A stretch of 64,000 nt of DNA from Bombyx mori (taxonomy: Eukaryota > Arthropoda > Insecta > Lepidoptera > Bombycidae). Below, piece after piece: positions 1-64,000 of the stretch; positions within the stretch are counted from its first letter, which is position 1; each line of letters starts with the position of its first letter. The notes beneath the pieces were generated by a model. That model saw nothing but the letters and a program-made list of their open reading frames with translations, was not told the origin of the DNA and searched no databases. The stretch is from positions 2,234,501 to 2,298,500 of the forward strand of contig NC_085126.1 in assembly GCF_030269925.1 (NCBI RefSeq), read 5' to 3'. The translations under genes were made by a program, and so were the position numbers.

Positions 1-121
1 TCGCGACAGCATATGTCTGACTATTATAGTTATTATGCAATAAGTGTTCTTTTATTTAAAAAAAATAAAACAACGTCAAGTATCGTTGAAATTTTTGTTA
101 AAGACCCGAGCGGAGCCGGAG
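1..121 (+). mobile_element. Helitron 3' part, terminus lost
   Basis: This stretch matches, in reverse complement, the 3' half of the Helitron at 8372-8811, including the segment reading gacccgagcggagccgg. The terminal hairpin and CTAG end are missing: after position 121 the sequence departs from the other copy. The element runs off the left edge of the window. Confidence 0.6.
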
Positions 122-511
122 AATGGGGCGCTTGTTGAATATAATTTTGGACAACTCTGAAAGCTCCGAGACTACTGAGGCGACAACTTTATTAGAAACG
201 CAGACATAACAAAGCACAAACTTTCTCAAGGTACGCTAATAATTTACGTTCAGACGAGGCCTTCAAACGAGATTGATATGGGTCCGACGTTATATGTTTT
301 TTTTCCTCCCGAAAGTGTGTCGAGAAAGACCGAGAATCTAGATTGATCGAAGCCGTTTTTACAATGCAAAATTTACTTTTCACACTAATTTAGGTTAGTG
401 CAAGTGATTGATGAGAGTGAAATTAACGCATTCGAGATGGATATCAGCGTATTGAAGTCTTGTCGTAAAAGAGATGGTGTGACGTATTGTAGATATAAAG
501 ACAGGCACTCC
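122..511. other. AT-rich stretch without recognised gene
   Basis: No conserved protein, RNA or complete mobile element was recognised between the broken Helitron and the first Bm1 copy. The short open frame at 192-383 on the minus strand has no recognisable domain. Confidence 0.4.
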
Positions 512-850
512 TTAGATTAGTGGACGAGCTCATAGCCCACCTGGTATTAAGTCGTTACTGGAGCACATAGACATCTACAACATAAATGCCACCACCCACC
601 TTCGGATATGAGTTCTAAGGTATCAGTAGTTACAACGACAGACCCACCCTTCAAATCGACCCACATTACTGCTTCACGGCAGAAATAGGCAGGGCGGTGG
701 TACCTACCCGCGCGGACTCACAAGAGCTTCTACCACCAGGAATTACGCAAATTATAATTTTGCGGGTTTGATTTTAATTACACGATGTTATTCATTCACC
801 GTGGAAGTCAATCGTGAACATTTGTTAAGTACGTATTTTATTAAAAAAAT
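512..850 (-). repeat. Bm1 SINE, tRNA-like head missing
   Basis: Read on the minus strand this is a diverged Bm1: the segment containing the ATTATAATTTGCG motif, the central block beginning near CTGGTGGTAG and the 3' block with GTAGATGTCTATG. The tRNA-derived head is absent. A foldback element abuts its 5' end. Confidence 0.8.
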
Positions 851-861
851 TGGTAAAAAAC

Positions 862-1358
862 AATAAGCTTTTATAGAAAATTCAACTAAAAAATAGAAAA
901 TAAATTTTAATAAATTTGAATTAAAGATAGTGTAAGAAAAAATGATTTTATTGAAAAATATAAAGCGTGGGGTGCATGGTATCAGTAGTTATAAATATTT
1001 TATGAACAGATATGAGTAGAAGGGTTATTTTGATAATCTCGTGAAAAGCACGCCACGCTTTTTTACAACAAAATCATTTTTTCTTACACTATTTTTAATT
1101 CAAATTTATTAAAATTTATTTTCTATTTTTTAGTTGAATTTTCTATTAAAGCATTTTGTTTTAATTTTTAAAAATTTTTTTTTTTTAGTTGTATTTCAAT
1201 TTTTTCTATATTTTTTTTTCATTTTGAATTGTCATCGGTCCTTAATAAGTATGCCAAATTTCGAGTTAATCCAACGTTTTGAAAGGGGTCAAAATCATGA
1301 TCAAAGATTCCGTTACATACTAACATACATACGTCTGAAGCTAATAAAAGCGTATTAA
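862..1358. repeat. Foldback element with long inverted arms, copy 1
   Basis: Arms of about 100 bp at roughly 868-971 and 1051-1150 are inverted copies of each other around a loop of about 80 bases. The outer ends carry a short terminal inverted repeat (aataagcttttat against aataaaagcgtatt, imperfect). A second copy of the same element lies at 7529-8018 and shares the right-hand third almost exactly. No transposase is present, so this is a non-autonomous element of unknown superfamily. Confidence 0.65.
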
Positions 1359-1861
1359 AAACCATTAATTAACTTCTATTATAATCCAATCTCGCAGAAT
1401 CCACGACTCGCTTGCGACTCATCGAATGATGGCTTGTATCCACAATTACGTGCCTTTGTAAATTTTTCTGCTGTTAGCATTTATATTCTAACAATGTCTG
1501 TTCAACAATGACTTCCAATCTAACTTGATTCTGGTGTTTGTGTGGCTGAACAATTCTTGTTTGATTCGAGTTTTTTTTCAGTGCAGGAAGCGTTTGCGAC
1601 TCATTACAAACGAGCACACGTAATACACCGGTTCGTATTATCAACAGATTGTATATATGACAACAAATTATTCGATTACAGAGAAAATCTAACATAGCGA
1701 TTGTAGTCTAGATAAACATGAACTTAATGATTTCTATTAAAAAAAACACGTGTGGCACTCGGAGACTGCCGTGGTAAAGCTATTGCCTATTTTTATGCAA
1801 TTATAATTAGACAATAATAATTTAATATTTAAACAATGATAAAATAAGACCACGCTATATT
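1359..1861. other. AT-rich stretch without recognised gene
   Basis: Nothing recognisable was found. The open frame at 1474-1695 on the minus strand has no domain or homologue that I recognise. Confidence 0.4.
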
Positions 1862-3090
1862 TATCTCTTCTCCATCGCTCCCTCATTGCTGAGGATCGTG
1901 ACTCCGTTTTAGCTTGTCAACTGTCAGCCTCCATCGGTTCCGGTCAGTTGCCTGGTGTAGTGCAGCGCTAAGTGGTCCGCTGGTTTGCTCGGAGATCTGG
2001 TCGGACCAACGTTTGGGGCTCCGGCCTCTAGGACGTTTTCCTTCTACTTTCCCAGTGACCATCAGACGTTCCAAGTTGTCTACACCTCTGCGGGCAACGT
2101 GGCCAAAGTAGCGCATTATGCGTTGCAGACAGGTGGCAGACAGGCGTTGAGCGTTCCCCATTTTAAGCTGATGTAGGACCGAGATGTTCGTGCGGTGGGC
2201 TGTCCATGGAATCCTTAATAGGCGGCGCCAGCACCACATTTCAAAAGCATCAACTCTGTTTCAGTCAGCTGCTTTTATGGTCCATGTTTCTGCTCCATAG
2301 AGAGCGATTGGAAAGACCAGTGAGTGCACAAGATGTATTTTGGTCCTATTCGAAATATTACGATCTTTCCAAACTTTGCTCAACTGCGTCATAGCTGTTT
2401 TAGCCATTCCAATTCGTCGGCGTATTTCAGGTTCACAGCTCCCCTTATCCGTGATCACAGAACCAAGGTAGACAAACTGGTCCACGGTCTCGTATTCTGC
2501 CAAAAGGTCCGTACGCTGAGTGGATGAGAAGCGGTCTACGACTAGCAGCTTGGTCTTGCTTTTGTTAATTGCTAGTCCCATGTTTAGGCTTATAGCCTCT
2601 AATCTGTCCAGAAGCTCCTTCATCTCCGCCTCAGATGAAGCAAGAAGTGTGGTGTCGTCGGCATATCTCAGGTTCGTTATCTGAACCCCCCCTATTCTAA
2701 CGCCTCCTTCCCAGTTTTCTAAAGTCTGGCATATTATATGGTCCCCATATATATTGAAGAGAATAGGTGAGATAACAGATCCTTGCCGGACTCATTTTTG
2801 GAAGCGAAATTCACTTGAAGTGGCATTTTCGATAGAGACAGACCCAAACCCCGACTCGTACAGGTTGCGAATCAACATAACAAGATGACTCGGAACTCCT
2901 GTTTCACTTAGGATCTCCCACAGTTTTTCCCATTTCACGCAATCAAAGGCCTTCTGATAATCTACAAAGCACATAAAGACAGGTGTGTTGTACTCATAGC
3001 ATTTCTCTACAATGAGTCGCAAGTTAAGAATTTGCTCTCTTGTGCCCCTCCCCCTAACAAAACCTGCCTGCTCCTGGGGTATCTGCTATA
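1862..3090 (-). pseudogene. RTE-like LINE reverse transcriptase, 5'-truncated, two in-frame stops
   Basis: The minus-strand frame from about 3087 to 1883 reads as the second half of a non-LTR reverse transcriptase. It has a FVDYQKAFDCV block (RT motif A region), a VRQGSVISPILFN block, the catalytic YADD (about 2660), and a C-terminal region with KRPRGRSPKRW. The frame is kept throughout but is cut by TGA at 2792-2794 (just before VRQG) and TGA at 2261-2263 (after KAAD). The second looks like a CGA-to-TGA change. No frameshift was seen. The endonuclease and first RT motifs are missing, so the copy is 5'-truncated and inactive. RTE clade is inferred from the C-terminal style. Confidence 0.8.
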
Positions 3091-3837
3091 TATATAAACA
3101 TTAACAAAAGCAAAACATTAACTGTCCCCTTCACACTCATAAGCTAGACCGCGCGAGAGAGAGATGGGCACACTTTTCATGATGCGCATGCAGTGCGACG
3201 TCACGCCGCGCGCTTATTCACAAACCTTACACAAGCGCAACGTGTGAATGTGTTGAACGCGAGCTACATTGTAGGCGGAGTGGGGAGTGTTAGGTTTTAT
3301 TTTCGTTTCGTAATTTCTTGATTCGGTCGCCGCGACAAAGCTCGCGATAAAGCTATACAATAGCTTAAAAACATCGGAGATGTAGAACTTAATTTGCCTC
3401 AATATCGATACAGGTTTTCACGCGGTGATATCTGTGGGCTCCGTTAACCAATAAATAACGATGCGAGAAAATTTCTTACATTTCATAACAAATTATTTAA
3501 AACTTTTTCGGGTATTTAGATAACAACATAACCATTTGTTCAAACATTTTTAAAATTCCCCAAGTTTTTGGAATTTCATGATGTTAGGAAACTCGTGAAA
3601 CTTCAAAACCGTAGTAAGAATCCATTTTAAAATGGGGTGAAAAATAAAGGCTAAAAAATAGGTGAACCTATAACGAACTTAATCCTGATTTAGAGCCACT
3701 CACAACTGTCTTGTTGGTTCGATTTGATTCATTAAATAAAGCTATTAGTTGATAATAAATAACAATGAATTGCGAAAAGATATTTTTAAAGGCTTTGATA
3801 AGCGTTGGTGTCATTTTATTAATCTTAATCTTAATAT
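3091..3837. other. Non-coding stretch, possible repeat
   Basis: The part at about 3100-3300 is GC-richer than its surroundings and includes a (ga)n run near 3156-3166, but no gene or terminal repeat could be defined. The remainder is AT-rich with no recognised feature. Confidence 0.3.
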
Positions 3838-4210
3838 ACCTAGTCTTGCCATAAATACTGAGACAAAGGAAAAAGAAAATCTATGCCAAATAACATTTAT
3901 TACTTTTACAGTGTGTTAGTTTAATACATAAATATAAAACCATCTCTCCATTGGCTGCAATACGGTCCTTTAAACGTTGAGGCCAGTTATCAATAGAAGC
4001 ACGCACTCTTTCCATGGGAAAAATTTTCACTGCCAATCGTACTTTAGGGACTCCAAATTATCATGGCGTTTAGAGCAAGCCATACTCTCTAAAACTGACT
4101 ATAAATCATAATCCAGCGGATTAAGATCGGGACTAGACGACGGCCAGTCTTCAGCTCTGATGAAGTCCGAAATGTTCGATCCAACGAGCCTGGATTGCGC
4201 TGCTTTAATG
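3838..4210 (-). pseudogene. Tc1/mariner-type transposase C-terminal remnant
   Basis: The minus strand from about 4205 encodes RAEDWPSSSPDLNPLDYDL, the block holding the third catalytic Asp of mariner-type DDE transposases (SPDLNPLDY). It is followed by a stop where the family has Trp, then a block similar to the usual ALE C-terminus. A 1-base frameshift follows near 4047 and the last part (FPMERVRASIDNWPQRL) continues in another frame. Near 3845 the sequence cttgccataaatactg looks like a family terminal repeat. The N-terminal DNA-binding domain and the first two catalytic Asp residues are missing. Confidence 0.75.
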
Positions 4211-4419
4211 GCAAAATTTATTATTATTTAGTTCAACTAATCTGTAACACGAATTCGATACGAAGTTCGAAGGGTCAGCTAATCATATAGGTACTATTTA
4301 AACTACGAACGGAACGTTTCGCATTTTGCACATTGATAAGAATATCCCTATCCTTATCTATACCTAACTATTGAAAAAACTGCTTATTCACTAGAAGCGA
4401 TTAATTTTTTTTCAAACAA

Positions 4420-4710
4420 CTAGCTGACCCGGCAGACTTCGTAGTGCCTCAATCGATGAATTAAATACCTTAACTTTTGTATAAAATAAACTTAAAACAA
4501 ACAAAAGGAATCCGTCCGACGGGGGACACATCAAAGGGAAAACAAAATATGATATTTTTATTTAATTCCGAGCATTTTCATATTTATTTACCTTTTAAAC
4601 CTTCTCTGGACTTCCACAAATGATTCAAAACCGAAATTAGCCAAATCGGTTCAGCCGTTCTCGAGTTTTAGCGAGACTAACGAACAGCAATTCTTTTTTA
4701 TATATATAGA
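4420..4710 (-). mobile_element. Non-autonomous Helitron, family A
   Basis: On the minus strand it starts with TCTATATATATA after a host A, and ends in CTAG followed by T. A GC-rich imperfect hairpin (ggcactacgaagtctgcc) sits about 11 bases before the end. Helitrons carry TC at one end and a hairpin plus CTRR at the other and insert between A and T without target duplication, which fits. Three more copies occur at 13846, 29193 and 43545, all in this orientation. No Rep/helicase frame is present. Confidence 0.8.
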
Positions 4711-4788
4711 TAGATAATAGATAATGAATAGTTCTTTCAACGAAAAAATAATAATAAAAAAATCCTATTAATACAGGTCGAAGGTTTG

Positions 4789-5180
4789 AAGTCGTCGTGG
4801 CCTAAAGAATAAGACGCCCGGTGCATTCGTATCTTGCGATGCACCGGTGTTCGGATCCCGCAGACAAGTACCAATTTTTTTAATGAAATACGTGCTTAAC
4901 AATATTTCATGTTTGACTTCCACGGTGAAGGTATAGCATTGTGTAATAAAAATCAAACCCGCAAAATTATAATTTGCGTAATTACTGGTGGTAGGACATC
5001 TTGAGTCCGCACGGGTAGGTAACATCACCCTGCCTATTTCGAACGTGAAGCGTTTCGGTTTGAAGGGCGGGGCAGCCGTTGTACTGTTCAAAATGAGACT
5101 TAGAACATATGTCTCGAGGTGGGTGGCGGAATTTAGGGGAGGGCGGAAGTCCGGTGATTTCCTCATGACCAAAAAAAAAA
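4789..5180 (+). repeat. Chimeric Bm1 SINE with a foreign LINE tail
   Basis: The tRNA-like head (gtcgtcgtggcctaaag, then a B-box-like ggtgttcggatccc) and the body of Bm1 run to about 5130. The usual Bm1 3' end (acgttgtagatgtctatg to aataaaaa) is missing. In its place are about 45 bases ending in gtccggtgatttcctcatgacc and ten A. That tail matches, in inverse orientation, the 3' end of the LINE fragment at 49715-49972. Confidence 0.75.
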
Positions 5181-5255
5181 GTATTATATCTAGAATTAAA
5201 ACTTGGTTTGTTCGCAAGGTCTTATAATAAAAAAACTTCAAGTGTTTGTGAATAA

Positions 5256-5600
5256 GTGCCTGCGTCAGATTTTGAAAATCTTTGGCCTGAGAAGATCACT
5301 AACAATGAGCTGTGGAGGATCACCCAGCAAACACCAGTGGAGAAGGAGATCCTTACGCGGAAGTGGCATTGGATTGGTCACAAATTGAGAAAGCCCGATA
5401 CCCACCTATCAAAGAGAGCACTGACCTGGAAAGTGTCTGGCAAAAGGAAGAGAGGCCGCCTCAGAACAACTTGGCGTCGCTCGGTGGAGCAGGAGCTAGG
5501 GGTCTTGGGCATGACGTGGGATTAGCTAGAACAGGCTGCCCAAGACCGATGTAAATGGAAAAATTTGATTCGAGCCCTATACCCCAGCAGAGGGTAATAG
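5256..5600 (+). pseudogene. Non-LTR retrotransposon ORF2 C-terminus, 5'-truncated
   Basis: The plus-strand frame reads as the C-terminal end of a LINE polyprotein (KRGRLRTTWRRSVEQELG, then LEQAAQDRCKWKNLIRALY). One in-frame TAG at 5523-5525 interrupts it and the natural stop is at about 5597. A second piece of the same family lies on the minus strand at 55083-55288. Endonuclease and RT are missing. Confidence 0.65.
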
Positions 5601-6123
5601 GAAAGAATGATGACCTAGAATTATATCTAGTATACATATTCTTAGATTCTAGAATGTACGTCATCTTGTTACGCCTAGGTTTTAAACGATTTGTATTCTC
5701 ATAGCTCGTCTGATTACGTAACGTGCTCATATCCTATTTACATAAATTTGCCGGCGTTTCAAATTCAAGTATAAAGTCGCATTGAAATGCTAATACTGTA
5801 AACGGAGCCTTGCAAAAATGTTAATACGTTTTCTGAGATGTGTGAAATTTTCATTGTTTCCCCATTTGAAAGGGATATTACCATCTTTCATTATTATTTT
5901 TTCAATTAAATAATGATTTGTTTATAAACATGCCTTTGGAGACCGTCAATTGTATGGCCCGCTTGATGATTAACGTGTCACTCCTAAGCATCAGCTGTTT
6001 TACGGCCACCAAGGATTCTTTTCAAAGCTCGCCTAAGATAGGTATGCTATAGAACCATCTGCTTCTGTGTTTAATAACTTTTACATCATTTATACATAAT
6101 TAAGTTTTGTATTTAACTGAGCA
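5601..6123. other. AT-rich stretch without recognised gene
   Basis: No recognised protein, RNA or repeat; short minus-strand frames here are low-complexity or overlap the LINE tail. Confidence 0.35.
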
Positions 6124-6683
6124 TCTATATATGTATTAATACGTGAAGCAAAAACTTTGTATCCCTTTCTACGAAAATTGCGCGGACGGAGGAGTATGAA
6201 ATTTTCCACACTTATAGAATATTTTTTTATTGCTTTGATAGTTGGACGAGCTGACAGTCCACCTAGTGTTAAGTGGTTACTGGAGCCCATAGACATCTAC
6301 AACGTAAATGCGCCACCCACCTTGAGATATAAGCTCTAAGGTCTCGAGTATAGTTACAGAATAGAATATAGTGAAGAAGTGCGCAATGGTAATATTTTTT
6401 TAAAATAATGCATAAAAGATACATTAAATCAATAAGAAAACATTACACATACTACCATGTATTTGACACACACAGATATACTCTTTGTTTATTGTCAAGC
6501 TTTTGTTATTTCTTAAAGTCTATATTCAAATTGAGAATAGGTTTGCATTATTTATCTTTAATATTACGAGTATTTGTCTATAGCGTAGTCTTGGCGAAAT
6601 CTGTAACAATAGGACCATAATAATGTTGAAACTTATAATTTCAATTAATTATAGTCGAATTTCGACTACTGCCGGACCACTAG
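6124..6683 (+). mobile_element. Non-autonomous Helitron, family B, interrupted by Bm1
   Basis: It begins TCTATATATGTATTAATACG after an A and ends with the hairpin agtcgaatttcgact, then about 13 bases and CTAG followed by T. A full family relative on the other strand is at 22252-22666 and a fragment is at 51551. The copy is split by a 5'-truncated Bm1 at 6223-6355. Confidence 0.75.
6223..6355 (-). repeat. Bm1 SINE, 3' third only, nested in a Helitron
   Basis: The T-run then attgctttgatagttggacgag is the Bm1 3' end on the minus strand; the copy stops after the GAGACCTTAG block. Both flanks carry agaata-type sequence, suggesting a target-site duplication, and Helitron sequence continues on both sides. 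Confidence 0.75.
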
Positions 6684-7048
6684 TGCGTATTTAAAATTAA
6701 ATGATAAAGTAACTTTGTTTTTATATTGCGTTTTATGATAATTTTAATTCTTAACAGAACAGCATTCTTCCTATCTACATCAAAGAATGAATGATTGTAT
6801 TCCATCAACGCGGCAGTAATCAGAATCCGTTACCGAGATATGAGGAGTTACATGATCTCTGCTATCTAAGAAATTTTAATAAGTAATAAGATAATATTAT
6901 TTATTTTATTATTACTACGAAGGCTATTCGGAGTCAAATGTGATTTTACGTTTTCTGCAAAGCCGTTTGAGATAGAATGAAGGTATGAGCTGTAAGTAGT
7001 TATAGAGGTGTATTTTCTTTCAAGTATATTAGATACAGCAGGAGTTTT
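6684..7048. other. AT-rich stretch without recognised gene
   Basis: No gene, RNA or repeat was recognised between the Helitron and the next Bm1. Confidence 0.35.
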
Positions 7049-7272
7049 TTACTGGTGGTAGGACCTCTTGTAAGTCCGCACGGGTAGGTATCACCACCCC
7101 GCCTATTTCTGCCGTGAAGCAGTAATGCGTTTCGGTTTGAAGGGTGGGGCAGCCGTTGTAACTATACTGAGACTTTAGAACGTATATCTCAAGGTGGGTG
7201 GCGCATTTACGTTGTAGATGTCTATGGGCTCCAGTAACCACTTAACACCAGGTGCGCTGTGACCCCTCCAAC
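7049..7272 (+). repeat. Bm1 SINE, headless form
   Basis: It starts at ttactggtggtagg, the start shared by many copies in this window, and runs to a degraded tail near aataaaaaag. The tRNA-like head is absent. Confidence 0.85.
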
Positions 7273-7389
7273 AATAAAAAAGAGTAGCAAACCAGTGATA
7301 GGTCACTCACTATCTTATTCATTTCTGCCGCGAAACATTCATAGGTTTCGGTGGGTCAGTAATCTAAAATATTAATACAAATTAAAGTT

Positions 7390-7436
7390 TGTATGTCATC
7401 GTGGCCTAAAAGATAAGACGGCCGATGATTAGATGT
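7390..7436 (+). repeat. Bm1 tRNA-like head fragment
   Basis: The sequence tcatcgtggcctaaaagataagacggccg resembles only the first bases of the full-length Bm1 at 62428. The body is missing. Confidence 0.5.
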
Positions 7437-7528
7437 TTACCAGAATTTTTGAACTTCTTGTGGGCTAAACAGCGAAACAGCTGACGTATTCCGTTAAAAA
7501 ATAAATAATAGTTTAAAACTAGTAAAAA

Positions 7529-8018
7529 AATACGCTTTTATAGAAAATCCAACTTAAAAATACAAAATAAATTTTAATAAGTTTCAATTAAAAATAGTGT
7601 AAGAAAAAATGATTTTATTGTAAAAAAAAACGCTAAGGCATGCAGGTATCAATGCTTTTTTTGAACTATTATTTTTTGTTCATTCATCATTCATTTTTTA
7701 GTTAAATTTAAATTTTTCCAATTTTTCAAAAACTTTATCTGAATCAGCCGGTAACTTATCCGAGAAATAGGTGATCGGCGCGCCTGGTAGTCTTTCCTTC
7801 CTGGTCTTGACGAAGACACTCAGGAAAACAAAAAATCTCTAATCCTGATTATCCTAGTAAGGATAACGAATCAAACTGTTTAAAATATTGAATTGTCATC
7901 GGTCCTTAATAAGTATGCGAAATTTCGAGTTAATCCGACGTTTTGAAGGGGGCTCAAAATCATGTTCAAAGATTCCGTTACATACTAACATACGTATGAA
8001 GCTAATAAAAGCGTATTA
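7529..8018. repeat. Foldback element, copy 2
   Basis: It shares its left arm (cttttatagaaaat...) and right end (gttacatactaacatac, then ctaataaaagcgtatt) with 862-1358. The terminal inverted repeat aatacgcttttat / ataaaagcgtatt is perfect here. The middle differs, so the internal arm has been rearranged in one of the two copies. Confidence 0.65.
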
Positions 8019-8371
8019 AAAAATCGGCATTGACAGATGCAGAATGTCTTCGAGAATATGAGTGTGAGTTTAAAAAATGATGAAGGGAAGATTTGAAATT
8101 TGAAAACAAACAAAATAGACCTTATCGTCCGAGTAATAGATTACAAATTATTAAATTCAGAGAATCTCTGTCGAACAGTTCCCAATATGAGCTATGCGTC
8201 TCTAATTGACATTGAATTCGAGTTTATCGCGTTTTGTCATTTCGTAATATTTATGATTTTTCTAAAATCAATTACATACGTTGTTGATTATATTTATCTA
8301 CATTTTAATTGAAAATGCGGAGATCGAAGGTTAAACTTAGTCTATATTATGTTTTCTGGTTTTATAAGTGA

Positions 8372-8811
8372 CTAGCGGCCCGCTCCGGCTCCGCTCGGGT
8401 CTTTAACAAAAATTTCAACAATATTTGACGTTGTTTTATTTTTTTAAATAAAAGAACACCTATTGCGTCATAACTATAATATTTAGACATATGCTGTCGC
8501 GACACTTTTTGTAAATAATAATGTGTTCTACAAAGTCGTAGTACATTATTTTATTTTATCATCAATAGTTTTCGCAGGGCACGCGATGTAAAGAATATTT
8601 TAGATAATTTTTTTTACACCTTGGGTTACATTATTGGAGTTTTAGTAAGGGTCCCTAATTTTTTCAAAAAAAATTATAGCCTATATCACTCGGGAATAGA
8701 GTAGCTTCCAAACAGTGAATGATTTTTTCAAATCGGTTCAGTAGTTTCTGAGCCTATTCAATACAAACAAACAAACAAACAAATCTTTCCTCTTTATAAG
8801 ATTAGTATAGA
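8372..8811 (-). mobile_element. Non-autonomous Helitron, family C
   Basis: On the minus strand it starts TCTATACTAATC after A, contains a (GTTT)n run, and ends with a GC-rich hairpin region (gagcggagccggagcgggc) and CTAG followed by T. No coding capacity was seen. A partial copy lies at 1-121. Confidence 0.8.
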
Positions 8812-8859
8812 TGATAAAATTCTCTTTAAACCGGTTTTCTAGTTTTTATTTGTTGATTA

Positions 8860-8970
8860 GACGATGGAACTGACTCACGGCCCGATTCGCGTTAAGTGGT
8901 TGCCGGAGCCCATAGACATCAACACATTGAGACATGAGTTCTAAGTCTCAGTTCTGTAGTGGAATGAACC
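8860..8970 (-). repeat. Degraded Bm1 fragment
   Basis: The blocks gttaagtggttgccggagcccatagac and gacatgagttctaag mark an old, deleted Bm1 3' region. Confidence 0.55.
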
Positions 8971-9145
8971 GAAACGCACACACTTGAGTTCCACGAGAAA
9001 AAAAAGCTACTATCAGTACTAGGCTCCGATAACCACTCACTGCCAGATGTGGCGTGTCCTCGCCTAATTAATGCATTAAAATAAAAACAATTTTAGGGTT
9101 AGCCCTACTGAATTCAGCGGACATGCTTAGCGTTAACGGCAGCCT

Positions 9146-9702
9146 TACCGGCAGCGTTCATCCCATTGACACAGCCCATTGAGTTTCTCGCCGGATCTTC
9201 TCAGTGGGTCGCGTTTCCGATCCGGTGGTAGATTCTGCGTAGCACTGCTCTTGCTAGGGCCAGCGTTAGCAACACCTCCGGTTTGAGCCCCGTGAGCTCA
9301 CCTACACTCTATGGCAGTGATTCTCAGCCTTTTTTTTTGTTGCGGCACATATTTAACGATTTCAAAATTTGGCGGCACACAAAAAAAAAAGATAAAAATA
9401 ATTATTTACTTATTACAACACACTGCATAAATAGTTTATCAAAAAATTTTAATATACGAAATAAACTAAAATATACTATACATTTTTTTTTTGTGGATTT
9501 AAATATATATTCATGTTTAAAATATTTTTCTTTTAAAATGATATAATTTAATAATATTAACATTATTATATATTCGCAAAATTTGGCGGCACACTTTTGA
9601 AAGTTGGCGGCACACAAAAGTGCCGCGGAACAGTGGTTGAGAATCACTGCTCTATGGTAACGCTGATATAGCCTCTTAAGGCTATAAGCATAGGTAGGGA
9701 AA
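9146..9702 (+). repeat. LINE 3' end (family 1), interrupted by a hAT MITE
   Basis: The 3' end of a non-LTR element: gagtttctcgccggatcttctcag, ccgatccggtggtagattctgc, gagccccgtgagctcac, then aaggctataagcataggtagg and an A-run. Related copies are at 12812, 21037, 24516, 36158, 41249 and 47568. The copy is split by the MITE at 9315-9649. Confidence 0.75.
9315..9649. mobile_element. hAT-type MITE
   Basis: Terminal inverted repeats cagtgattctcagcc and ggttgagaatcactg flank 335 bp of AT-rich sequence with three internal ggcggcacac motifs. The 8-bp duplication ctctatgg lies directly outside (9307-9314 and 9650-9657) within the interrupted LINE. Eight-base duplications and CAGTG..TTCTCA termini are typical of hAT elements. 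No transposase is encoded. Confidence 0.9.
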
Positions 9703-9718
9703 AAAGGCAGCGTTTTAG

Positions 9719-9966
9719 TTTTTTTTATTGCTTAGATGGGTGGACGAGCTCACAGTCCGCCTGGTGTTAAGTGGTTACCGGAGCCCATAGACATCTACAA
9801 CGTAAATGCGCCACCCACCTTGAGATATAAGTTCTAAGGTCTCAAGTATAGTTACAACGGCTGCTCCACCCTTCAAACCGAAACGCATTACTGCTTTACG
9901 GCAGAAATAGGCAGATCGGTGGTACCTACCCGCGCGGACTCACAAGAGGTCCTACCACCAGTAATA
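9719..9966 (-). repeat. Bm1 SINE, headless form
   Basis: A T-run, then the complete Bm1 3' two thirds on the minus strand, ending at cctaccaccagtaa, the same headless boundary seen in many plus-strand copies. Confidence 0.88.
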
Positions 9967-9969
9967 TAT

Positions 9970-10330
9970 ATAACCACATAATATATCGCAGAATATATAA
10001 TCACATCCCTAGCTTAGAGGCGGACGCGCGACGAAAAAAAGTACGCGGGTGGTCTTCTTACGTCACCGGAAAATTTGGAATCAGAACCCATATATCAGTA
10101 TGCCCTTCCAGTACATTATGTATTTTCAAAGCGTACAGAACTACCTTATACTCAAGGGTCCTTGAAATGAGCATTTCGCTTCGGAGTCACGTTCAAAAGC
10201 GCTCGTTGTTTTGAAGCAATAAACAAAAGCACAAACAAGACGCTTATTGAATTTTTATCGATATAACGGTAGTCCATTAGTGCGTGAACAACACTGCCCT
10301 GTGTGTGCACAATGTGAGTTTTTTAACGTT
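9970..10330. other. Non-coding stretch
   Basis: Nothing recognisable; no intact frame or repeat boundary. Confidence 0.3.
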
Positions 10331-10332
10331 CT

Positions 10333-10440
10333 CGATAGCGTAAAAGTTAACTTTAATTTGTATGCAGTTGGAACAGCGCCCCTAGCGGCAAACGTAGGCA
10401 AACGTTCCAAATCCAAATTGAGTTAACTTTTACGCTATCG
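10333..10440. repeat. Short palindromic MITE
   Basis: Arms cgatagcgtaaaagttaact (from 10333) and agttaacttttacgctatcg (to 10440) are perfect inverse copies for about 20 bases and extend imperfectly inward. The centre is GC-richer (cgcccctagcggc). No coding content. Confidence 0.7.
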
Positions 10441-11098
10441 AACGCTAATGCTAACGTTTTTACCCTTTTTCGACAATATAATAATAAATTAAGCAAAAAT
10501 CTTGTAATGAACATGTTTATTTGGTCTTTGTCTGGATATTTAATGTTTGTATATTTAAATAATAATGTTTGTATATTTATTTATTTAAGCTTCAATAAGT
10601 TCTACCCACAGTTAAGAGAATCCATATTTGGAATTCGATGATCGTGTGAGCTATTTATCCAAGATTATTTATTTATTTTATATCGACAATCGAAATATTC
10701 GACACTTTAAATGAAAAGACAAAAAACCTAAACACTAATAATAATTAACGCATCATAATTTTATGAACGAGATGTGTCGTAATAAAATTAAAACGTAAAC
10801 ACAAGCACTACAAGTCATATAGACTTGTAACACATTTTTAAATTAATTGCCTTTTTTTCCAACTCATAAACAAGGGCTGGTGTAAGTTATAAACGGATAC
10901 GGGTTAATGTTAATTTTGATAAATGCTCTTCACACACGATGATAATGTTTCGCGAAATTTTATATAGCTAACTCTGATTCTGAATTTAGTTGCAATATTA
11001 GATATTATTAAAGAAATAGATGGTACGATGATTCCCACCTTGGACCTGGGTTGGATTTGCCATTACCACAGTCTTAGATACTGGTGCTACTTAGCTTT
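10441..11098. other. AT-rich stretch without recognised gene
   Basis: No gene or repeat was recognised; frames are short and low in complexity. Confidence 0.35.
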
Positions 11099-11348
11099 TT
11101 TACTGGTGGTAGGACCTCTTTTGAGTCCGCACGGGTAGGTCCCACCACCCTGCCTATTTCTGCCGTGAAGCAGTAATGCGTTTCGGTTTGAAGGGTGGGG
11201 CAGCCTTTGTAACTATATTTGAGACCTTAGAACCTATATCTCAAGATGGGTGGCGCATTTACGTTGTGGATGTCTATGGGCTCCAGTAACCACTTAGCAC
11301 TAGGTGGGCTATGAGCTCGTCCACCCAAATTGCAATTTAAAAAAAAAA
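11099..11348 (+). repeat. Bm1 SINE, headless form
   Basis: It starts ttactggtggtagg and ends in an A-run after gagctcgtccacccaa. The body is nearly consensus. Confidence 0.88.
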
Positions 11349-11864
11349 TTGTAAATACATTCACACAACAGCACTGTTTTTTGCCTATAAACATTCCTTT
11401 GTCTTGGCGTAGGGCGATGAAACTATCAACCCCAAAATTTAATTCTTTGGACCATAACACACGTATCTTTGCAGTTGCAATAAAACAACAATAAAAATAC
11501 AAAAACGAAATCGGTTCAGTACAATAACACAATTCCATTCTTATTTTGTAACAAACTAAAATAAACAGGCAATATTTTATTCAACAGCGTACGAAATAAA
11601 ATTCACTCGTGCTGTTGACCTAATTCTATCGATATATCTCATAACATCGTTTCACGTCACTACAAAATATGGTGGGACTCGTGCCAAGATCGATTGCTGG
11701 TATTCATCTTTGACACTTATAAAGCATTTAAATGATGTCTAATGGTAAAACAGCAAATAGTGTTTATTGTAATAATTAATTTAATAGCACTTCGTAGTGA
11801 TATAATGACTTTTCTCATGGTGGTTTTCTTGGGAAAAATAGTAACGGTAGCTTCCCATTCCTTA

Positions 11865-12075
11865 CCGTCCCAGAACTTTTTAGTGGAAGGAAAGAGAAGT
11901 CGAGGAAGATTGCCAACCAGGTGGACGGACATTGTCAAGGAGGCCACAAACACCAGCGTCCCGGGCGCCATCAAGTAGGCCGAATGCAGGCAACATTGGT
12001 GGAAGCTGGTGCAAAAACTGGACCACGGTGGTCACGACCCTCAGTAATGAGGAAACGACGAGAAGAAGAAGAAGT
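11865..12075 (+). pseudogene. RTE-like LINE C-terminal fragment
   Basis: The frame reads VEGKRSRGRLPTRWTDIVKEA, stops at TAG 11976-11978, and continues as AECRQHWWKLVQKLDHGGHD to a natural TAA. It ends in gagaagaagaagaag repeats, typical of RTE-type 3' tails. Only the last 70 or so codons remain. Confidence 0.65.
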
Positions 12076-12211
12076 GACTTAATTTTAGTGATGGAGATCA
12101 CGTTCCCTACCCTATGGCGTTAGGTGAAGCCTATAGACACACACATATGGAATACAAGTCGACGGGTGAAAGGCTTTGTTTAAGCAACATTTCACTTAAT
12201 ACGGGACACTC

Positions 12212-12392
12212 TCCTCCTCCTCCTCGCGTCGTTTTCCTCATTACTGAGGGTCGAGACTCCCCCGCTGCATCAGTTTCTCCCGTACGATTTCCCTCCATCT
12301 GCTGCGATCCTTTGCTGCATGAAGGGCATTGTGGAAATTGATGCTTAGAGAAGATCGTATTTGGTCCGACCATCTCGTGGGACTGCGCCACA
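12212..12392 (-). pseudogene. RTE-like LINE 3' fragment
   Basis: On the minus strand this is another RTE-like C-terminal end: tccctccatctgctgcgatcc corresponds to the DRxRWR block and the end is cctcctcctcgcgtc. A 5'-truncated remnant. Confidence 0.55.
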
Positions 12393-12811
12393 CATCTTTG
12401 TAATTAATGGCGCGTTTTATTTGTTATCACCATCAACAATTCAATGTTATTTAATTGAACTTCAATTAAGCTTACTTCATTCAAATACCTGAAGAAGTAT
12501 TTTTTTGTTATGATATTTTTTTTACAAATTGTAAACTTTAAATGACCCTCCTGTAAAGCTGTAAAAATGTCGCTCAATCTAAATAGCCTTTAACCAATCG
12601 AAGCGTATTGTGTTTGAACACTTGAAACTGATGGTAGAAGCTATCTATGCGCGTGTCATAAATTTATTCACTCTCTCCTGACATTGGCGTCAGAGTTGTG
12701 GTTGTTTTTGTAGTCCTAGGGTAGGTACTATGCTGTAGATAGGGCTCTCCCAAGTTGTATCCACTTTATCCCATCTTGGGCTTGCCTTTAACATCAATCC
12801 AGACGTCAGAG

Positions 12812-13054
12812 AACCCGCCGCTTGCGACGAAGGGCTCGACGAGTAAATTAACCCTCAGACACGGCCCACTGAGTTTCTCGCCGGATCTTCTCAATGGGTC
12901 GCGTTTCCGATCCGGTGGTAGATTCTGCGAAGCACGGCTCTTGCTAGGGTTCGTGTTAGCAACGTCGTCCGATTTGAGCCCCGTGAGCTCACCTACTAGT
13001 TAAGCTTCCGCTGAAATAGCATCTCAAGGCTATCAGCTTAGGTAGGAAAAAAAA
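12812..13054 (+). repeat. LINE 3' end (family 1)
   Basis: It begins within cgcttgcgacgaagggctcgac and ends in taggtagg plus eight A. Same family as 9146-9702. Confidence 0.75.
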
Positions 13055-13321
13055 TCGCATGCATTATTCATATTTCGAGAATGTGAATGATTCATTTTTT
13101 TTTCCATAAATAAAGTAGCGGGTAAGTGTTGCAATAGAATATCGACCTTGGCAATGTCACCGTTAAAATTGAATTGCAGAGACGAATGCTTCTCAAACTT
13201 TAAAACTGCTGGACGTATTAAACGATCAATAGTGTTCATAAAATTGCGACTTTTACATTCTCATGTAGGTATTTCATTATTGGTTGGATTTTAGAAGTAG
13301 AAGAAAGCATAAAATACATTT

Positions 13322-13575
13322 GAATATGCAATTTCGAAAAGGGCACATGTCGTATATTTTGTCAAATACGTTTTTTCATATACATGTAGTTTTGACATTT
13401 ACCTAAACCCATTTTATAATAATTCCAGTAATTTTCAATTGCTAATTAACACTTAAATATATCTCATAAGTTAATATTTTAAATTTTACACTGCTTTAGA
13501 AAATAATCAGTTTTTTTTTCATTTCCTGAACATTTTACATTTTCAGAGATGTGCCCTTTTCGAAATTGTATATTC
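13322..13575. mobile_element. MITE with 27-bp terminal inverted repeats
   Basis: gcaatttcgaaaagggcacat at the left and atgtgcccttttcgaaatt at the right are inverse copies, together 27 bp with one mismatch. The interior is AT-rich with no frame of interest. A TA-type insertion (Tc1/mariner-like) is possible from the flanks but not certain. Confidence 0.75.
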
Positions 13576-13845
13576 AGTTATGAATTTCATTTATGTTACC
13601 GAAACGTGTTTTTTTTTGTCTCTCTTATTGCCACGACATCTACATATAGATAGTGTAGCCATGGCCTCTAAATTCCAAAGGCGGTTCTCATTTCGTCTAT
13701 CTATCCTATGCTCAATAAGACAAAATCTAAAATTAAAATCTTTCAGAACCTCTCAGGAAGAAATTCGGCGGAATCTTGCTTGGTTTCTCCGAGTATTCTT
13801 CTGGCAAAAGAAGAATACACAAAGACACAACATTATTATTACCTG

Positions 13846-14137
13846 CTAGCTGACCCGGCAGACTTCGTAGTGCCTCAATCGATAAATAAAAGGCCTAAAC
13901 TTTTGTATAAAATAAACTTAAAACAAACAAAAGGAATCCGTCCGACGGGGGACACATCAAAGGAAAAACAAAATTGTTATTTTTTATTGAATTCCGAACA
14001 TTTTCATATTTATCTAAAATTTTAAACATTCTCTGGACTGCCACAAATAATTCGAGACCAAAATTAGCCAAATCGGTCCAGCCATTCTCGAGTTTTAGCG
14101 AGACTAACGAACAGCAATTCATTTTTATATATATAGA
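13846..14137 (-). mobile_element. Non-autonomous Helitron, family A
   Basis: Nearly the same as 4420-4710: CTAG at 13846-13849 marks the 3' end on the minus strand and TCTATATATATA marks the 5' end. Confidence 0.82.
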
Positions 14138-14485
14138 TAGATAGATTACGAGAATCTTTATAACAGTTGGCAGTGCTATAGCGGATGTAAAAAAAATAAT
14201 ATTACAAAAATGACGCACACCCGAATAGTTTGAGAATAACTGTAATACCATTCTCTAGAAGCTCGGCCGCACGCCAGACTACGGACACCACCTCAAACAC
14301 CTGGGTCACGTCTAAATATAAACAAACGAATCATTCTGTGTAACTAAAGCATTATCGTTACGCATAGGTACTACGTGCAATAGAGATCTGATTACGAAAT
14401 ACGTCATGAGCGTGTGTATCATTGAATTATTCACAAGTGACATTTGATTGCGCGTTGCTGTGACTAATGTCAATTGAGTTCGGGG

Positions 14486-14600
14486 TTTTTTTTTATTGCC
14501 CTTGTAGGCAGACGAGCGCACGGCCCACCTGATGGTGAGTGGTTACCGTCGCCCGTGGAGTTCAGCAATGCCAGGGCAGAGCCAAGCCGCTGCCTAACTG
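14486..14600 (-). repeat. LINE 3' end (family 2)
   Basis: T-run then attgcccttgtaggcagacgag and gatggtgagtggttaccgtc. This is the 3' end of another non-LTR family, with copies at 18160, 23211, 25297, 40628, 45912 and 50346, and an inverse copy near 34006. Confidence 0.75.
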
Positions 14601-14687
14601 GAACGTAACTAGGTGTAACTGGAATAGCCCCATAGGCTCCCAGGGAAAGAAAATATGTCTCTCTGGAAAAAATGACCGCAGAAACTT

Positions 14688-14930
14688 TTTTTATTGCTTA
14701 GACGGGTGAACGAGCTCACAGCCCACCTGCCGTTAAGTGGTTACTGGACCCTATAGACACCTACAACGTAAATGCGCCACCCATCTAGAGATATAAGTTG
14801 TAAGGTCTCAGTATAGCTACAACGGCTGTCCCACCCTTCAAACCGAAACGCATCACTGCTTCACGTCAGAAATAGGCGGGTTGGTGGTACCCACCCGTGC
14901 GGCCACAAAAGAGGTCATACCACCAGTAAA
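14688..14930 (-). repeat. Bm1 SINE, headless form
   Basis: Minus-strand copy from the T-run to ccaccagtaa, the shared headless boundary. Confidence 0.87.
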
Positions 14931-16262
14931 CAAGTATGTACATATATTAGTCTCTGGTTCCCATAGTACAGGGAATCCTGGTTTGGGACGAGATGATTGT
15001 GTGCGATTTGTTCCCATTTATATTTATTTAAGTTAATGAAGATAAATATACCTAATATTTACCTTCACTAACTTACGGAAAAAAATTACGAGCAAATGAA
15101 TATTAATATTAATACTTTTTTTTTTTGCTGAATTACTGTCTAGTTTATCGTCCACCATTTTTAGTTTATACAAGTAATTCATTTTTACTAAAACTTATTT
15201 AGTGCTTTACTGTTATATTAATATTTTTATGCCATTGTGAAAAGTATAAATGTAAAAAAAATTTTAAATAAACAAAAAAAATCGACTGCATTTCAAATTC
15301 TAACTAAAAAGCGTAGAGAAAGATCTAGAATATCTCTCTAATAAATTTTAAGCAACCAATTAGTATATTTATAGTAATGATTGAAAATAAATATTCATTA
15401 AGGATATAAAAATCGCTGTATTGATAGCTACATCACTACTGATTTACATTTGAAGTATGAGAATGAATAAATTTGCTATACAATTAGCTGTGTTTACAAT
15501 TTACAGTTTGCGTGCCTGAATTATGTTTTTTGCGTATTTTTATAAAACAATACCTATATACACTATATATATATGTAACCTCTATACGACTTATTTTAAA
15601 AGAGGTTAATATGTTATAAAGATGACATAAATGGATTTTTTTGAATATTGAAACATCAGAAGAAAGAACATTAGAAATATAAAAGCAATTTGGGATTTTG
15701 AAAAAAACATACAAAAGTGGTGAAGCAATAGCTTTAAACGTTGTTTCTCTTCATAGAGCAACGCAATTTGTGCTATACTTTTACTAAGCTAAACTGTATT
15801 CTGATGTAAATAAAACAATACATTATATCGCAGAAGTAAAAAAATGCCTCCAGTCTCGCGATTTCAAATTCACTAATATCAATAATACACTGTTTTTCAT
15901 ATTTTCAATCTGCCTAAAATACCTTTAGAAATTTTGTCGCTAGAGACTAAAGCTCTTGGGCGTAAACTGTTATGTCTCGTGTTTTTATCTATTTTTATCT
16001 CAAATATTAGAGCATATTCTTTATTTGTTTTTAAAATATCTACATGTCACTTTAAGCCTTGTTTACTGCCAAGATTCATTGCAATTATACGACTCTACTT
16101 TAAAAATAAGGTGCCGTTCTAATTTTGTTAGACGACACGACTTTTATTTAAAAAATGCGATTATATTTTTATTCTCTGTTCTAGAATATCGGACGAAGTA
16201 CGTAATGACTTATTTTTATGGGTTTTCCGATTATCTTGGTCTTATCTATAGTAATATATAAA
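14931..16262. other. AT-rich stretch without recognised gene
   Basis: Short frames at 15484-15714 and 15934-16261 are very AT-rich and show no domain. Nothing else was recognised. Confidence 0.4.
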
Positions 16263-16466
16263 TCTACTGTGGTTTTTACGGATGTTCCATTATAACTACT
16301 GAACCATTCACCCGATTGACTTGAAACATGGTATTCATGTAGAAAATACATGTAATTAATGGATAGGCCAATATTTATATGAGTATTGGACTCCCTAATA
16401 ATAATGACTATAATTGATAATGTTAATTTTAAAAGCCCAGCGAAGGCGAGTACGGCTATATGATAC
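16263..16466 (+). mobile_element. Helitron family D, degraded end
   Basis: About 200 bp matching 49322-49520, starting TCTACTGTGGTTTT after A. The terminus reads ggctat instead of ggctag. Confidence 0.65.
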
Positions 16467-16530
16467 ATGATTGGTAGACCAGCTCAAGATTCATATGCTG
16501 TTAAGTGGTTCACGGAGCCCTATGATTGAG
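16467..16530 (-). repeat. Degraded Bm1 3' fragment
   Basis: gttaagtggttcacggagcccta is a diverged piece of the Bm1 3' block. Confidence 0.4.
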
Positions 16531-16736
16531 TTTTTCGTTGTCAAACTAAGGACCGTGTTGGGTGCCGCGAAAACTCTATCAATAACATTACTTTCTTGCT
16601 CGGAATCTTCCGTTGAACTCACATGGCCAGGAGCGAGATAACACCACTCAGAACATTGGTATACCTAGCAAAAAGATCCGCTCGGTATAGGATCATCCTT
16701 TTGTCATTCCCTTTAAGAGTAATAATGAGCACTTAC

Positions 16737-16905
16737 CACAGATTGCAGCCTTTGTTAACTTGATCGTCCGGTGCATAAGTCTGTTGCTCGTATTCGCACG
16801 ATACTGAGGTTATCTGAGGTGGGCTGCATACTTTCTTGTAATCGGGACAGCAGTCATCGTGGTGTCTTGTGTGATCACAGAACTCGTCGCAATAGCAGAG
16901 AGTAC
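16737..16905 (-). CDS. TINAG-like / Swim-like secreted protein, exon with somatomedin-B-like knot
   Basis: Minus-strand exon with acceptor tatag before GTACTC (16905) and donor GTAAGT after 16737. Translation gives CYCDEFCDHTRHHDDCCPDY followed by KKVC: the clustered-cysteine somatomedin-B pattern, in the form seen in TINAG-like proteins and Drosophila Swim. A second cysteine region then begins (CEYEQQTYAPDDQVNKGCNL). The incoming phase fits the exon at 17837-17985, joining CSVPILG to TLCYC as in the family. The family are extracellular, catalytically dead cathepsin-B relatives that bind matrix proteins or Wnt ligands. The peptidase-like exons should lie further along the minus strand but were not found. 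Family assignment is by recognition, not by search. Confidence 0.72.
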
Positions 16906-17302
16906 CTATAGTGGAAATGTTTCTTTTTTATCGGCCAAAACACAAATATAAAGTTTATCGAGGGTCAATTAGATTAGTGATCTATATTGGCAATATACAG
17001 AACTTAATACGCGTATAAACGGTCTTTATTTGACTGTTCCTAAGTGGATACCACGTAATAATAAGCGCAGCAGTTCCACTCATAAAGTGTAAATTAGACA
17101 AAAGCCGCAATGGATTCAAACTACGCCTAAAGGTCACGTTTGAAGTCTATGACGTTAGCAAAATATTGCATAGACAAGTAAAATGGTTAACTAAGCACCA
17201 CTTCCAACATCCTGGTTCTGTCCCCCTACCTATTCGTTTGTAGCCTATGTGCTCAACGAGCTCACGAGCTCAACCTGAGAGAATTTGCTAACACTTCGAA
17301 TC

Positions 17303-17680
17303 CAGCAGGCGGGTACCAATTTTTCTAATGAAATACGTACTCAACAAATGTTCACGATTGACTTCCACGGTGAAGGAATAGCATCGTGTAATAAAAATGA
17401 AACCCGCAATATTATAATTTGCGTAATTTCTGGTGGTAGGACCTCTTGTGAGTCCGCGCGGGTGGGTACCACTGCCCTGTCTATTTCTGCCGTGAAGCAG
17501 TAATGCGTTTCGGTTTGAAGGGTGGGGCAGCCGTTGTAACTATACTTGAGACCTTAGAACTTGTATCTCAAGGTGGGTGGCGAATTTACGTTGTGGATGT
17601 CTATGGGCTCCAGTAACCACTTAACACCAGGTGGGCTGTGAGCTCGTACACCCATCTGAGCAATAAAAAAAAAAAAAAAC
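17303..17680 (+). repeat. Bm1 SINE, nearly full length, in a host intron
   Basis: It starts in the head at gcaggcgggtaccaattt, contains the ATTATAATTTGCG segment and the whole 3' block, and ends in a 14-A run. It lies antisense in the intron between the two TINAG-like exons. Confidence 0.9.
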
Positions 17681-17682
17681 TA

Positions 17683-17790
17683 GCCCCATCAGGAGCAGCG
17701 CTTCGCAGAATCTACCATCGGATCGGAATCGCGACCCACTGAGAAGATCCTGCAAGAAACTCAGTGGGCCGCGGCATCCTGGCCACTTCC
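17683..17790 (-). repeat. LINE 3' fragment
   Basis: gcttcgcagaatctaccatcg, then gatcggaatcgcgacccac and cagtgggcc is the inverse of the family 1/3 LINE 3' block. It sits directly beside the Bm1 copy in the same intron. Confidence 0.6.
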
Positions 17791-17836
17791 CTCAAGACAA
17801 ATAACTGTAAATTTAGGATCAATCTGGAATACTCAC

Positions 17837-17985
17837 CCAATATCGGCACTGAGCAATCGTCTTTTCGATTGTAGCAGCATTTATTGTCGTCTGGACGCGC
17901 GGCGCAGTACCGGCCGTTGAGCAATTCTGGACCGGAGTACGCCAAGCAAGATGACAGCAATGGCAGAACTAAGACGACTAGAAAC
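17837..17985 (-). CDS. TINAG-like / Swim-like secreted protein, signal-peptide exon
   Basis: Minus-strand exon with acceptor ccccag before GTTTCTAG (17985) and donor GTGAGT after 17837. It reads FLVVLVLPLLSSCLAYSGPE: a strongly hydrophobic run then small residues, as in a signal peptide. It continues NGRYCAARPDDNKCCYNRKD and DCSVPILG, matching the cysteine-rich N-terminus of TINAG-like proteins. No in-frame Met is visible before the acceptor, so the start codon must be in an upstream exon. A Bm1 copy starts only about 25 bases 5' of the acceptor, close to the branch-point region. The phase (1 base into the next exon) fits 16737-16905. Confidence 0.72.
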
Positions 17986-18009
17986 CTGGGGAATGGAGTT
18001 TTTATCTTA

Positions 18010-18156
18010 TTACTGGGGATAGGACGTCTTGTAAGTCCGCATGGGTAGGTCCCACCACCCTGCCTATTTCTGCCGCGAAGCAGTAATGTGTTTCGGTTTG
18101 AAGGGTGAGACAGCCGTTATAAACATACTTTACGTTGTAGATGTCTATCGGCACCT
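18010..18156 (+). repeat. Bm1 SINE, headless, internally deleted
   Basis: It starts at ttactgggg, keeps the GTGAAGCAGTAATG-like block (cgaagcagtaatgtg), then jumps from ataaacatact to ttacgttgtagatg, losing about 50 bases, and ends where a LINE T-run begins. Confidence 0.75.
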
Positions 18157-18159
18157 ATC

Positions 18160-18505
18160 TTTTTTTTTCATTGCCCTTGTACGCAGAAGAGCATTCGGCC
18201 CACCTGATGGTGAGTGGTTACCGTCGCCCGTGGACTTCAGCAATGCCAGGAGCAGAGCCAAGCCGCTTAATACTTTCTAAAAGCCTCGTTTGTAGAAGGA
18301 CATGTCATAGCGCTCGGGAAACACCGTGGAGGGGAGCTCATTCTATAGCCGGTACGTGGCAAAAAAGACCCCTGGAAACGCACTGTCGATAAACGCAGCG
18401 GTTCCAGATAATATGGACGAACTCTGCTCCGATGGTGGGAGGTGCGATGGTAAAAAGGAGATGAGGGATCATCTCAAACAATTCCTCAGAGCAGTCCTAT
18501 CTATT
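18160..18505 (-). repeat. LINE 3' end (family 2)
   Basis: T-run, attgcccttgtacgcagaag, then a long match to 40628-40990 including ggagctcattctatagccgg and gaaacgcactgt. Confidence 0.72.
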
Positions 18506-18599
18506 TGCTGGTAGCCCAAGGCGCTGTTCCAACTACGCCCGGTCGGATAGAGCTCACGGGCTCAACTTGAGGGAATTTGCTAACACTAGCCTCTTACCG

Positions 18600-19029
18600 A
18601 GATCTGATCTGAGTAATTGAATTCGACTATATTGATAATATACTCTATACTTTATTTTATTTTGTAGAAGTAGGTTTTCGTTTTTGTTATAATTTTATGT
18701 CAGTAAGTGTAATAGGGTTAGTAAATTTCTTTGTGCCTGCGTTACCATCTAACATCAATGGATCAAGTTGTCCGCCGCCCGCGGGCAGGATGCGATCGAC
18801 TCGACATGAAGTTTAAATTTCTATAACTTTTATACAAATTTGACACGACGGAATTATTTTTCAACGATTATCATTCGTTGGTAAAGCGGATACGTAAAGT
18901 TTTTTTCATAGCAAACTTGACGTCACTTCAAAGTTCCTTAATTAGTTCGATTACCACCTACCACAAACGCGCTCTTTCATCGGCCGGACTATAGATAATA
19001 ACACAGTTTTTGGTTATACACCCACTCTT

Positions 19030-19068
<39 letters not shown>

Positions 19069-19680
19069 TTTATTGTTAATCTAGTTAAATACGGCTAGTT
19101 TCGCCGGCCGATTTTTGACTTCACTTTAATCCGACCTTTAGGAAACTTCAGAGACTAACTCGTTAGGATAATCTGAAGATTTCTTAAAAATTTCATCGAA
19201 ATCAGTCCAGCTATTTCGGAGTCTAGAGAACATAAATATCCACACATCCACTTATATCTTATATCCTTATGATAATATATTACGAATTCAGAACACTTCT
19301 TGATATCTAAATAGTATATTAAATTTACACATTTGAGTGCCGTAATGAATATTTCAAACACATATGATTTTCTAAAAGAGCTATAAAATTAACATAATTT
19401 ATCGATATTTTTTAGTTTTGTTATTCTGAATTTGGGAATAACAACAAATTAAGAATATAAAAACAATTAGGCGATGTTGTTTGTACTCGAAGATGTACTA
19501 CCACTCGTTCTAGGACATAAATTATTATATTGGTACTCTAGAATTGATGGTAGGGAATATTATGACTCCTACAAATCAAACAAGCGTCCAGAGAAATCTG
19601 AAGGTTGTGATGCTGAGAACCACCGCCGCACTGTTCGGTTTTCTATAGGGTTATAATAAAGTAATTTATTTGGACCAAAA
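18600..19680. other. AT-rich stretch with (TA)n
   Basis: A (ta)n run lies at about 19037-19060. Frames at 19155-19361 and 19474-19656 carry no recognised domain. Confidence 0.4.
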
Positions 19681-19950
19681 CGGCCGTCTGGTGTAGTGGT
19701 AAGTGACATGGTCACTAACTACACAAGGGGGTCGCGGGTTCGAATCCCGCCAACGGAAGATATTTGCATGATAAATATAAATGTCTTTCCAGGGTTATGG
19801 GTGTATATTAAATATATGTATGTGTATAATAAAAATATTATATTTATTTCCGTTATCTGGTACTTGTAACACAAGTTCTTTACGAACTTAGCACGGGACC
19901 AGTTAACGTGGCGTGATTGTTAGTAAATATTTATATTTATTATTTATTTA
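19681..19950 (+). repeat. tRNA-derived SINE, intact head
   Basis: The head carries an A-box-like tggtgtagtggtaag and a B box gggttcgaatccc, followed by a body with ttatctggtacttgtaacac and gcacgggaccagttaacgtg. These are the features of a Pol III SINE distinct from Bm1. A second copy is at 53957-54270. It is not a functional tRNA gene, since no complete cloverleaf can be drawn after the anticodon region. Confidence 0.75.
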
Positions 19951-20125
19951 TTATTAATATAGACTCCAGACCAGATGCCCTTTATTATCACGATTGAAAT
20001 CAGAAACTGGGGTAGACAACAAGATTAGATTAGACCCACCCCTATAGCTGCTATATGTAGGATATTATGAGACAACTTATACCGCGCCCCAGAGAAAGAA
20101 TATGTCGTGTCTATAAGATACTTCT

Positions 20126-20377
20126 TTACTGGTGGTAGGACCTCTTGTGAGTCCGCACGGATAGGTACCACCACCTTGCTTATTTCTGCCGTGAAGCAGT
20201 AATTAATGCGTTTCGGTTTGAAGGGTGGGGCAACCGTTGTAACTATAATTGAGACCTTAGAACTTATATCTCAAGGTGGGTGGCGCATTTACGTTGTAGA
20301 TGTCTATGGGCTCCAGTAACCACTTAACACCAGGTGGGCTGTGAGCTCGTCCACTCATTTAAGCAATAAAAAAATAA
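20126..20377 (+). repeat. Bm1 SINE, headless form
   Basis: It starts ttactggtggtagg and ends aataaaaaaataaaaa; a small internal duplication gives gtaattaatgcg. Confidence 0.87.
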
Positions 20378-20689
20378 AAATGCGTTCGATCTCTTTTCTC
20401 AATATGGGCATTCAGGTTTTCAATCACTCAACCTGTAAACGTGCGCCGTGAATTTGTTTGTTTGCTTTAAAATAGTCATTCAACCAGATCACCTACATTC
20501 TAAAAATCTTGAATCATCGCTTTTCGCTTTTGAACAGAAGGCGAATAAATCGAATCTCATTCTATAGTAGGTATAAATTGTTTAAATTTGCAAATTTTAT
20601 TCACGATAATCACATAACGCTATGCTATTATAATAAAATAAAAATGAAGACATTGACCGCATTTTAATGATAAAGAAACATTTCTCGTA

Positions 20690-20985
20690 TATTTTTTTTA
20701 TCGCTGTCATATTGGAGAACGATCTAACGGGTCAATCCTCAAGTGGTTATCAGAGCTCATTAAATTGTAACGTGAATGTCGCCATGAGGTCATGAGGTCA
20801 CAATTGTATTGTGCTGCTCTTCGTAACAGAACGCATGGCCGCTTCAGGACAGAAATGAACAGGTGCTAAAATAAGCGATACCACCAATAATCACGCAAAT
20901 TCAGAAGATATTCAGATCTGCTTTAATGACACGTTACTGTTTATTCCTTCATCGTAGAGATCAATCGGAAGCACGTTTCCTTAGA
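20690..20985 (-). repeat. Old, strongly diverged Bm1
   Basis: In order it resembles the T-run end, aagtggttatcagagctcat, the taccaccaataat boundary, cgcaaatt and atcgtagagatcaatcg. This is a full-order but eroded Bm1 body. Confidence 0.55.
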
Positions 20986-21036
20986 GAGTAGAGAGATTGG
21001 CTACCCGCGGCATGTGTGGGTACACCGTATGAATTA

Positions 21037-21335
21037 TCCCGATCCATTAATGGTGCTTTTAGGCACCGAAAGCACCGGTCACCGTCCTCGTCGAACCCGT
21101 CGCTTGCGACGAAGGGCTCGACAAGTAAATTAACCCATAGACATAGCCCACTGAGTTGCTCGCCGGATCTTCTCAGTAGGTCGCGTTTCCGATCCGGTGG
21201 TAGATTCTGCAAAGCACTGCTCTTGCTAGGGTCAGTGTTAGCAACACTACGGTTTGAGCATCGCGAGCTCACCTACACGTCAAGGCGAAGCTGAAATAGC
21301 CTCTCAAGGCTATCAGCATAGGTAGGGGGAAAAAC
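21037..21335 (+). repeat. LINE 3' end (family 1)
   Basis: cgatccattaatggtgctttt through gtcgcttgcgacgaagggctc to ataggtaggg and an A-run. Confidence 0.77.
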
Positions 21336-22251
21336 GGATTATCCTTTAGGCCACGACATCCTTCGACAGTAGTATTTTGGAAGTATTTTTCCATTTAAGT
21401 TGTCTCTGATGCTCCACGGAAATACAAGGGATACCGAAAAATAATCAGAGCTCTAACATCTGTTAAAAGCCCAGAGAAGGCTATGGTAAGACTGGCGTAG
21501 CTTCGTGCTACCGCCCTCCGAACAAGAAAGGACTACATCTGCTAATCAGGTGACCAGTGTAAGAGAATATTAAGCAACTATCATTATCTCCATGAATTAG
21601 CCTGGTGAAGAGAAGAGACACTTCTAACTTGTTACTACTGAATACGGTTTCAAGAATTGCATATCCAGCTAATATTTTTTATTATAGTAAAGAGTTATAG
21701 TATTTCATAATAGCTTATAGTATATTTAAGTAGTAACTCTCACAATGCTTTCGTCTTTTCAATGGTAATTATTAAAATTACAATTACAATTCCCCATTCA
21801 TATCAGTAATAAAAGGACTTATCTGCCAACCTAATTAGCCTAATCCCGGAAACGGCAGTTCTTTTTTTAATATTTTTTTAAATAATAAGTTAATCAGCAA
21901 AGGAACTCGCGACCCGTGATATATCATCGTGACCTATATGTTCAGAATTAAATTAATTCCGAATTATTTTAAGCTGAATTAACAAACCAGCAGAGTTAGC
22001 CAAGCTAAATGTCCATTATTCCTGATACCTAGCAGAAAACATAAAATTACTCTAGAACAATTACGTCTGCAAAGAAACTTAAGTTTCGGTGAATATTTTT
22101 ATAAATCTTTTGGACATTGTGATGTTAACATTAATTATAATAATTATTTAATATGTATTTTAATCGTGCGCGACCACTAAAACTTTCGAGATAAGTATTT
22201 GAAACCGTGAACTATAATAAAACGTAAATATCAAACCCGCGATTACATAAA
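21336..22251. other. Mostly unrecognised stretch
   Basis: About 21470-21560 (agcttcgtgctaccgccct) looks like a LINE remnant but no boundary was seen. The rest is AT-rich and empty. Confidence 0.35.
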
Positions 22252-22666
22252 CTAGAGGTCCCGCAGTAGTCGAAATTCGACTATAATTAATTGGAATTGT
22301 AAGTTTGTACACTATTATGATTGTATTTTATACTTCTATAATCACAAATTTCGCCAAGATTACACTATAAAAAATATCAACAAAGACAAACCATATTCTA
22401 TTCTCAATTTGACAACAGACGTCAAGAACAAAAGTTTGACACTAAATAGTATGCATGCGTGTGTGCGTTAAATACATGGTATGTAGTGTGTGTAATGTTT
22501 TCTTTATTGATTTAATGTATCTTTTATGCATTATTTTTAAACAATATTAGCAATCTGCACTACTTCTCTATATTCTCTATAAGTGTGGAAAATTTCATAC
22601 TCCTCCGTCCGCGCAATTTTCGTAATAAGGGATACAAAGTTTTTGCTTCGCGTATTAATATATAGA
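22252..22666 (-). mobile_element. Non-autonomous Helitron, family B
   Basis: CTAG at 22252-22255 preceded by A, hairpin tagtcgaaattcgacta close to this 3' end, and the 5' end tctatatattaatacgcg on the minus strand. Uninterrupted relative of 6124-6683. Confidence 0.8.
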
Positions 22667-22936
22667 TACATAAGATAACCAAAGAAATTTCTTGAAAACA
22701 TTAACTATCACTTTAGTTTTTATTGTTAAACGCTGTAAAAGATCGTGTCTTCACTTTGTCCCTCTAAAATAACTTAATCAAAACGTCTTTAGTATATCAT
22801 GTTACTCCTTACATATATCCATGATACTCCTTGACACAACCGTTTCTCGATTTTAATATTTTGTATAATTCACAGACTATCCAATAGAAATAAGAAAAAT
22901 TGAAGTGGTCGTCGTCTTTTTTTATGTTTGAAGAAT

Positions 22937-23205
22937 TACTGGTGGCCCGGAGGCCTTTCCAGTTTCACCAGGACAGGTGGGTGAGCAAAGGCTCAGCCAG
23001 AAGGGGTGGGATTTGCTAACAGCTGCCCGAACGCCTCCAAAGGAGACCTAACAATTCAAGAGCAGCTGCTTCGCGAATTAATCTACTACCGGATCGGAAT
23101 CGCGACCCGCTGAGAAGATCTGGCGAGAAACACAGCGAGCTGATTCATAGGTTAGGTTGCACGTCGAACTCTTTGTCGAGTTCCGTACGGTTACCGGGGT
23201 CTCTT
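22937..23205 (-). repeat. LINE-like fragment (family 3)
   Basis: ccaggacaggtgggtgagc, gggatttgctaacagctgcc and ctactaccggatcggaatcg recur at 34692-34915 and, eroded, at 63690-63915. Part resembles family 1 tails. Orientation is inferred from that likeness. Confidence 0.6.
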
Positions 23206-23210
23206 AAGCC

Positions 23211-23545
23211 TTTTTTTTATTGCCCTTGTAGCCAGACGAGCATACGGCCCACCTGATGGTGAGTGGTTACCGTCGCCCATGGGCTTCAGCAATGCCAGGG
23301 GCAGAGCCAAGCCGATGCCTACCGCTTAATACTCTCCACAAGCCTCGTTTGAAGAAGGACATGTCATAGCGCTCGGGAAACACCGTGGAGGGGAGCTCAT
23401 TCCATAGCCGGATGGTACGTGGCAAATAAGATTCCTGGAAACGCACTGTGGATGACCGCAGTGGTAAATGCCTGCTCCTAGTGTTAGAGCTGAAGGCGTC
23501 AGGTCGTGCTCTAAGTATAAAACGTATGCGTTCCGTGGCGAAAAC
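23211..23545 (-). repeat. LINE 3' end (family 2)
   Basis: T-run, tgcccttgtagccagacgag, ggagctcattccatagccgg and gaaacgcactgtgg: the longest family 2 type together with 40628-40990. Confidence 0.77.
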
Positions 23546-23587
23546 TAACTTACATTCACGGACAACGTGCGCCCGAACTCAATCGAA

Positions 23588-23938
23588 ATGCCACTGTTTT
23601 CTCGTGACCCGAATATAATCTTAGATCTTGCTACTTTCAAATCGAGCAAAAGACAATTAAATTCTCTGAACGTTTTGAGGAAAAACTTATCCGACCGTCA
23701 CGTATTTAAACTGTTACTCAAAATAATAAGAAAAGCTCTTAATTTTAGCATCTGTTTTCAGTGTGATTTTTACGATCTCTCAGCGGTAAGCAGAGACTTG
23801 GCTGTAATTATGGCACTGGAATTACTTATGTCTATGAGCGATGGTAACAATAATAAACAATCAGGCAGGCCTTATTCGCGGCTGCCTATTGAGACAAATA
23901 AAAAATTAATAATGTTTCTCAATAGCGAACCCCAGTAA
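23588..23938 (+). CDS. Unrecognised 116-residue frame with polyadenylation signal
   Basis: From the ATG at 23588 the frame runs to TAA at 23936. It is mixed in composition, with no transmembrane segment, and ends with GNNNKQSGRPYSRLPI and a basic stretch. I do not recognise a family. An AATAAA lies at 24029-24034, about 90 bases after the stop, as expected for a terminal exon. A splice-acceptor-like tctgttttcag and donor-like gtaagc occur inside the frame, so it could also be part of a spliced gene. It directly follows a LINE end, and chance remains possible. Confidence 0.3.
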   Translation: MPLFSRDPNIILDLATFKSSKRQLNSLNVLRKNLSDRHVFKLLLKIIRKALNFSICFQCDFYDLSAVSRDLAVIMALELLMSMSDGNNNKQSGRPYSRLPIETNKKLIMFLNSEPQ

Positions 23939-24034
23939 ATCCGTGAGTGCTCGTGAACTCTTTCCGTTCGTATAACTGGCATCGACAAAACGAAAAGCCT
24001 GTTTGTATTTCTTAAGTTATTTGTTATTAATAAA

Positions 24035-24515
24035 GAATTTGTTATGAAGTTATTAGTGTTTATATTAGTGTGTCGAGAGGGTAGTTTTTAAATTTGTTTC
24101 GGAGACGCGCGTTGAAATGGTCCTTCAATTAATATAACATATCAACAATGCCATTACTAAATATACATGAAAGTATATAAGGAAATTAAGACAAAAAAAT
24201 ATATTTTTTTACTGTTTTTCCGGCAAATTTCCGAAATGTCTGCATCAATTTGGATCACATTTTCAGGGACAAATAGCTGTTGTTGCTCAGGTTACGTTTA
24301 TTTTCGAAGAAGAATCGGAGTTTTGCGTTATGTATTTATAACCAATCAAATTGTGAACAAAATTTGATTAAAGTATATTATATTCAGTCGGTGTGCCTAT
24401 TACGAGTATTTTAATATATATGTGTTGACGATCTTTGCCATTTCAATCTTCATCAATCGGTTTTATTACCAAGCTCTGCTTCTAAGTCAAATGTTGGATA
24501 CTGGTGGTCGGTAGA
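24035..24515. other. AT-rich stretch without recognised gene
   Basis: The frame at 24167-24367 has no recognised domain. Confidence 0.35.
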
Positions 24516-24830
24516 TTTTTTTTTTCCTACCTAAGCTGAGAGCCTTGAGAGGCTATATCAGCGTAAACTTAACTAGTAGGTGAGCTCACGGGGCTCAAGC
24601 TTGACGAGGTTGCTAACACGAATCCTAGCCAGAGCCGTGCTTCGTAGAATCTACCACCGGATCGGAAACGCGACCCACTGAGAAGATCCGGCGAGAAACT
24701 CAGTGGGCTGTGTCTGAGGGTTAATTTACTCGTCGAGCCCTTCGTCGCAAGCGACGGGTTCGACGAGAACGATGACCGGTGCTTGAGATACCTAAAAGCA
24801 CCGTTAGTGGATCGGAAGGATCCGAAACGA
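24516..24830 (-). repeat. LINE 3' end (family 1)
   Basis: T-run then cctacctaagctgagagcc, ending within gtggatcggaaggatccg. Confidence 0.78.
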
Positions 24831-25296
24831 CGTGGTCTGTAGATACCGGTGGTGGCATGAATCGAGCTTTACAATTCGAAGATTATATTTTTACGATTTA
24901 TATTTTACGATCTTTATTACTTAGCACATTGGTAAATTCAGTCTGATTTAGCTAATAAATGAGTATGGCTAACGAATAGCCAGAAGTAAATTATCAGGAA
25001 GTCGAACCACACAGCCAAGGGCACATCAAGGGCAAAGAAACTTGTCTACTGAGTGAAAAGATGATACACAGCCATAAATCCATTGCTTTTGTGTTTACTT
25101 TTCTTATCACGGTGTAGACATAACTTCCTTTACGATACAAGACGAAATATTTTAGATAATATCACACCAACGTTCTCAGATTACGGAGATAAAAAATATA
25201 TAATTAAAATTCGAACAAAGCCGATGCAATGCATAGGTATTATCAGTTATACTTAGCGGACCACCCAAATTGGGTGAAAGAACTGAATAATATTTG

Positions 25297-25411
25297 TTTT
25301 TTTTTATTGCCCCTGTAGGCAGACAAGCACACGGCCCACTTGATGGTGAGTGGTTACCGTTGCCCATGGACTTCAGCAATGCCAGGGGCAGAGCCGAGCC
25401 GCTGCCTACCG
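25297..25411 (-). repeat. LINE 3' end (family 2), short
   Basis: T-run, attgcccctgtaggcagac, to gccgctgcctaccg. Confidence 0.75.
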
Positions 25412-25569
25412 AAAAATAAAATGTAAAGTAAAGAAAAAAAAGTTGTAATTTTTTATTATTGTCAGAAATATTATGATGTTGCGAATTTAATTCAATTTAA
25501 AACGAAAAAGAAAACGTTACACCTGTGTTTTTTGATAATTTTGTAACAAGTTTTTTTTTATGTATTAGC

Positions 25570-25735
25570 TCCCGTTCCATCTGGTTTTAGAGCACATCAC
25601 AACCTAATTATATTTTTCTCCTGAAATGGTTTTCCTGACTTCAACGGACTATGTTATGACAATATCACGGCAGGTATAGACAGGACGATACTACCTACAC
25701 GGGCGCACTCACGATACCTACCATTAATAATAGCC
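25570..25735 (-). repeat. Degraded Bm1
   Basis: Recognisable only by order: tatcacggcaggtatagacag, then actacctacacgggcgcact and acctaccattaat. Confidence 0.45.
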
Positions 25736-26317
25736 TAAAATAAATATCATACACGTTAGAACTTTTTTTTATAATTTACGCATTATTTGGTATTATATCA
25801 GTCGCGACGTCCGCCTTCGTACACATTCCATTATAAATATTCAAATATTTAAATATCACAATTTATTGACACGTTTTTAAGTATATTTGATTATTATAAA
25901 ACTTTACAAAAATAATTTAGAAGATACTTACATGTTCGCCATAGCAGTTTTACATTAATATTTTAGGAAACAACCGAAAAATTTTGGTACCCCAAAAATG
26001 TCAACAAAAATTATTTAATTTAGAAAAGAACTCAAAATAATTCAGTGTTATGAAATAATAATTCGAAGGGTTTATTCCGACGAGTTGAAAATCGTGAATG
26101 AAAAGCAGAACTAAGTCACTTTTTACTCAAAAGAGTATGCTCTTATTATTATTTCGAAATTTTAAAATGGCCGCGTGTAGCGTCCACGCCGTTCGCGCGT
26201 CTTTTACTAACTAAACAACCGAACGAAATTCGAAATGCGAAATGAACTCGCTCGCCGCTCGGTAAGCGCTTCAGGCGGGCCGAATGTGTGCGTTAATTAA
26301 GCGACTAAGATAGCTGA
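25736..26317. other. AT-rich stretch without recognised gene
   Basis: No gene or repeat was recognised. The end at about 26165-26290 is GC-richer without clear coding. Confidence 0.35.
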
Positions 26318-26723
26318 TAGTTTTCCAATTACAGCACAAGAGCGCATTATGCGGCATAATGCTCAACGTTGAATGTTCCAACTACAGCAACGCTTCGTAC
26401 AATCGAGCACTCTCAAAAGTGCTGCTCTCGCGTGATACTCGCAATCGATACCGACTCAGTGACAGAAAATTGACAAATGTTTTTTCTTTAAGTTGGCATT
26501 GATCGAAATTTTGTTTATATTAACGTTAGTATAATGTTGAAAAAAATTGTAAGGCTTTCGTTTCGTCGTAGTTTCTTAGAAATAATCAATGTTAATTAAA
26601 ACTGTGCTAACTTAGCGCACTCTGCTGATGCATTTGAAAACTAATTCATGTTCCAATTAAGCTTCAGCATAATTCGGCATTGTGCGTCACTGAGTCGCAT
26701 TATGCTCTGTAATTGGAAAACTA
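26318..26723. mobile_element. MITE with 17-bp terminal inverted repeats
   Basis: tagttttccaattacag (26318-26334) and ctgtaattggaaaacta (26707-26723) are perfect inverse copies; next to them gcataatgc-type blocks extend the symmetry imperfectly. 406 bp, non-coding. Confidence 0.75.
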
Positions 26724-26925
26724 CCTATAGATGCACGCCCACAGGAATAAATCAATCAAATCAATAAATCAATCAATAATCTTGATATTATTTCTGTGTG
26801 CACACCACTCTTCACGCAACTTATAATTCAATTTTTAAGTATGTAGGTATGCCAATCTGAATTATATTTAGGGCAGTACCTGTACCCGCTTCTATTATAA
26901 CGGTCTACGGATAATGTAGAAGTAG

Positions 26926-27166
26926 TTACTGGTGGTAGGACCTCTTGTAAGTCCGCACGGGTAGGTACCACCGCCCTGCCTATTTCTGCCGTGAAGCAGT
27001 AATGCGTTTCGGTTTGAAGGGTGAGGCAGTCGTAGTAATACTGAGACCTTGGAACTTGTATCTCAAGGTGGGTGGCATATTTACGTTGTAGATGTCTATG
27101 GGCTCCAGTAACCACTTAACACCAGGTGGGCTGTGAACTAGTCTACACATCTAAGCAATAAAAAAA
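26926..27166 (+). repeat. Bm1 SINE, headless, with target duplication
   Basis: The body starts tactggtggtagg and ends in an A-run. The 7-bp agtagtt occurs just before it (26921-26927, overlapping the first base) and just after (27167-27173), showing that the headless form is a whole insertion. Confidence 0.9.
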
Positions 27167-27479
27167 AGTAGTTGTAGTTGCTCACAAAGCCAGGCATGGC
27201 TATCAATATGACACAAGCTGGAGGCTGATGGGCACTCGTGCTCACCTCCTATTAAATATATAATAGGTATCCAAAGAAATCACGATTATGAAAATACAGA
27301 AAAACCAAAATACATATTACGAAATTTTTATCTTTTGGTATTTCCAAATCTAAATTTTAGCGTAAATATTTAAAGTAATCAAAATTAATGAGCTTAAAAT
27401 GAAAAACGAATAAAATAAAAAAGACATCAAAAGAAAAGAAAAAAAGTCCTCCCATGTGGCACGTTGAAATGGATGTACT

Positions 27480-27610
27480 GGGTACTGAAGATATATATAA
27501 TAAAAACCCGGGGGTTGTAAGGAACAGGCAAGGTCGTAAAGCTCATGCCAGAGCTTATGCGGAATGATATGAGGACATGTTGCACCGACCCCACATGAGA
27601 CAAGTCTTCT
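27480..27610 (+). repeat. Possible LINE 3' fragment
   Basis: gcggaatgatatgaggacatgttgcaccgaccccac resembles the last bases of the RTE-like pieces at 29824 and 55297 (catgttgcaccgacccca). Confidence 0.4.
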
Positions 27611-27703
27611 TCTGAAAACCCATAGAAATTACAACTTAAAATCTGCTACCTTGTTACAGATTCGCGGAGGACGGTGATTCTGTTTGAAGCTCAGAAAATG
27701 CCT

Positions 27704-27833
27704 TATTATTATTATTATCAGCCCACAGACGTCCACTGCTGGACATAGGCCTCCCCCAAGCCTCGCCACAAAGACCGGTCCTGCGCTGCCTGCATCCAGC
27801 GGATCCCCGCGAACCTCAATAGGTCGTCGGTCC
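27704..27833 (-). repeat. LINE 3' end (family 5)
   Basis: (att)n followed by cagcccacagacgtccactg, ctggacataggcctccccca and aagaccggtcctgcgctgcc. This is a repeat I know as widespread in moth and butterfly DNA, here in inverse orientation with its microsatellite tail. Confidence 0.6.
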
Positions 27834-28404
27834 TTACTACCAATAAATTTGTTATTTATATGTAGGATCGGGCAAATGACCCAGTGATTACTATTCATCA
27901 CAGCTTTGGATAATTTAAGCTTTTAATTAGCCAGGTCAAAATCAAACATCAACAATGTTGACCCGGATCAAGATGTATATAGGTCCTTATGCGTCCCTGT
28001 TTTAGTCTGTACAGCCCTCATCCAAACGAGTATACCGGCTGTCTCTGGCATAACTTACTACCTACATCATCATACCATCCCTCCTAATATTTATTATTTA
28101 TTTTAATTATTTATATACTAATTGAAAGATTCCCAACAAATTTTTTAATCAAAGAACTGAAAAATTGTATAGTACCTATTAAAACAATGATTCTATAACA
28201 GACAATCCCCACGAGCACAAAATATAACAATAAAAGTTTATTACTATTAAGAGGAGAGATAAGCCGAATGCCGAGATATATTTTAGTTTAAGCTAATTTT
28301 ATAGTTTTCTTACCTCTATTGTTATCATTTTATGTTTAGTTAAATAAGTTAAGTTCTAACAGCAATAAAGGCTTATTTATTTATTACTATCTATTCCGTA
28401 TGAT
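27834..28404. other. AT-rich stretch without recognised gene
   Basis: No feature was recognised. Confidence 0.35.
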
Positions 28405-28880
28405 CCCGGTACACCTGGTGTTAAGTTGTTCCTGGAGGACATAGACATCGCAAGGTACAATCAATGCCGCCGTTTTTAGACATGAGAACGAATTTTTAAT
28501 GATAATGTTTAAGTGCTTACTGGTGGTAGGACCTCTTAAGAGTCCACGCGGGTAGGTACCACCACCCTACTTATTTCTGCCGTGAAGCAGTAATGCGTTT
28601 CGGTTTGAAGGGTGGGGCAGCCGTTGTAACTATACTTGAGACCTTCGAACTTATATCTCAAAGTGGGTGGCGCATTTACGTTGTAGATGTCCATGGGCTC
28701 CAGTATTCACTTAACACCAGGTGGGCTGTGAGCTCGTTCACCTATCTAAGCAATAAAAAAAAAAGTGCTACTCTACTCTTCGAACTGCAACCCATGAATG
28801 ACTTTTGTCAGAAATAGGCAAAAAGATGGTATTTATTTGTGTGAGCTTACAATACGTCCTACCACCAATTTGTCGTCAAG
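28405..28880 (-). repeat. Old Bm1, split by a younger Bm1
   Basis: A diverged minus-strand Bm1 3' part (cacctggtgttaagttgttcc to agacatgag) lies left, and its continuation (gtcagaaataggcaaaaag to cgtcctaccaccaa) lies right, of the plus-strand copy at 28518-28763. Confidence 0.65.
28518..28763 (+). repeat. Bm1 SINE, headless, with target duplication
   Basis: It starts tactggtggtagg and ends in an A-run. The 7-bp aagtgct flanks it (28511-28517 and 28763-28769). Confidence 0.9.
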
Positions 28881-28968
28881 TTAGAGCCCCGTGAGCTCAC
28901 CTATTAGTTTTGTGAATCTAGCATAGCCTCTAGAGGTTACTAGAAGTGGTAAGAAAAAAAAACTCCAA
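28872..28968 (+). repeat. LINE 3' tail (family 1), short
   Basis: gagccccgtgagctcacctat to a degraded aggctat block and eight A. Confidence 0.55.
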
Positions 28969-29192
28969 TAAATGCTAGATGGTGATCGCATTACGCCGGT
29001 ATAATACTTAGAGAACGCTGCTGTCCATTCTCTGGTTCCCATCACGACACCTGCGCAAAGAGATGGATTGGTATTTAGTAGTGTTGTGAAATATATTGTA
29101 GTTCAACGACATTTAAGTAATTTATTCTTGCATCTAGGGACCGAATCCACAAATAAGGCAAGACATTCCAGACGAAATATTTTAATTTTAAA

Positions 29193-29482
29193 CTAGCTGA
29201 CCCGGCAGACTTCGTAGTGCCTCAATCGATAAATAAAAGACCTAAACTTTTGTATAAAATAAACTTAAAACAAACAAAAGGAATCCATCCTACGGGGGAC
29301 ACATCAAAGGAAAAACATCATTGTTATTTTTATTTAATTCCAAGCATTTTCATATTTATCTTCCTTTTAAACCTTCTCTGGACTTCCACGAATAATTCAA
29401 GACCAAAATTCGCCAAATCGGTTCAGCCGTTCTCGAGTTTTAGCGAGACTAACGAACAGCATTTTTTTTTTATATATATAGA
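29193..29482 (-). mobile_element. Non-autonomous Helitron, family A
   Basis: CTAG at 29193-29196 and the TCTATATATATA end at 29482 on the minus strand. Confidence 0.82.
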
Positions 29483-29823
29483 TATCTTTCCGAATATTAC
29501 GTCCCCATTAACATTCTGAAGATTCACGCAATTATTTTGAAGCGATGACTAGAGCCAGATTAATAGCAAAACCGCATTCTTCTTAAGGAAGGCGAATGAA
29601 AATATCACGTCACAAACAACGTGCCCACAACTCTATGTGCTTGTATTCTATAAATACACTGTAACTGGTATTCATAAAGTAAATCTTTGAAGTCGACTGA
29701 GATTTACTGCTGCAAAGATAATGGACGCGATAAACGTTAAAGCGTTATGGGGATTTAAGCGCATTTCCGAGTCTTACGTATGGTATATAGGTGATAAGAC
29801 CTGTTTTTTTTCGGTCGACAGGA

Positions 29824-30150
29824 AAAAGGATGAACATAATGTCGAAATTATGGGCGATATGCGAGTGGAACAGGAGAGTGGAAGCTGAGAAGTGCGCGTT
29901 TGGGATGGTATGGACATGTGATGAGACGAAATGAAAATGAGGTTGGTAAGAGAGAGCTAACTATGAATGTGGATGGATATAGAGGAAGAGGTAGACCTAA
30001 GAAGAAATGGATGGATTGCGTGAAAGACGATATGGGTAAGAGGGGACAGAGCGAATAAATGGTATATGATAGAGGAGTATGGAAGGAGAAAACATGTTGC
30101 GCCGACCCCAGATGACTGGGAGAAGGGCAGGATAATGATGATGATGATGA
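29824..30150 (+). pseudogene. RTE-like LINE C-terminus
   Basis: The frame contains KLRSAR-like then RLGWYGH-type text (gggatggtatggacatgtg), gatatagaggaagaggtagac (GYRGRGR) and kkkwmd-type codons, ending in a (gat)n tail. At least one frame break is needed. Nearly the same piece is at 55297-55705. Confidence 0.65.
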
Positions 30151-30451
30151 TGTGAGAGTGGAACATGGACTATAAGTAATCTAAGCAGTTAATGCATTCT
30201 GATGTTCGTAATTTAAAACAATTGAGACTTCAACATCATGTCTCACGGTGGATGAAGGAATTGAATATGGCCAAACGGAACATATGGACAACACCAGACC
30301 TTGAGCTGATCTCGAGTCTAGAATAACAATAAGTTTGGCCGTCACTATAAAGTCCGATACTGTGTTCGGATCAGCTCTAGTTGCTGCTGATACATCTATG
30401 CCACGGTGACAGTATCCGTATTTATTTTTGTACTTAACTTCGTTCTAAGCT

Positions 30452-30668
30452 CCTTTTTTTTTGAGTTGAACCGACTAAAACCTCCTGTCGTTCAACAACC
30501 AGCATCCAAACCTCGCATGAGACAGAACTCATGAAAAGGCAAATGGGGGAAAGTGAAGCGTTTAGTGCGGAGCACACCTCTCCCATCACCCTCCCCCACG
30601 GGACGTCGGACCGGCGGTCGTCGGCGCCCCGACCACCAGCCCTCTCGGTCGACAGTCCTAAGACCCTA
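30452..30668 (-). repeat. LINE 3' region (family 4), terminal part missing
   Basis: From the T-run it goes directly to gttgaaccgactaaaacctcc, then matches 49800-49975 (gagtgaagcgtttagtgcgg type). The last bases before the poly-A, present at 49727-49790, are absent. Confidence 0.6.
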
Positions 30669-30874
30669 GATCCAATTTCAGTGTTCGACAATTACAACCA
30701 AGTTGGAATAAAAATAATAGAAAGTTGGGATAACATTGAGAGCATATAATTTTAACGTGTCACACAGCTCGTAACTTCTCCTTAAAAAATAAAAACCTTG
30801 AAATGTCACAGTGCTGAGTTTGATCTGTAAAAAAAAAACCACAGAATATATTCAAGCGCCTGAACACTAAATGC

Positions 30875-30985
30875 TAATGGTAGGGCATCTTGTAAGCCCA
30901 TGGGCTATATTTCTGACGGTAAAGTTTTTAAAATACATTATGCGTTTCGGTTTGAAAGACAAGACATTTACGCTGTAATCTGCAT
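30875..30985 (+). repeat. Degraded Bm1
   Basis: taatggtagggcatcttgtaag and tatgcgtttcggtttgaaag mark an old, deleted Bm1. Confidence 0.55.
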
Positions 30986-30989
30986 GGCC

Positions 30990-32104
30990 GATCACTCGAT
31001 CTCACATTCGATCACTTAATTAATTTAATATATTTAGGTTATTTAGTAGTTTTAAACTATTCTGATAATTGAAATATATTAAAGTGCATATATAGGTATA
31101 TGAATAAAAAAAGATCACTTAATTAACATTAACATAAAAATTATAATGAAATTTAACTGACAAATTATGGAACACGTATTCATATTGTTCTGCATTTTGG
31201 GGACTTGGAATTCTAGAAACAAACTTGGTTTTACAGACTACTTTCTTGTCTCTACCTAGCCTACACTAGGCAACAATCTATTTTCAAGAATCTCGAAATA
31301 GGCCATGGGCACACCTGTTTGACTGTCAATCGACATGTTTAAAGGCCCACTGACCTTGCCGACACACCTGGAAGTCGATTTACGATGGCTTCAGTTGCCA
31401 AACCACCATATATCTATTTGTGGACAAAGTGCTAGGTACGATAAAACATTTTCGCGCGCTTTGTTTGACATTCCAAAATCCAAGTGACGCACGAGTTATA
31501 GATTATCCAAATTAATTTCAAAAGAGTAGGTATCTACAGAGTTCATGCACACGGGGACAGTATTCCGTTTGTAATTTATCCTTTGATCTACTTTGGGACT
31601 GTGGGATCCTGGATATCGAAGTTTTAATAGACTCTTTTATGAATTTATTTATTATCAACCATTGCTAACGGTAAGAATTTGCGACATAACATATCATAGC
31701 TACTTTATTCTAAAAATCACTGGATTATGTAATGAAACAAGTGAGAATAACTTTAGGTACTAAGTATGGATTATGTAGAAGTCGTATAAGTTCTAGCCAA
31801 ATAAATCAGATAGTTAACAGCCCTTTAGTGTACGTTTACTTTTCAAACGTTAGTATATTGCACCTTCGCTGTACATCTGGCCTTTGTTTACATATCTTCC
31901 GAATGTATTGTTTTCAAGGAGATATCTATCTTAAAAAATATAAACATAAAAGCCAATAACTATAATGAGAAGCCTTTCTTATTTGTTCGTTTATGAGCGT
32001 GCTAAATTTAAGTGATGCTGATATTAATTAAGAGGTACAGAATTTACAGTAAAATGCCAAATGTATTTGAAAAAAGTGAGGACTTGGATTCTTCCTTTTT
32101 AAAT
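30990..32104. other. AT-rich stretch without recognised gene
   Basis: The frame at 31732-31959 has no domain I recognise. Confidence 0.4.
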
Positions 32105-32405
32105 TTTTATTTCTTAGATGGATGGTTGAGCTCAGGGCCTATTTAGTGGTTACCGGAGCTCATGGATATCAACAACGTCGACACTCACCTCGAGACATTA
32201 GTTCTAAGGTCTCCGTTTTTACCCGTGTGGTCTCACAAGGCATCCTCTCGTCTTTCTTGTGTCGATAATCCACAATGGGTCGTGGCTTCCTCTAATAAGT
32301 TTTTCCTGGATTATGCTGCACCACTCCTGCCTATCGTCGGCTGTGTAGATAGCAACGTAGACTGACGTGCTTGGATTAAAAGACAAGGCGTCCTACCACC
32401 AGTAA
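32105..32405 (-). repeat. Diverged Bm1
   Basis: cttagatggatggttgagctc at the left and gcgtcctaccaccagtaa at the right bracket a body with about 100 bases of unrelated or unrecognisable sequence. Confidence 0.6.
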
Positions 32406-32409
32406 CAAT

Positions 32410-33748
32410 TCGATCTATTTCCAATTTACAAAGCTACCGCGTACCGAATCTGTACCCAAATACACAAATCTTAATAATCCGCATCAAATATAACACAATA
32501 TTTTCATGCTATACCAAAACACAAGATAGAATCCGCGAACATTTTTAAAAGTATTTGGGCCGGCTTAATATAGCTTTGACGGATGGCCGCTGAAATTAAA
32601 TGGAAAATAAAATTTAACAGTGGCAATAAATATTTCGTTTTGCAGGTATAAATCTTTCAAGGTTTTGAGTAGGGTCTGCAGAGGTGTAGGCATTCTTAGA
32701 CTTTGTTTGTTTGTTTGTGCAATGGTTAGTGTTGTATTACAACATAACCTCCTTACTTGATTTATTATTTGATTTAACAAAAATTTTACCGATTTCTTTG
32801 AGATTAGTCGAATCGTTTGTGCCCCTAACTCTATGAACCAGGAACGGAGTTAATCAAAAGACAATAAGAGGCGTAGGATTTTAGATACCGAATTCTCTCT
32901 CCGCAAGGGACGGTCACAGATAAATACTAGCGTCAAAACAACAAGCACCATGGAAACATAAGTTACAGAAGGTGGAAGGTAAAAATAAATTATAAAAAAG
33001 TCTGTAAGCTTTTAATGCTTAAAAGGTTTGGTTAAATGAGCTCTTGGCTCGTTCGATGTTAAGTGGTCATCGGCATGAGTTTTAACGACTGGCCCTGACG
33101 ACAATCCCTTTTTAGATTATATTTCCCGAAGTAAATCCATTGCAACATGTCCTAGGGGGGAATCTTTCTAATTCTTCTTTTGGTGTTTCTTTAACTTATT
33201 CCGTTTTCGGCTCAACGATTTCCATTTTAAAATAAAAAATTGCACAAATATTTGGATATATCAAATTTTATTCGTTTTAAAAATTATTAATATTTTTTAC
33301 GATTATCTAGTAAAATTAAAACTACCCTTCCCTGCTCGAAGATTCATTTGCATACAAACCTCAATAATGATATTCGCGAATCCTTACAATACCTATAAAG
33401 AAAAAATGAAACAAAATTTATATTTATAGCTTCACGTTATAAATGTCTCGCCTCATCGTGATTTGGGTACACCGTCCCAAAAACCCGAATATATTATATT
33501 TATTCCGGTGTTGTGTCCTTTTCGAAAATAAACTTTCACTGAGTGGTCTGCAGCAAAACAATTTCGTAACGATAATGCGTGGCGATGATTCAGCCTGAGA
33601 TGTGCCGATTAAAGATATTTTATCGGGAGCAGAGGCATTAGTCTACTTATTGCAAAAAAACGTTCTTAAGCATTCGGGTTCGTGTGTAGCTTTTCCTTGA
33701 GATCTACCTGGAGCCACTGCGTTCATTCACAATGCGTTTCCAGAGATC
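32410..33748. other. AT-rich stretch without recognised gene
   Basis: A Bm1-like scrap occurs near 33040-33100 (gttaagtggtcatcggcatgag). Nothing else was recognised. Confidence 0.4.
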
Positions 33749-33995
33749 TACTAGTGGTAGGACCTCTTGTGAGTCCGCACGGGTAGGTACCACCGCCCCG
33801 CCTATGTCTGCCGTGAAGCAGTAATGCGTTTCGGTTTAAAAGGTGGGGCAGCCGTTGTAACTATACTGAGACCTTAGAACTTATATCTCAAGGTGTGTGG
33901 CGCATTTACGTTGTAGATGTCTATGGGTTCCAGTAACCACTTAACACCAGGTGGGCTGTGAGCTCGTCCACACATCTAGGTAATAAAAAAAAAAT
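33749..33995 (+). repeat. Bm1 SINE, headless form
   Basis: It starts tactagtggtagg and ends aataaaaaaaaaat. Confidence 0.88.
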
Positions 33996-34005
33996 CTTTT
34001 TGCCA

Positions 34006-34213
34006 CGTACCATCAAGCTTTGTAATGAGGTCACCTCCACGGTGTTTCCCGAGCGTTATGACATTTCCTTTGTCAAACGAGGCTTGTAGAAAGTACGTAA
34101 CGGTAGGCATCAGCTTGACTCTTCCCCTGGCATTGCTGAGGTTTGTGAGCGACGGTAACTACTCACCATCGGACGGGCCGTATGCTTGTGTATCTACGAA
34201 GATCTAAAAAAAG
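34006..34213 (+). repeat. LINE 3' end (family 2), plus strand
   Basis: The inverse of the other family 2 copies: ttgccacgtaccatc, ctccacggtgtttcccgagcg, ttactcaccatc-like, ending in taaaaaaag. It directly follows a Bm1 tail. Confidence 0.65.
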
Positions 34214-34431
34214 ATCTCAACCTCTGTTCTGTTTAGTATTCTAAGGTTTTCACGAGTCGTCGTCACAGTTAAAACTCTGAGACCACGGACGTAGTCTGAA
34301 AATGAAAATGGTCGCAAACACTGAAACAAATCATAATGTAAATTCACTTAGAAATATAGTCCGATTTTATTTCTTTAAACACGTATACTGTTTTCTATTT
34401 TTATTACATTCTTCTTATTCTTCTTCATAGC

Positions 34432-34590
34432 TTTCTTCATTACTGAAGGTCGTGTCCTTGAAACTTGACCGTAGCCTATCTCGTGAGCTGTTTCCACCTC
34501 GTCCGGTCCTCAGCTTCTCGTAAGGCGGTTCCGAATGGTAGCCCGGTTAGAGTGGTTATTTGGTCACACCAGCGGCTAGGTGATACATTA
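34432..34590 (-). pseudogene. RTE-like LINE 3' fragment
   Basis: cattactgaaggtcgtgtcc corresponds inversely to the end of RTE-like pieces at 1862 and 11865; only the last codons are left. Confidence 0.5.
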
Positions 34591-34691
34591 CATATATTAC
34601 ATTATTGAGCAAAATTTGTTTAACCCCAACCTTTCAAATCGCTCCGTTCAAGTTTAGACTCTTTTGACTCCAGAGTATCGGTCACCCTTTC

Positions 34692-34915
34692 ACCAGGACA
34701 GGTGGGCAAGCAAAGGCTCAGTCAGGAGGGGTGGGATTTGCTAACAGCTGCCCGAGCGCCTCCGAAGGAGACCTAACAACTTAAGAGCAACTGCTTCGCG
34801 AATGAATCTACTACCGGATCGGAATCACGACCCGCTGAGAAGATCCGGCGAGAAACTCAGCGGGCTGATGTATGGGTTAGGTTGCACGTCGACCTCTAGT
34901 CGGTAACCCTTGCCA
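34692..34915 (-). repeat. LINE-like fragment (family 3)
   Basis: Close match to 22937-23205. Confidence 0.6.
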
Positions 34916-35005
34916 CTATACAATAAACTAAGAGTTCGTTCACAAGTCTCAGGAAGATGAAATCTATCTTGTGCTCATATAACATGACGGCTAGCGAGCT
35001 CAACT

Positions 35006-35453
35006 TTTTTATTTTTTTGTTGCTTACATAGGTGAACGAGCTCACAGCCCACCTGGTGTTAAGTGGTTACTGGAACCCATAAATATCTACAACGTAAATG
35101 CGCCACCCATCTTGAGATATAAGTTCTAAGGTCTCAAGTATACTTACAACGGCTACTACAAGACCTACCCTTCAAACCGAAACGCATTACTGCTTCACGG
35201 CAGAAATAGGCAGGGTGGTGGTACCTACCGGACTCACACGAGGTCCTACCACCAGTAATTATGCAAATTATAATTTTGCGGGTTTGATTTTTATTACACG
35301 ATGTTATTCCTTCACCGTGGAAGTCAATCGTGAACATTTGTTGAGTACGTATTCCATTAGAAAAATTGTTACCCGCCTGCGGGATTCGAACACCGGTGCA
35401 TCGCTTCAACACGAATGCACCGGACGTCTTATCCTTTAGGCCACGACGACTTC
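35006..35453 (-). repeat. Bm1 SINE, full length
   Basis: From the T-run and attgctt-like end through the body, the AAATTATAATTTTGCG segment and the tRNA-like head to ccacgacgac. The B-box-like ttcgaacaccgg and A-box-like atcctttaggcc are visible in inverse. Confidence 0.9.
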
Positions 35454-35704
35454 AAAACTGCGCAACTAGTTTAAAAAAATCTTAAATCATTCAAACTTCT
35501 TTAACAAACAATGCAACAAATTAATAACAACAATTCGTTGGTAATAATCTTTGAACAGTTGCTAGTAGATTTCAACGAAAACGAGAACTCGAAGTGTGTC
35601 AAAGGAAACATTCCTTTAAATATCCACGTTCGATTGTTTGAGCAGATGTCATTTGCTTTGTAATTGTGACACAAAGCCGTAGTGTACACGGAACGTGTAG
35701 TAGG

Positions 35705-36096
35705 CAAGGGCCGATCCAGGGGGAGTCATGGGGTCATGACCCCCCCCCCCCCCCCCCCCGAGCTGGTTCCAGGACCTAGGTGGACCACATATTGAACATA
35801 ATGATTTCAGGACCACGGTTATGGAATATAAACAAGCTGCCTCATTCCGGGCGTGATAGTGCTTCTCTGGATGTCTTCAAGAGAAGATGGCAATATGTAC
35901 GTGTATATTTACAAGTTATTATGTGTTAAGTTTTTCAAATGTACAATAAACAATAAATATTTTTAAGTACAGTACTTACGTACATTAATAAAATACCTAC
36001 TTTTTACTTCTATCTATTGTTATCAAAATTAAATTATAAGTTCTTGACTTGACCAGTACTATGTGACTCCTGGAATCAAAGCTGGATCCGCCCTTG
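35705..36096. mobile_element. hAT-type MITE
   Basis: Termini caagggccgatccag and ctggatccgcccttg are inverted repeats with one mismatch. The 8-bp gtagtagg duplicates on both sides (35697-35704, 36097-36104). A run of 20 C lies at 35740-35759. No transposase is encoded. Confidence 0.88.
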
Positions 36097-36157
36097 GTAG
36101 TAGGTCCGTTTTCTTAAATAAAAGTTTTACATAGGATTGTTAACGCTTCGATAGTTG

Positions 36158-36412
36158 TATCTGATAGCCTTGAGAGGCTATATCAGCATTGCTTTAACTA
36201 TTAGGTGAGCTCACGGGGCTCAAACCTGATGACGTTGCTAACACTGGCCCTAGCAAGAGCAGTGCTTAGCAGAATCTACCACCGGATCGGAAACGCGACT
36301 CACTGAGAAGATCCGGCGAGAAATTCAATGGGCTGTGTCTGTGGGTTAATTCGCTCGTCGAGCCCTTCGTCGCAAGCGACGGGTTCGACGAGGGCGGTGA
36401 CCGGATGGATAT
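36158..36412 (-). repeat. LINE 3' end (family 1)
   Basis: gatagccttgagaggctatatc through ctaccaccggatcggaaacg to gggcggtgaccgg; the poly-A end is missing. Confidence 0.72.
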
Positions 36413-36649
36413 TTTAACGATAACGCTTTGCACTCGACATTTTTTTATTATTATTTTAAATTGGTAAGATGGGTGGAACAGCTCACGTCCCGTCTGGTGT
36501 AAATGGTCCAATGGTCTGGCCGCTATATATTGATGTAGGTACTCTACAATACAATATGTGTTTCTACTATAGTACCGAAAAACATGTCATGGAATGATCT
36601 AGCACATCTAGAGTATACTTTGTTATTATGCAAACGGCGGGTTTGCTGT

Positions 36650-36855
36650 TAAAAGGTTACCGGAGTCCATACAAATCGACTATGTTAATGCCGCCGCCCA
36701 TCTCGAGACATTAGCTCTAATCAGTACATCGCCTGCCCCACCTTTCTAACCGAAACGTATTACTGCTTCACGGCAGAAATAGCCAGGGTGGTATTTCATT
36801 AGAAACTCTGGTACCCGCCTGCGGTATTCGAACACCGGCACACCGGCGGTCCAGT
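36650..36855 (-). repeat. Diverged Bm1 with internal deletion
   Basis: gttaccggagtccatacaaat, cggcagaaatagccagggtgg, then directly tttcattagaaactctggtac and the head. The segment between them, including the ATTATAATTTGCG motif, is lost. Confidence 0.65.
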
Positions 36856-36859
36856 TTCA

Positions 36860-37395
36860 ATATCGGACCGTCTTGTGCCATATACAACGCCCACCGCCTA
36901 GACGCAGGGACCTGGTGGGAGGGTCTGCCAACGGCCAAAAAAAGGCAGTGGACTGGCTGGAATGATTTTTCTTCTTGAGCGACGCTAACCGCTCATTACC
37001 ATTGTAGCACTTTTTCTATATAAATTTCATAATTAATCACCTCAAATCGAACATGATATTCGATTTTAAGTGTACGCCTTTGAATGACTGAAAAAAGCAT
37101 GTGTAACCGGGGTACGACATGGCCTTAATACAAGGAAAAAAGAAAATTAATCGAAGATCCTTCAAACAATGAATCCTAACAGAACTTCACAACGAAATTC
37201 CCCAAATAAATCACAATCAAGTTAAATTAAAACGATCAAATCGTCACAGCGTTGGCTTTCGTCGACAATAAAAGTCATTCACGATTATTGTCTCTGTAAT
37301 TTTTTATTGATTTATAACTAACCCTTCGACGCTTGCACGACTGGTCACATAATTTTTTTTTAAATAGCTGAGCTTTTTTGATGATACGACGTATT
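36860..37395. other. Unrecognised stretch
   Basis: No gene, RNA or repeat was recognised. Confidence 0.35.
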
Positions 37396-37399
37396 ATTA

Positions 37400-37560
37400 T
37401 CTAGCTTGGGTAGGTGTCTCCGTCATATCCTGCCACGAAGCTTAGCCACAGGGCTTAACAGCCGTAATTAAGGCGTCGACTTCATATTTTAAGGTGGGTG
37501 GTAGCGTCACGTTATGTCTATGTACAACGGTAACAACTATATTATAACCACAATACCAGG
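37400..37560 (+). repeat. Degraded Bm1
   Basis: tgccacgaagcttagccacag and aaggtgggtggtagcgtcacg keep the order of the Bm1 body only loosely. Confidence 0.4.
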
Positions 37561-38138
37561 CGAGCATGTCACGTCAATTCGGATCCTCCCGATCCACTAA
37601 CGTTGCTTTTAGGTACTCCAAGAACCGATCATCGTTAGAAATTCAATTTAATGAACTGATTTATTCTTACTATACTTGCTTACATAACATTACTTAACTT
37701 AATAGCTATAGATCAATTATTATTATTATAAATTGGAATTTGGTAAATCTTTTAAATACACTGACAATGACAATTTGTGATCATAGTCCCAAGCAAATCA
37801 AAATCACAGTAGCCAGTGTCATTACAACAAAAATTACCTTTTCCGATCCAAATAATATGACTCGACCATTCAATTATGATCTAATCTTTTAAATAGTTTA
37901 TTTTTAAATGACACATATAAGTATTGTGACTCACAGAGAATGAGACACGGTAAAGGCGGTGTGGGATGCACAAGGTTGACACCTTACGATCTTAAGACAC
38001 TTCACAGTAAACGCCTGATGCAGAAACGACAGCTATGATAGAAGATTCAGTAAGCGGTTAATGTGTTGCAACTGGTTCGTTGATGGAAGAAAGGAACGTC
38101 ACAATAAATCATAATATAATATGTATAATACATAAATC

Positions 38139-38384
38139 TATATATCGACGCTTGAAAGGCAAACATGACTAAGCGACAATGCGTGAACTTTACAGTAGAC
38201 TAATTTAAAGCTGAAATACTTGAAAAAAATTATATTTTAACGAATCTAGCTGTAGGATTGAAATTATTTTGATAGACCTAGAAATATATATTTTTTGCGC
38301 ATCGAATATGGTTATTGCCTATCATTTATGTACAAAGCAGTTATTGTCGCTTAGTCACGTTTGCCTTTCAAGCGTCGATATATA
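38139..38384. mobile_element. MITE with about 40-bp terminal inverted repeats
   Basis: cgacgcttgaaaggcaaac near the left end and gtttgcctttcaagcgtcg near the right are inverse copies, extending to agcgacaa / ttgtcgct with one mismatch. TATA flanks suggest a TA target, as for Tc1/mariner-type MITEs. 246 bp, non-coding. Confidence 0.82.
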
Positions 38385-38409
38385 AAAGAAAGTCGTGTTA
38401 GTTTTTTTT

Positions 38410-38880
38410 GTTTTTTTTTTATTGCTTAGATGGTTGGACGAGCTCACAGCCCACCTGGTGTTAAGAGGTTACTGGAGCCCATAGACATCTACAACCTAGA
38501 CGCGCCACCCACCTTGAGATACAAGTTCTAAAGTCTCATTATAGTTACAACGGCTGTCCCATCCTTCAAACCGAAACGCATTACTGCTTCACGGCAGAAA
38601 TAGGCAGGGCGGTGGTACCTATCCGCGCGGACTCACAAGTGGTCCTACCACCAGTAATTACGCAAATTATAATTTTGCGGGTTTGATTTTTATTACACGA
38701 TGTTGTGCCTTCACCGTGGAAGTGAATCGTGAACATTTGTCGAGTACGTATTTCATTAGTAAAATTGGTACCCGCCTGCGGGATTCGAACACCGTTGCAT
38801 CGCTTCAACACGAATGCACCGGACGTCTTATCCTTTAGGCCACGACGTGCACCCGACGTCTTATCCTTTAGGCCACGACG
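38410..38880 (-). repeat. Bm1 SINE, full length, head duplicated
   Basis: Full-length minus-strand Bm1. Its 5' head occurs twice: 38815-38847 and 38848-38880 are a 33-bp tandem repeat with one mismatch. Each contains the A-box-like atcctttaggcc in inverse. Confidence 0.9.
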
Positions 38881-38904
38881 AACTATTTATAACTATTTAT
38901 AACT

Positions 38905-40564
38905 CAAGAACGGCTGAACTGATTTGACTGAAAATTTGTGAGGAGGTAGCTTAGAACCAGGAGAAGGACATAGGATACTTTTTATCACGTTCCCGTGGGA
39001 CGTGACATAAAACGTGGTATAACAAAACGCAACTGATATGGAATAACAAAACGCAACTGACAGCTAAACGTAATGTAGTCTATGGTTAATTAAAGTAGGA
39101 TTTTGAAGTTGATCGGCTGATGTGTTTGTTCCACTGAAGTAGGAAACCTATGGAAATGAAACATCAACAAAAAATTCGTGCCACTGTGACGTCATCTGGC
39201 CACAAAACATGGCGGTTTTAGTGCTGGCCAGAAGATTTTAATGTTAGTAGGTTTTATCGATAAACGTTCTTGGCTTATTTTATTTTAAATATTGTTGAGT
39301 ATGAATGTATTTGTAGAATTTATACTTTAATAGGAATTAAGTATATTGTTATGTGCAAAGATGATGTGATTTAGATATTATGTGAAATATTACTTGAGAG
39401 TGATTCAAATTTTAAACTTATCAAGGGACCGCCTGATAAAAAAAAACACCTACAGAACATTTATTCGTTAATGAAATTACAAACGTCATTCCTTGTGACT
39501 TCCTCTCTAAAATCACTTAATTAATAAATATTTAACGAATTTAAAATGTAGTGAGTAAAACACTACTCACTGCGGAATAAAACTATTTTATTTAAATAGT
39601 TCCGAAGAGATTTTGTCGGTAGCCTTTTTCCCGAAATATCTAAACAGAATGTCTAAATATGTTTTGATGACATATTTTAAAGAGGTATTTATGATTAGTG
39701 TCATGATGAATAGATTCCGACCGAAAAATGGTGTCCGATATTTCGGATTCAAATATATTATTAAGTGTATAATTTATGTTTCGGATGAGGGCTCCATAAT
39801 GAATTTAAATATATATAGATAATAGTTTTGGGGCATCGACCTTCTTGAGATCCTATAAAATATGTTTTAATTATTATTTTTGTATGTTTTAAGCATGATA
39901 AAATTAGAAATTTTATATAAGCAATCATATTAAATCGATATCAAAGTCAATAAATAATGTACAACCCAAAACAGACGGCCGAACTGACGTGACAATGACA
40001 TTTGGCGCGCTAAGCATGGCGGATTTTCGGCCTCATTAGACGGAGACGGAGACATTTACGTATATTCATGTTTCATTTTATGTACGCACTGAAATACTGT
40101 TATATTGTTTTCCTGCGAGTTAAAGTGCTGAGTAAGAACGAGATAGATATATGTTTATGTGTGTGCCTTCAAAATGGGTGATATTTATATAAGCAATTGT
40201 ACGTATAGAACAATATGTCGTGTCCCTACTATATAGGTCTATGGTTTGTTCCGAGTTTCTATTAGCTTATTGGGCCGAGATAGGCAATCATTAAGAAAGC
40301 CATGCCGCGACCAACACGATCAAATCTTTCCCGACGAAGCCGTAATGCAACTAGGATTCGAAACATTGCGAGTGAAAGGACTGAAGAAGAACAAGAAAAT
40401 ACAATAATAATAACAACTCAAATACATGGCCAATAAAGAATCATTAAAATATTGCTTTTTTAATATACATTAAAATTATCCAAATAAAAAATTTACCTTG
40501 ATAAAATCAAAAATTTGCTCATTTATTGCCTCTAAGGCGAAATAAAGTTCGCCGAGTCAGCTAG
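38905..40564 (+). mobile_element. Candidate Helitron
   Basis: The right end is a clear Helitron terminus: hairpin ggcgaaataaagttcgcc, gagtcag, CTAG at 40561-40564, then T. At the left, gaacggctgaactgatttg followed by gaaaatttgtg is the sort of sequence found near Helitron 5' ends in moths. The exact 5' end and whether one element spans the interval are not shown; no Rep/helicase frame was seen. Confidence 0.5.
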
Positions 40565-40627
40565 TTATAAATAAATACTTAAAAACGTTGTTGTATGTTA
40601 TGTTTATATATGTATACTGTGTGTGTG

Positions 40628-40990
40628 TTTTGTTTATTGCCTTTGTAGGCAGACGAGCATAGGGCCCACCTGATGGTGAGTGGTTACCGTCACCCATGAA
40701 CTTCAGCAATGCCAGGGGCAGAGCCAAGCCGCTGCCTACCGCTAAATACTCTCCACAAGCCTCGTTTGAAGAAGGACATATCATAACGCTCGGGAAACAC
40801 CGTGGAGGGGAGCTCATTCCATAGCCGGATGGTACGTGGCAAAAAACACCTCTGGAAACGCACTGTGGATGAACACAGTGACTCCAGGTATTATGGATGA
40901 ACTCTCCTCCGGTGGCGGGCGGTACGATAGTAAAAACTAGATAATGGTACCATCTCGAACAATTCCTCAGAGCACTCTCTACTCCACCCT
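40628..40990 (-). repeat. LINE 3' end (family 2)
   Basis: tttattgcctttgtaggcagacg to gcactctctactccaccc; a long copy. Confidence 0.75.
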
Positions 40991-41248
40991 TGATTGACTG
41001 ATAGAGAATGACTTAGGCATTAAGTCCGCCATTGTATAATACTTTTGTGCATAAAGCTATATAAATAAATACTATGTGAAACATCACGACTATCTATGAC
41101 CATTCTTTTGTTTGGGACCCGGTTTGTTTTGGATATTCGACGGAACTAACAGCAAAGGCAGCCGTCGCCAGCGTTCGCTCCAGACTGCAAACTTCACGTG
41201 TCAGAGAATTAATTATTGTTATCGTTCGCCCTAAACACGTCATTACAG

Positions 41249-41550
41249 ATCCTCCCGATCCATCAACGGTGCTTTTAGGTTTCGCAAGCATCGGTAACCG
41301 TCCCCGCCGAACCTGTCGCTTGCGACGAAGGGCTCGACGAGTAAATTAACCCATAGACACAGCTCACTGAGTTTCTCGCCGGATCTTCTCAGTTTGTCAC
41401 GTTTCCGATCCGGTGGTAGATTCTGTGAAGCACTGCTCTTGCTAGGGTTCGTGTTAGCAACATCATGAGGTTTGAGCCCCGTGAGCTCAGCTACACGTCA
41501 AGGTGAAGCTGAAATAGCCTCTCAAGGCTATCAGCATAGGTAGGGAAAAA
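41249..41550 (+). repeat. LINE 3' end (family 1)
   Basis: gatcctcccgatccatcaacg to ataggtagggaaaaaaa. Confidence 0.77.
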
Positions 41551-41818
41551 AATCTGTCGTTCTTTTGTTGATACGTTATCTTGTCACGGATCATCATTAT
41601 CTGGTTTACTCGCGGGAACGGTTGCAATGTTCTCGTTCAGTTTGTTTAGACACTTCTGTTACAATTTTGAAGCGTGCAATGAGGCATTTCGCAGGCCGCA
41701 TGTTAACTTGGAATGTTGATGGATATGTTTTTGTAATGAGAGGAGAAGAGGTAATCCAAAATAGAATGTGGATTGCTACGTGAAGCATGATATTATGCAG
41801 ATCTGTTTGTATCATTGT

Positions 41819-41848
41819 ACACAATTACGATATTAATCGTAATTGTGT
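41819..41848. repeat. Perfect 12-bp inverted repeat
   Basis: acacaattacga and tcgtaattgtgt around tattaa. Function unknown; it lies just beyond the end of the unrecognised minus-strand frame at 41833-42135. Confidence 0.6.
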
Positions 41849-42180
41849 ATCTCGCCTACGCTTCGCTGTGGATGTAGATAAATATGTGGTACACGCCCAT
41901 TTTTTTGACGAAGCGCGAATGAGCGGCAAAACCAACTTGTAGAATAATTTGTAGAAGTCGGTTCTGATATCTCCGCGGGGTTTTCATAGTATACCTTAGA
42001 GCTGAATGAAGTTGGCTGATAGCTTTCAACGAAGCAATGATTTAGTGGCCACGTGCTACGCTCTATCCCTGATATTTCAATTTGATAACTATACAATAAT
42101 TGATTGAAGCATTTACTCAAAGTCGGTAGTGCCATATAATTTATTCTGATGTGGTGAAAAACGTGAGGTCGATAAGTAAT

Positions 42181-42270
42181 ATGGCTAGTTTCCGCAACTT
42201 TAAAAAGTCTAAAAGTGGTGTCTTTAATTCTATATATGGGAGAAGAGTACGAGCCTGGTTTGAGTCTTCG
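42181..42270 (+). CDS. Possible first coding exon, unrecognised
   Basis: ATG at 42181 opens a 30-codon frame beginning MASFRNFKKSKSGVF and ending AWFESS at 42270. It is directly followed by GTAAGTA, a good donor. Basic N-terminus, no known motif. The minus-strand frame 41833-42135 starts nearby in the other direction and is also unrecognised. Chance is possible. Confidence 0.25.
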
Positions 42271-42414
42271 GTAAGTACCGCCTTTCTGAGATAACGTTGA
42301 AATTTATTACTTTTATTCTATTAGGTGGTGTCGGTCCAATGCGTAATGCAACTGAGTTACAGGTGGACAGAGTAGCTTATACGATGGTCCGCTTTTTCGT
42401 TCCCAACCTTTCAT

Positions 42415-42655
42415 GAGAATAGTCTTGTGAGTCCTCACGGGTAGGTACCACCACCCAGCCTATTTCTACTGTGAGGCAGTAATGCGCTTCGGTTTGAAGG
42501 GTGGGGCAGCCGTTGTAAATATACTGAGACCTTAGAACTTATATCTCAAGATGGGTGGCATATTTGCGTTGTAGATGTCGATGGATTCCAGTAACCACTT
42601 AACACCATGTGGGCTGTGAGCTCGTCCAACCATCAAAGCAATAAAAAATAGATTA
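42415..42655 (+). repeat. Bm1 SINE, slightly truncated
   Basis: It starts at gtcttgtgagtcctcacggg, about 15 bases inside the usual headless start, and ends aataaaaaa. Confidence 0.85.
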
Positions 42656-42659
42656 ATAT

Positions 42660-43317
42660 AAGCCCACGGATGAATAATAGGGAGGCAGTACTTGTAGTAG
42701 AAGTCGCCTACTTCGAGACATGATTTCGTAGTCTCAGTTGCATAGCCCAGAGTTCTTATCAGTTCTGGTCCTCAAGTAAGCTATGCTTCCAAGGATGCCA
42801 TCGCGATAGACAACCCATACATCGTTATCAAGTATCAAAGCCGTTGTTACTGTTACGGCGTTTCAGATACTATTTGCTTACCGCAAAACACTATCGCCTT
42901 ATTCCTCAAACAGGGTAAGCTAATAAAAATATAACCCAAACAAAAGATCCTTTTGTGCCGAATTATAAACAGACTTTGTCCAGCTGATTTATTGGCCATT
43001 AAAGCGTATCAATCAAACCGTTTGGTTCCACGAAGCGACTTCTCAAGTTATTCCCGTCTTAAATATTTGGTCACAGCGCTTGTCAATCTGTAAGCGTTGT
43101 TTGAAAGATATTTTATGGACGCCGCTTCAGACAAGGCCAGTTTGAGAACAGAATGCTTTCTTGTGGAGTTTGTTTTTTAATGCCCTATATTTATTTACGA
43201 ACAAATATGGTCGAAGGCCATTCGAAAGGCATAATAACTATTTCGCGGCAGAAACAGGCAAGACAGAGTGGCTAATAAACTTTTTTTTTATATTTAACCA
43301 AAAACAATTAAAAAACA
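42660..43317. other. Unrecognised stretch
   Basis: Scraps of Bm1-like text (gagacatgatttcgtagtctc near 42715) but no definable feature. Confidence 0.35.
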
Positions 43318-43445
43318 GCCTTAATAGCTAACCGAGCATGCTCAACTGGTGTTACGTAATTACCAGAGCCCATAGAAATGGCAGCTTAAATGTCACTTGA
43401 AATCATGAGCTTAAGGTCTTAATTGTACTGGCAAAACGGTTGGCT
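43318..43445 (-). repeat. Degraded Bm1
   Basis: aattaccagagcccatagaaat and gagcttaaggtcttaattgtac are eroded Bm1 3' blocks. Confidence 0.5.
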
Positions 43446-43544
43446 TACACTGATCCTTAAGAGCATCTCGATTCTGAACTATATTAAACTTCTCTATATA
43501 TATTTACACTCGTAAAACTCACAGCTTAATTTTATATAAAAATA

Positions 43545-43947
43545 CTAGCTGACCCGGCAGACTTCGTAGTGCCTCAATCGATAAATAAAAGACCTCAACT
43601 TTTGTATCAAATAAACTTAAAACAAACAAAAGGAACCCGTCCGACGGGAGACACATTAAAGGAAAAACAAAATTGTTATTTTTATTTAATTTTTTTATTA
43701 CTTAGATGGATGGGTGAGCTCACAGCCCACCTGGTGTTAAGTGGTTACTGGAGCCCATGGACATCTACAACGTAAATGCGCCACCCACCTCGAGATATAA
43801 ATTCTGAGATTTTCATATTTTTTCACCTTTTGAACCTTATCTGGACTTCCACGAATAATTCAACACCAAAATTAACCAAATCGGTCCAGCCGTTCTCGAG
43901 TTTTAGCGAGACTAACGAACAGCAATTCATTTATATATATATATCGA
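43545..43947 (-). mobile_element. Non-autonomous Helitron, family A, interrupted by Bm1
   Basis: CTAG at 43545-43548 and the TATATATA end near 43947. The element is split at its tttatttaatt / ttttcat region by the Bm1 at 43688-43808. Confidence 0.8.
43688..43808 (-). repeat. Bm1 SINE 3' part, nested in a Helitron
   Basis: T-run, attacttagatggatgggtg to gagatataaattctgag. Only the last 110 bases of Bm1 are present. Confidence 0.82.
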
Positions 43948-44397
43948 TTGCGATTTAATATTATTGTTCGTAAATTCTAAAACTTTTTATATATAAATTA
44001 TGCAATTCCTGTATCGTTGACTCATAATACTTGGCACTTGCTAGTCGAGTATTTACCTGCATTATAAACTACTATAAAATCTGACGTCAGCGAACTGAAT
44101 ATTTGTAAGACAGTGATTTAACCCAGAACCGTTAAAATGATGTCACAAGAAAAACAAAAGGAATGATCATTTTTATTCGGTACAGTGATTCATTGTTTCC
44201 AAAAACTTTTTTTATTTTACCACGTGTAATGTATCTGTAATCTGTTTTTATGTTATGTTTGTCATTTGTTTGTCATTGCTTTATCTCTTGTTGGAAACAC
44301 TATAAAATTTAAATATAACGAGAAACCAGGCAACGTACCGCAGTGATCAGCGTTAAATTTCTGGAAAAAAGATGTGGTGTCGTGGGACACCAGGTAG

Positions 44398-44917
44398 GAA
44401 CGAAGTTCCCTCGGCCAATGTAGAATCGACACAATTTGCAAAAAAAGAAATGGTGCTCAATTTTATGTAGGTTTTCTTGGTTTTTATCTTAAATTTTGCT
44501 GATTAGTTTTTATTTAAGTACGGGAAAGTATTTAGGAAATATAAATTACGTAAAATAAAAAAAATAGTAATTCAAATTATCAATTAAAATAACAAAATAT
44601 ATCTCTTTATTTTTGATTGACAACATAAAATTACATAGAAATAGAAATAATTACTAAATAGAGAGAGAAGGGATTAGAGAACGAAAAGAAAGAAGGAGAA
44701 AGAGAAAGGTATTATAAACTAGTCGCTTGTGTATGCGACTGTCGCGCCTGCGCACGTCTCATTTAACGGTTTTATTCCACGCACTTTTTTCCACGGATTT
44801 TTCCACGCACTTTTTTCCACGGATTTTTTCTTACGGTTTTACTATCACATTTTTTCAGTTCGGTCGCGCAGCAAAATCCCTATCCCCTCCAAGCCTGCCG
44901 TAAGGAACTTCGTTCCA
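44398..44917. repeat. Element bounded by an inverted repeat, with internal tandem repeat
   Basis: ggaacgaagttcc at the left and ggaacttcgttcc at the right are inverse copies. Inside, a unit of about 27 bases (ttccacgcacttttttccacgga) is repeated nearly twice at 44775-44830, and a purine-rich stretch lies at 44660-44708. Non-coding. Confidence 0.5.
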
Positions 44918-45911
44918 AAAACCTAATTGTTGAAACACACCCTCTGTTTGTGACAATCGGATGAATAATTTAAGATGCCTTAGAGGACAAACAATAATTT
45001 TTAATAATATTCAAAACATCGTTTAACCAAAGTTTTCACTGTCCATTCTCAATGGCTCAATATAGACAATTTAGTCATTTACGCGCACTTAAAACAGTCT
45101 TATTATAGTTGTTACGTCATTTAGTTTTTTTATAATAAAATTACTCTTACAACCCATCTTAAGAATGCGTTACTAATGCTAGCAATGTTCTTACAATTGG
45201 CAAACGAAACATAGCGGAGCGGGTATCTAATTTTCCTCAAGTGGCATACCTATCGATTTCCTAAAACATCATCCTATTGAAAATTAGGGATCCTTTTTTT
45301 CGTGTTACAACGTTAATTCATACCGGTCATGTAATGTAGTTAAGGTTTCGGATCCTCGTATCTTTAGGACGCCGATATCCACATCATGGCCTCTACAAAC
45401 TTCGATAGCGACTTTATACTAAATGAGACGAAAGCTCGCGTTCAACTATAAAAGTTTTCAATTATTCTAATATATTTAAACCTCTTCAGGGGTATTGGCA
45501 CGTATGTTTAGGTTTTTATTTATTTAATATTTATATATTTAACTCTACGCTCAATGGACCCATGTGGACTGTTTTTTTAATGAGTATTCTCTTTTGTTTT
45601 TTAATTATTTCGTTGTTTTTAATACTAAATAAGGAAATCGCAATAAATAATAAATTAAATTCATATTTTTTTATACTTTAAAAAATACGTCTCTGATGAC
45701 GTTAAAACCCTTAGAAACTTTGAGATGCACTGTCCTTTGAAATGTAAAATTAGCACATGGCCCACTTAGTTCAATATTGACATTTATAACGCAAGGCCCA
45801 GGGGTTGATGCGTCGTTGACCTAAAAACCTAAATTGACAAAGGAATTGACTCAAGTTTTTTGTTTAGATGTAATTTTTACGTCATTAATTTCAGAGAAAA
45901 CGAATGATTGG
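44918..45911. other. AT-rich stretch without recognised gene
   Basis: No feature was recognised. Confidence 0.38.
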
Positions 45912-46190
45912 GTTTTTTTTATTGCCCTTGTAGGCACACGAGCATATGGCCCACCTGACGGTGAGTGGTTACAGTCGCCCATGGACTTCAGCAATGCCAG
46001 AGGCAAAGCCAAGCCGCTGCCTACCACTTAATACCCTCCACAAGCCTCGTTTGAAGAGGGACATGTCATAGCGCTCGGGAAACACCGTGGAGGGGAGCTC
46101 ATTCCATAGCCGGATGGTATGTGGCAAAAAAGACTTCTGGAAACGCACTGTGGATGACCGCAGTGACTCCAGGTAGTATGGATGAACTTA
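45912..46190 (-). repeat. LINE 3' end (family 2)
   Basis: T-run, attgcccttgtaggcacacg to gactccaggtagtatgg. Confidence 0.77.
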
Positions 46191-46199
46191 ACATCAGGT

Positions 46200-46833
46200 G
46201 AGCCAAATCGTTCACCCACGAATACAAAAAAAGAAAAAATCTAATTATTTTTTTATAAAAATTCGTCAGCATCTATCCACAAATCCCAACTAGACATACC
46301 AATATTCCAGCTTAATGGTCGCTAAGGTCTGATCTTCTCCTGTATACTCATCTTTAGCTAGTGGTAGAATACATTTTGATCGCGAGCATTCAACAATCCA
46401 TACCAATCTCTGTAAAGTTAAACAAATCAAATGATAACAATTTAATAAGATGCTTATCGAAAATGTATTCCGCATATTTTCTTATTTCAATTTTAGGATA
46501 CACACAGTAAATATAGCATCAATGATATGATGATACTTGAATGATTAAAATTCTCTCAGATTTTTGCGAGTACTAGACATGATCAAAACTATTTATCTTA
46601 TATCTTTAAACTAGCAATTCTTGTATATATAATATAATATCAATATGTAATTCGTATTTAAATATAATTTCTAAAAAACACATTTTATCATACTCATCAT
46701 CAGCAAAGCTCGGTCATCCTCTAATAAAGTTTAGTTAAACAAGAGATAGAAAGAGAGAAAAGCGATATTTCGCGATTCATAATCTATATTATTGCCGATG
46801 TTTCGTACATTGTGTTTTGTGGTTATTTTTTTT
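46200..46833. other. AT-rich stretch without recognised gene
   Basis: No feature was recognised; the minus-strand frame 46290-46475 has no domain. Confidence 0.35.
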
Positions 46834-47083
46834 TGGAATAGCCTCTCTAGGCACCAACAGCTTAGGTAGGAAGAATAAAAAAAAAAAAAAGTAAACGAAC
46901 ATTATATGGTGTCAATACAACCCAACTAACAATAACCGATTGAGTCATTTCAAATGCTTAAATACGTTCAAATTATCATGAAAAACATTCGCCCACGCCG
47001 ACATTGGAATAAACCTGAAAGTTCTCCTTCGATGCGAGAATGCACCCGGGGAATGTGCGGTTAAAATAACACGAATTATTTAC
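46834..47083 (+). repeat. Duplicated segment, copy 1
   Basis: The short LINE tail tggaatagcctctctaggc and an A-run are followed by 193 bases (46891-47083). These recur at 47906-48098 with two differences. Only about 50 bases of the LINE remain here. Confidence 0.8.
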
Positions 47084-47567
47084 ATATTTGAAACCTCAAA
47101 AATATTAAAATGTCAATCAAAACAGTAAAAATGGATTTAACATTTAATTGAGATGTTACGCTACCTAGCTGGATCTCTGCGGCTCATCTTATCTTATACC
47201 TTTAAACGAGCAAATCTGAATCTCGGAAACGGCTCCAACGATTTTCAAAAAATTTAGTATACAGGGATTTCGGGGGCGATAAACCGATCTAGCTACGATT
47301 TATTTTCAGAAAATGTTGTTTTGTTCGTGTTTTCAATAATCAACTTTATCGATAATGAACTCTATGACTCTTCCCGACATCTATTGGCGAATAATAATAC
47401 TATTTTTCTTGATTGAGAGCAGCTAACTGCTTTAGAGACACAAAAAGATGGCGTTATCAAAAAAAATCGTCTACTTAATCATTAAATACTCTCTGTATTC
47501 GTATTGGACTTTTGTAAACGAACACATTCCCGATCCTGCGGACACAATGGAAAGCAGTCGACGTCGC

Positions 47568-48098
47568 CCAAAACACGTCATCTCGGATCCTCCCGATCCA
47601 CTAACGGTGCTTCTAGGTACTTCAAGCACCGGTCACCGTTCTCGTCGAACCCGTCGCTTGCGACGAAGGGCTCGACGAGTAAATTAACTCTCAGACACAG
47701 CCCACTGAGTTTCTCGCCGGATCTTCTCAGTGGGTCGCGTTTCCGATCCGGTGGTAGATTCTGCGAAGCACGACTCTTGCTAGGGTTCGTGTGTTAGCAT
47801 GTTAGCATCGTCGTCAGGTTTGAGCCCCGTGAGCTCACCTACTAGTTAAGGTTCCGCTGGAATAGCCTCTCTAGGCTACCAGCTTAGGCAGGAAAAAAAA
47901 AAAAGGTAAACGAACATTATATGGTACCAATACAACCCAACTAACAATAACCGATTGAGTCATTTCAAATGCTTAAATACGTTCAAATTATCATGAAAAA
48001 CATTCGCCCACGCCGACATTGGAATAAACCTGAAAGTTCTCCTTCGATGCGAGAATGCACCCGGGGAATGTGCGGTTAAAATAACACGAATTATTTAC
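47568..48098 (+). repeat. LINE 3' end (family 1) plus duplicated segment, copy 2
   Basis: A long family 1 end (47568-47904) runs into the 193-bp segment also found at 46891-47083. Confidence 0.8.
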
Positions 48099-48515
48099 AA
48101 ATCCATGAGAGCCACATCCGAAAATTTGAAACATACCGTTCCATCGAATCGATGTAATTCATAACAGATTGTGACTCTGCAAACGCGCGACTTATATTTT
48201 TTTAAATTGTTTTCAATGTTGTTTTCAAATTGTTTTCAATGTCTTAATGCGATTGAAGGCAAAGGTTTTTTTTTCTACCTAAGCTGATGGTCTGAAAAAT
48301 TAGAAGAATATAAAAAGTTCAAAATTCCATTGATCATTCAATTAGCACTTTTGAGAAATATTAACACGCTAAGTGGTATACGACAAAGGGAAGATCTTCC
48401 ACTGAGCAGGTCAAGTGGCTCGATAGACCGCCAGTCCGAAGGTTATTGTTCGGAACTTGTACATAATTATACGAACATAGTTTGAAAACATCGTTCACAA
48501 GATTCAGGCTTCAGT

Positions 48516-48555
48516 CAGAATTGTGTGTTTTATCTATATAAAACACACAATTCTG
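48516..48555. repeat. Perfect 18-bp inverted repeat
   Basis: cagaattgtgtgttttat, a 4-base loop, and ataaaacacacaattctg. One further bulged step extends the stem outward. Unknown role. Confidence 0.8.
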
Positions 48556-48821
48556 CTGTCTGCCGCCACAAATATTTTCATATCGATAGGTATAGAAGAA
48601 TCATTTATATGTATCTATGACGTATACAGAATAGGATATGTGCCTCTCCTGTATAATTAAAAAAAAAAGCTGGTACTCCTTGTTCGAATATTATACCAAA
48701 ATAATAAAATTACTGTATTATCGTCATAGACCCTCGACACGTGTGTAAATTTTCTGGTTAATCGAAATACTTGAAATTGTTGAAATTTACGCGTAAAGTA
48801 TCTGATAAGCTTTTAAATAGA

Positions 48822-48990
48822 CTAGCTGTTACCGGCAACTACGCTCGCGTGGTTAGGAAAAAATGTGTCACTGTAGTTCCCCGCGAGAATGAGATTTGTT
48901 TTCGGCATAAAATAAAATCTATGTCACTCTCCGGATCTAAAACTAAATTAACACGTGTGAAGTTAATAAAATTGTTTTATAAAATAAAAT
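48822..48990 (-). mobile_element. Helitron 3' part, family E
   Basis: CTAG at 48822-48825 preceded by A and followed by ctgttaccggcaactacgc, a typical Helitron 3' end on the minus strand. The 5' end was not found. Confidence 0.5.
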
Positions 48991-49321
48991 AAAACTACAC
49001 AGATCATATTCCTTGTCGATCTCACTAAATGTAATGATCACTGATTTCTTATCTCGTCTGCAGAGCACGACCGACTATAAATAATAATTGAAGTTCAATC
49101 GTTTGAGTAAAGGCCTGATTTAGCTTCGAACGTAATTCGTTGGGGAATTTTAATTGTTGCAAACATTGGCATCATTAGCAATTTCCGAACATAAGTGACT
49201 ATGTGATAATGAAACACTTATGACCGGCTGCCCTACTCATGACTATAGAAAAGCTTGCCAAATTCCATACAATTCAACTTATCCTGTATTACATATCTAT
49301 AGGTATCTATGCTATATATAA

Positions 49322-49520
49322 TCTACAGTGGTTTTCAAGGATGTTCCGTTATTACTACTGAACAATGCATCCGATTGACCTGAAACTTGGTATCCATGTA
49401 GAAAATACATGTATTTAATGATAGGCTAATATTTATATGAGTGTTGGACTCCCTAATAATAATGACAATAAATAATAATGTTAACTTTAAATGCCCAGCG
49501 AAGCGGGCGAGTACGGCTAG
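49322..49520 (+). mobile_element. Non-autonomous Helitron, family D
   Basis: TCTACAGTGG after A at the left; hairpin gcccagcgaagcgggc, gagtacgg and CTAG (49517-49520) followed by T at the right. About 200 bp; the relative at 16263 has lost its terminal G. Confidence 0.78.
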
Positions 49521-49714
49521 TTTAATAATATATTCGGTTTTATTTCGAAGATATTATAAATCGAAGACAGATTAAAATATTAAGTAATTATATTGCGTGA
49601 GACATATAGATTACAGTAAAAGCTCTTTACTCGCGTTGTGGATGTTCCGTGAATATGCCGTGAATACAGAAACCGTAAATATGAAAAAGTGCATTTACGA
49701 GGGATAACAATTGG

Positions 49715-49972
49715 TTTTTTTTTTTTGTCATGAGGAAATCGCCGGACTCCCACCCTCCACTGGGGATGGAGGGTGGGGCATGTCGGAGTCGAACCGACTA
49801 AAACCTCCTGTCGCTCAACAACCAACGTCCAACCCTCGCATGAGACAGAACTCATGAAAAGGCAAGGGGAGGAGAGTGAAGCGTTTAGTGCGGAGCACAT
49901 CTCTCCCATCACCCTCCCCCTCGGGACGCCGGGCCAGCGATCGTCGGCGCCACGACCACCAGCCCTCTAGGA
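49715..49972 (-). repeat. LINE 3' end (family 4) with target duplication
   Basis: T-run, gtcatgaggaaatcgccgg, actcccaccctccactgggg, then gtcggagtcgaaccgactaa. The 7-bp caattgg flanks it on both sides. This family donated the tail of the chimeric Bm1 at 4789-5180. Confidence 0.72.
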
Positions 49973-50345
49973 TTCAATTGGATACCTACATATTAGAATC
50001 CTTTTTATCAATGTGTATGTACCGTTATATCGATTTGATACGCGATTAAAGAAATCTTTAGTCGCAAATATAGGAATTGGGGCGCTTTTTTTTTTTTTAA
50101 ATCCGCGAATAGTAAAAACGCGAACGAAGCAAGCGCGAATAAACAGCTTTTACTGTACTTTACTTCTTTGCTTAAACTTATCGTCGGAATCTGACAGTTT
50201 TGAATCTAGTACTACGAAGATCAATGTCAATAATCCCCTACAAAGACATGGATATTTGACTCCAATTTCATATTAATAAGTATATCCGTCCTATTTTCGT
50301 ATTCAATTCCCTAATTCCTCTTCTGAGCACTTCTGAGGTAAATTG

Positions 50346-50455
50346 GTTTTTTTATCGACCTTGTAGGCAGACGAGCATACGCCCACCTGATGGTGAAGGG
50401 TCACCGCCGCCCATAGGCGTCAGCAATTCCGGGGACACAGCCAGGCCGTTGCAGA
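50346..50455 (-). repeat. LINE 3' end (family 2), diverged
   Basis: tttttttatcgaccttgtaggcagacg to acagccaggccgttgc. Confidence 0.68.
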
Positions 50456-50497
50456 GGTTCACTTAAAACTTATCGGATAGAACAGTCGCTATTATTA

Positions 50498-51051
50498 ATC
50501 TATACAAATAAATAAAATTGGAGTGTCTGTAACCACTGTTTACTAAATGCGTAAGTACCTATGTATGCCACAGTACATATTAATAAAGCAAAATATTTTT
50601 TCTTTAATTTTTATCTGTCCGTCTTTCTGTTTGTCTGTCTTTGTTCCGGCTAATCTCTGAAACGGCTGGACCGATTTTGACGAGACCGTATATATGAGTC
50701 GACTATTATCAAAGCCGGCAATCTGACTTTTGGACAATGATTGGTAAATCAGAAAAACGAATTATTGACTTTGTATTCCATTGGCAGTCACAAAACTCTT
50801 CGGAACGACATCTTAGATAAATAACAGGTTAACTATTAACCTTTATTTAATGCAGGTTTTGAACCGTATTCTTTGAAGGAGACGATTATATTCAAATCAA
50901 TCTGTATTGACATATCAATAAAAATTTTTTGTCCAAATGCACAGATTGCCACCTTTGATAATAGACGACTCATATATTCATGTGCATGTAGTAAAAAGCG
51001 TTTATTTCAATATTACAAACAGACACTCCAAATTTATTTATATGTATAGAT
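50498..51051. mobile_element. Foldback element with 33-bp terminal inverted repeats
   Basis: gaatctatac-type ends: ttggagtgtctgt at the left and acagacactccaa at the right, together 33 bp with about three mismatches. An inner pair, gactattatcaaag / ctttgataatag, also inverts. The ends resemble Helitron 5' ends, so it may be two Helitron ends head to head. Non-coding. Confidence 0.72.
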
Positions 51052-51550
51052 AAACTATTATCATTACTAATTGCCTTGTCACTTCTTACTTTTATCTACC
51101 TACAGACTTCTAATAAAAGCCATGATTTAACCAATCAGAACACGAAAGTCAGAAATCAGCTCTTAAATAGGCCAATCGGCGTTCAAGTTTCGAATTGTTC
51201 TCAAAAACTTATGTATTTTGCTATAATCATTAAAATAGCCCAGATTATTGCGAAAGCCTGCCTTACTTTCCAATTCGGTCCTCTGCAATCTTCCTAAGTT
51301 TTTACAGTGATCCAAATCCCATTGTTCTACGACACCATACATATATGTCTATGACGATATACTGCCTCCACTCAGACAACCTTCGGCTCGATTAGGTCGC
51401 GAGTGTTGCCGAAATGCTAACCCGTCCTTGATCATAGTTAGGAACATTAGTGTAATAAAACCAGCTAAAAATACATCATAGTTCATCATCACTCTTAAAT
51501 AGCACTTCGGTGCATTCTTAGCGAATCCTAAAAAGGCGTAACTACAAATA

Positions 51551-51680
51551 CTAGAGGTCCCGCAGTAGTCGAAATTCGACTATAATTAATTGGAATCGTA
51601 TAATAAGTTTGTACACTATTATGATTGTATTTTATACTTCTATAATCACAAATTTCGGGCTACACTATACAAAAATCCTT
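51551..51680 (-). mobile_element. Helitron 3' fragment, family B
   Basis: CTAG at 51551-51554 and the tagtcgaaattcgacta hairpin; breaks off after acaaatttcgggctacac. Confidence 0.7.
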
Positions 51681-52140
51681 ATGGTTATTTTACTAAATGC
51701 ATCCTAATAACTTATAAATTACACTCCTTCAAAAATGGTAGTTAGTGTTCACACAATTACTTTCATACACAATAATGGATTCATTGCATTTATAATCTGT
51801 AATGCGTTCAGAATAAGTTGAATAGTTTTTTGCCCGCCGAGATCATCGAACGATAACCGTACTGATTATAAAATATAATGTTATTATTTGCAGTTTTACT
51901 TCAACGAAACGTATCTACACATATGCAGACGAAGTTAGTTTCGGACACTGTTTTCTAGAATTTTCTTATAATAACAAAAATATTGCATTCTTGAAAAAGA
52001 AGATACGCAATTTACTAATCATTATACTTTATATTGCGTGAGTAGAGACCCGTGCTCGATAGTGGAATAAAAGATACTTTTAATTTCTACTGTTCAAACT
52101 ATCCCTTTGACTAATTTCGTCAAAAAAAAAACTGGTGGTA
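51681..52140. other. AT-rich stretch without recognised gene
   Basis: No feature was recognised. Confidence 0.35.
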
Positions 52141-52143
52141 TAT

Positions 52144-52392
52144 CACTGGTGGTAGGACCTCTTGGGAGTCCGCACGGGTAGGTACCACCACTCCGCCTAT
52201 TTCCGCCGTGAAGCAGTAATGCGTTTCGGTTCGAAGGGTGGGGTAGCCGTTGTAACTATACTGAGATCTCAGAACTTATATCTCGAGGTGGGTGGCGCAC
52301 TTACGTTGTAGATGTCTATGGGCTCCAGAAACCATTTAATACCAGGTGGACTGTGAGATCGTCCATCCATCTAAGCAATAAATAAAAAAAAA
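52144..52392 (+). repeat. Bm1 SINE, headless form
   Basis: It starts cactggtggtagg, preceded by a near-copy of its own first bases (actggtggtatat), and ends aataaataaaaaaaaa. Confidence 0.87.
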
Positions 52393-53298
52393 GAACGCTG
52401 TAACTTTGACAGACACTAGGTACTTTCTTCACTACAGTTTACTATTTTATTACTTAAATAGTTAATATTAGTATTGTTTGATACATCCGATATTATAAAG
52501 ATAAATTTCAAATGTTTAAGCAACGATATCTTTTTTAAATTTAATAAAACTAACCCCTAATTTAATTTTCGATGTAAATCGTGTCTATCTGTGAACACTA
52601 CATACTTATAATTATGTTTAATGGTCCCTTAGATGTGCGCGAATAAATAAACCGATAGAAAATAATTCTTAAAATCGCTAGATTATGTTCTCTTGCTCCT
52701 CTTGAGTTACCCTTTCTCTATTTTTATTATTTTTGCTCAATACACATACATAATTCTACTGTTACATTTTAAGTACACATTTATAACGTGTTCATTGTTA
52801 TCTATTGCAAATATATACCTACCTTTAAATACAATTAGTGTCAGTGCCACCACCACAGATTATATACTACTGAAAAAAACCGCGAAAAAGTCACAACAGC
52901 TTACAAATTAATCGCAAAAATTTATGGTCTTGAATATTCAGAGCCGATCTACGTAATACTAATCGTATAATACCTTCATAGACACCTTCAGTAAAGTTGT
53001 TATGTGACGGGAGAAGTTCGTTCACACTCCACAGAACTGAAATTCATTTCTAACAAGAAACCTGGTAGATTATAAGTATGAATATCCTAAGTACAGCTGT
53101 ACGATTTATTCGAAATAATTTCTGTTTAGGTATTTATTCATAACTTATTTAAGGCAATTACGAATGTAAGCCTTATTGGGATTTACAATTCAAAACTTAT
53201 TGTTTGATAAATTACGACCCTCGGAGTCGTGCGACGCCAGAAGGCTGGGTCTATATTATGTCGAAAAAAAAAAACCTAACTTTTTGGTACAATGTCAA
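52393..53298. other. AT-rich stretch without recognised gene
   Basis: The frame 52693-52911 is hydrophobic and AT-driven; no domain. Confidence 0.35.
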
Positions 53299-53484
53299 AT
53301 GAAAATGAAACACTGTAAAATGTTTCTGTCGTTTTTATTGTGTACTCTCAATTTTGTTACTTCTCTTAAAATTGTAATTTCCCGGCCTCCCTCGTACGCA
53401 CCGAAGAAATTGAACAATACAAAAAGGATATTTTCCATCAATCATGCATTCTCATCTTGGCTTATGATCGCAAACAGAGATTAG
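53299..53484 (+). CDS. Possible small secreted peptide, unrecognised
   Basis: From ATG 53299 the frame begins MKMKHCKMFLSFLLCTLNFV, a signal-peptide-like start. It then has two basic pairs (KK, KR) and a short C-terminus to TAG at 53482. No neuropeptide family was recognised and no AATAAA follows nearby. AT-rich chance frames with hydrophobic starts are common, so this is weak. Confidence 0.2.
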   Translation: MKMKHCKMFLSFLLCTLNFVTSLKIVISRPPSYAPKKLNNTKRIFSINHAFSSWLMIANRD

Positions 53485-53956
53485 GTCATTAATTATCCTA
53501 CCCGGGCACTCAGTCAAAGCTTAATTGCTAATAATCAACAAATATTTGATCACGACCGTAAGAGATTAAGCGCCGCGCGCATTTTTGTTTGCTGATCTCA
53601 TGCTGTTCGCGAAACCTCGACAATTGTGTTAGCCTTGACTTAGTTTTAAATGCACATTGTGTAGTTTAGATACATATGCGGAATGTAGGGGATTGGCTTC
53701 CGAAATTTAAACAATAATGAGATAGTTTTAAATGTATAGATATTTATTTAAGAAACAAACAACATTTTTTTCTGTATCTCTATCACGGTTTGTGTTGGTT
53801 TGTACTGGATGTAGGTACGTTTCTCGAATCTAATAAAATCATTTAAATCAATATCGATCCACTTATAAATTTTTATATCATTAAATCTGGTAGATAATAA
53901 CTTCGCAATACGAAACACCGACAAGGTATTTTTCTATAGCACTAATTCAATATTAA

Positions 53957-54270
53957 CGGTCGTCTGGTGTAGTGGTAAGCACGGAATAGATACCTTATTT
54001 ATCTATTCCGTGGTGGTAAGTGACATAGTCACTACACAAGGGGGTCGCGGGTTCGAATCCCGCCAAGGGAAGATATTTGTATGATAAATATAAAATTTCT
54101 TTTCCAGGGCTATGGATGTATATTAAATATATGTACGTGTATAATAAAAATCTTACATTTATTTCCGTTATCTGGTACCTGTAACACAAGTTCTCTACGA
54201 ACTTAGCACGGGACCAGTTAACGTGGCGTGATTGTTGGTAAATATTTATATTTATTTATATATTTATTAT
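53957..54270 (+). repeat. tRNA-derived SINE with a 33-bp palindromic insertion
   Basis: Second copy of the SINE at 19681. In its A-box-like region a perfect palindromic insert (13-bp arms, 7-base loop) sits at 53980-54012. It is flanked by the 8-bp repeat gtggtaag (53972-53979 and 54013-54020), of which only one copy exists in the intact relative. The B box gggttcgaatccc is intact. Confidence 0.85.
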
Positions 54271-54448
54271 TGTTTATTTAAGGTTCTAAGACCCCACAGG
54301 TGGATCAGAGAGCTTCGAAAATATTTCACCGTCGCGGTGATCTAAACGGTGATCATCGTAGTGCTTTACTATCAGGTTAGATAAATTGTTTTACTATATT
54401 GTGATTAGAAGGCCGATATGTGGTTGATTTGGATTAGTGTGGCGGGCT

Positions 54449-54695
54449 TTACTGGTGGTAAGACATCTTGAGTCCGCACGGGTGGGTACCGTTACCCAGC
54501 TTATTTCTGCCGTGAAGCAGTAATGCGATTCCGGTTTGAAGAGTGGGGCAACCGTTGTAACTATACTGAGACCTTACAACTTATATCTCAAGGTGGGTGG
54601 CGCATTATCGTTGTAGATGTCTATGGGCTCCACTAACCACTTAACACCAGGTGGGCTGTGAGCTCGTCCACCCATCTTAGCAATAAAAAAAAACC
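54449..54695 (+). repeat. Bm1 SINE, headless form, next to the caspase 3' end
   Basis: It starts ttactggtggtaag and ends in an A-run. It lies about 160 bp beyond the caspase stop codon, antisense to the gene. Confidence 0.88.
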
Positions 54696-54768
54696 AATTC
54701 ATAGTGCAACCTTTCAATGATTGCAATATATGGTATGTCAGTCTCCATTGAGATTTACCTTCATCCTT

Positions 54769-54774
54769 TTTAAT
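54769..54774 (-). terminator. Possible polyadenylation signal (ATTAAA)
   Basis: ATTAAA on the minus strand about 83 bases after the caspase stop codon; a common variant signal. No downstream element was identified. Confidence 0.35.
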
Positions 54775-54856
54775 ACACATCCAAAAGCAAGACATAAAAC
54801 TAATTACAGTTGAACAAAACATAAACATAATTGATTTTTTTAAATCCAAATACACT

Positions 54857-55043
54857 TTAATCTTTATAAAAGTACAAATATTTATAAAAATGCATCCCTT
54901 CGGCGTTCTTCATTAGATATTTACTGATGGCCGTCACCATCTGTTCCTTTGACGAATTAAATTCGTCTAAATGCTGGAACGTATTCGCAACTTTCAAGAA
55001 ATTCAGAGCGGTTTCGTCGTCCGGTCGTACTTCTAAATAATAC
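54857..55043 (-). CDS. Caspase gene, terminal coding exon (C-terminal tail)
   Basis: Minus-strand exon with acceptor attacag before GTATTATTTAG (55043), open for 61 codons to TAA at 54857-54859. It reads YYLEVRPDDETALNFLKVAN and later ISKYLMKNAEG: acidic and helical in character, with no family I recognise. The incoming phase (1 base) exactly completes the 2-base remainder of the exon at 57008-57397, giving Glu at the join. This supports it as part of the caspase. If the upstream donor is not used, translation would stop at TGA 57004-57006 and this exon would be excluded. Confidence 0.65.
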
Positions 55044-55082
55044 CTGTAATGTAACGAACTATGGTTATACTATCATCATCAT

Positions 55083-55288
55083 CATTATCATGCTTTCCTA
55101 TTACCCTCTGCTGGGGTGTAGGGCTCGAATCAAATTTTTCCATTTATATCGGTCTTGGGCAGTCTGTTCTAACTCCTCCCACGTCATGCCCAAGACCCCT
55201 AGCTCCTGCTCCACCGAGCGACGCCAAGTTGTTCTGGGGCGGCCTCTCTTCCTTTTACCAGACACTTTCCAGGTCAGTGCTCTCTTAG
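55083..55288 (-). pseudogene. LINE ORF2 C-terminal fragment in a caspase intron
   Basis: Inverse match to 5390-5600: ctctgctggggt, ggtcttgggcagtctgttc and gacactttccaggtcagtgc. Confidence 0.65.
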
Positions 55289-55296
55289 TTATACTA

Positions 55297-55705
55297 TACT
55301 ATATATTATTTATACTAAAGTGGCGGATGAAAGGCGATTGCATGCAGCAGAGATGCGAATGTTGCGATGGACGTGTGGAGTAACGAGAATGGATAGAATA
55401 CGGAATGAATATGTTAGAGGAAGTCTGAAAGTGCCACCTGTGACAGAGAAGCTGAGAAGTGCGCGTTTGGGATGGTATGGACATGTGATGAGATGAAATG
55501 AAAATGAGGTTGGTAAAAGAGTGTTAACTATGAATGTGGAAGGATATAGAGGAAGAGGTAGACCTAAGAAGAAATGGATGGATTGCGTGAAAGACGATAT
55601 GGGTAAGAGGGGCGTAAGCGAAGAAATGGTATATGATAGAAGAGTATGGAAGGAGAAAACATGTTGCACCGACCCCAGGTAACTGGAAGATGGGCAGGAT
55701 AATGA
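55297..55705 (+). pseudogene. RTE-like LINE C-terminus in a caspase intron
   Basis: The frame reads AAEMRMLRWTCGVTRMDRIR and KLRSARLGWYGHVMR, then a TGA where the sister copy at 29824 has CGA, then GYRGRGRPKKKWMD, ending with a (gat)n-like tail. About 130 codons of a 5'-truncated LINE. Confidence 0.72.
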
Positions 55706-56430
55706 TGATATTATTTATACTATTATATTATATATACCATTATTTACTATTATATATCGGTTATACTATACTATTATTAATCATTAAATCAACGGTACGG
55801 TCCCTTCTGATGTCGCACGGGTCCTTTCGGGCTTATTTCTGAGAATCATGCAAAAATGCATAATTATATAGCTTTTAACTTTGACATTGCTTCGGTAATC
55901 GTTTAAGATCAAGCACGTTGCCCTATTATTATTTTGTTTGAATAATAAATCTTCCCTTCCGTTAAATGACACGCACGAAATATACCCATGCCTTTTCAGA
56001 CAATGATTTTCGAGAATAGTGTCCGAGATTATCTCTCAAACAATAATGCCGAAGTAACTTTTGTGTGTATTTTATTAGTGGTACTTTTAATTAATTAGAT
56101 ACTTTAATTTATACGTATATCTATGTTATTAGCTTTTTTAATAAATCCGTAAATGTAAAATTAAAATTTTTGGAAGTTTTTTTTTACGCAAAGTAAAGGG
56201 ATTAGCTGCCACACCATACTCGATGTTTGCTACTAATAACATGCCATTCGATCTGTTTCGGTTTGAAGTTGGGGCAAGCGCTGTACAATAAAATTGAGAT
56301 TTAATTATTAGTTTCTTAAGAACTATAATCACTTAACACTAGGAAAGCCCTGAATACTTTAACCCGTCTTACGCAATCGATAATGAAAAAATTAAGACAA
56401 AATCGTAGGCGGGAGATGTACGACCGGTCG
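55706..56430. other. Intron sequence without recognised feature
   Basis: AT-rich; a Bm1-like scrap near 56250-56345 (gtttcggtttgaagttgggg). Confidence 0.4.
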
Positions 56431-56433
56431 TTA

Positions 56434-56930
56434 AGTCGGCCACTGACATGCGCGCAAATATTCGTACATTGTAGCGGCTGTGCAAATGGGTTCGCATACT
56501 CAATTTGCGAACCCGTTTGCGCTTCCTCCTACACTTGTTTACGAATGTCTCAAGAATTTCTCCTCCTTTTTAATTCGTCAATAGAACATTGAAGAGAAAA
56601 AGAGTTTTTAATTCTTTCCCAGACATCATTAACAGCCATGCTGTTTTTATGGGGTTTCTTTTGATGAAGATACGCTACACAGTAGACGTCACGAACTATG
56701 AAAATGGCGTATAGTATACGTCCGTTACCTTCGCAATCGTCGGCGCAATTCGGCAAGCGAATGTGTGGGAGACTACGCGAAGGTTCGAGGTTCGCGCGCT
56801 TTGATGTCTGTTAAAAAACCGACACAGCTTGTAAAACCACGAATGCAGCGAAAACTTTACATAATCATTCGCAAATGTCGTCCTACACTTGTGGGTTTGC
56901 GTATTCGTGCGCATGTGAGTGACCGGTGTT
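56434..56930. repeat. Possible MITE in a caspase intron
   Basis: ccactgacatgcgcgcaaat at the left and attcgtgcgcatgtgagtg at the right are imperfect inverse copies. A hairpin gcaaatgggttcgca / ttgcgaacccgtttgc lies inside. No clear target duplication. Confidence 0.5.
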
Positions 56931-57007
56931 ATGCTTAGATTACGGTTCAGGGTATAATCACATACGTTTCATACCAAGTAATCTGGAAAAGAACGAAAGA
57001 AACTCAC

Positions 57008-57397
57008 TCTAAACAGCTTTTCATGTAAAGAAAATGATCTAAATAGCAAGTACATTGTCCGCATTGGACCAATAAATTTGTATCCGGAGTGGATTCGTCT
57101 AACACCTCATTCTTAGATGACTCGCTTATCGCCGGCGTCGGTTTGATCAAGCATTGGCTTACTGGCGGATCCATGTATTTCCTCAGATACAACTTTCTTA
57201 TGAGCGTTGAAGTAATAACCGGCATCTGTTTGTTAATGTCGTATTCCGATGTTCTCCTGTTAAACTCTTTGTGGTATCTATCTATGGCGACTTCTCGTTT
57301 GACTTCGGTTATTATAGACTCTAAATCGTGTGTTTCCGATAATTCGTTTATCTTACTGCACAATGATTGGATGAACCATGATCCGTCGACTTCGTGC
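57008..57397 (-). CDS. Caspase gene, small-subunit (p10) exon with start of the tail
   Basis: Minus-strand exon with acceptor tttccag (57397) and donor GTGAGT (after 57008). Residues 1-72 are caspase p10: GSWFIQSLC near the start, the HDLESIITEVKREVA helix, then NKQMPVITSTLIRKLYL, the usual C-terminal strand. KQMP..T.T-type endings recall caspase-8/Dredd-like initiators. About 58 further residues follow, including CGQCTC, where most caspases have already ended. The donor overlaps an in-frame TGA, so an unspliced form would end here. Caspases are cytosolic Cys proteases acting in apoptosis or Imd-type immunity; which one this is cannot be decided from this part. Confidence 0.82.
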
Positions 57398-57822
57398 CTG
57401 GAAATAGAAATATTTTTTTGTGTTAGAGAAAACGGATAATTCGAGTGAGTCGCCTAAATCGCTTTCAATCGATCCTATTTAGATATGCATTCACTTCATA
57501 CAGAAGCTATTTCCTCCGCGTGAATCTGAGAGTAAATATGAAGCCGTCAGCCTTAGCTTACCATAGCAAGTATCGAGATAATGAGGTCTGAATTTACTTT
57601 TACACTGCTTCGTAGGCAAAAACAATACGCGCTAATATAGTGTTTACAAAGCCATTTGTTATCTATGGGCGAAACTAGAGATAGGCCGGTTTTGCATCAA
57701 AGTTTATTCAGTTTTAAATAAATTACAATAGACATATAAGCACGAATATGAAAAATTGTGCGTTATGTCACTTTTGCGCCGACGGCCTCGTATATTGTAT
57801 AGACTTGCTATCACATCCATGG

Positions 57823-58014
57823 ATATGGAGCCCATAGACATCCACAACGTAAGTGCGCCACCCACCTTGAGATATAAGTTCTATGTTCTCAAGTATAGTT
57901 ACAACGGCTGCCCAACCCTTCAAACCGAAACGTGTTACTGCTTCACGGCAGAAATGGGCACTGTTGTGGTAGCTACCCGCGCGGACTCACAAGAGGTCCT
58001 ACCACCAGTAATTT
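57823..58014 (-). repeat. Bm1 SINE in a caspase intron
   Basis: atggagcccatagacatccac to cctaccaccagtaat; the poly-A end is missing, the headless boundary is intact. Same strand as the gene. Confidence 0.85.
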
Positions 58015-58131
58015 ACCATTCGTCTCAAGTTTTTAAAGAGTCATATGTTAAAAAAAGCTTATTCACGTGTGCTCACAGTCAGACAATAATGTGGGATATT
58101 GCTGAGCTCAGACAAAGTAAGCTAAATATAC

Positions 58132-58286
58132 CTGTGTGATGGTTTCCCGGAGTAAGAACTGTGCAATATCAGCATATCCGCTTCAATTGGCAACACGTAA
58201 GGCTCCAAGTCTTCGTCCAAGTCCTTCCTTAGCTTTCCCGACCTGAAAACTGCCGCACCCTGCATCTCCTCTTTGCCCCTGCATGC
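58132..58286 (-). CDS. Caspase gene, active-site exon
   Basis: Minus-strand exon with acceptor tttgcag (58286) and donor GTATAT (after 58132). It opens with ACRG, the last four residues of the caspase active-site pentapeptide QACRG; Cys is the nucleophile and the Gln should come from the previous exon. It continues through the p20/p10 linker, with several Asp suited to processing (KDLDEDLEPY), then VLPIEADMLILHSSYSG, the conserved ADxL..xS strand of the small subunit. Two bases are left over and are completed by the next exon (SHR-HEVDGSW). The upstream p20 exons with the catalytic His were not found up to 64000. Confidence 0.85.
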
Positions 58287-58299
58287 CTGCAAAGTTTTA

Positions 58300-58634
58300 G
58301 AATTTTGGGTTTTATAGAAAACTTATCAAGTTAAGCTTTTAATATGATAAGAAACGGGGCTATAGCTACCATTCATTCATTCATTCGTGCCGATAAAACC
58401 TAGGAAATATTGAAAATACCGGTAATTGTAGAACAATTTATTAAAAATGAAATAAACGGGTCCTCGGACCATGGAAGCCCCACAAATACTAGAATCAATA
58501 ATCTGGGCTTATGTTAATTATCAGAACGCGTCAGTACAAATTCGGAGGCACCGTCTGTATGCGTAGCGGGATGTTAATTCTCGCCTAGGCAAAGCTCGAA
58601 ATGGAAAGTGAGAAGTCACCCTAGATGGTGGTCT
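58300..58634. other. No recognised feature
   Basis: Checked for caspase p20 exons on the minus strand; none was recognised. Confidence 0.4.
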
Positions 58635-58878
58635 AACTGGTGGTAGGACCTCTTGTGAGTCCGCACGGGTAGGTACCACCACCCCGCCTATTTCTGCCGT
58701 GAAGCAGTAATGCGTTTCGGTTTGAAAAGCGGGGCAGCCGTTGTAACTATACTGCGACGTTAGAACTTATATCTCAAGGTGGGTGGCGCATTTACGTTGC
58801 AGATGTCTATGGGCTCCAGTAACCACTTAAAATCAGGTGGGCTGTGAGCTCGTCCATCCATCAAAGAAATAAAAAAAT
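58635..58878 (+). repeat. Bm1 SINE, headless form
   Basis: It starts taactggtggtagg and ends aataaaaaaataaaaaa, directly before the Jockey-type fragment. Confidence 0.88.
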
Positions 58879-58887
58879 AAAAAAAAC

Positions 58888-59431
58888 TTAGATGGACTTC
58901 CATCCTCTCACAAAGCGTACTGGCAGCTAGCTAGGACTCTTAAGTCGAACCCCCGAGTTACAGACTGATACACCTCCTCTCAACTATAGGCAAACTTTAT
59001 GAGCATCTCCTCCTTAAATGCCTCTGAAACTTTGTCATCTTAAAAGGCTTCTGTTCAGTTTCGATTCCGTACCTATACTTGTGCATCTAACAAGGGCACC
59101 GCTTCACGTAGCACATTTTAGTATGGTCCCACAGAGTCCCTCCCCATAGGAGCCCTCGTCTTCCCTTCAACTCTTCGTTACCGCGAAGAAGTTTAGCTAA
59201 GTTTTGATTTACAAACCACTACTACATGGAAGTGCCCAACAGACTTCTTGTCGAACTGTACGTTACGTTACCTAATTAAACAAACCCGCTCTCGCTCCTA
59301 TCTAATCTCAGCCAGAGTCCCGCAAGGTTCCATTCTTTCCCCACTGCTCATTAGTTTGTACATCAATGATCTATCCTGATCGCCGGCGACCCAGCTAGTC
59401 ACCTTCGCCGATGGTATGGCCCTTCACTACT
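58888..59431 (+). pseudogene. Jockey-type LINE reverse transcriptase, left part
   Basis: PSSHKAYWQLA-type text, then a deletion, then LLSTIGKLYEHLLLKCL (RT motif 1-2 region), RVPQGSILSPLL, YINDLS and TFADGMALHY at the catalytic FADD position, here FADG. Several stops and shifts. The frame is cut exactly by the LTR element and goes on at 63251 (YSSRN). Confidence 0.78.
59427..59431. repeat. Target-site duplication of the LTR element, left
   Basis: ctact, repeated at 63251-63255 on the other side of the element. Confidence 0.85.
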
Positions 59432-59550
59432 TATAATAAAACAATGTTTTCAAGACATAGCATAAAAATATAATAATGATAGATGGTAAAAATGACAATG
59501 TGTTCGAAGTATATTTCAAATAATGGAATATGAAAAAGAAGGTTACAACA
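59432..59550 (-). mobile_element. 3' LTR of Gypsy-type element, 119 bp
   Basis: Identical to 63132-63250 over all 119 bases. On the minus strand it begins TGTTGTAACC and ends TTTATTATA, so the ends are TG..TA rather than TG..CA. A purine-rich tract (ggaagga) lies directly before it as the polypurine primer site. Confidence 0.9.
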
Positions 59551-59584
59551 TTCCTTCCATACAACATCCAACATAGATGGGGAT

Positions 59585-62417
59585 CTAAATCTCGTTGATC
59601 AGACGGCGGGGTGCCTGTATACGTCGATTACTTCGACGCGGAGCAAATGGCACAGGAGTGGAGACCGGAGCAGGTGAGGAGTATAACTTCGAATGCTGTG
59701 AAGGTGAATTTGGAGAAATTTGTACATTTGTAGGTGACTGCGGTGTAGGTAATGGTACTGCTGCCGAATTCTTGTTTTTAGTTAGCCTTTCGTCAATTGT
59801 TGTGTCCATTCCAATGTCTGGAGAAGCAGTCGCCGGCAGCATAGAAGAATGCGCCCTTTCATTCCTCGGGGTTTCTGAGGTGGAGGACTCGCGTGGCCTG
59901 ATGTGATCAGTGTCTTCGTTTTTCTAGTCCTCCTGGTGTTGAAACAATATATGAATATTTATGTTTTCGGGATGTAATTACCGCTGGTTCCCATATTTTA
60001 TCATTGCGTGTTTTAATATATACTTGGTCACTTGGTCGGTAACTCGGTGATGTGGTACGAATGTTTTCTTTTACTTGTAAATACTGCATTAATCTTCTTT
60101 TGTCTGGCCGAATGTTGGAAAGTATGCAATTCAATTGTCGTCCAAACATCATCTCAGCTGGAGATTTACCAGTGGACGAGTGCGGAGTGTTTCTGTATGT
60201 AAACAAAAATTCTAATAGTCGGCGCTCAAGATTTGTGTTGTCTACCGATGCCATTCTATTTTTGAATGTTCTGACTAAACGTTCTGCCAGCCCATTTGTC
60301 CGAGGATGATATGGAGATGATGTGACATGTAAAATAGACTGTTTTGTGCAATATTCTTTAAATTCATAAGATGTAAATTGAGGTCCATTATCGGATATAA
60401 TCATTTTTGGTAAGCCAAATGTACAAAATATGTTATCTAATGTAAGACAAAGTGATCTGGTGTTAATGTGTTTCATCGGTCGTATTTCCACCCATTTGGA
60501 GAGAGCGTCGCACAATACCAACCAATACGATCCTTCGAACGGTCCAGCAAAGTCGATATGGATTCTCTCCCATACTTCTTCTGGTATGGACCAGGAAAAT
60601 ACAGGAAGTTCAGGATTACAAGGGCGGTTCTGTTGGCATCCGGTACATTTCTTGACAAATAATTCTATGTCTTCGTCAAGGTTAGGCCACCAAACATAGT
60701 AACGTGAAAGTGCTTTCATAGCAGAAATGCCAGGATGTCCTCGATGAAGGTATGTAAGAATGGCTTTTCGGAGTGCTGTAGGTATAACGATGCGTCCTTG
60801 CCTCATAAGTATCTTATTCTCAACAGATAATTCAGTCCGGTTTCTGTAGAATGGTTTCATTTCTGGATTGTAATCTGATTCTCTCCAGCCGGTTTTTAAA
60901 TTTTGACAAACTTTTGTGAGTATATGATCCTTTGAAGTTGTTTTCATAAGTAACTGTTCTGATAGATTAAGGTCAGTCATTCGAGTGCTCAAAAGACGTA
61001 GATCTATTTTATGTACAAGCCCTTCTGTCTCGGAGGGTTCAGTTTCAGGGTTTGGTAATCTGGAAAGGCAATCAGCTAATGTGTTATTTTCACCTTTCCT
61101 GTAGTAAATGTCATATTGATAACTTCCCACTACTAGGGCCCATCTTACCAATCGGTTATTGGCTAGTTTGGGAAGGTTGCGGTGTGCACCCATAATATGT
61201 ATAAGAGGCTTATGGTCCGTAACTAGATTAAATTTCGTTCCTCTCAAGTACTGATCAAATTTTTTTATACCAAATACTATTGCTAAAGCTTCACGATCAA
61301 TAACGGAATATTTCATTTCCGCTGGACGTAGTTTCCTTGAAGCAAAAGCAATTGGTTGTTCTATGTTCGAGTCTTTGTGGAATAATACTGCACCCAATCC
61401 CTTTTCGGAAGCGTCACATGCTAAATAAAGGGGACGTTTCTCGTCAAATGCAATTAATGGTTGTGAAGAAGTTATGCATTTCTTTGTATCTTCAAATATT
61501 CTGTTTTCATGATCAGTCCAACGCCACCTATTTTTTTCACTAGTTAGATCGTGAAGATCCGAACAAATCCCGTGAAGATGTGGTACAAACCGTTCGTAAA
61601 AATTAACTAGTCCTAAAAATGATCGTAGTTCTTTTGCATTACACGGTGCTGGAGCATTAGTTATGGCATCAATTTTAGATTTGGTTGGGTGGATGCCATG
61701 TTTATCTATTATGTGACCTAGGTATTCAATCTGATTCTGTAAGAAATTACATTTCTTTAAGTTAACTTTTAGGCCAGCGTTTTGTAAGCGATCGAATACA
61801 ATAGACAAAGTTTGTAAATGTTCTGAAAGATCTTTCCCTGCTATAGCTATGTCGTCAAAATATACAGCTACATTGGTGATATCGCCTAGCAGTTGATCCA
61901 GAAAATGTTGAAAAATTGAAGGAGCAGTCGATATTCCAAAAGGCATTCTATTGTATTGGAAATACCCTTTATGGGTTGACAACGTTAAGTACTTTTTCGA
62001 ATCTGGTGCTATTTCAAATTGTAAGTATGCGTCTTTAAGGTCTATTTTTGAAAATAATTTACCGTTTGCGAGATTTTAGCGTAGTTGATCGAAAATTGGA
62101 ACTGGGTGAAGATGTTTAATAAGTACTGGATTAAGTGTAGTTCTGTAGTCTCCACATATCCTAACTTCCCCTGTAGATTTCAGAATGTTAACTGTGGGTG
62201 TAGCCCATTCAATAGGTGTAATATTAGGATCTACTTTTTCCACTATCCCTTCTGAGATCAGACGATCTAACTCCCTTTCTATATTCTTTTTCATGCTGAA
62301 TTTTATAGGCCGTGCAGGAAGGTGGATCGGTTCAGCTTCTGGTTTGACATGTATGTTTACGTAATAATTGTTAACTTTTCCTAGTTTTCCATCAAAGAGT
62401 TGTACATGTTTATCCAA
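59585..62417 (-). pseudogene. Gypsy pol: reverse transcriptase, RNase H, integrase
   Basis: The main 691-codon frame (61982-59907) has the RT MPFG and YFDD box (residues 41-44), an RNase H start with LACDAS (about 190), an integrase HHCC zinc region (HPGISAMKALSRYYVWWPN, CTGCQ), and the integrase D,D-35-E residues in IDFAGPF, ISDNGPQF and GLAERLV. The frame continues upstream to 62417 with RT motifs 1-2 but is cut by TAA at 62076-62078. Near the C-terminus, an extra base in the T-run 59919-59923 shifts the last 100 or so codons into the frame ending at 59585. All catalytic residues remain. The element is not competent as it stands: a stop, a shift, a SINE insertion and missing gag. Confidence 0.9.
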
Positions 62418-62427
62418 TATTCGTCGT

Positions 62428-62885
62428 TAGAAGTCGTCGTGGCCTAACGGATAAGACGTCCGGTGCATTCGTATCTAGCGATGCACCGGTGTTCGAATCC
62501 CGCAGGCGGGTACCAATTTTTCTAATGAAATACGTACTCAACAGATGTTCACGATTGATTTCCACGGTGAAGGAATAACATCGTGTAATAAAAATGAAAC
62601 CCGCAAAATTATAATTTGCGTAATTACTGGTGGTAGGACCTCTTGTGAGTCCGCACGGGTAGGTACCACCACCCTGCCTATTTCTGCCGTGAAGCAGTAA
62701 TGCGTTTCGGTTTGAAGGGCGGGGCAGCCGTTGTAACTATAATTGAGACCTTAGAACTTATATCTCAAGATGGGTGGCGCATTTACGTTGTAGATGTCTA
62801 TGGGCTCCAGTAACCACTTAACACCAGGTGGGCTGTGAGCGCGTCCACTCATCTAAGCAATAAAAAAAAAAAAAAAAAAAAAAAA
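62428..62885 (+). repeat. Bm1 SINE, full length, nested in Gypsy pol
   Basis: Head gtcgtcgtggcctaacgg with B-box-like ggtgttcgaatccc, the segment ATTATAATTTGCG, body and a 23-A tail. It is the most complete Bm1 here and a useful reference. Gypsy coding continues on both sides; no clear target duplication was seen. Confidence 0.95.
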
Positions 62886-63020
62886 GTCATCGGTGTTGAT
62901 GTTTTGATGGAGTATACTGGTTTTGGAAATTCCATTTCAAAAACTTCACTCCAATGTAAACCAAATAACATTGGTTTGGCATTTTTCATTACGACCACAG
63001 GTAGAAGTTTTTGCAGTCCT

Positions 63021-63022
<2 letters not shown>
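62886..63022 (-). pseudogene. Gypsy pol, upstream piece cut off by Bm1
   Basis: The minus-strand frame includes KLLPVVVMKNAKPMLFGLHW and IKTSTPMTF, the linker between protease and RT in Gypsy-type Pol. It begins directly at the A-run 63023-63099. Confidence 0.7.

Positions 63023-63099
<77 letters not shown>
63023..63099 (+). repeat. Run of 77 T
   Basis: Uninterrupted T (A on the element's sense strand) between primer site and pol of the Gypsy-type element, where gag should be. Confidence 0.95.
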
Positions 63100-63101
<2 letters not shown>

Positions 63102-63113
63102 CGTTTTCTTCTT

Positions 63114-63130
63114 TCCCATCCTCGTCGCCA
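63114..63130 (-). promoter_or_regulatory. Primer binding site for tRNA-Ser(GCT)
   Basis: tcccatcctcgtcgcca on the plus strand equals the 3' end of tRNA-Ser(GCT) with CCA. It lies 1 base inside the 5' LTR, where reverse transcription is primed. The tRNA identity is from memory of the conserved animal tRNA. Confidence 0.85.
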
Positions 63131-63131
63131 A

Positions 63132-63250
63132 TATAATAAAACAATGTTTTCAAGACATAGCATAAAAATATAATAATGATAGATGGTAAAAATGACAATG
63201 TGTTCGAAGTATATTTCAAATAATGGAATATGAAAAAGAAGGTTACAACA
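63132..63250 (-). mobile_element. 5' LTR of Gypsy-type element, 119 bp
   Basis: Identical to the 3' LTR at 59432-59550. Confidence 0.9.
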
Positions 63251-63385
63251 CTACTCAAGTAGAAATATGTCACTAAACAACCGTTATTCACAGTAAATTG
63301 CACCCAAATCGCATCCACCAGCTTAGGACAATGTTTCGGACGTGGCGCATGGACATCAAGCACATGAAAAGTCATTTACTTGTAA
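63251..63385 (+). pseudogene. Jockey-type LINE, right part after the LTR element
   Basis: It begins with the second ctact and continues the interrupted RT: YSSRNMSLNN, then in another frame LRTMFRTWRMDIKHMKSH, the block after the FADD box in Jockey-type RTs. Confidence 0.72.
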
Positions 63386-63689
63386 GTTAAAAATCTCGTT
63401 TGCAAAATATTATTAGGCTGTTAAAATATATATGTATGTTTATACTTAAGAAGGAATACGAATATGACGTTATCGTTGCAACATACACGGATATCCTCTT
63501 GAAACCAGATGTAAAACTGACTCATCAGGAAATAAAGAAGTACGCATTATCAAGATAAACGTCCAATATCATTGTAATCCACAAAATATTATCATTCCAT
63601 GATAATGATATTTCTTCTTTATTTATAGTCAATGTTTTGAATGTCAACGCGTATTAAGCCGAGCGGTAAAAGGCGTTTTTCACAGGATG
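63386..63689. other. Unrecognised stretch
   Basis: A 57-codon frame (to TAA at about 63558, containing VATYTDILLKPDVKLTHQEI) looks coding-like but has no recognised family. Not called as a gene. Confidence 0.3.
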
Positions 63690-63915
63690 GATTTCTGGCG
63701 GTCTAGGGGCTAGCTTTAGCTTTAATGGGACGGCTGAACAACCTAGAAGCTCACCCACAAGTTTGGCAAACAGCTGATCCATCGCAACGAGGCCTAATAG
63801 CTCAAGGGCAACTGTTTTGCAAGTGCATTAACCACCAGATCAGAATCGCGAACCCTGATAAAATCTGGTTATAAACTCAGCGGACTGATGTTATGTTCCA
63901 CATCGAAGTTTTAAT
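63690..63915 (-). repeat. Eroded LINE-like fragment (family 3)
   Basis: acaagtttggcaaacagctg, gagctcaagggcaact-like and accagatcagaatcgcgaacc follow the order of 22937-23205. Confidence 0.45.
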
Positions 63916-64000
63916 GTGAACTGACTTATATTTGACTGCTATCAGCGTTAAAACGAGGTGCCTCCAAGAGCATTAAGAGTGGATCATCAGGCTGTATCTA

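What the first reader, a model, noticed from the sequence alone, without database searches (positions are those of the whole stretch)
54857..58286. Caspase gene with an unexplained tail of about 120 residues after the small subunit
Three minus-strand exons with consistent phases encode ACRG, the p10 core and then 58 + 61 extra residues, with a CGQCTC cluster and an acidic helical end. Known caspases mostly end within a few residues of the final p10 strand. The tail may be a lineage-specific regulatory or partner-binding extension. Alternatively, the gene may end at TGA 57004-57006 when the second donor is not used, giving two isoforms with different tails.
Basis: partly seen in the sequence, partly recalled or inferred. 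Interest (0 to 1): 0.78.

Follow-up and report, generated by a model that had tools for sequence, protein, structure and literature searches.

The report
Silkworm Caspase-4 and its known tail
This is the end of the already described silkworm caspase-4 gene, whose extra tail of about 120 residues is real, shared by moths and butterflies, and predicted to be a small three-helix domain on a flexible linker with unknown function.

Summary
The three minus-strand exons join as described and give 243 residues, identical (243 of 243) to residues 255-497 of Bombyx mori caspase-4, G0Y251_BOMMO. The window lies on contig 20 of its own assembly; two more exons just beyond it complete the 497-residue protein without mismatch.

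The tail is already known. In 2011 Courtiade et al. [quoted passage not shown] They ran RACE to get full-length BmCasp-4 cDNA (PMC3141678).

The short isoform is not supported: TGA 57004-57006 is part of the splice donor, and any phase-2 donor reading GTGAGT puts TGA in frame.

New here are details. A tail profile matches 67 of 86 collected proteins. AlphaFold2 predicts a confident helical bundle after a disordered linker with an EVLD-like motif kept in many species. Some tail-less relatives group with tailed ones. One tail query found only this gene in the silkworm genome. What the tail does remains untested.

The parts
58132..58286 (-). Exon 3 of B. mori caspase-4: residues 255 to 306 (last codon split), from the active-site ACRG (its Q is the last residue of exon 2) into the small subunit
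57008..57397 (-). Exon 4: p10 core to residue 377, then linker 378-416 and the start of the tail domain (417-436, with CGQCTC)
57004..57006 (-). In-frame TGA inside the intron-4 donor (GA|GTGAGT): a by-product of a phase-2 donor, not a shown stop
   Evidence: six of 86 homologous proteins end at the same place: five unnamed short-contig entries and one annotated gene model
55044..57007 (-). Intron 4, 1964 bases, GT-AG
54857..55043 (-). Exon 5: residues 437-497 of the tail domain and the true stop TAA

Best explanation
The feature is the 3' part (exons 3-5 of 5) of the known B. mori caspase-4 gene, a Lep-Caspase-4. Shown: the exon joins, identity to the deposited protein, wide conservation of the tail in Lepidoptera. 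Predicted: the tail is a separate three-helix bundle (residues about 422-491, with a short fourth helix) tethered to the p10 end by a disordered linker. Inferred, most likely mechanism: the bundle is a docking or regulatory module that brings the caspase to a partner or to a place in the cell, as the N-terminal death-fold domains do for other initiator caspases. Processing at a conserved aspartate of the linker (D406, in an EVLD-like motif) may separate it from the catalytic core. The confidence given below is for identity and gene structure; for the docking or regulatory role it is about 0.45, and for release by cleavage about 0.2.
For: Identity: 243/243; full 497-residue protein read from five GT-AG exons of the same assembly; contig C20 agrees with chromosome 20 given for Caspase-4 by PMC3141678; RACE of BmCasp-4 stated in its Methods. 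Tail: profile hits in 67 of 86 proteins, 59 of them across at least profile positions 20-65 (the profile's 16 rows come from the same pool and match by construction). Mean frequency of the commonest residue is 0.55 in tail 417-497, against 0.41 in the linker, 0.33 in the prodomain, 0.68 in p20 and 0.75 in p10. Fold: pLDDT 88-97 in the blocks covering 421-490; in a second, more distant protein 90-97 over residues 91-150, which hold most of the three long helices. Linker: D406 is Asp in 0.89 of 55 sequences. One tail query finds only this gene in the genome.
Against: No binding partner, activity change or cleavage has been tested here or was seen in the papers opened. In B. mori the residue after D406 is Glu, a poor P1' residue for caspases (recalled); several sequences lack the aspartate, and the linker's TP at 412-413 is TN in the silkworm. 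Conservation counts are not corrected for relatedness. Proteins with a p10 end but no tail match exist: 6 of 72, so the tail is dispensable in some paralogs if those models are complete. A three-helix bundle is too common an arrangement to point to a function.
Confidence: 0.9

Rival explanations
1. Two isoforms: a short one ending at TGA 57004-57006 when the donor is not used, and a long one with exon 5.
For: The frame does stop right after the donor (frame 57004-57453). One annotated model (P0060, Diatraea) and five short-contig entries end there. Seven ATTAAA/AATAAA hexamers lie in intron 4, in AT-rich DNA.
Against: A TGA in frame is built into every phase-2 donor GTGAGT, so its presence says nothing about use. 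P0006, one of the five, and P0011, which reads on past the border, begin in what looks by eye like intron sequence, as genomic pieces would. RACE was done on BmCasp-4, and the deposited silkworm protein contains the join. The alternative-splicing section of PMC3141678 names Caspase-3 and -5 only.
Confidence: 0.05
2. The tail exon belongs to a neighbouring gene.
For: None found.
Against: The deposited protein spans it, and proteins of many other species carry the same caspase-plus-tail chain.
Confidence: 0.01
3. The tail is a weakly constrained extension without a function of its own, for example one that only helps the folding or stability of this caspase.
For: It is more variable than the catalytic core, and a few paralogs show no tail match.
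Against: It is kept in 66 of 72 proteins with a recognisable p10 end, with near-invariant positions C421, C423, Y430, L435, D445, K468 and K490, and is predicted to fold with high confidence.
Confidence: 0.25
4. The CxC and later C are a zinc site or a lipid-attachment site.
For: C421 is in 56 of the 56 sequences that have a residue there (3 of 59 have a gap); C423 is in 0.97 and C434 in 0.86 of 59.
Against: A fourth ligand is not kept: position 427 is His in only 0.64 of 59. No test of lipid attachment was possible.
Confidence: 0.1

Closest known systems
Bombyx mori Caspase-4 (Bm-Caspase-4, G0Y251_BOMMO)
   Same: Identical over all 243 residues encoded in the window, and over all 497 with the two upstream exons
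   Different: Nothing in the protein sequence
Lep-Caspase-4 clade (Courtiade et al. 2011, PMC3141678)
   Same: Long small subunit, variable last part, conserved cysteines, chromosome 20 in silkworm
   Different: Nothing that excludes it; this report adds a predicted fold and a linker motif
Drosophila Strica and Damm
   Same: Named by PMC3141678 as the related fly caspases
   Different: About 20% identity, and no serine/threonine-rich prodomain in the moth proteins (from that paper); their C termini were not compared here
Three-helix bundles in the PDB (e.g. 7k3h, 3t49, 6gdj)
   Different: 8-13% identity; within the range that the tool marks as common arrangement

Membership tests
Caspase (Pfam PF00656, Peptidase_C14) | Match of the domain above the curated cut-off | tested here: met
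   66.2 bits for the window part against a cut-off of 21.4; 152.1 bits for the whole protein
Caspase (Pfam PF00656, Peptidase_C14) | Active-site QACRG and the THG of the large subunit | tested here: met
   Both are in P0035; ACRG at the start of exon 3
Caspase (Pfam PF00656, Peptidase_C14) | Proteolytic activity after aspartate | not testable with these tools
   No biochemistry available here
Lep-Caspase-4 | Identity with the named member in silkworm | tested here: met
   243/243; all five exons
Lep-Caspase-4 | Small subunit about twice the usual length | tested here: met
   120 residues after the p10 end; definition from PMC3141678
Lep-Caspase-4 | Three conserved cysteines in the last part | tested here: met
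   C421 in 56 of 56 with a residue there, C423 0.97 of 59, C434 0.86 of 59. That these are the paper's three is inferred: its alignment file was not seen
Lep-Caspase-4 | No known death-fold domain in the prodomain | tested here: met
   Only PF00656 matched in P0035 at E up to 0.1
TPR (tail only) | Pfam TPR match above the curated cut-off | tested here: not met
   TPR_9 at 12.3 and 12.8 bits against 35
Death-fold domain (CARD/DED; tail only) | Six-helix bundle | tested here: not met
   By prediction only: three long helices and one short one in two models; six helices as the definition from PMC3141678. A fold relation was not excluded by the fold searches

The most novel reading that the evidence does not exclude
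Lep-Caspase-4 carries, at the C-terminal end instead of the N-terminal one, a moth- and butterfly-specific recruitment domain: a three-helix bundle with no assigned family. It is joined to the catalytic core by a linker with a caspase-like site (EVLD at D406) and could be released on activation. In gelechiid moths the same tail is followed by a hydrophobic stretch that may anchor the enzyme in a membrane.
Probability: 0.15. Interest if true: 0.5.

Novelty: already known. Interest (0 to 1): 0.2.

Why it matters
The gene and its long tail have been in print since 2011, so this finding needs no new category. [quoted passage not shown] A confident separate fold with a defined linker gives clean borders for deletion and point-change tests in silkworm cells.

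Full report
What was checked. Pfam sees the caspase domain in residues 1-122 of this piece (66.2 bits, cut-off 21.4) and nothing above a cut-off in the rest.

What it is. The piece is identical, 243 of 243, to residues 255-497 of a protein named caspase-4 of Bombyx mori, G0Y251_BOMMO. The window's own assembly (461,668,930 bases, 30 contigs) places the window on contig C20 at 2234501-2298500. The contig length of 12,711,775 equals the one listed for the silkworm protein. With two further exons just outside the window (window-equivalent 66391-65809 and 64582-64404) the five exons translate to the 497-residue protein with no mismatch.

The tail is in print. Courtiade et al. 2011 (PMC3141678; I read the abstract, the Results and the Methods) place Caspase-4 on silkworm chromosome 20. 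[quoted passage not shown] They relate it to Strica and Damm and leave its function open. Their Methods state that BmCasp-4 was re-amplified from RNA and that 5' and 3' RACE was done to get full-length cDNA. That G0Y251 is that cDNA is my inference. A 2010 paper describes a BmCaspase-N of 356 residues (PMC3091752, passages and one section read); that it is the same gene is likely but was not checked.

The second isoform. The TGA at 57004-57006 overlaps the donor GA|GTGAGT. In a phase-2 intron a donor GTGAGT always gives TGA as the next full codon, so the stop is expected whether or not it is ever used. Six of the 86 homologous proteins end exactly there. Five are unnamed entries from contigs of about 1.0-1.4 kb, of which P0006, the one I looked at, begins in what looks by eye like intron sequence. 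One is an annotated Diatraea model (P0060). Seven poly(A)-like hexamers occur in intron 4 and one after the true stop, which does not discriminate. No evidence seen favours the short form.

Conservation. Two protein searches gave 86 distinct proteins. A tail profile built from tails of 16 of them matches 67 of 86 at E up to 0.01; 59 of these cover at least profile positions 20-65 and 8 are partial. Of the 19 without a match, ten (P0077-P0086) show no p10 end and appear to stop in or near the large subunit, so they cannot show a tail; P0021, P0022 and P0076 are two caspase fragments and a fish caspase-8. Of 72 proteins with a recognisable p10 end, 66 have the tail match; the six without are P0005, P0014, P0019, P0067, P0074 and P0075. 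P0005 breaks off in the linker, P0014 is labelled partial, and P0067 carries 115 residues there that may be a diverged tail. In a tree of 40 catalytic domains the tail-less Hyposmocoma row P0014 and the two tail-less Cydia rows fall in well supported groups (100/99) that also hold tailed rows, P0013 and P0073. This suggests loss or incomplete models, but the deep forks are open, so the order of gain and loss is not settled. Galleria P0019 is a long branch of unsure place. One tail from another species (Helicoverpa) finds only the two exons of this gene in the silkworm genome at E up to 10.

Structure. AlphaFold2 on 59 aligned sequences gives the usual caspase core, a linker of low confidence (388-419), and helices 423-441, 446-457, 462-482 and 487-491, with block pLDDT 88-97 from 421 to 490. 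A second prediction, on a shorter and more distant protein, gives three long helices (87-110, 115-129, 133-153) with block pLDDT 90-97 over 91-150, lower at their ends; its short fourth helix is weak (block pLDDT 65). Fold searches give no convincing relative; a three-helix bundle is common.

Linker. D406 is aspartate in 0.89 of 55 sequences; E403 and V404 are the commonest residues at 0.57 and 0.67 of 51; positions 412 and 413 are Thr and Pro in 0.80 and 0.87 of 55, though the silkworm has Asn at 413; the linker's mean is 0.41. EVLD resembles a caspase target (recalled), but the silkworm's next residue is Glu. These counts are not corrected for shared descent.

Mechanism. Shown: gene structure and wide conservation. 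Predicted: a separate folded tail on a flexible linker. Inferred: a docking or regulatory module, possibly released by cleavage. Reports seen on silkworm caspase-4 under lead exposure (PMC12295734, passages) do not mention the tail in those passages, and I could not tell whether their commercial kit and antibody recognise this gene.

Verdict. A correct reading of raw sequence that lands on a known peculiarity of a known gene. The open part is function.

Noticed in passing
P0066 and P0068: Caspase-4 of two gelechiid moths (Phthorimaea operculella, Tuta absoluta) has about 50 more residues after the tail, including a hydrophobic stretch (FAFMFMAGVCAYFVY / FALIFIAGLCAYFAY) that may be a C-terminal membrane anchor. 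It is not the most hydrophobic 19-residue stretch of either protein.
   Followed up: partly
window 59907-62075, minus strand: An open frame of 722 codons of a Ty3/gypsy-type element (by eye: reverse transcriptase, RNase H and integrase motifs) lies in intron 2 of caspase-4.
   Followed up: no
window 57800-58040 and 58521-58930: Two similar repeats, SINE-like by eye (name not checked), in introns 3 and 2 of the gene.
   Followed up: no
window 55101-55682: Pieces resembling the ends of LINE-type reverse transcriptases, by eye, on both strands in intron 4.
   Followed up: no
proteins P0003, P0055, P0060, P0072 (Diatraea) and P0007, P0048, P0071 (Chilo): Several caspase-4 paralogs in crambid moths; equal contig lengths suggest that the four Diatraea ones, and two of the Chilo ones, each lie on one contig. 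PMC3141678 reported duplications in Manduca.
   Followed up: partly
L008 and L009 (contig C28 of the own assembly): A weak Peptidase_C14 locus without similarity to the five caspase queries used; its residues suggest a paracaspase.
   Followed up: partly
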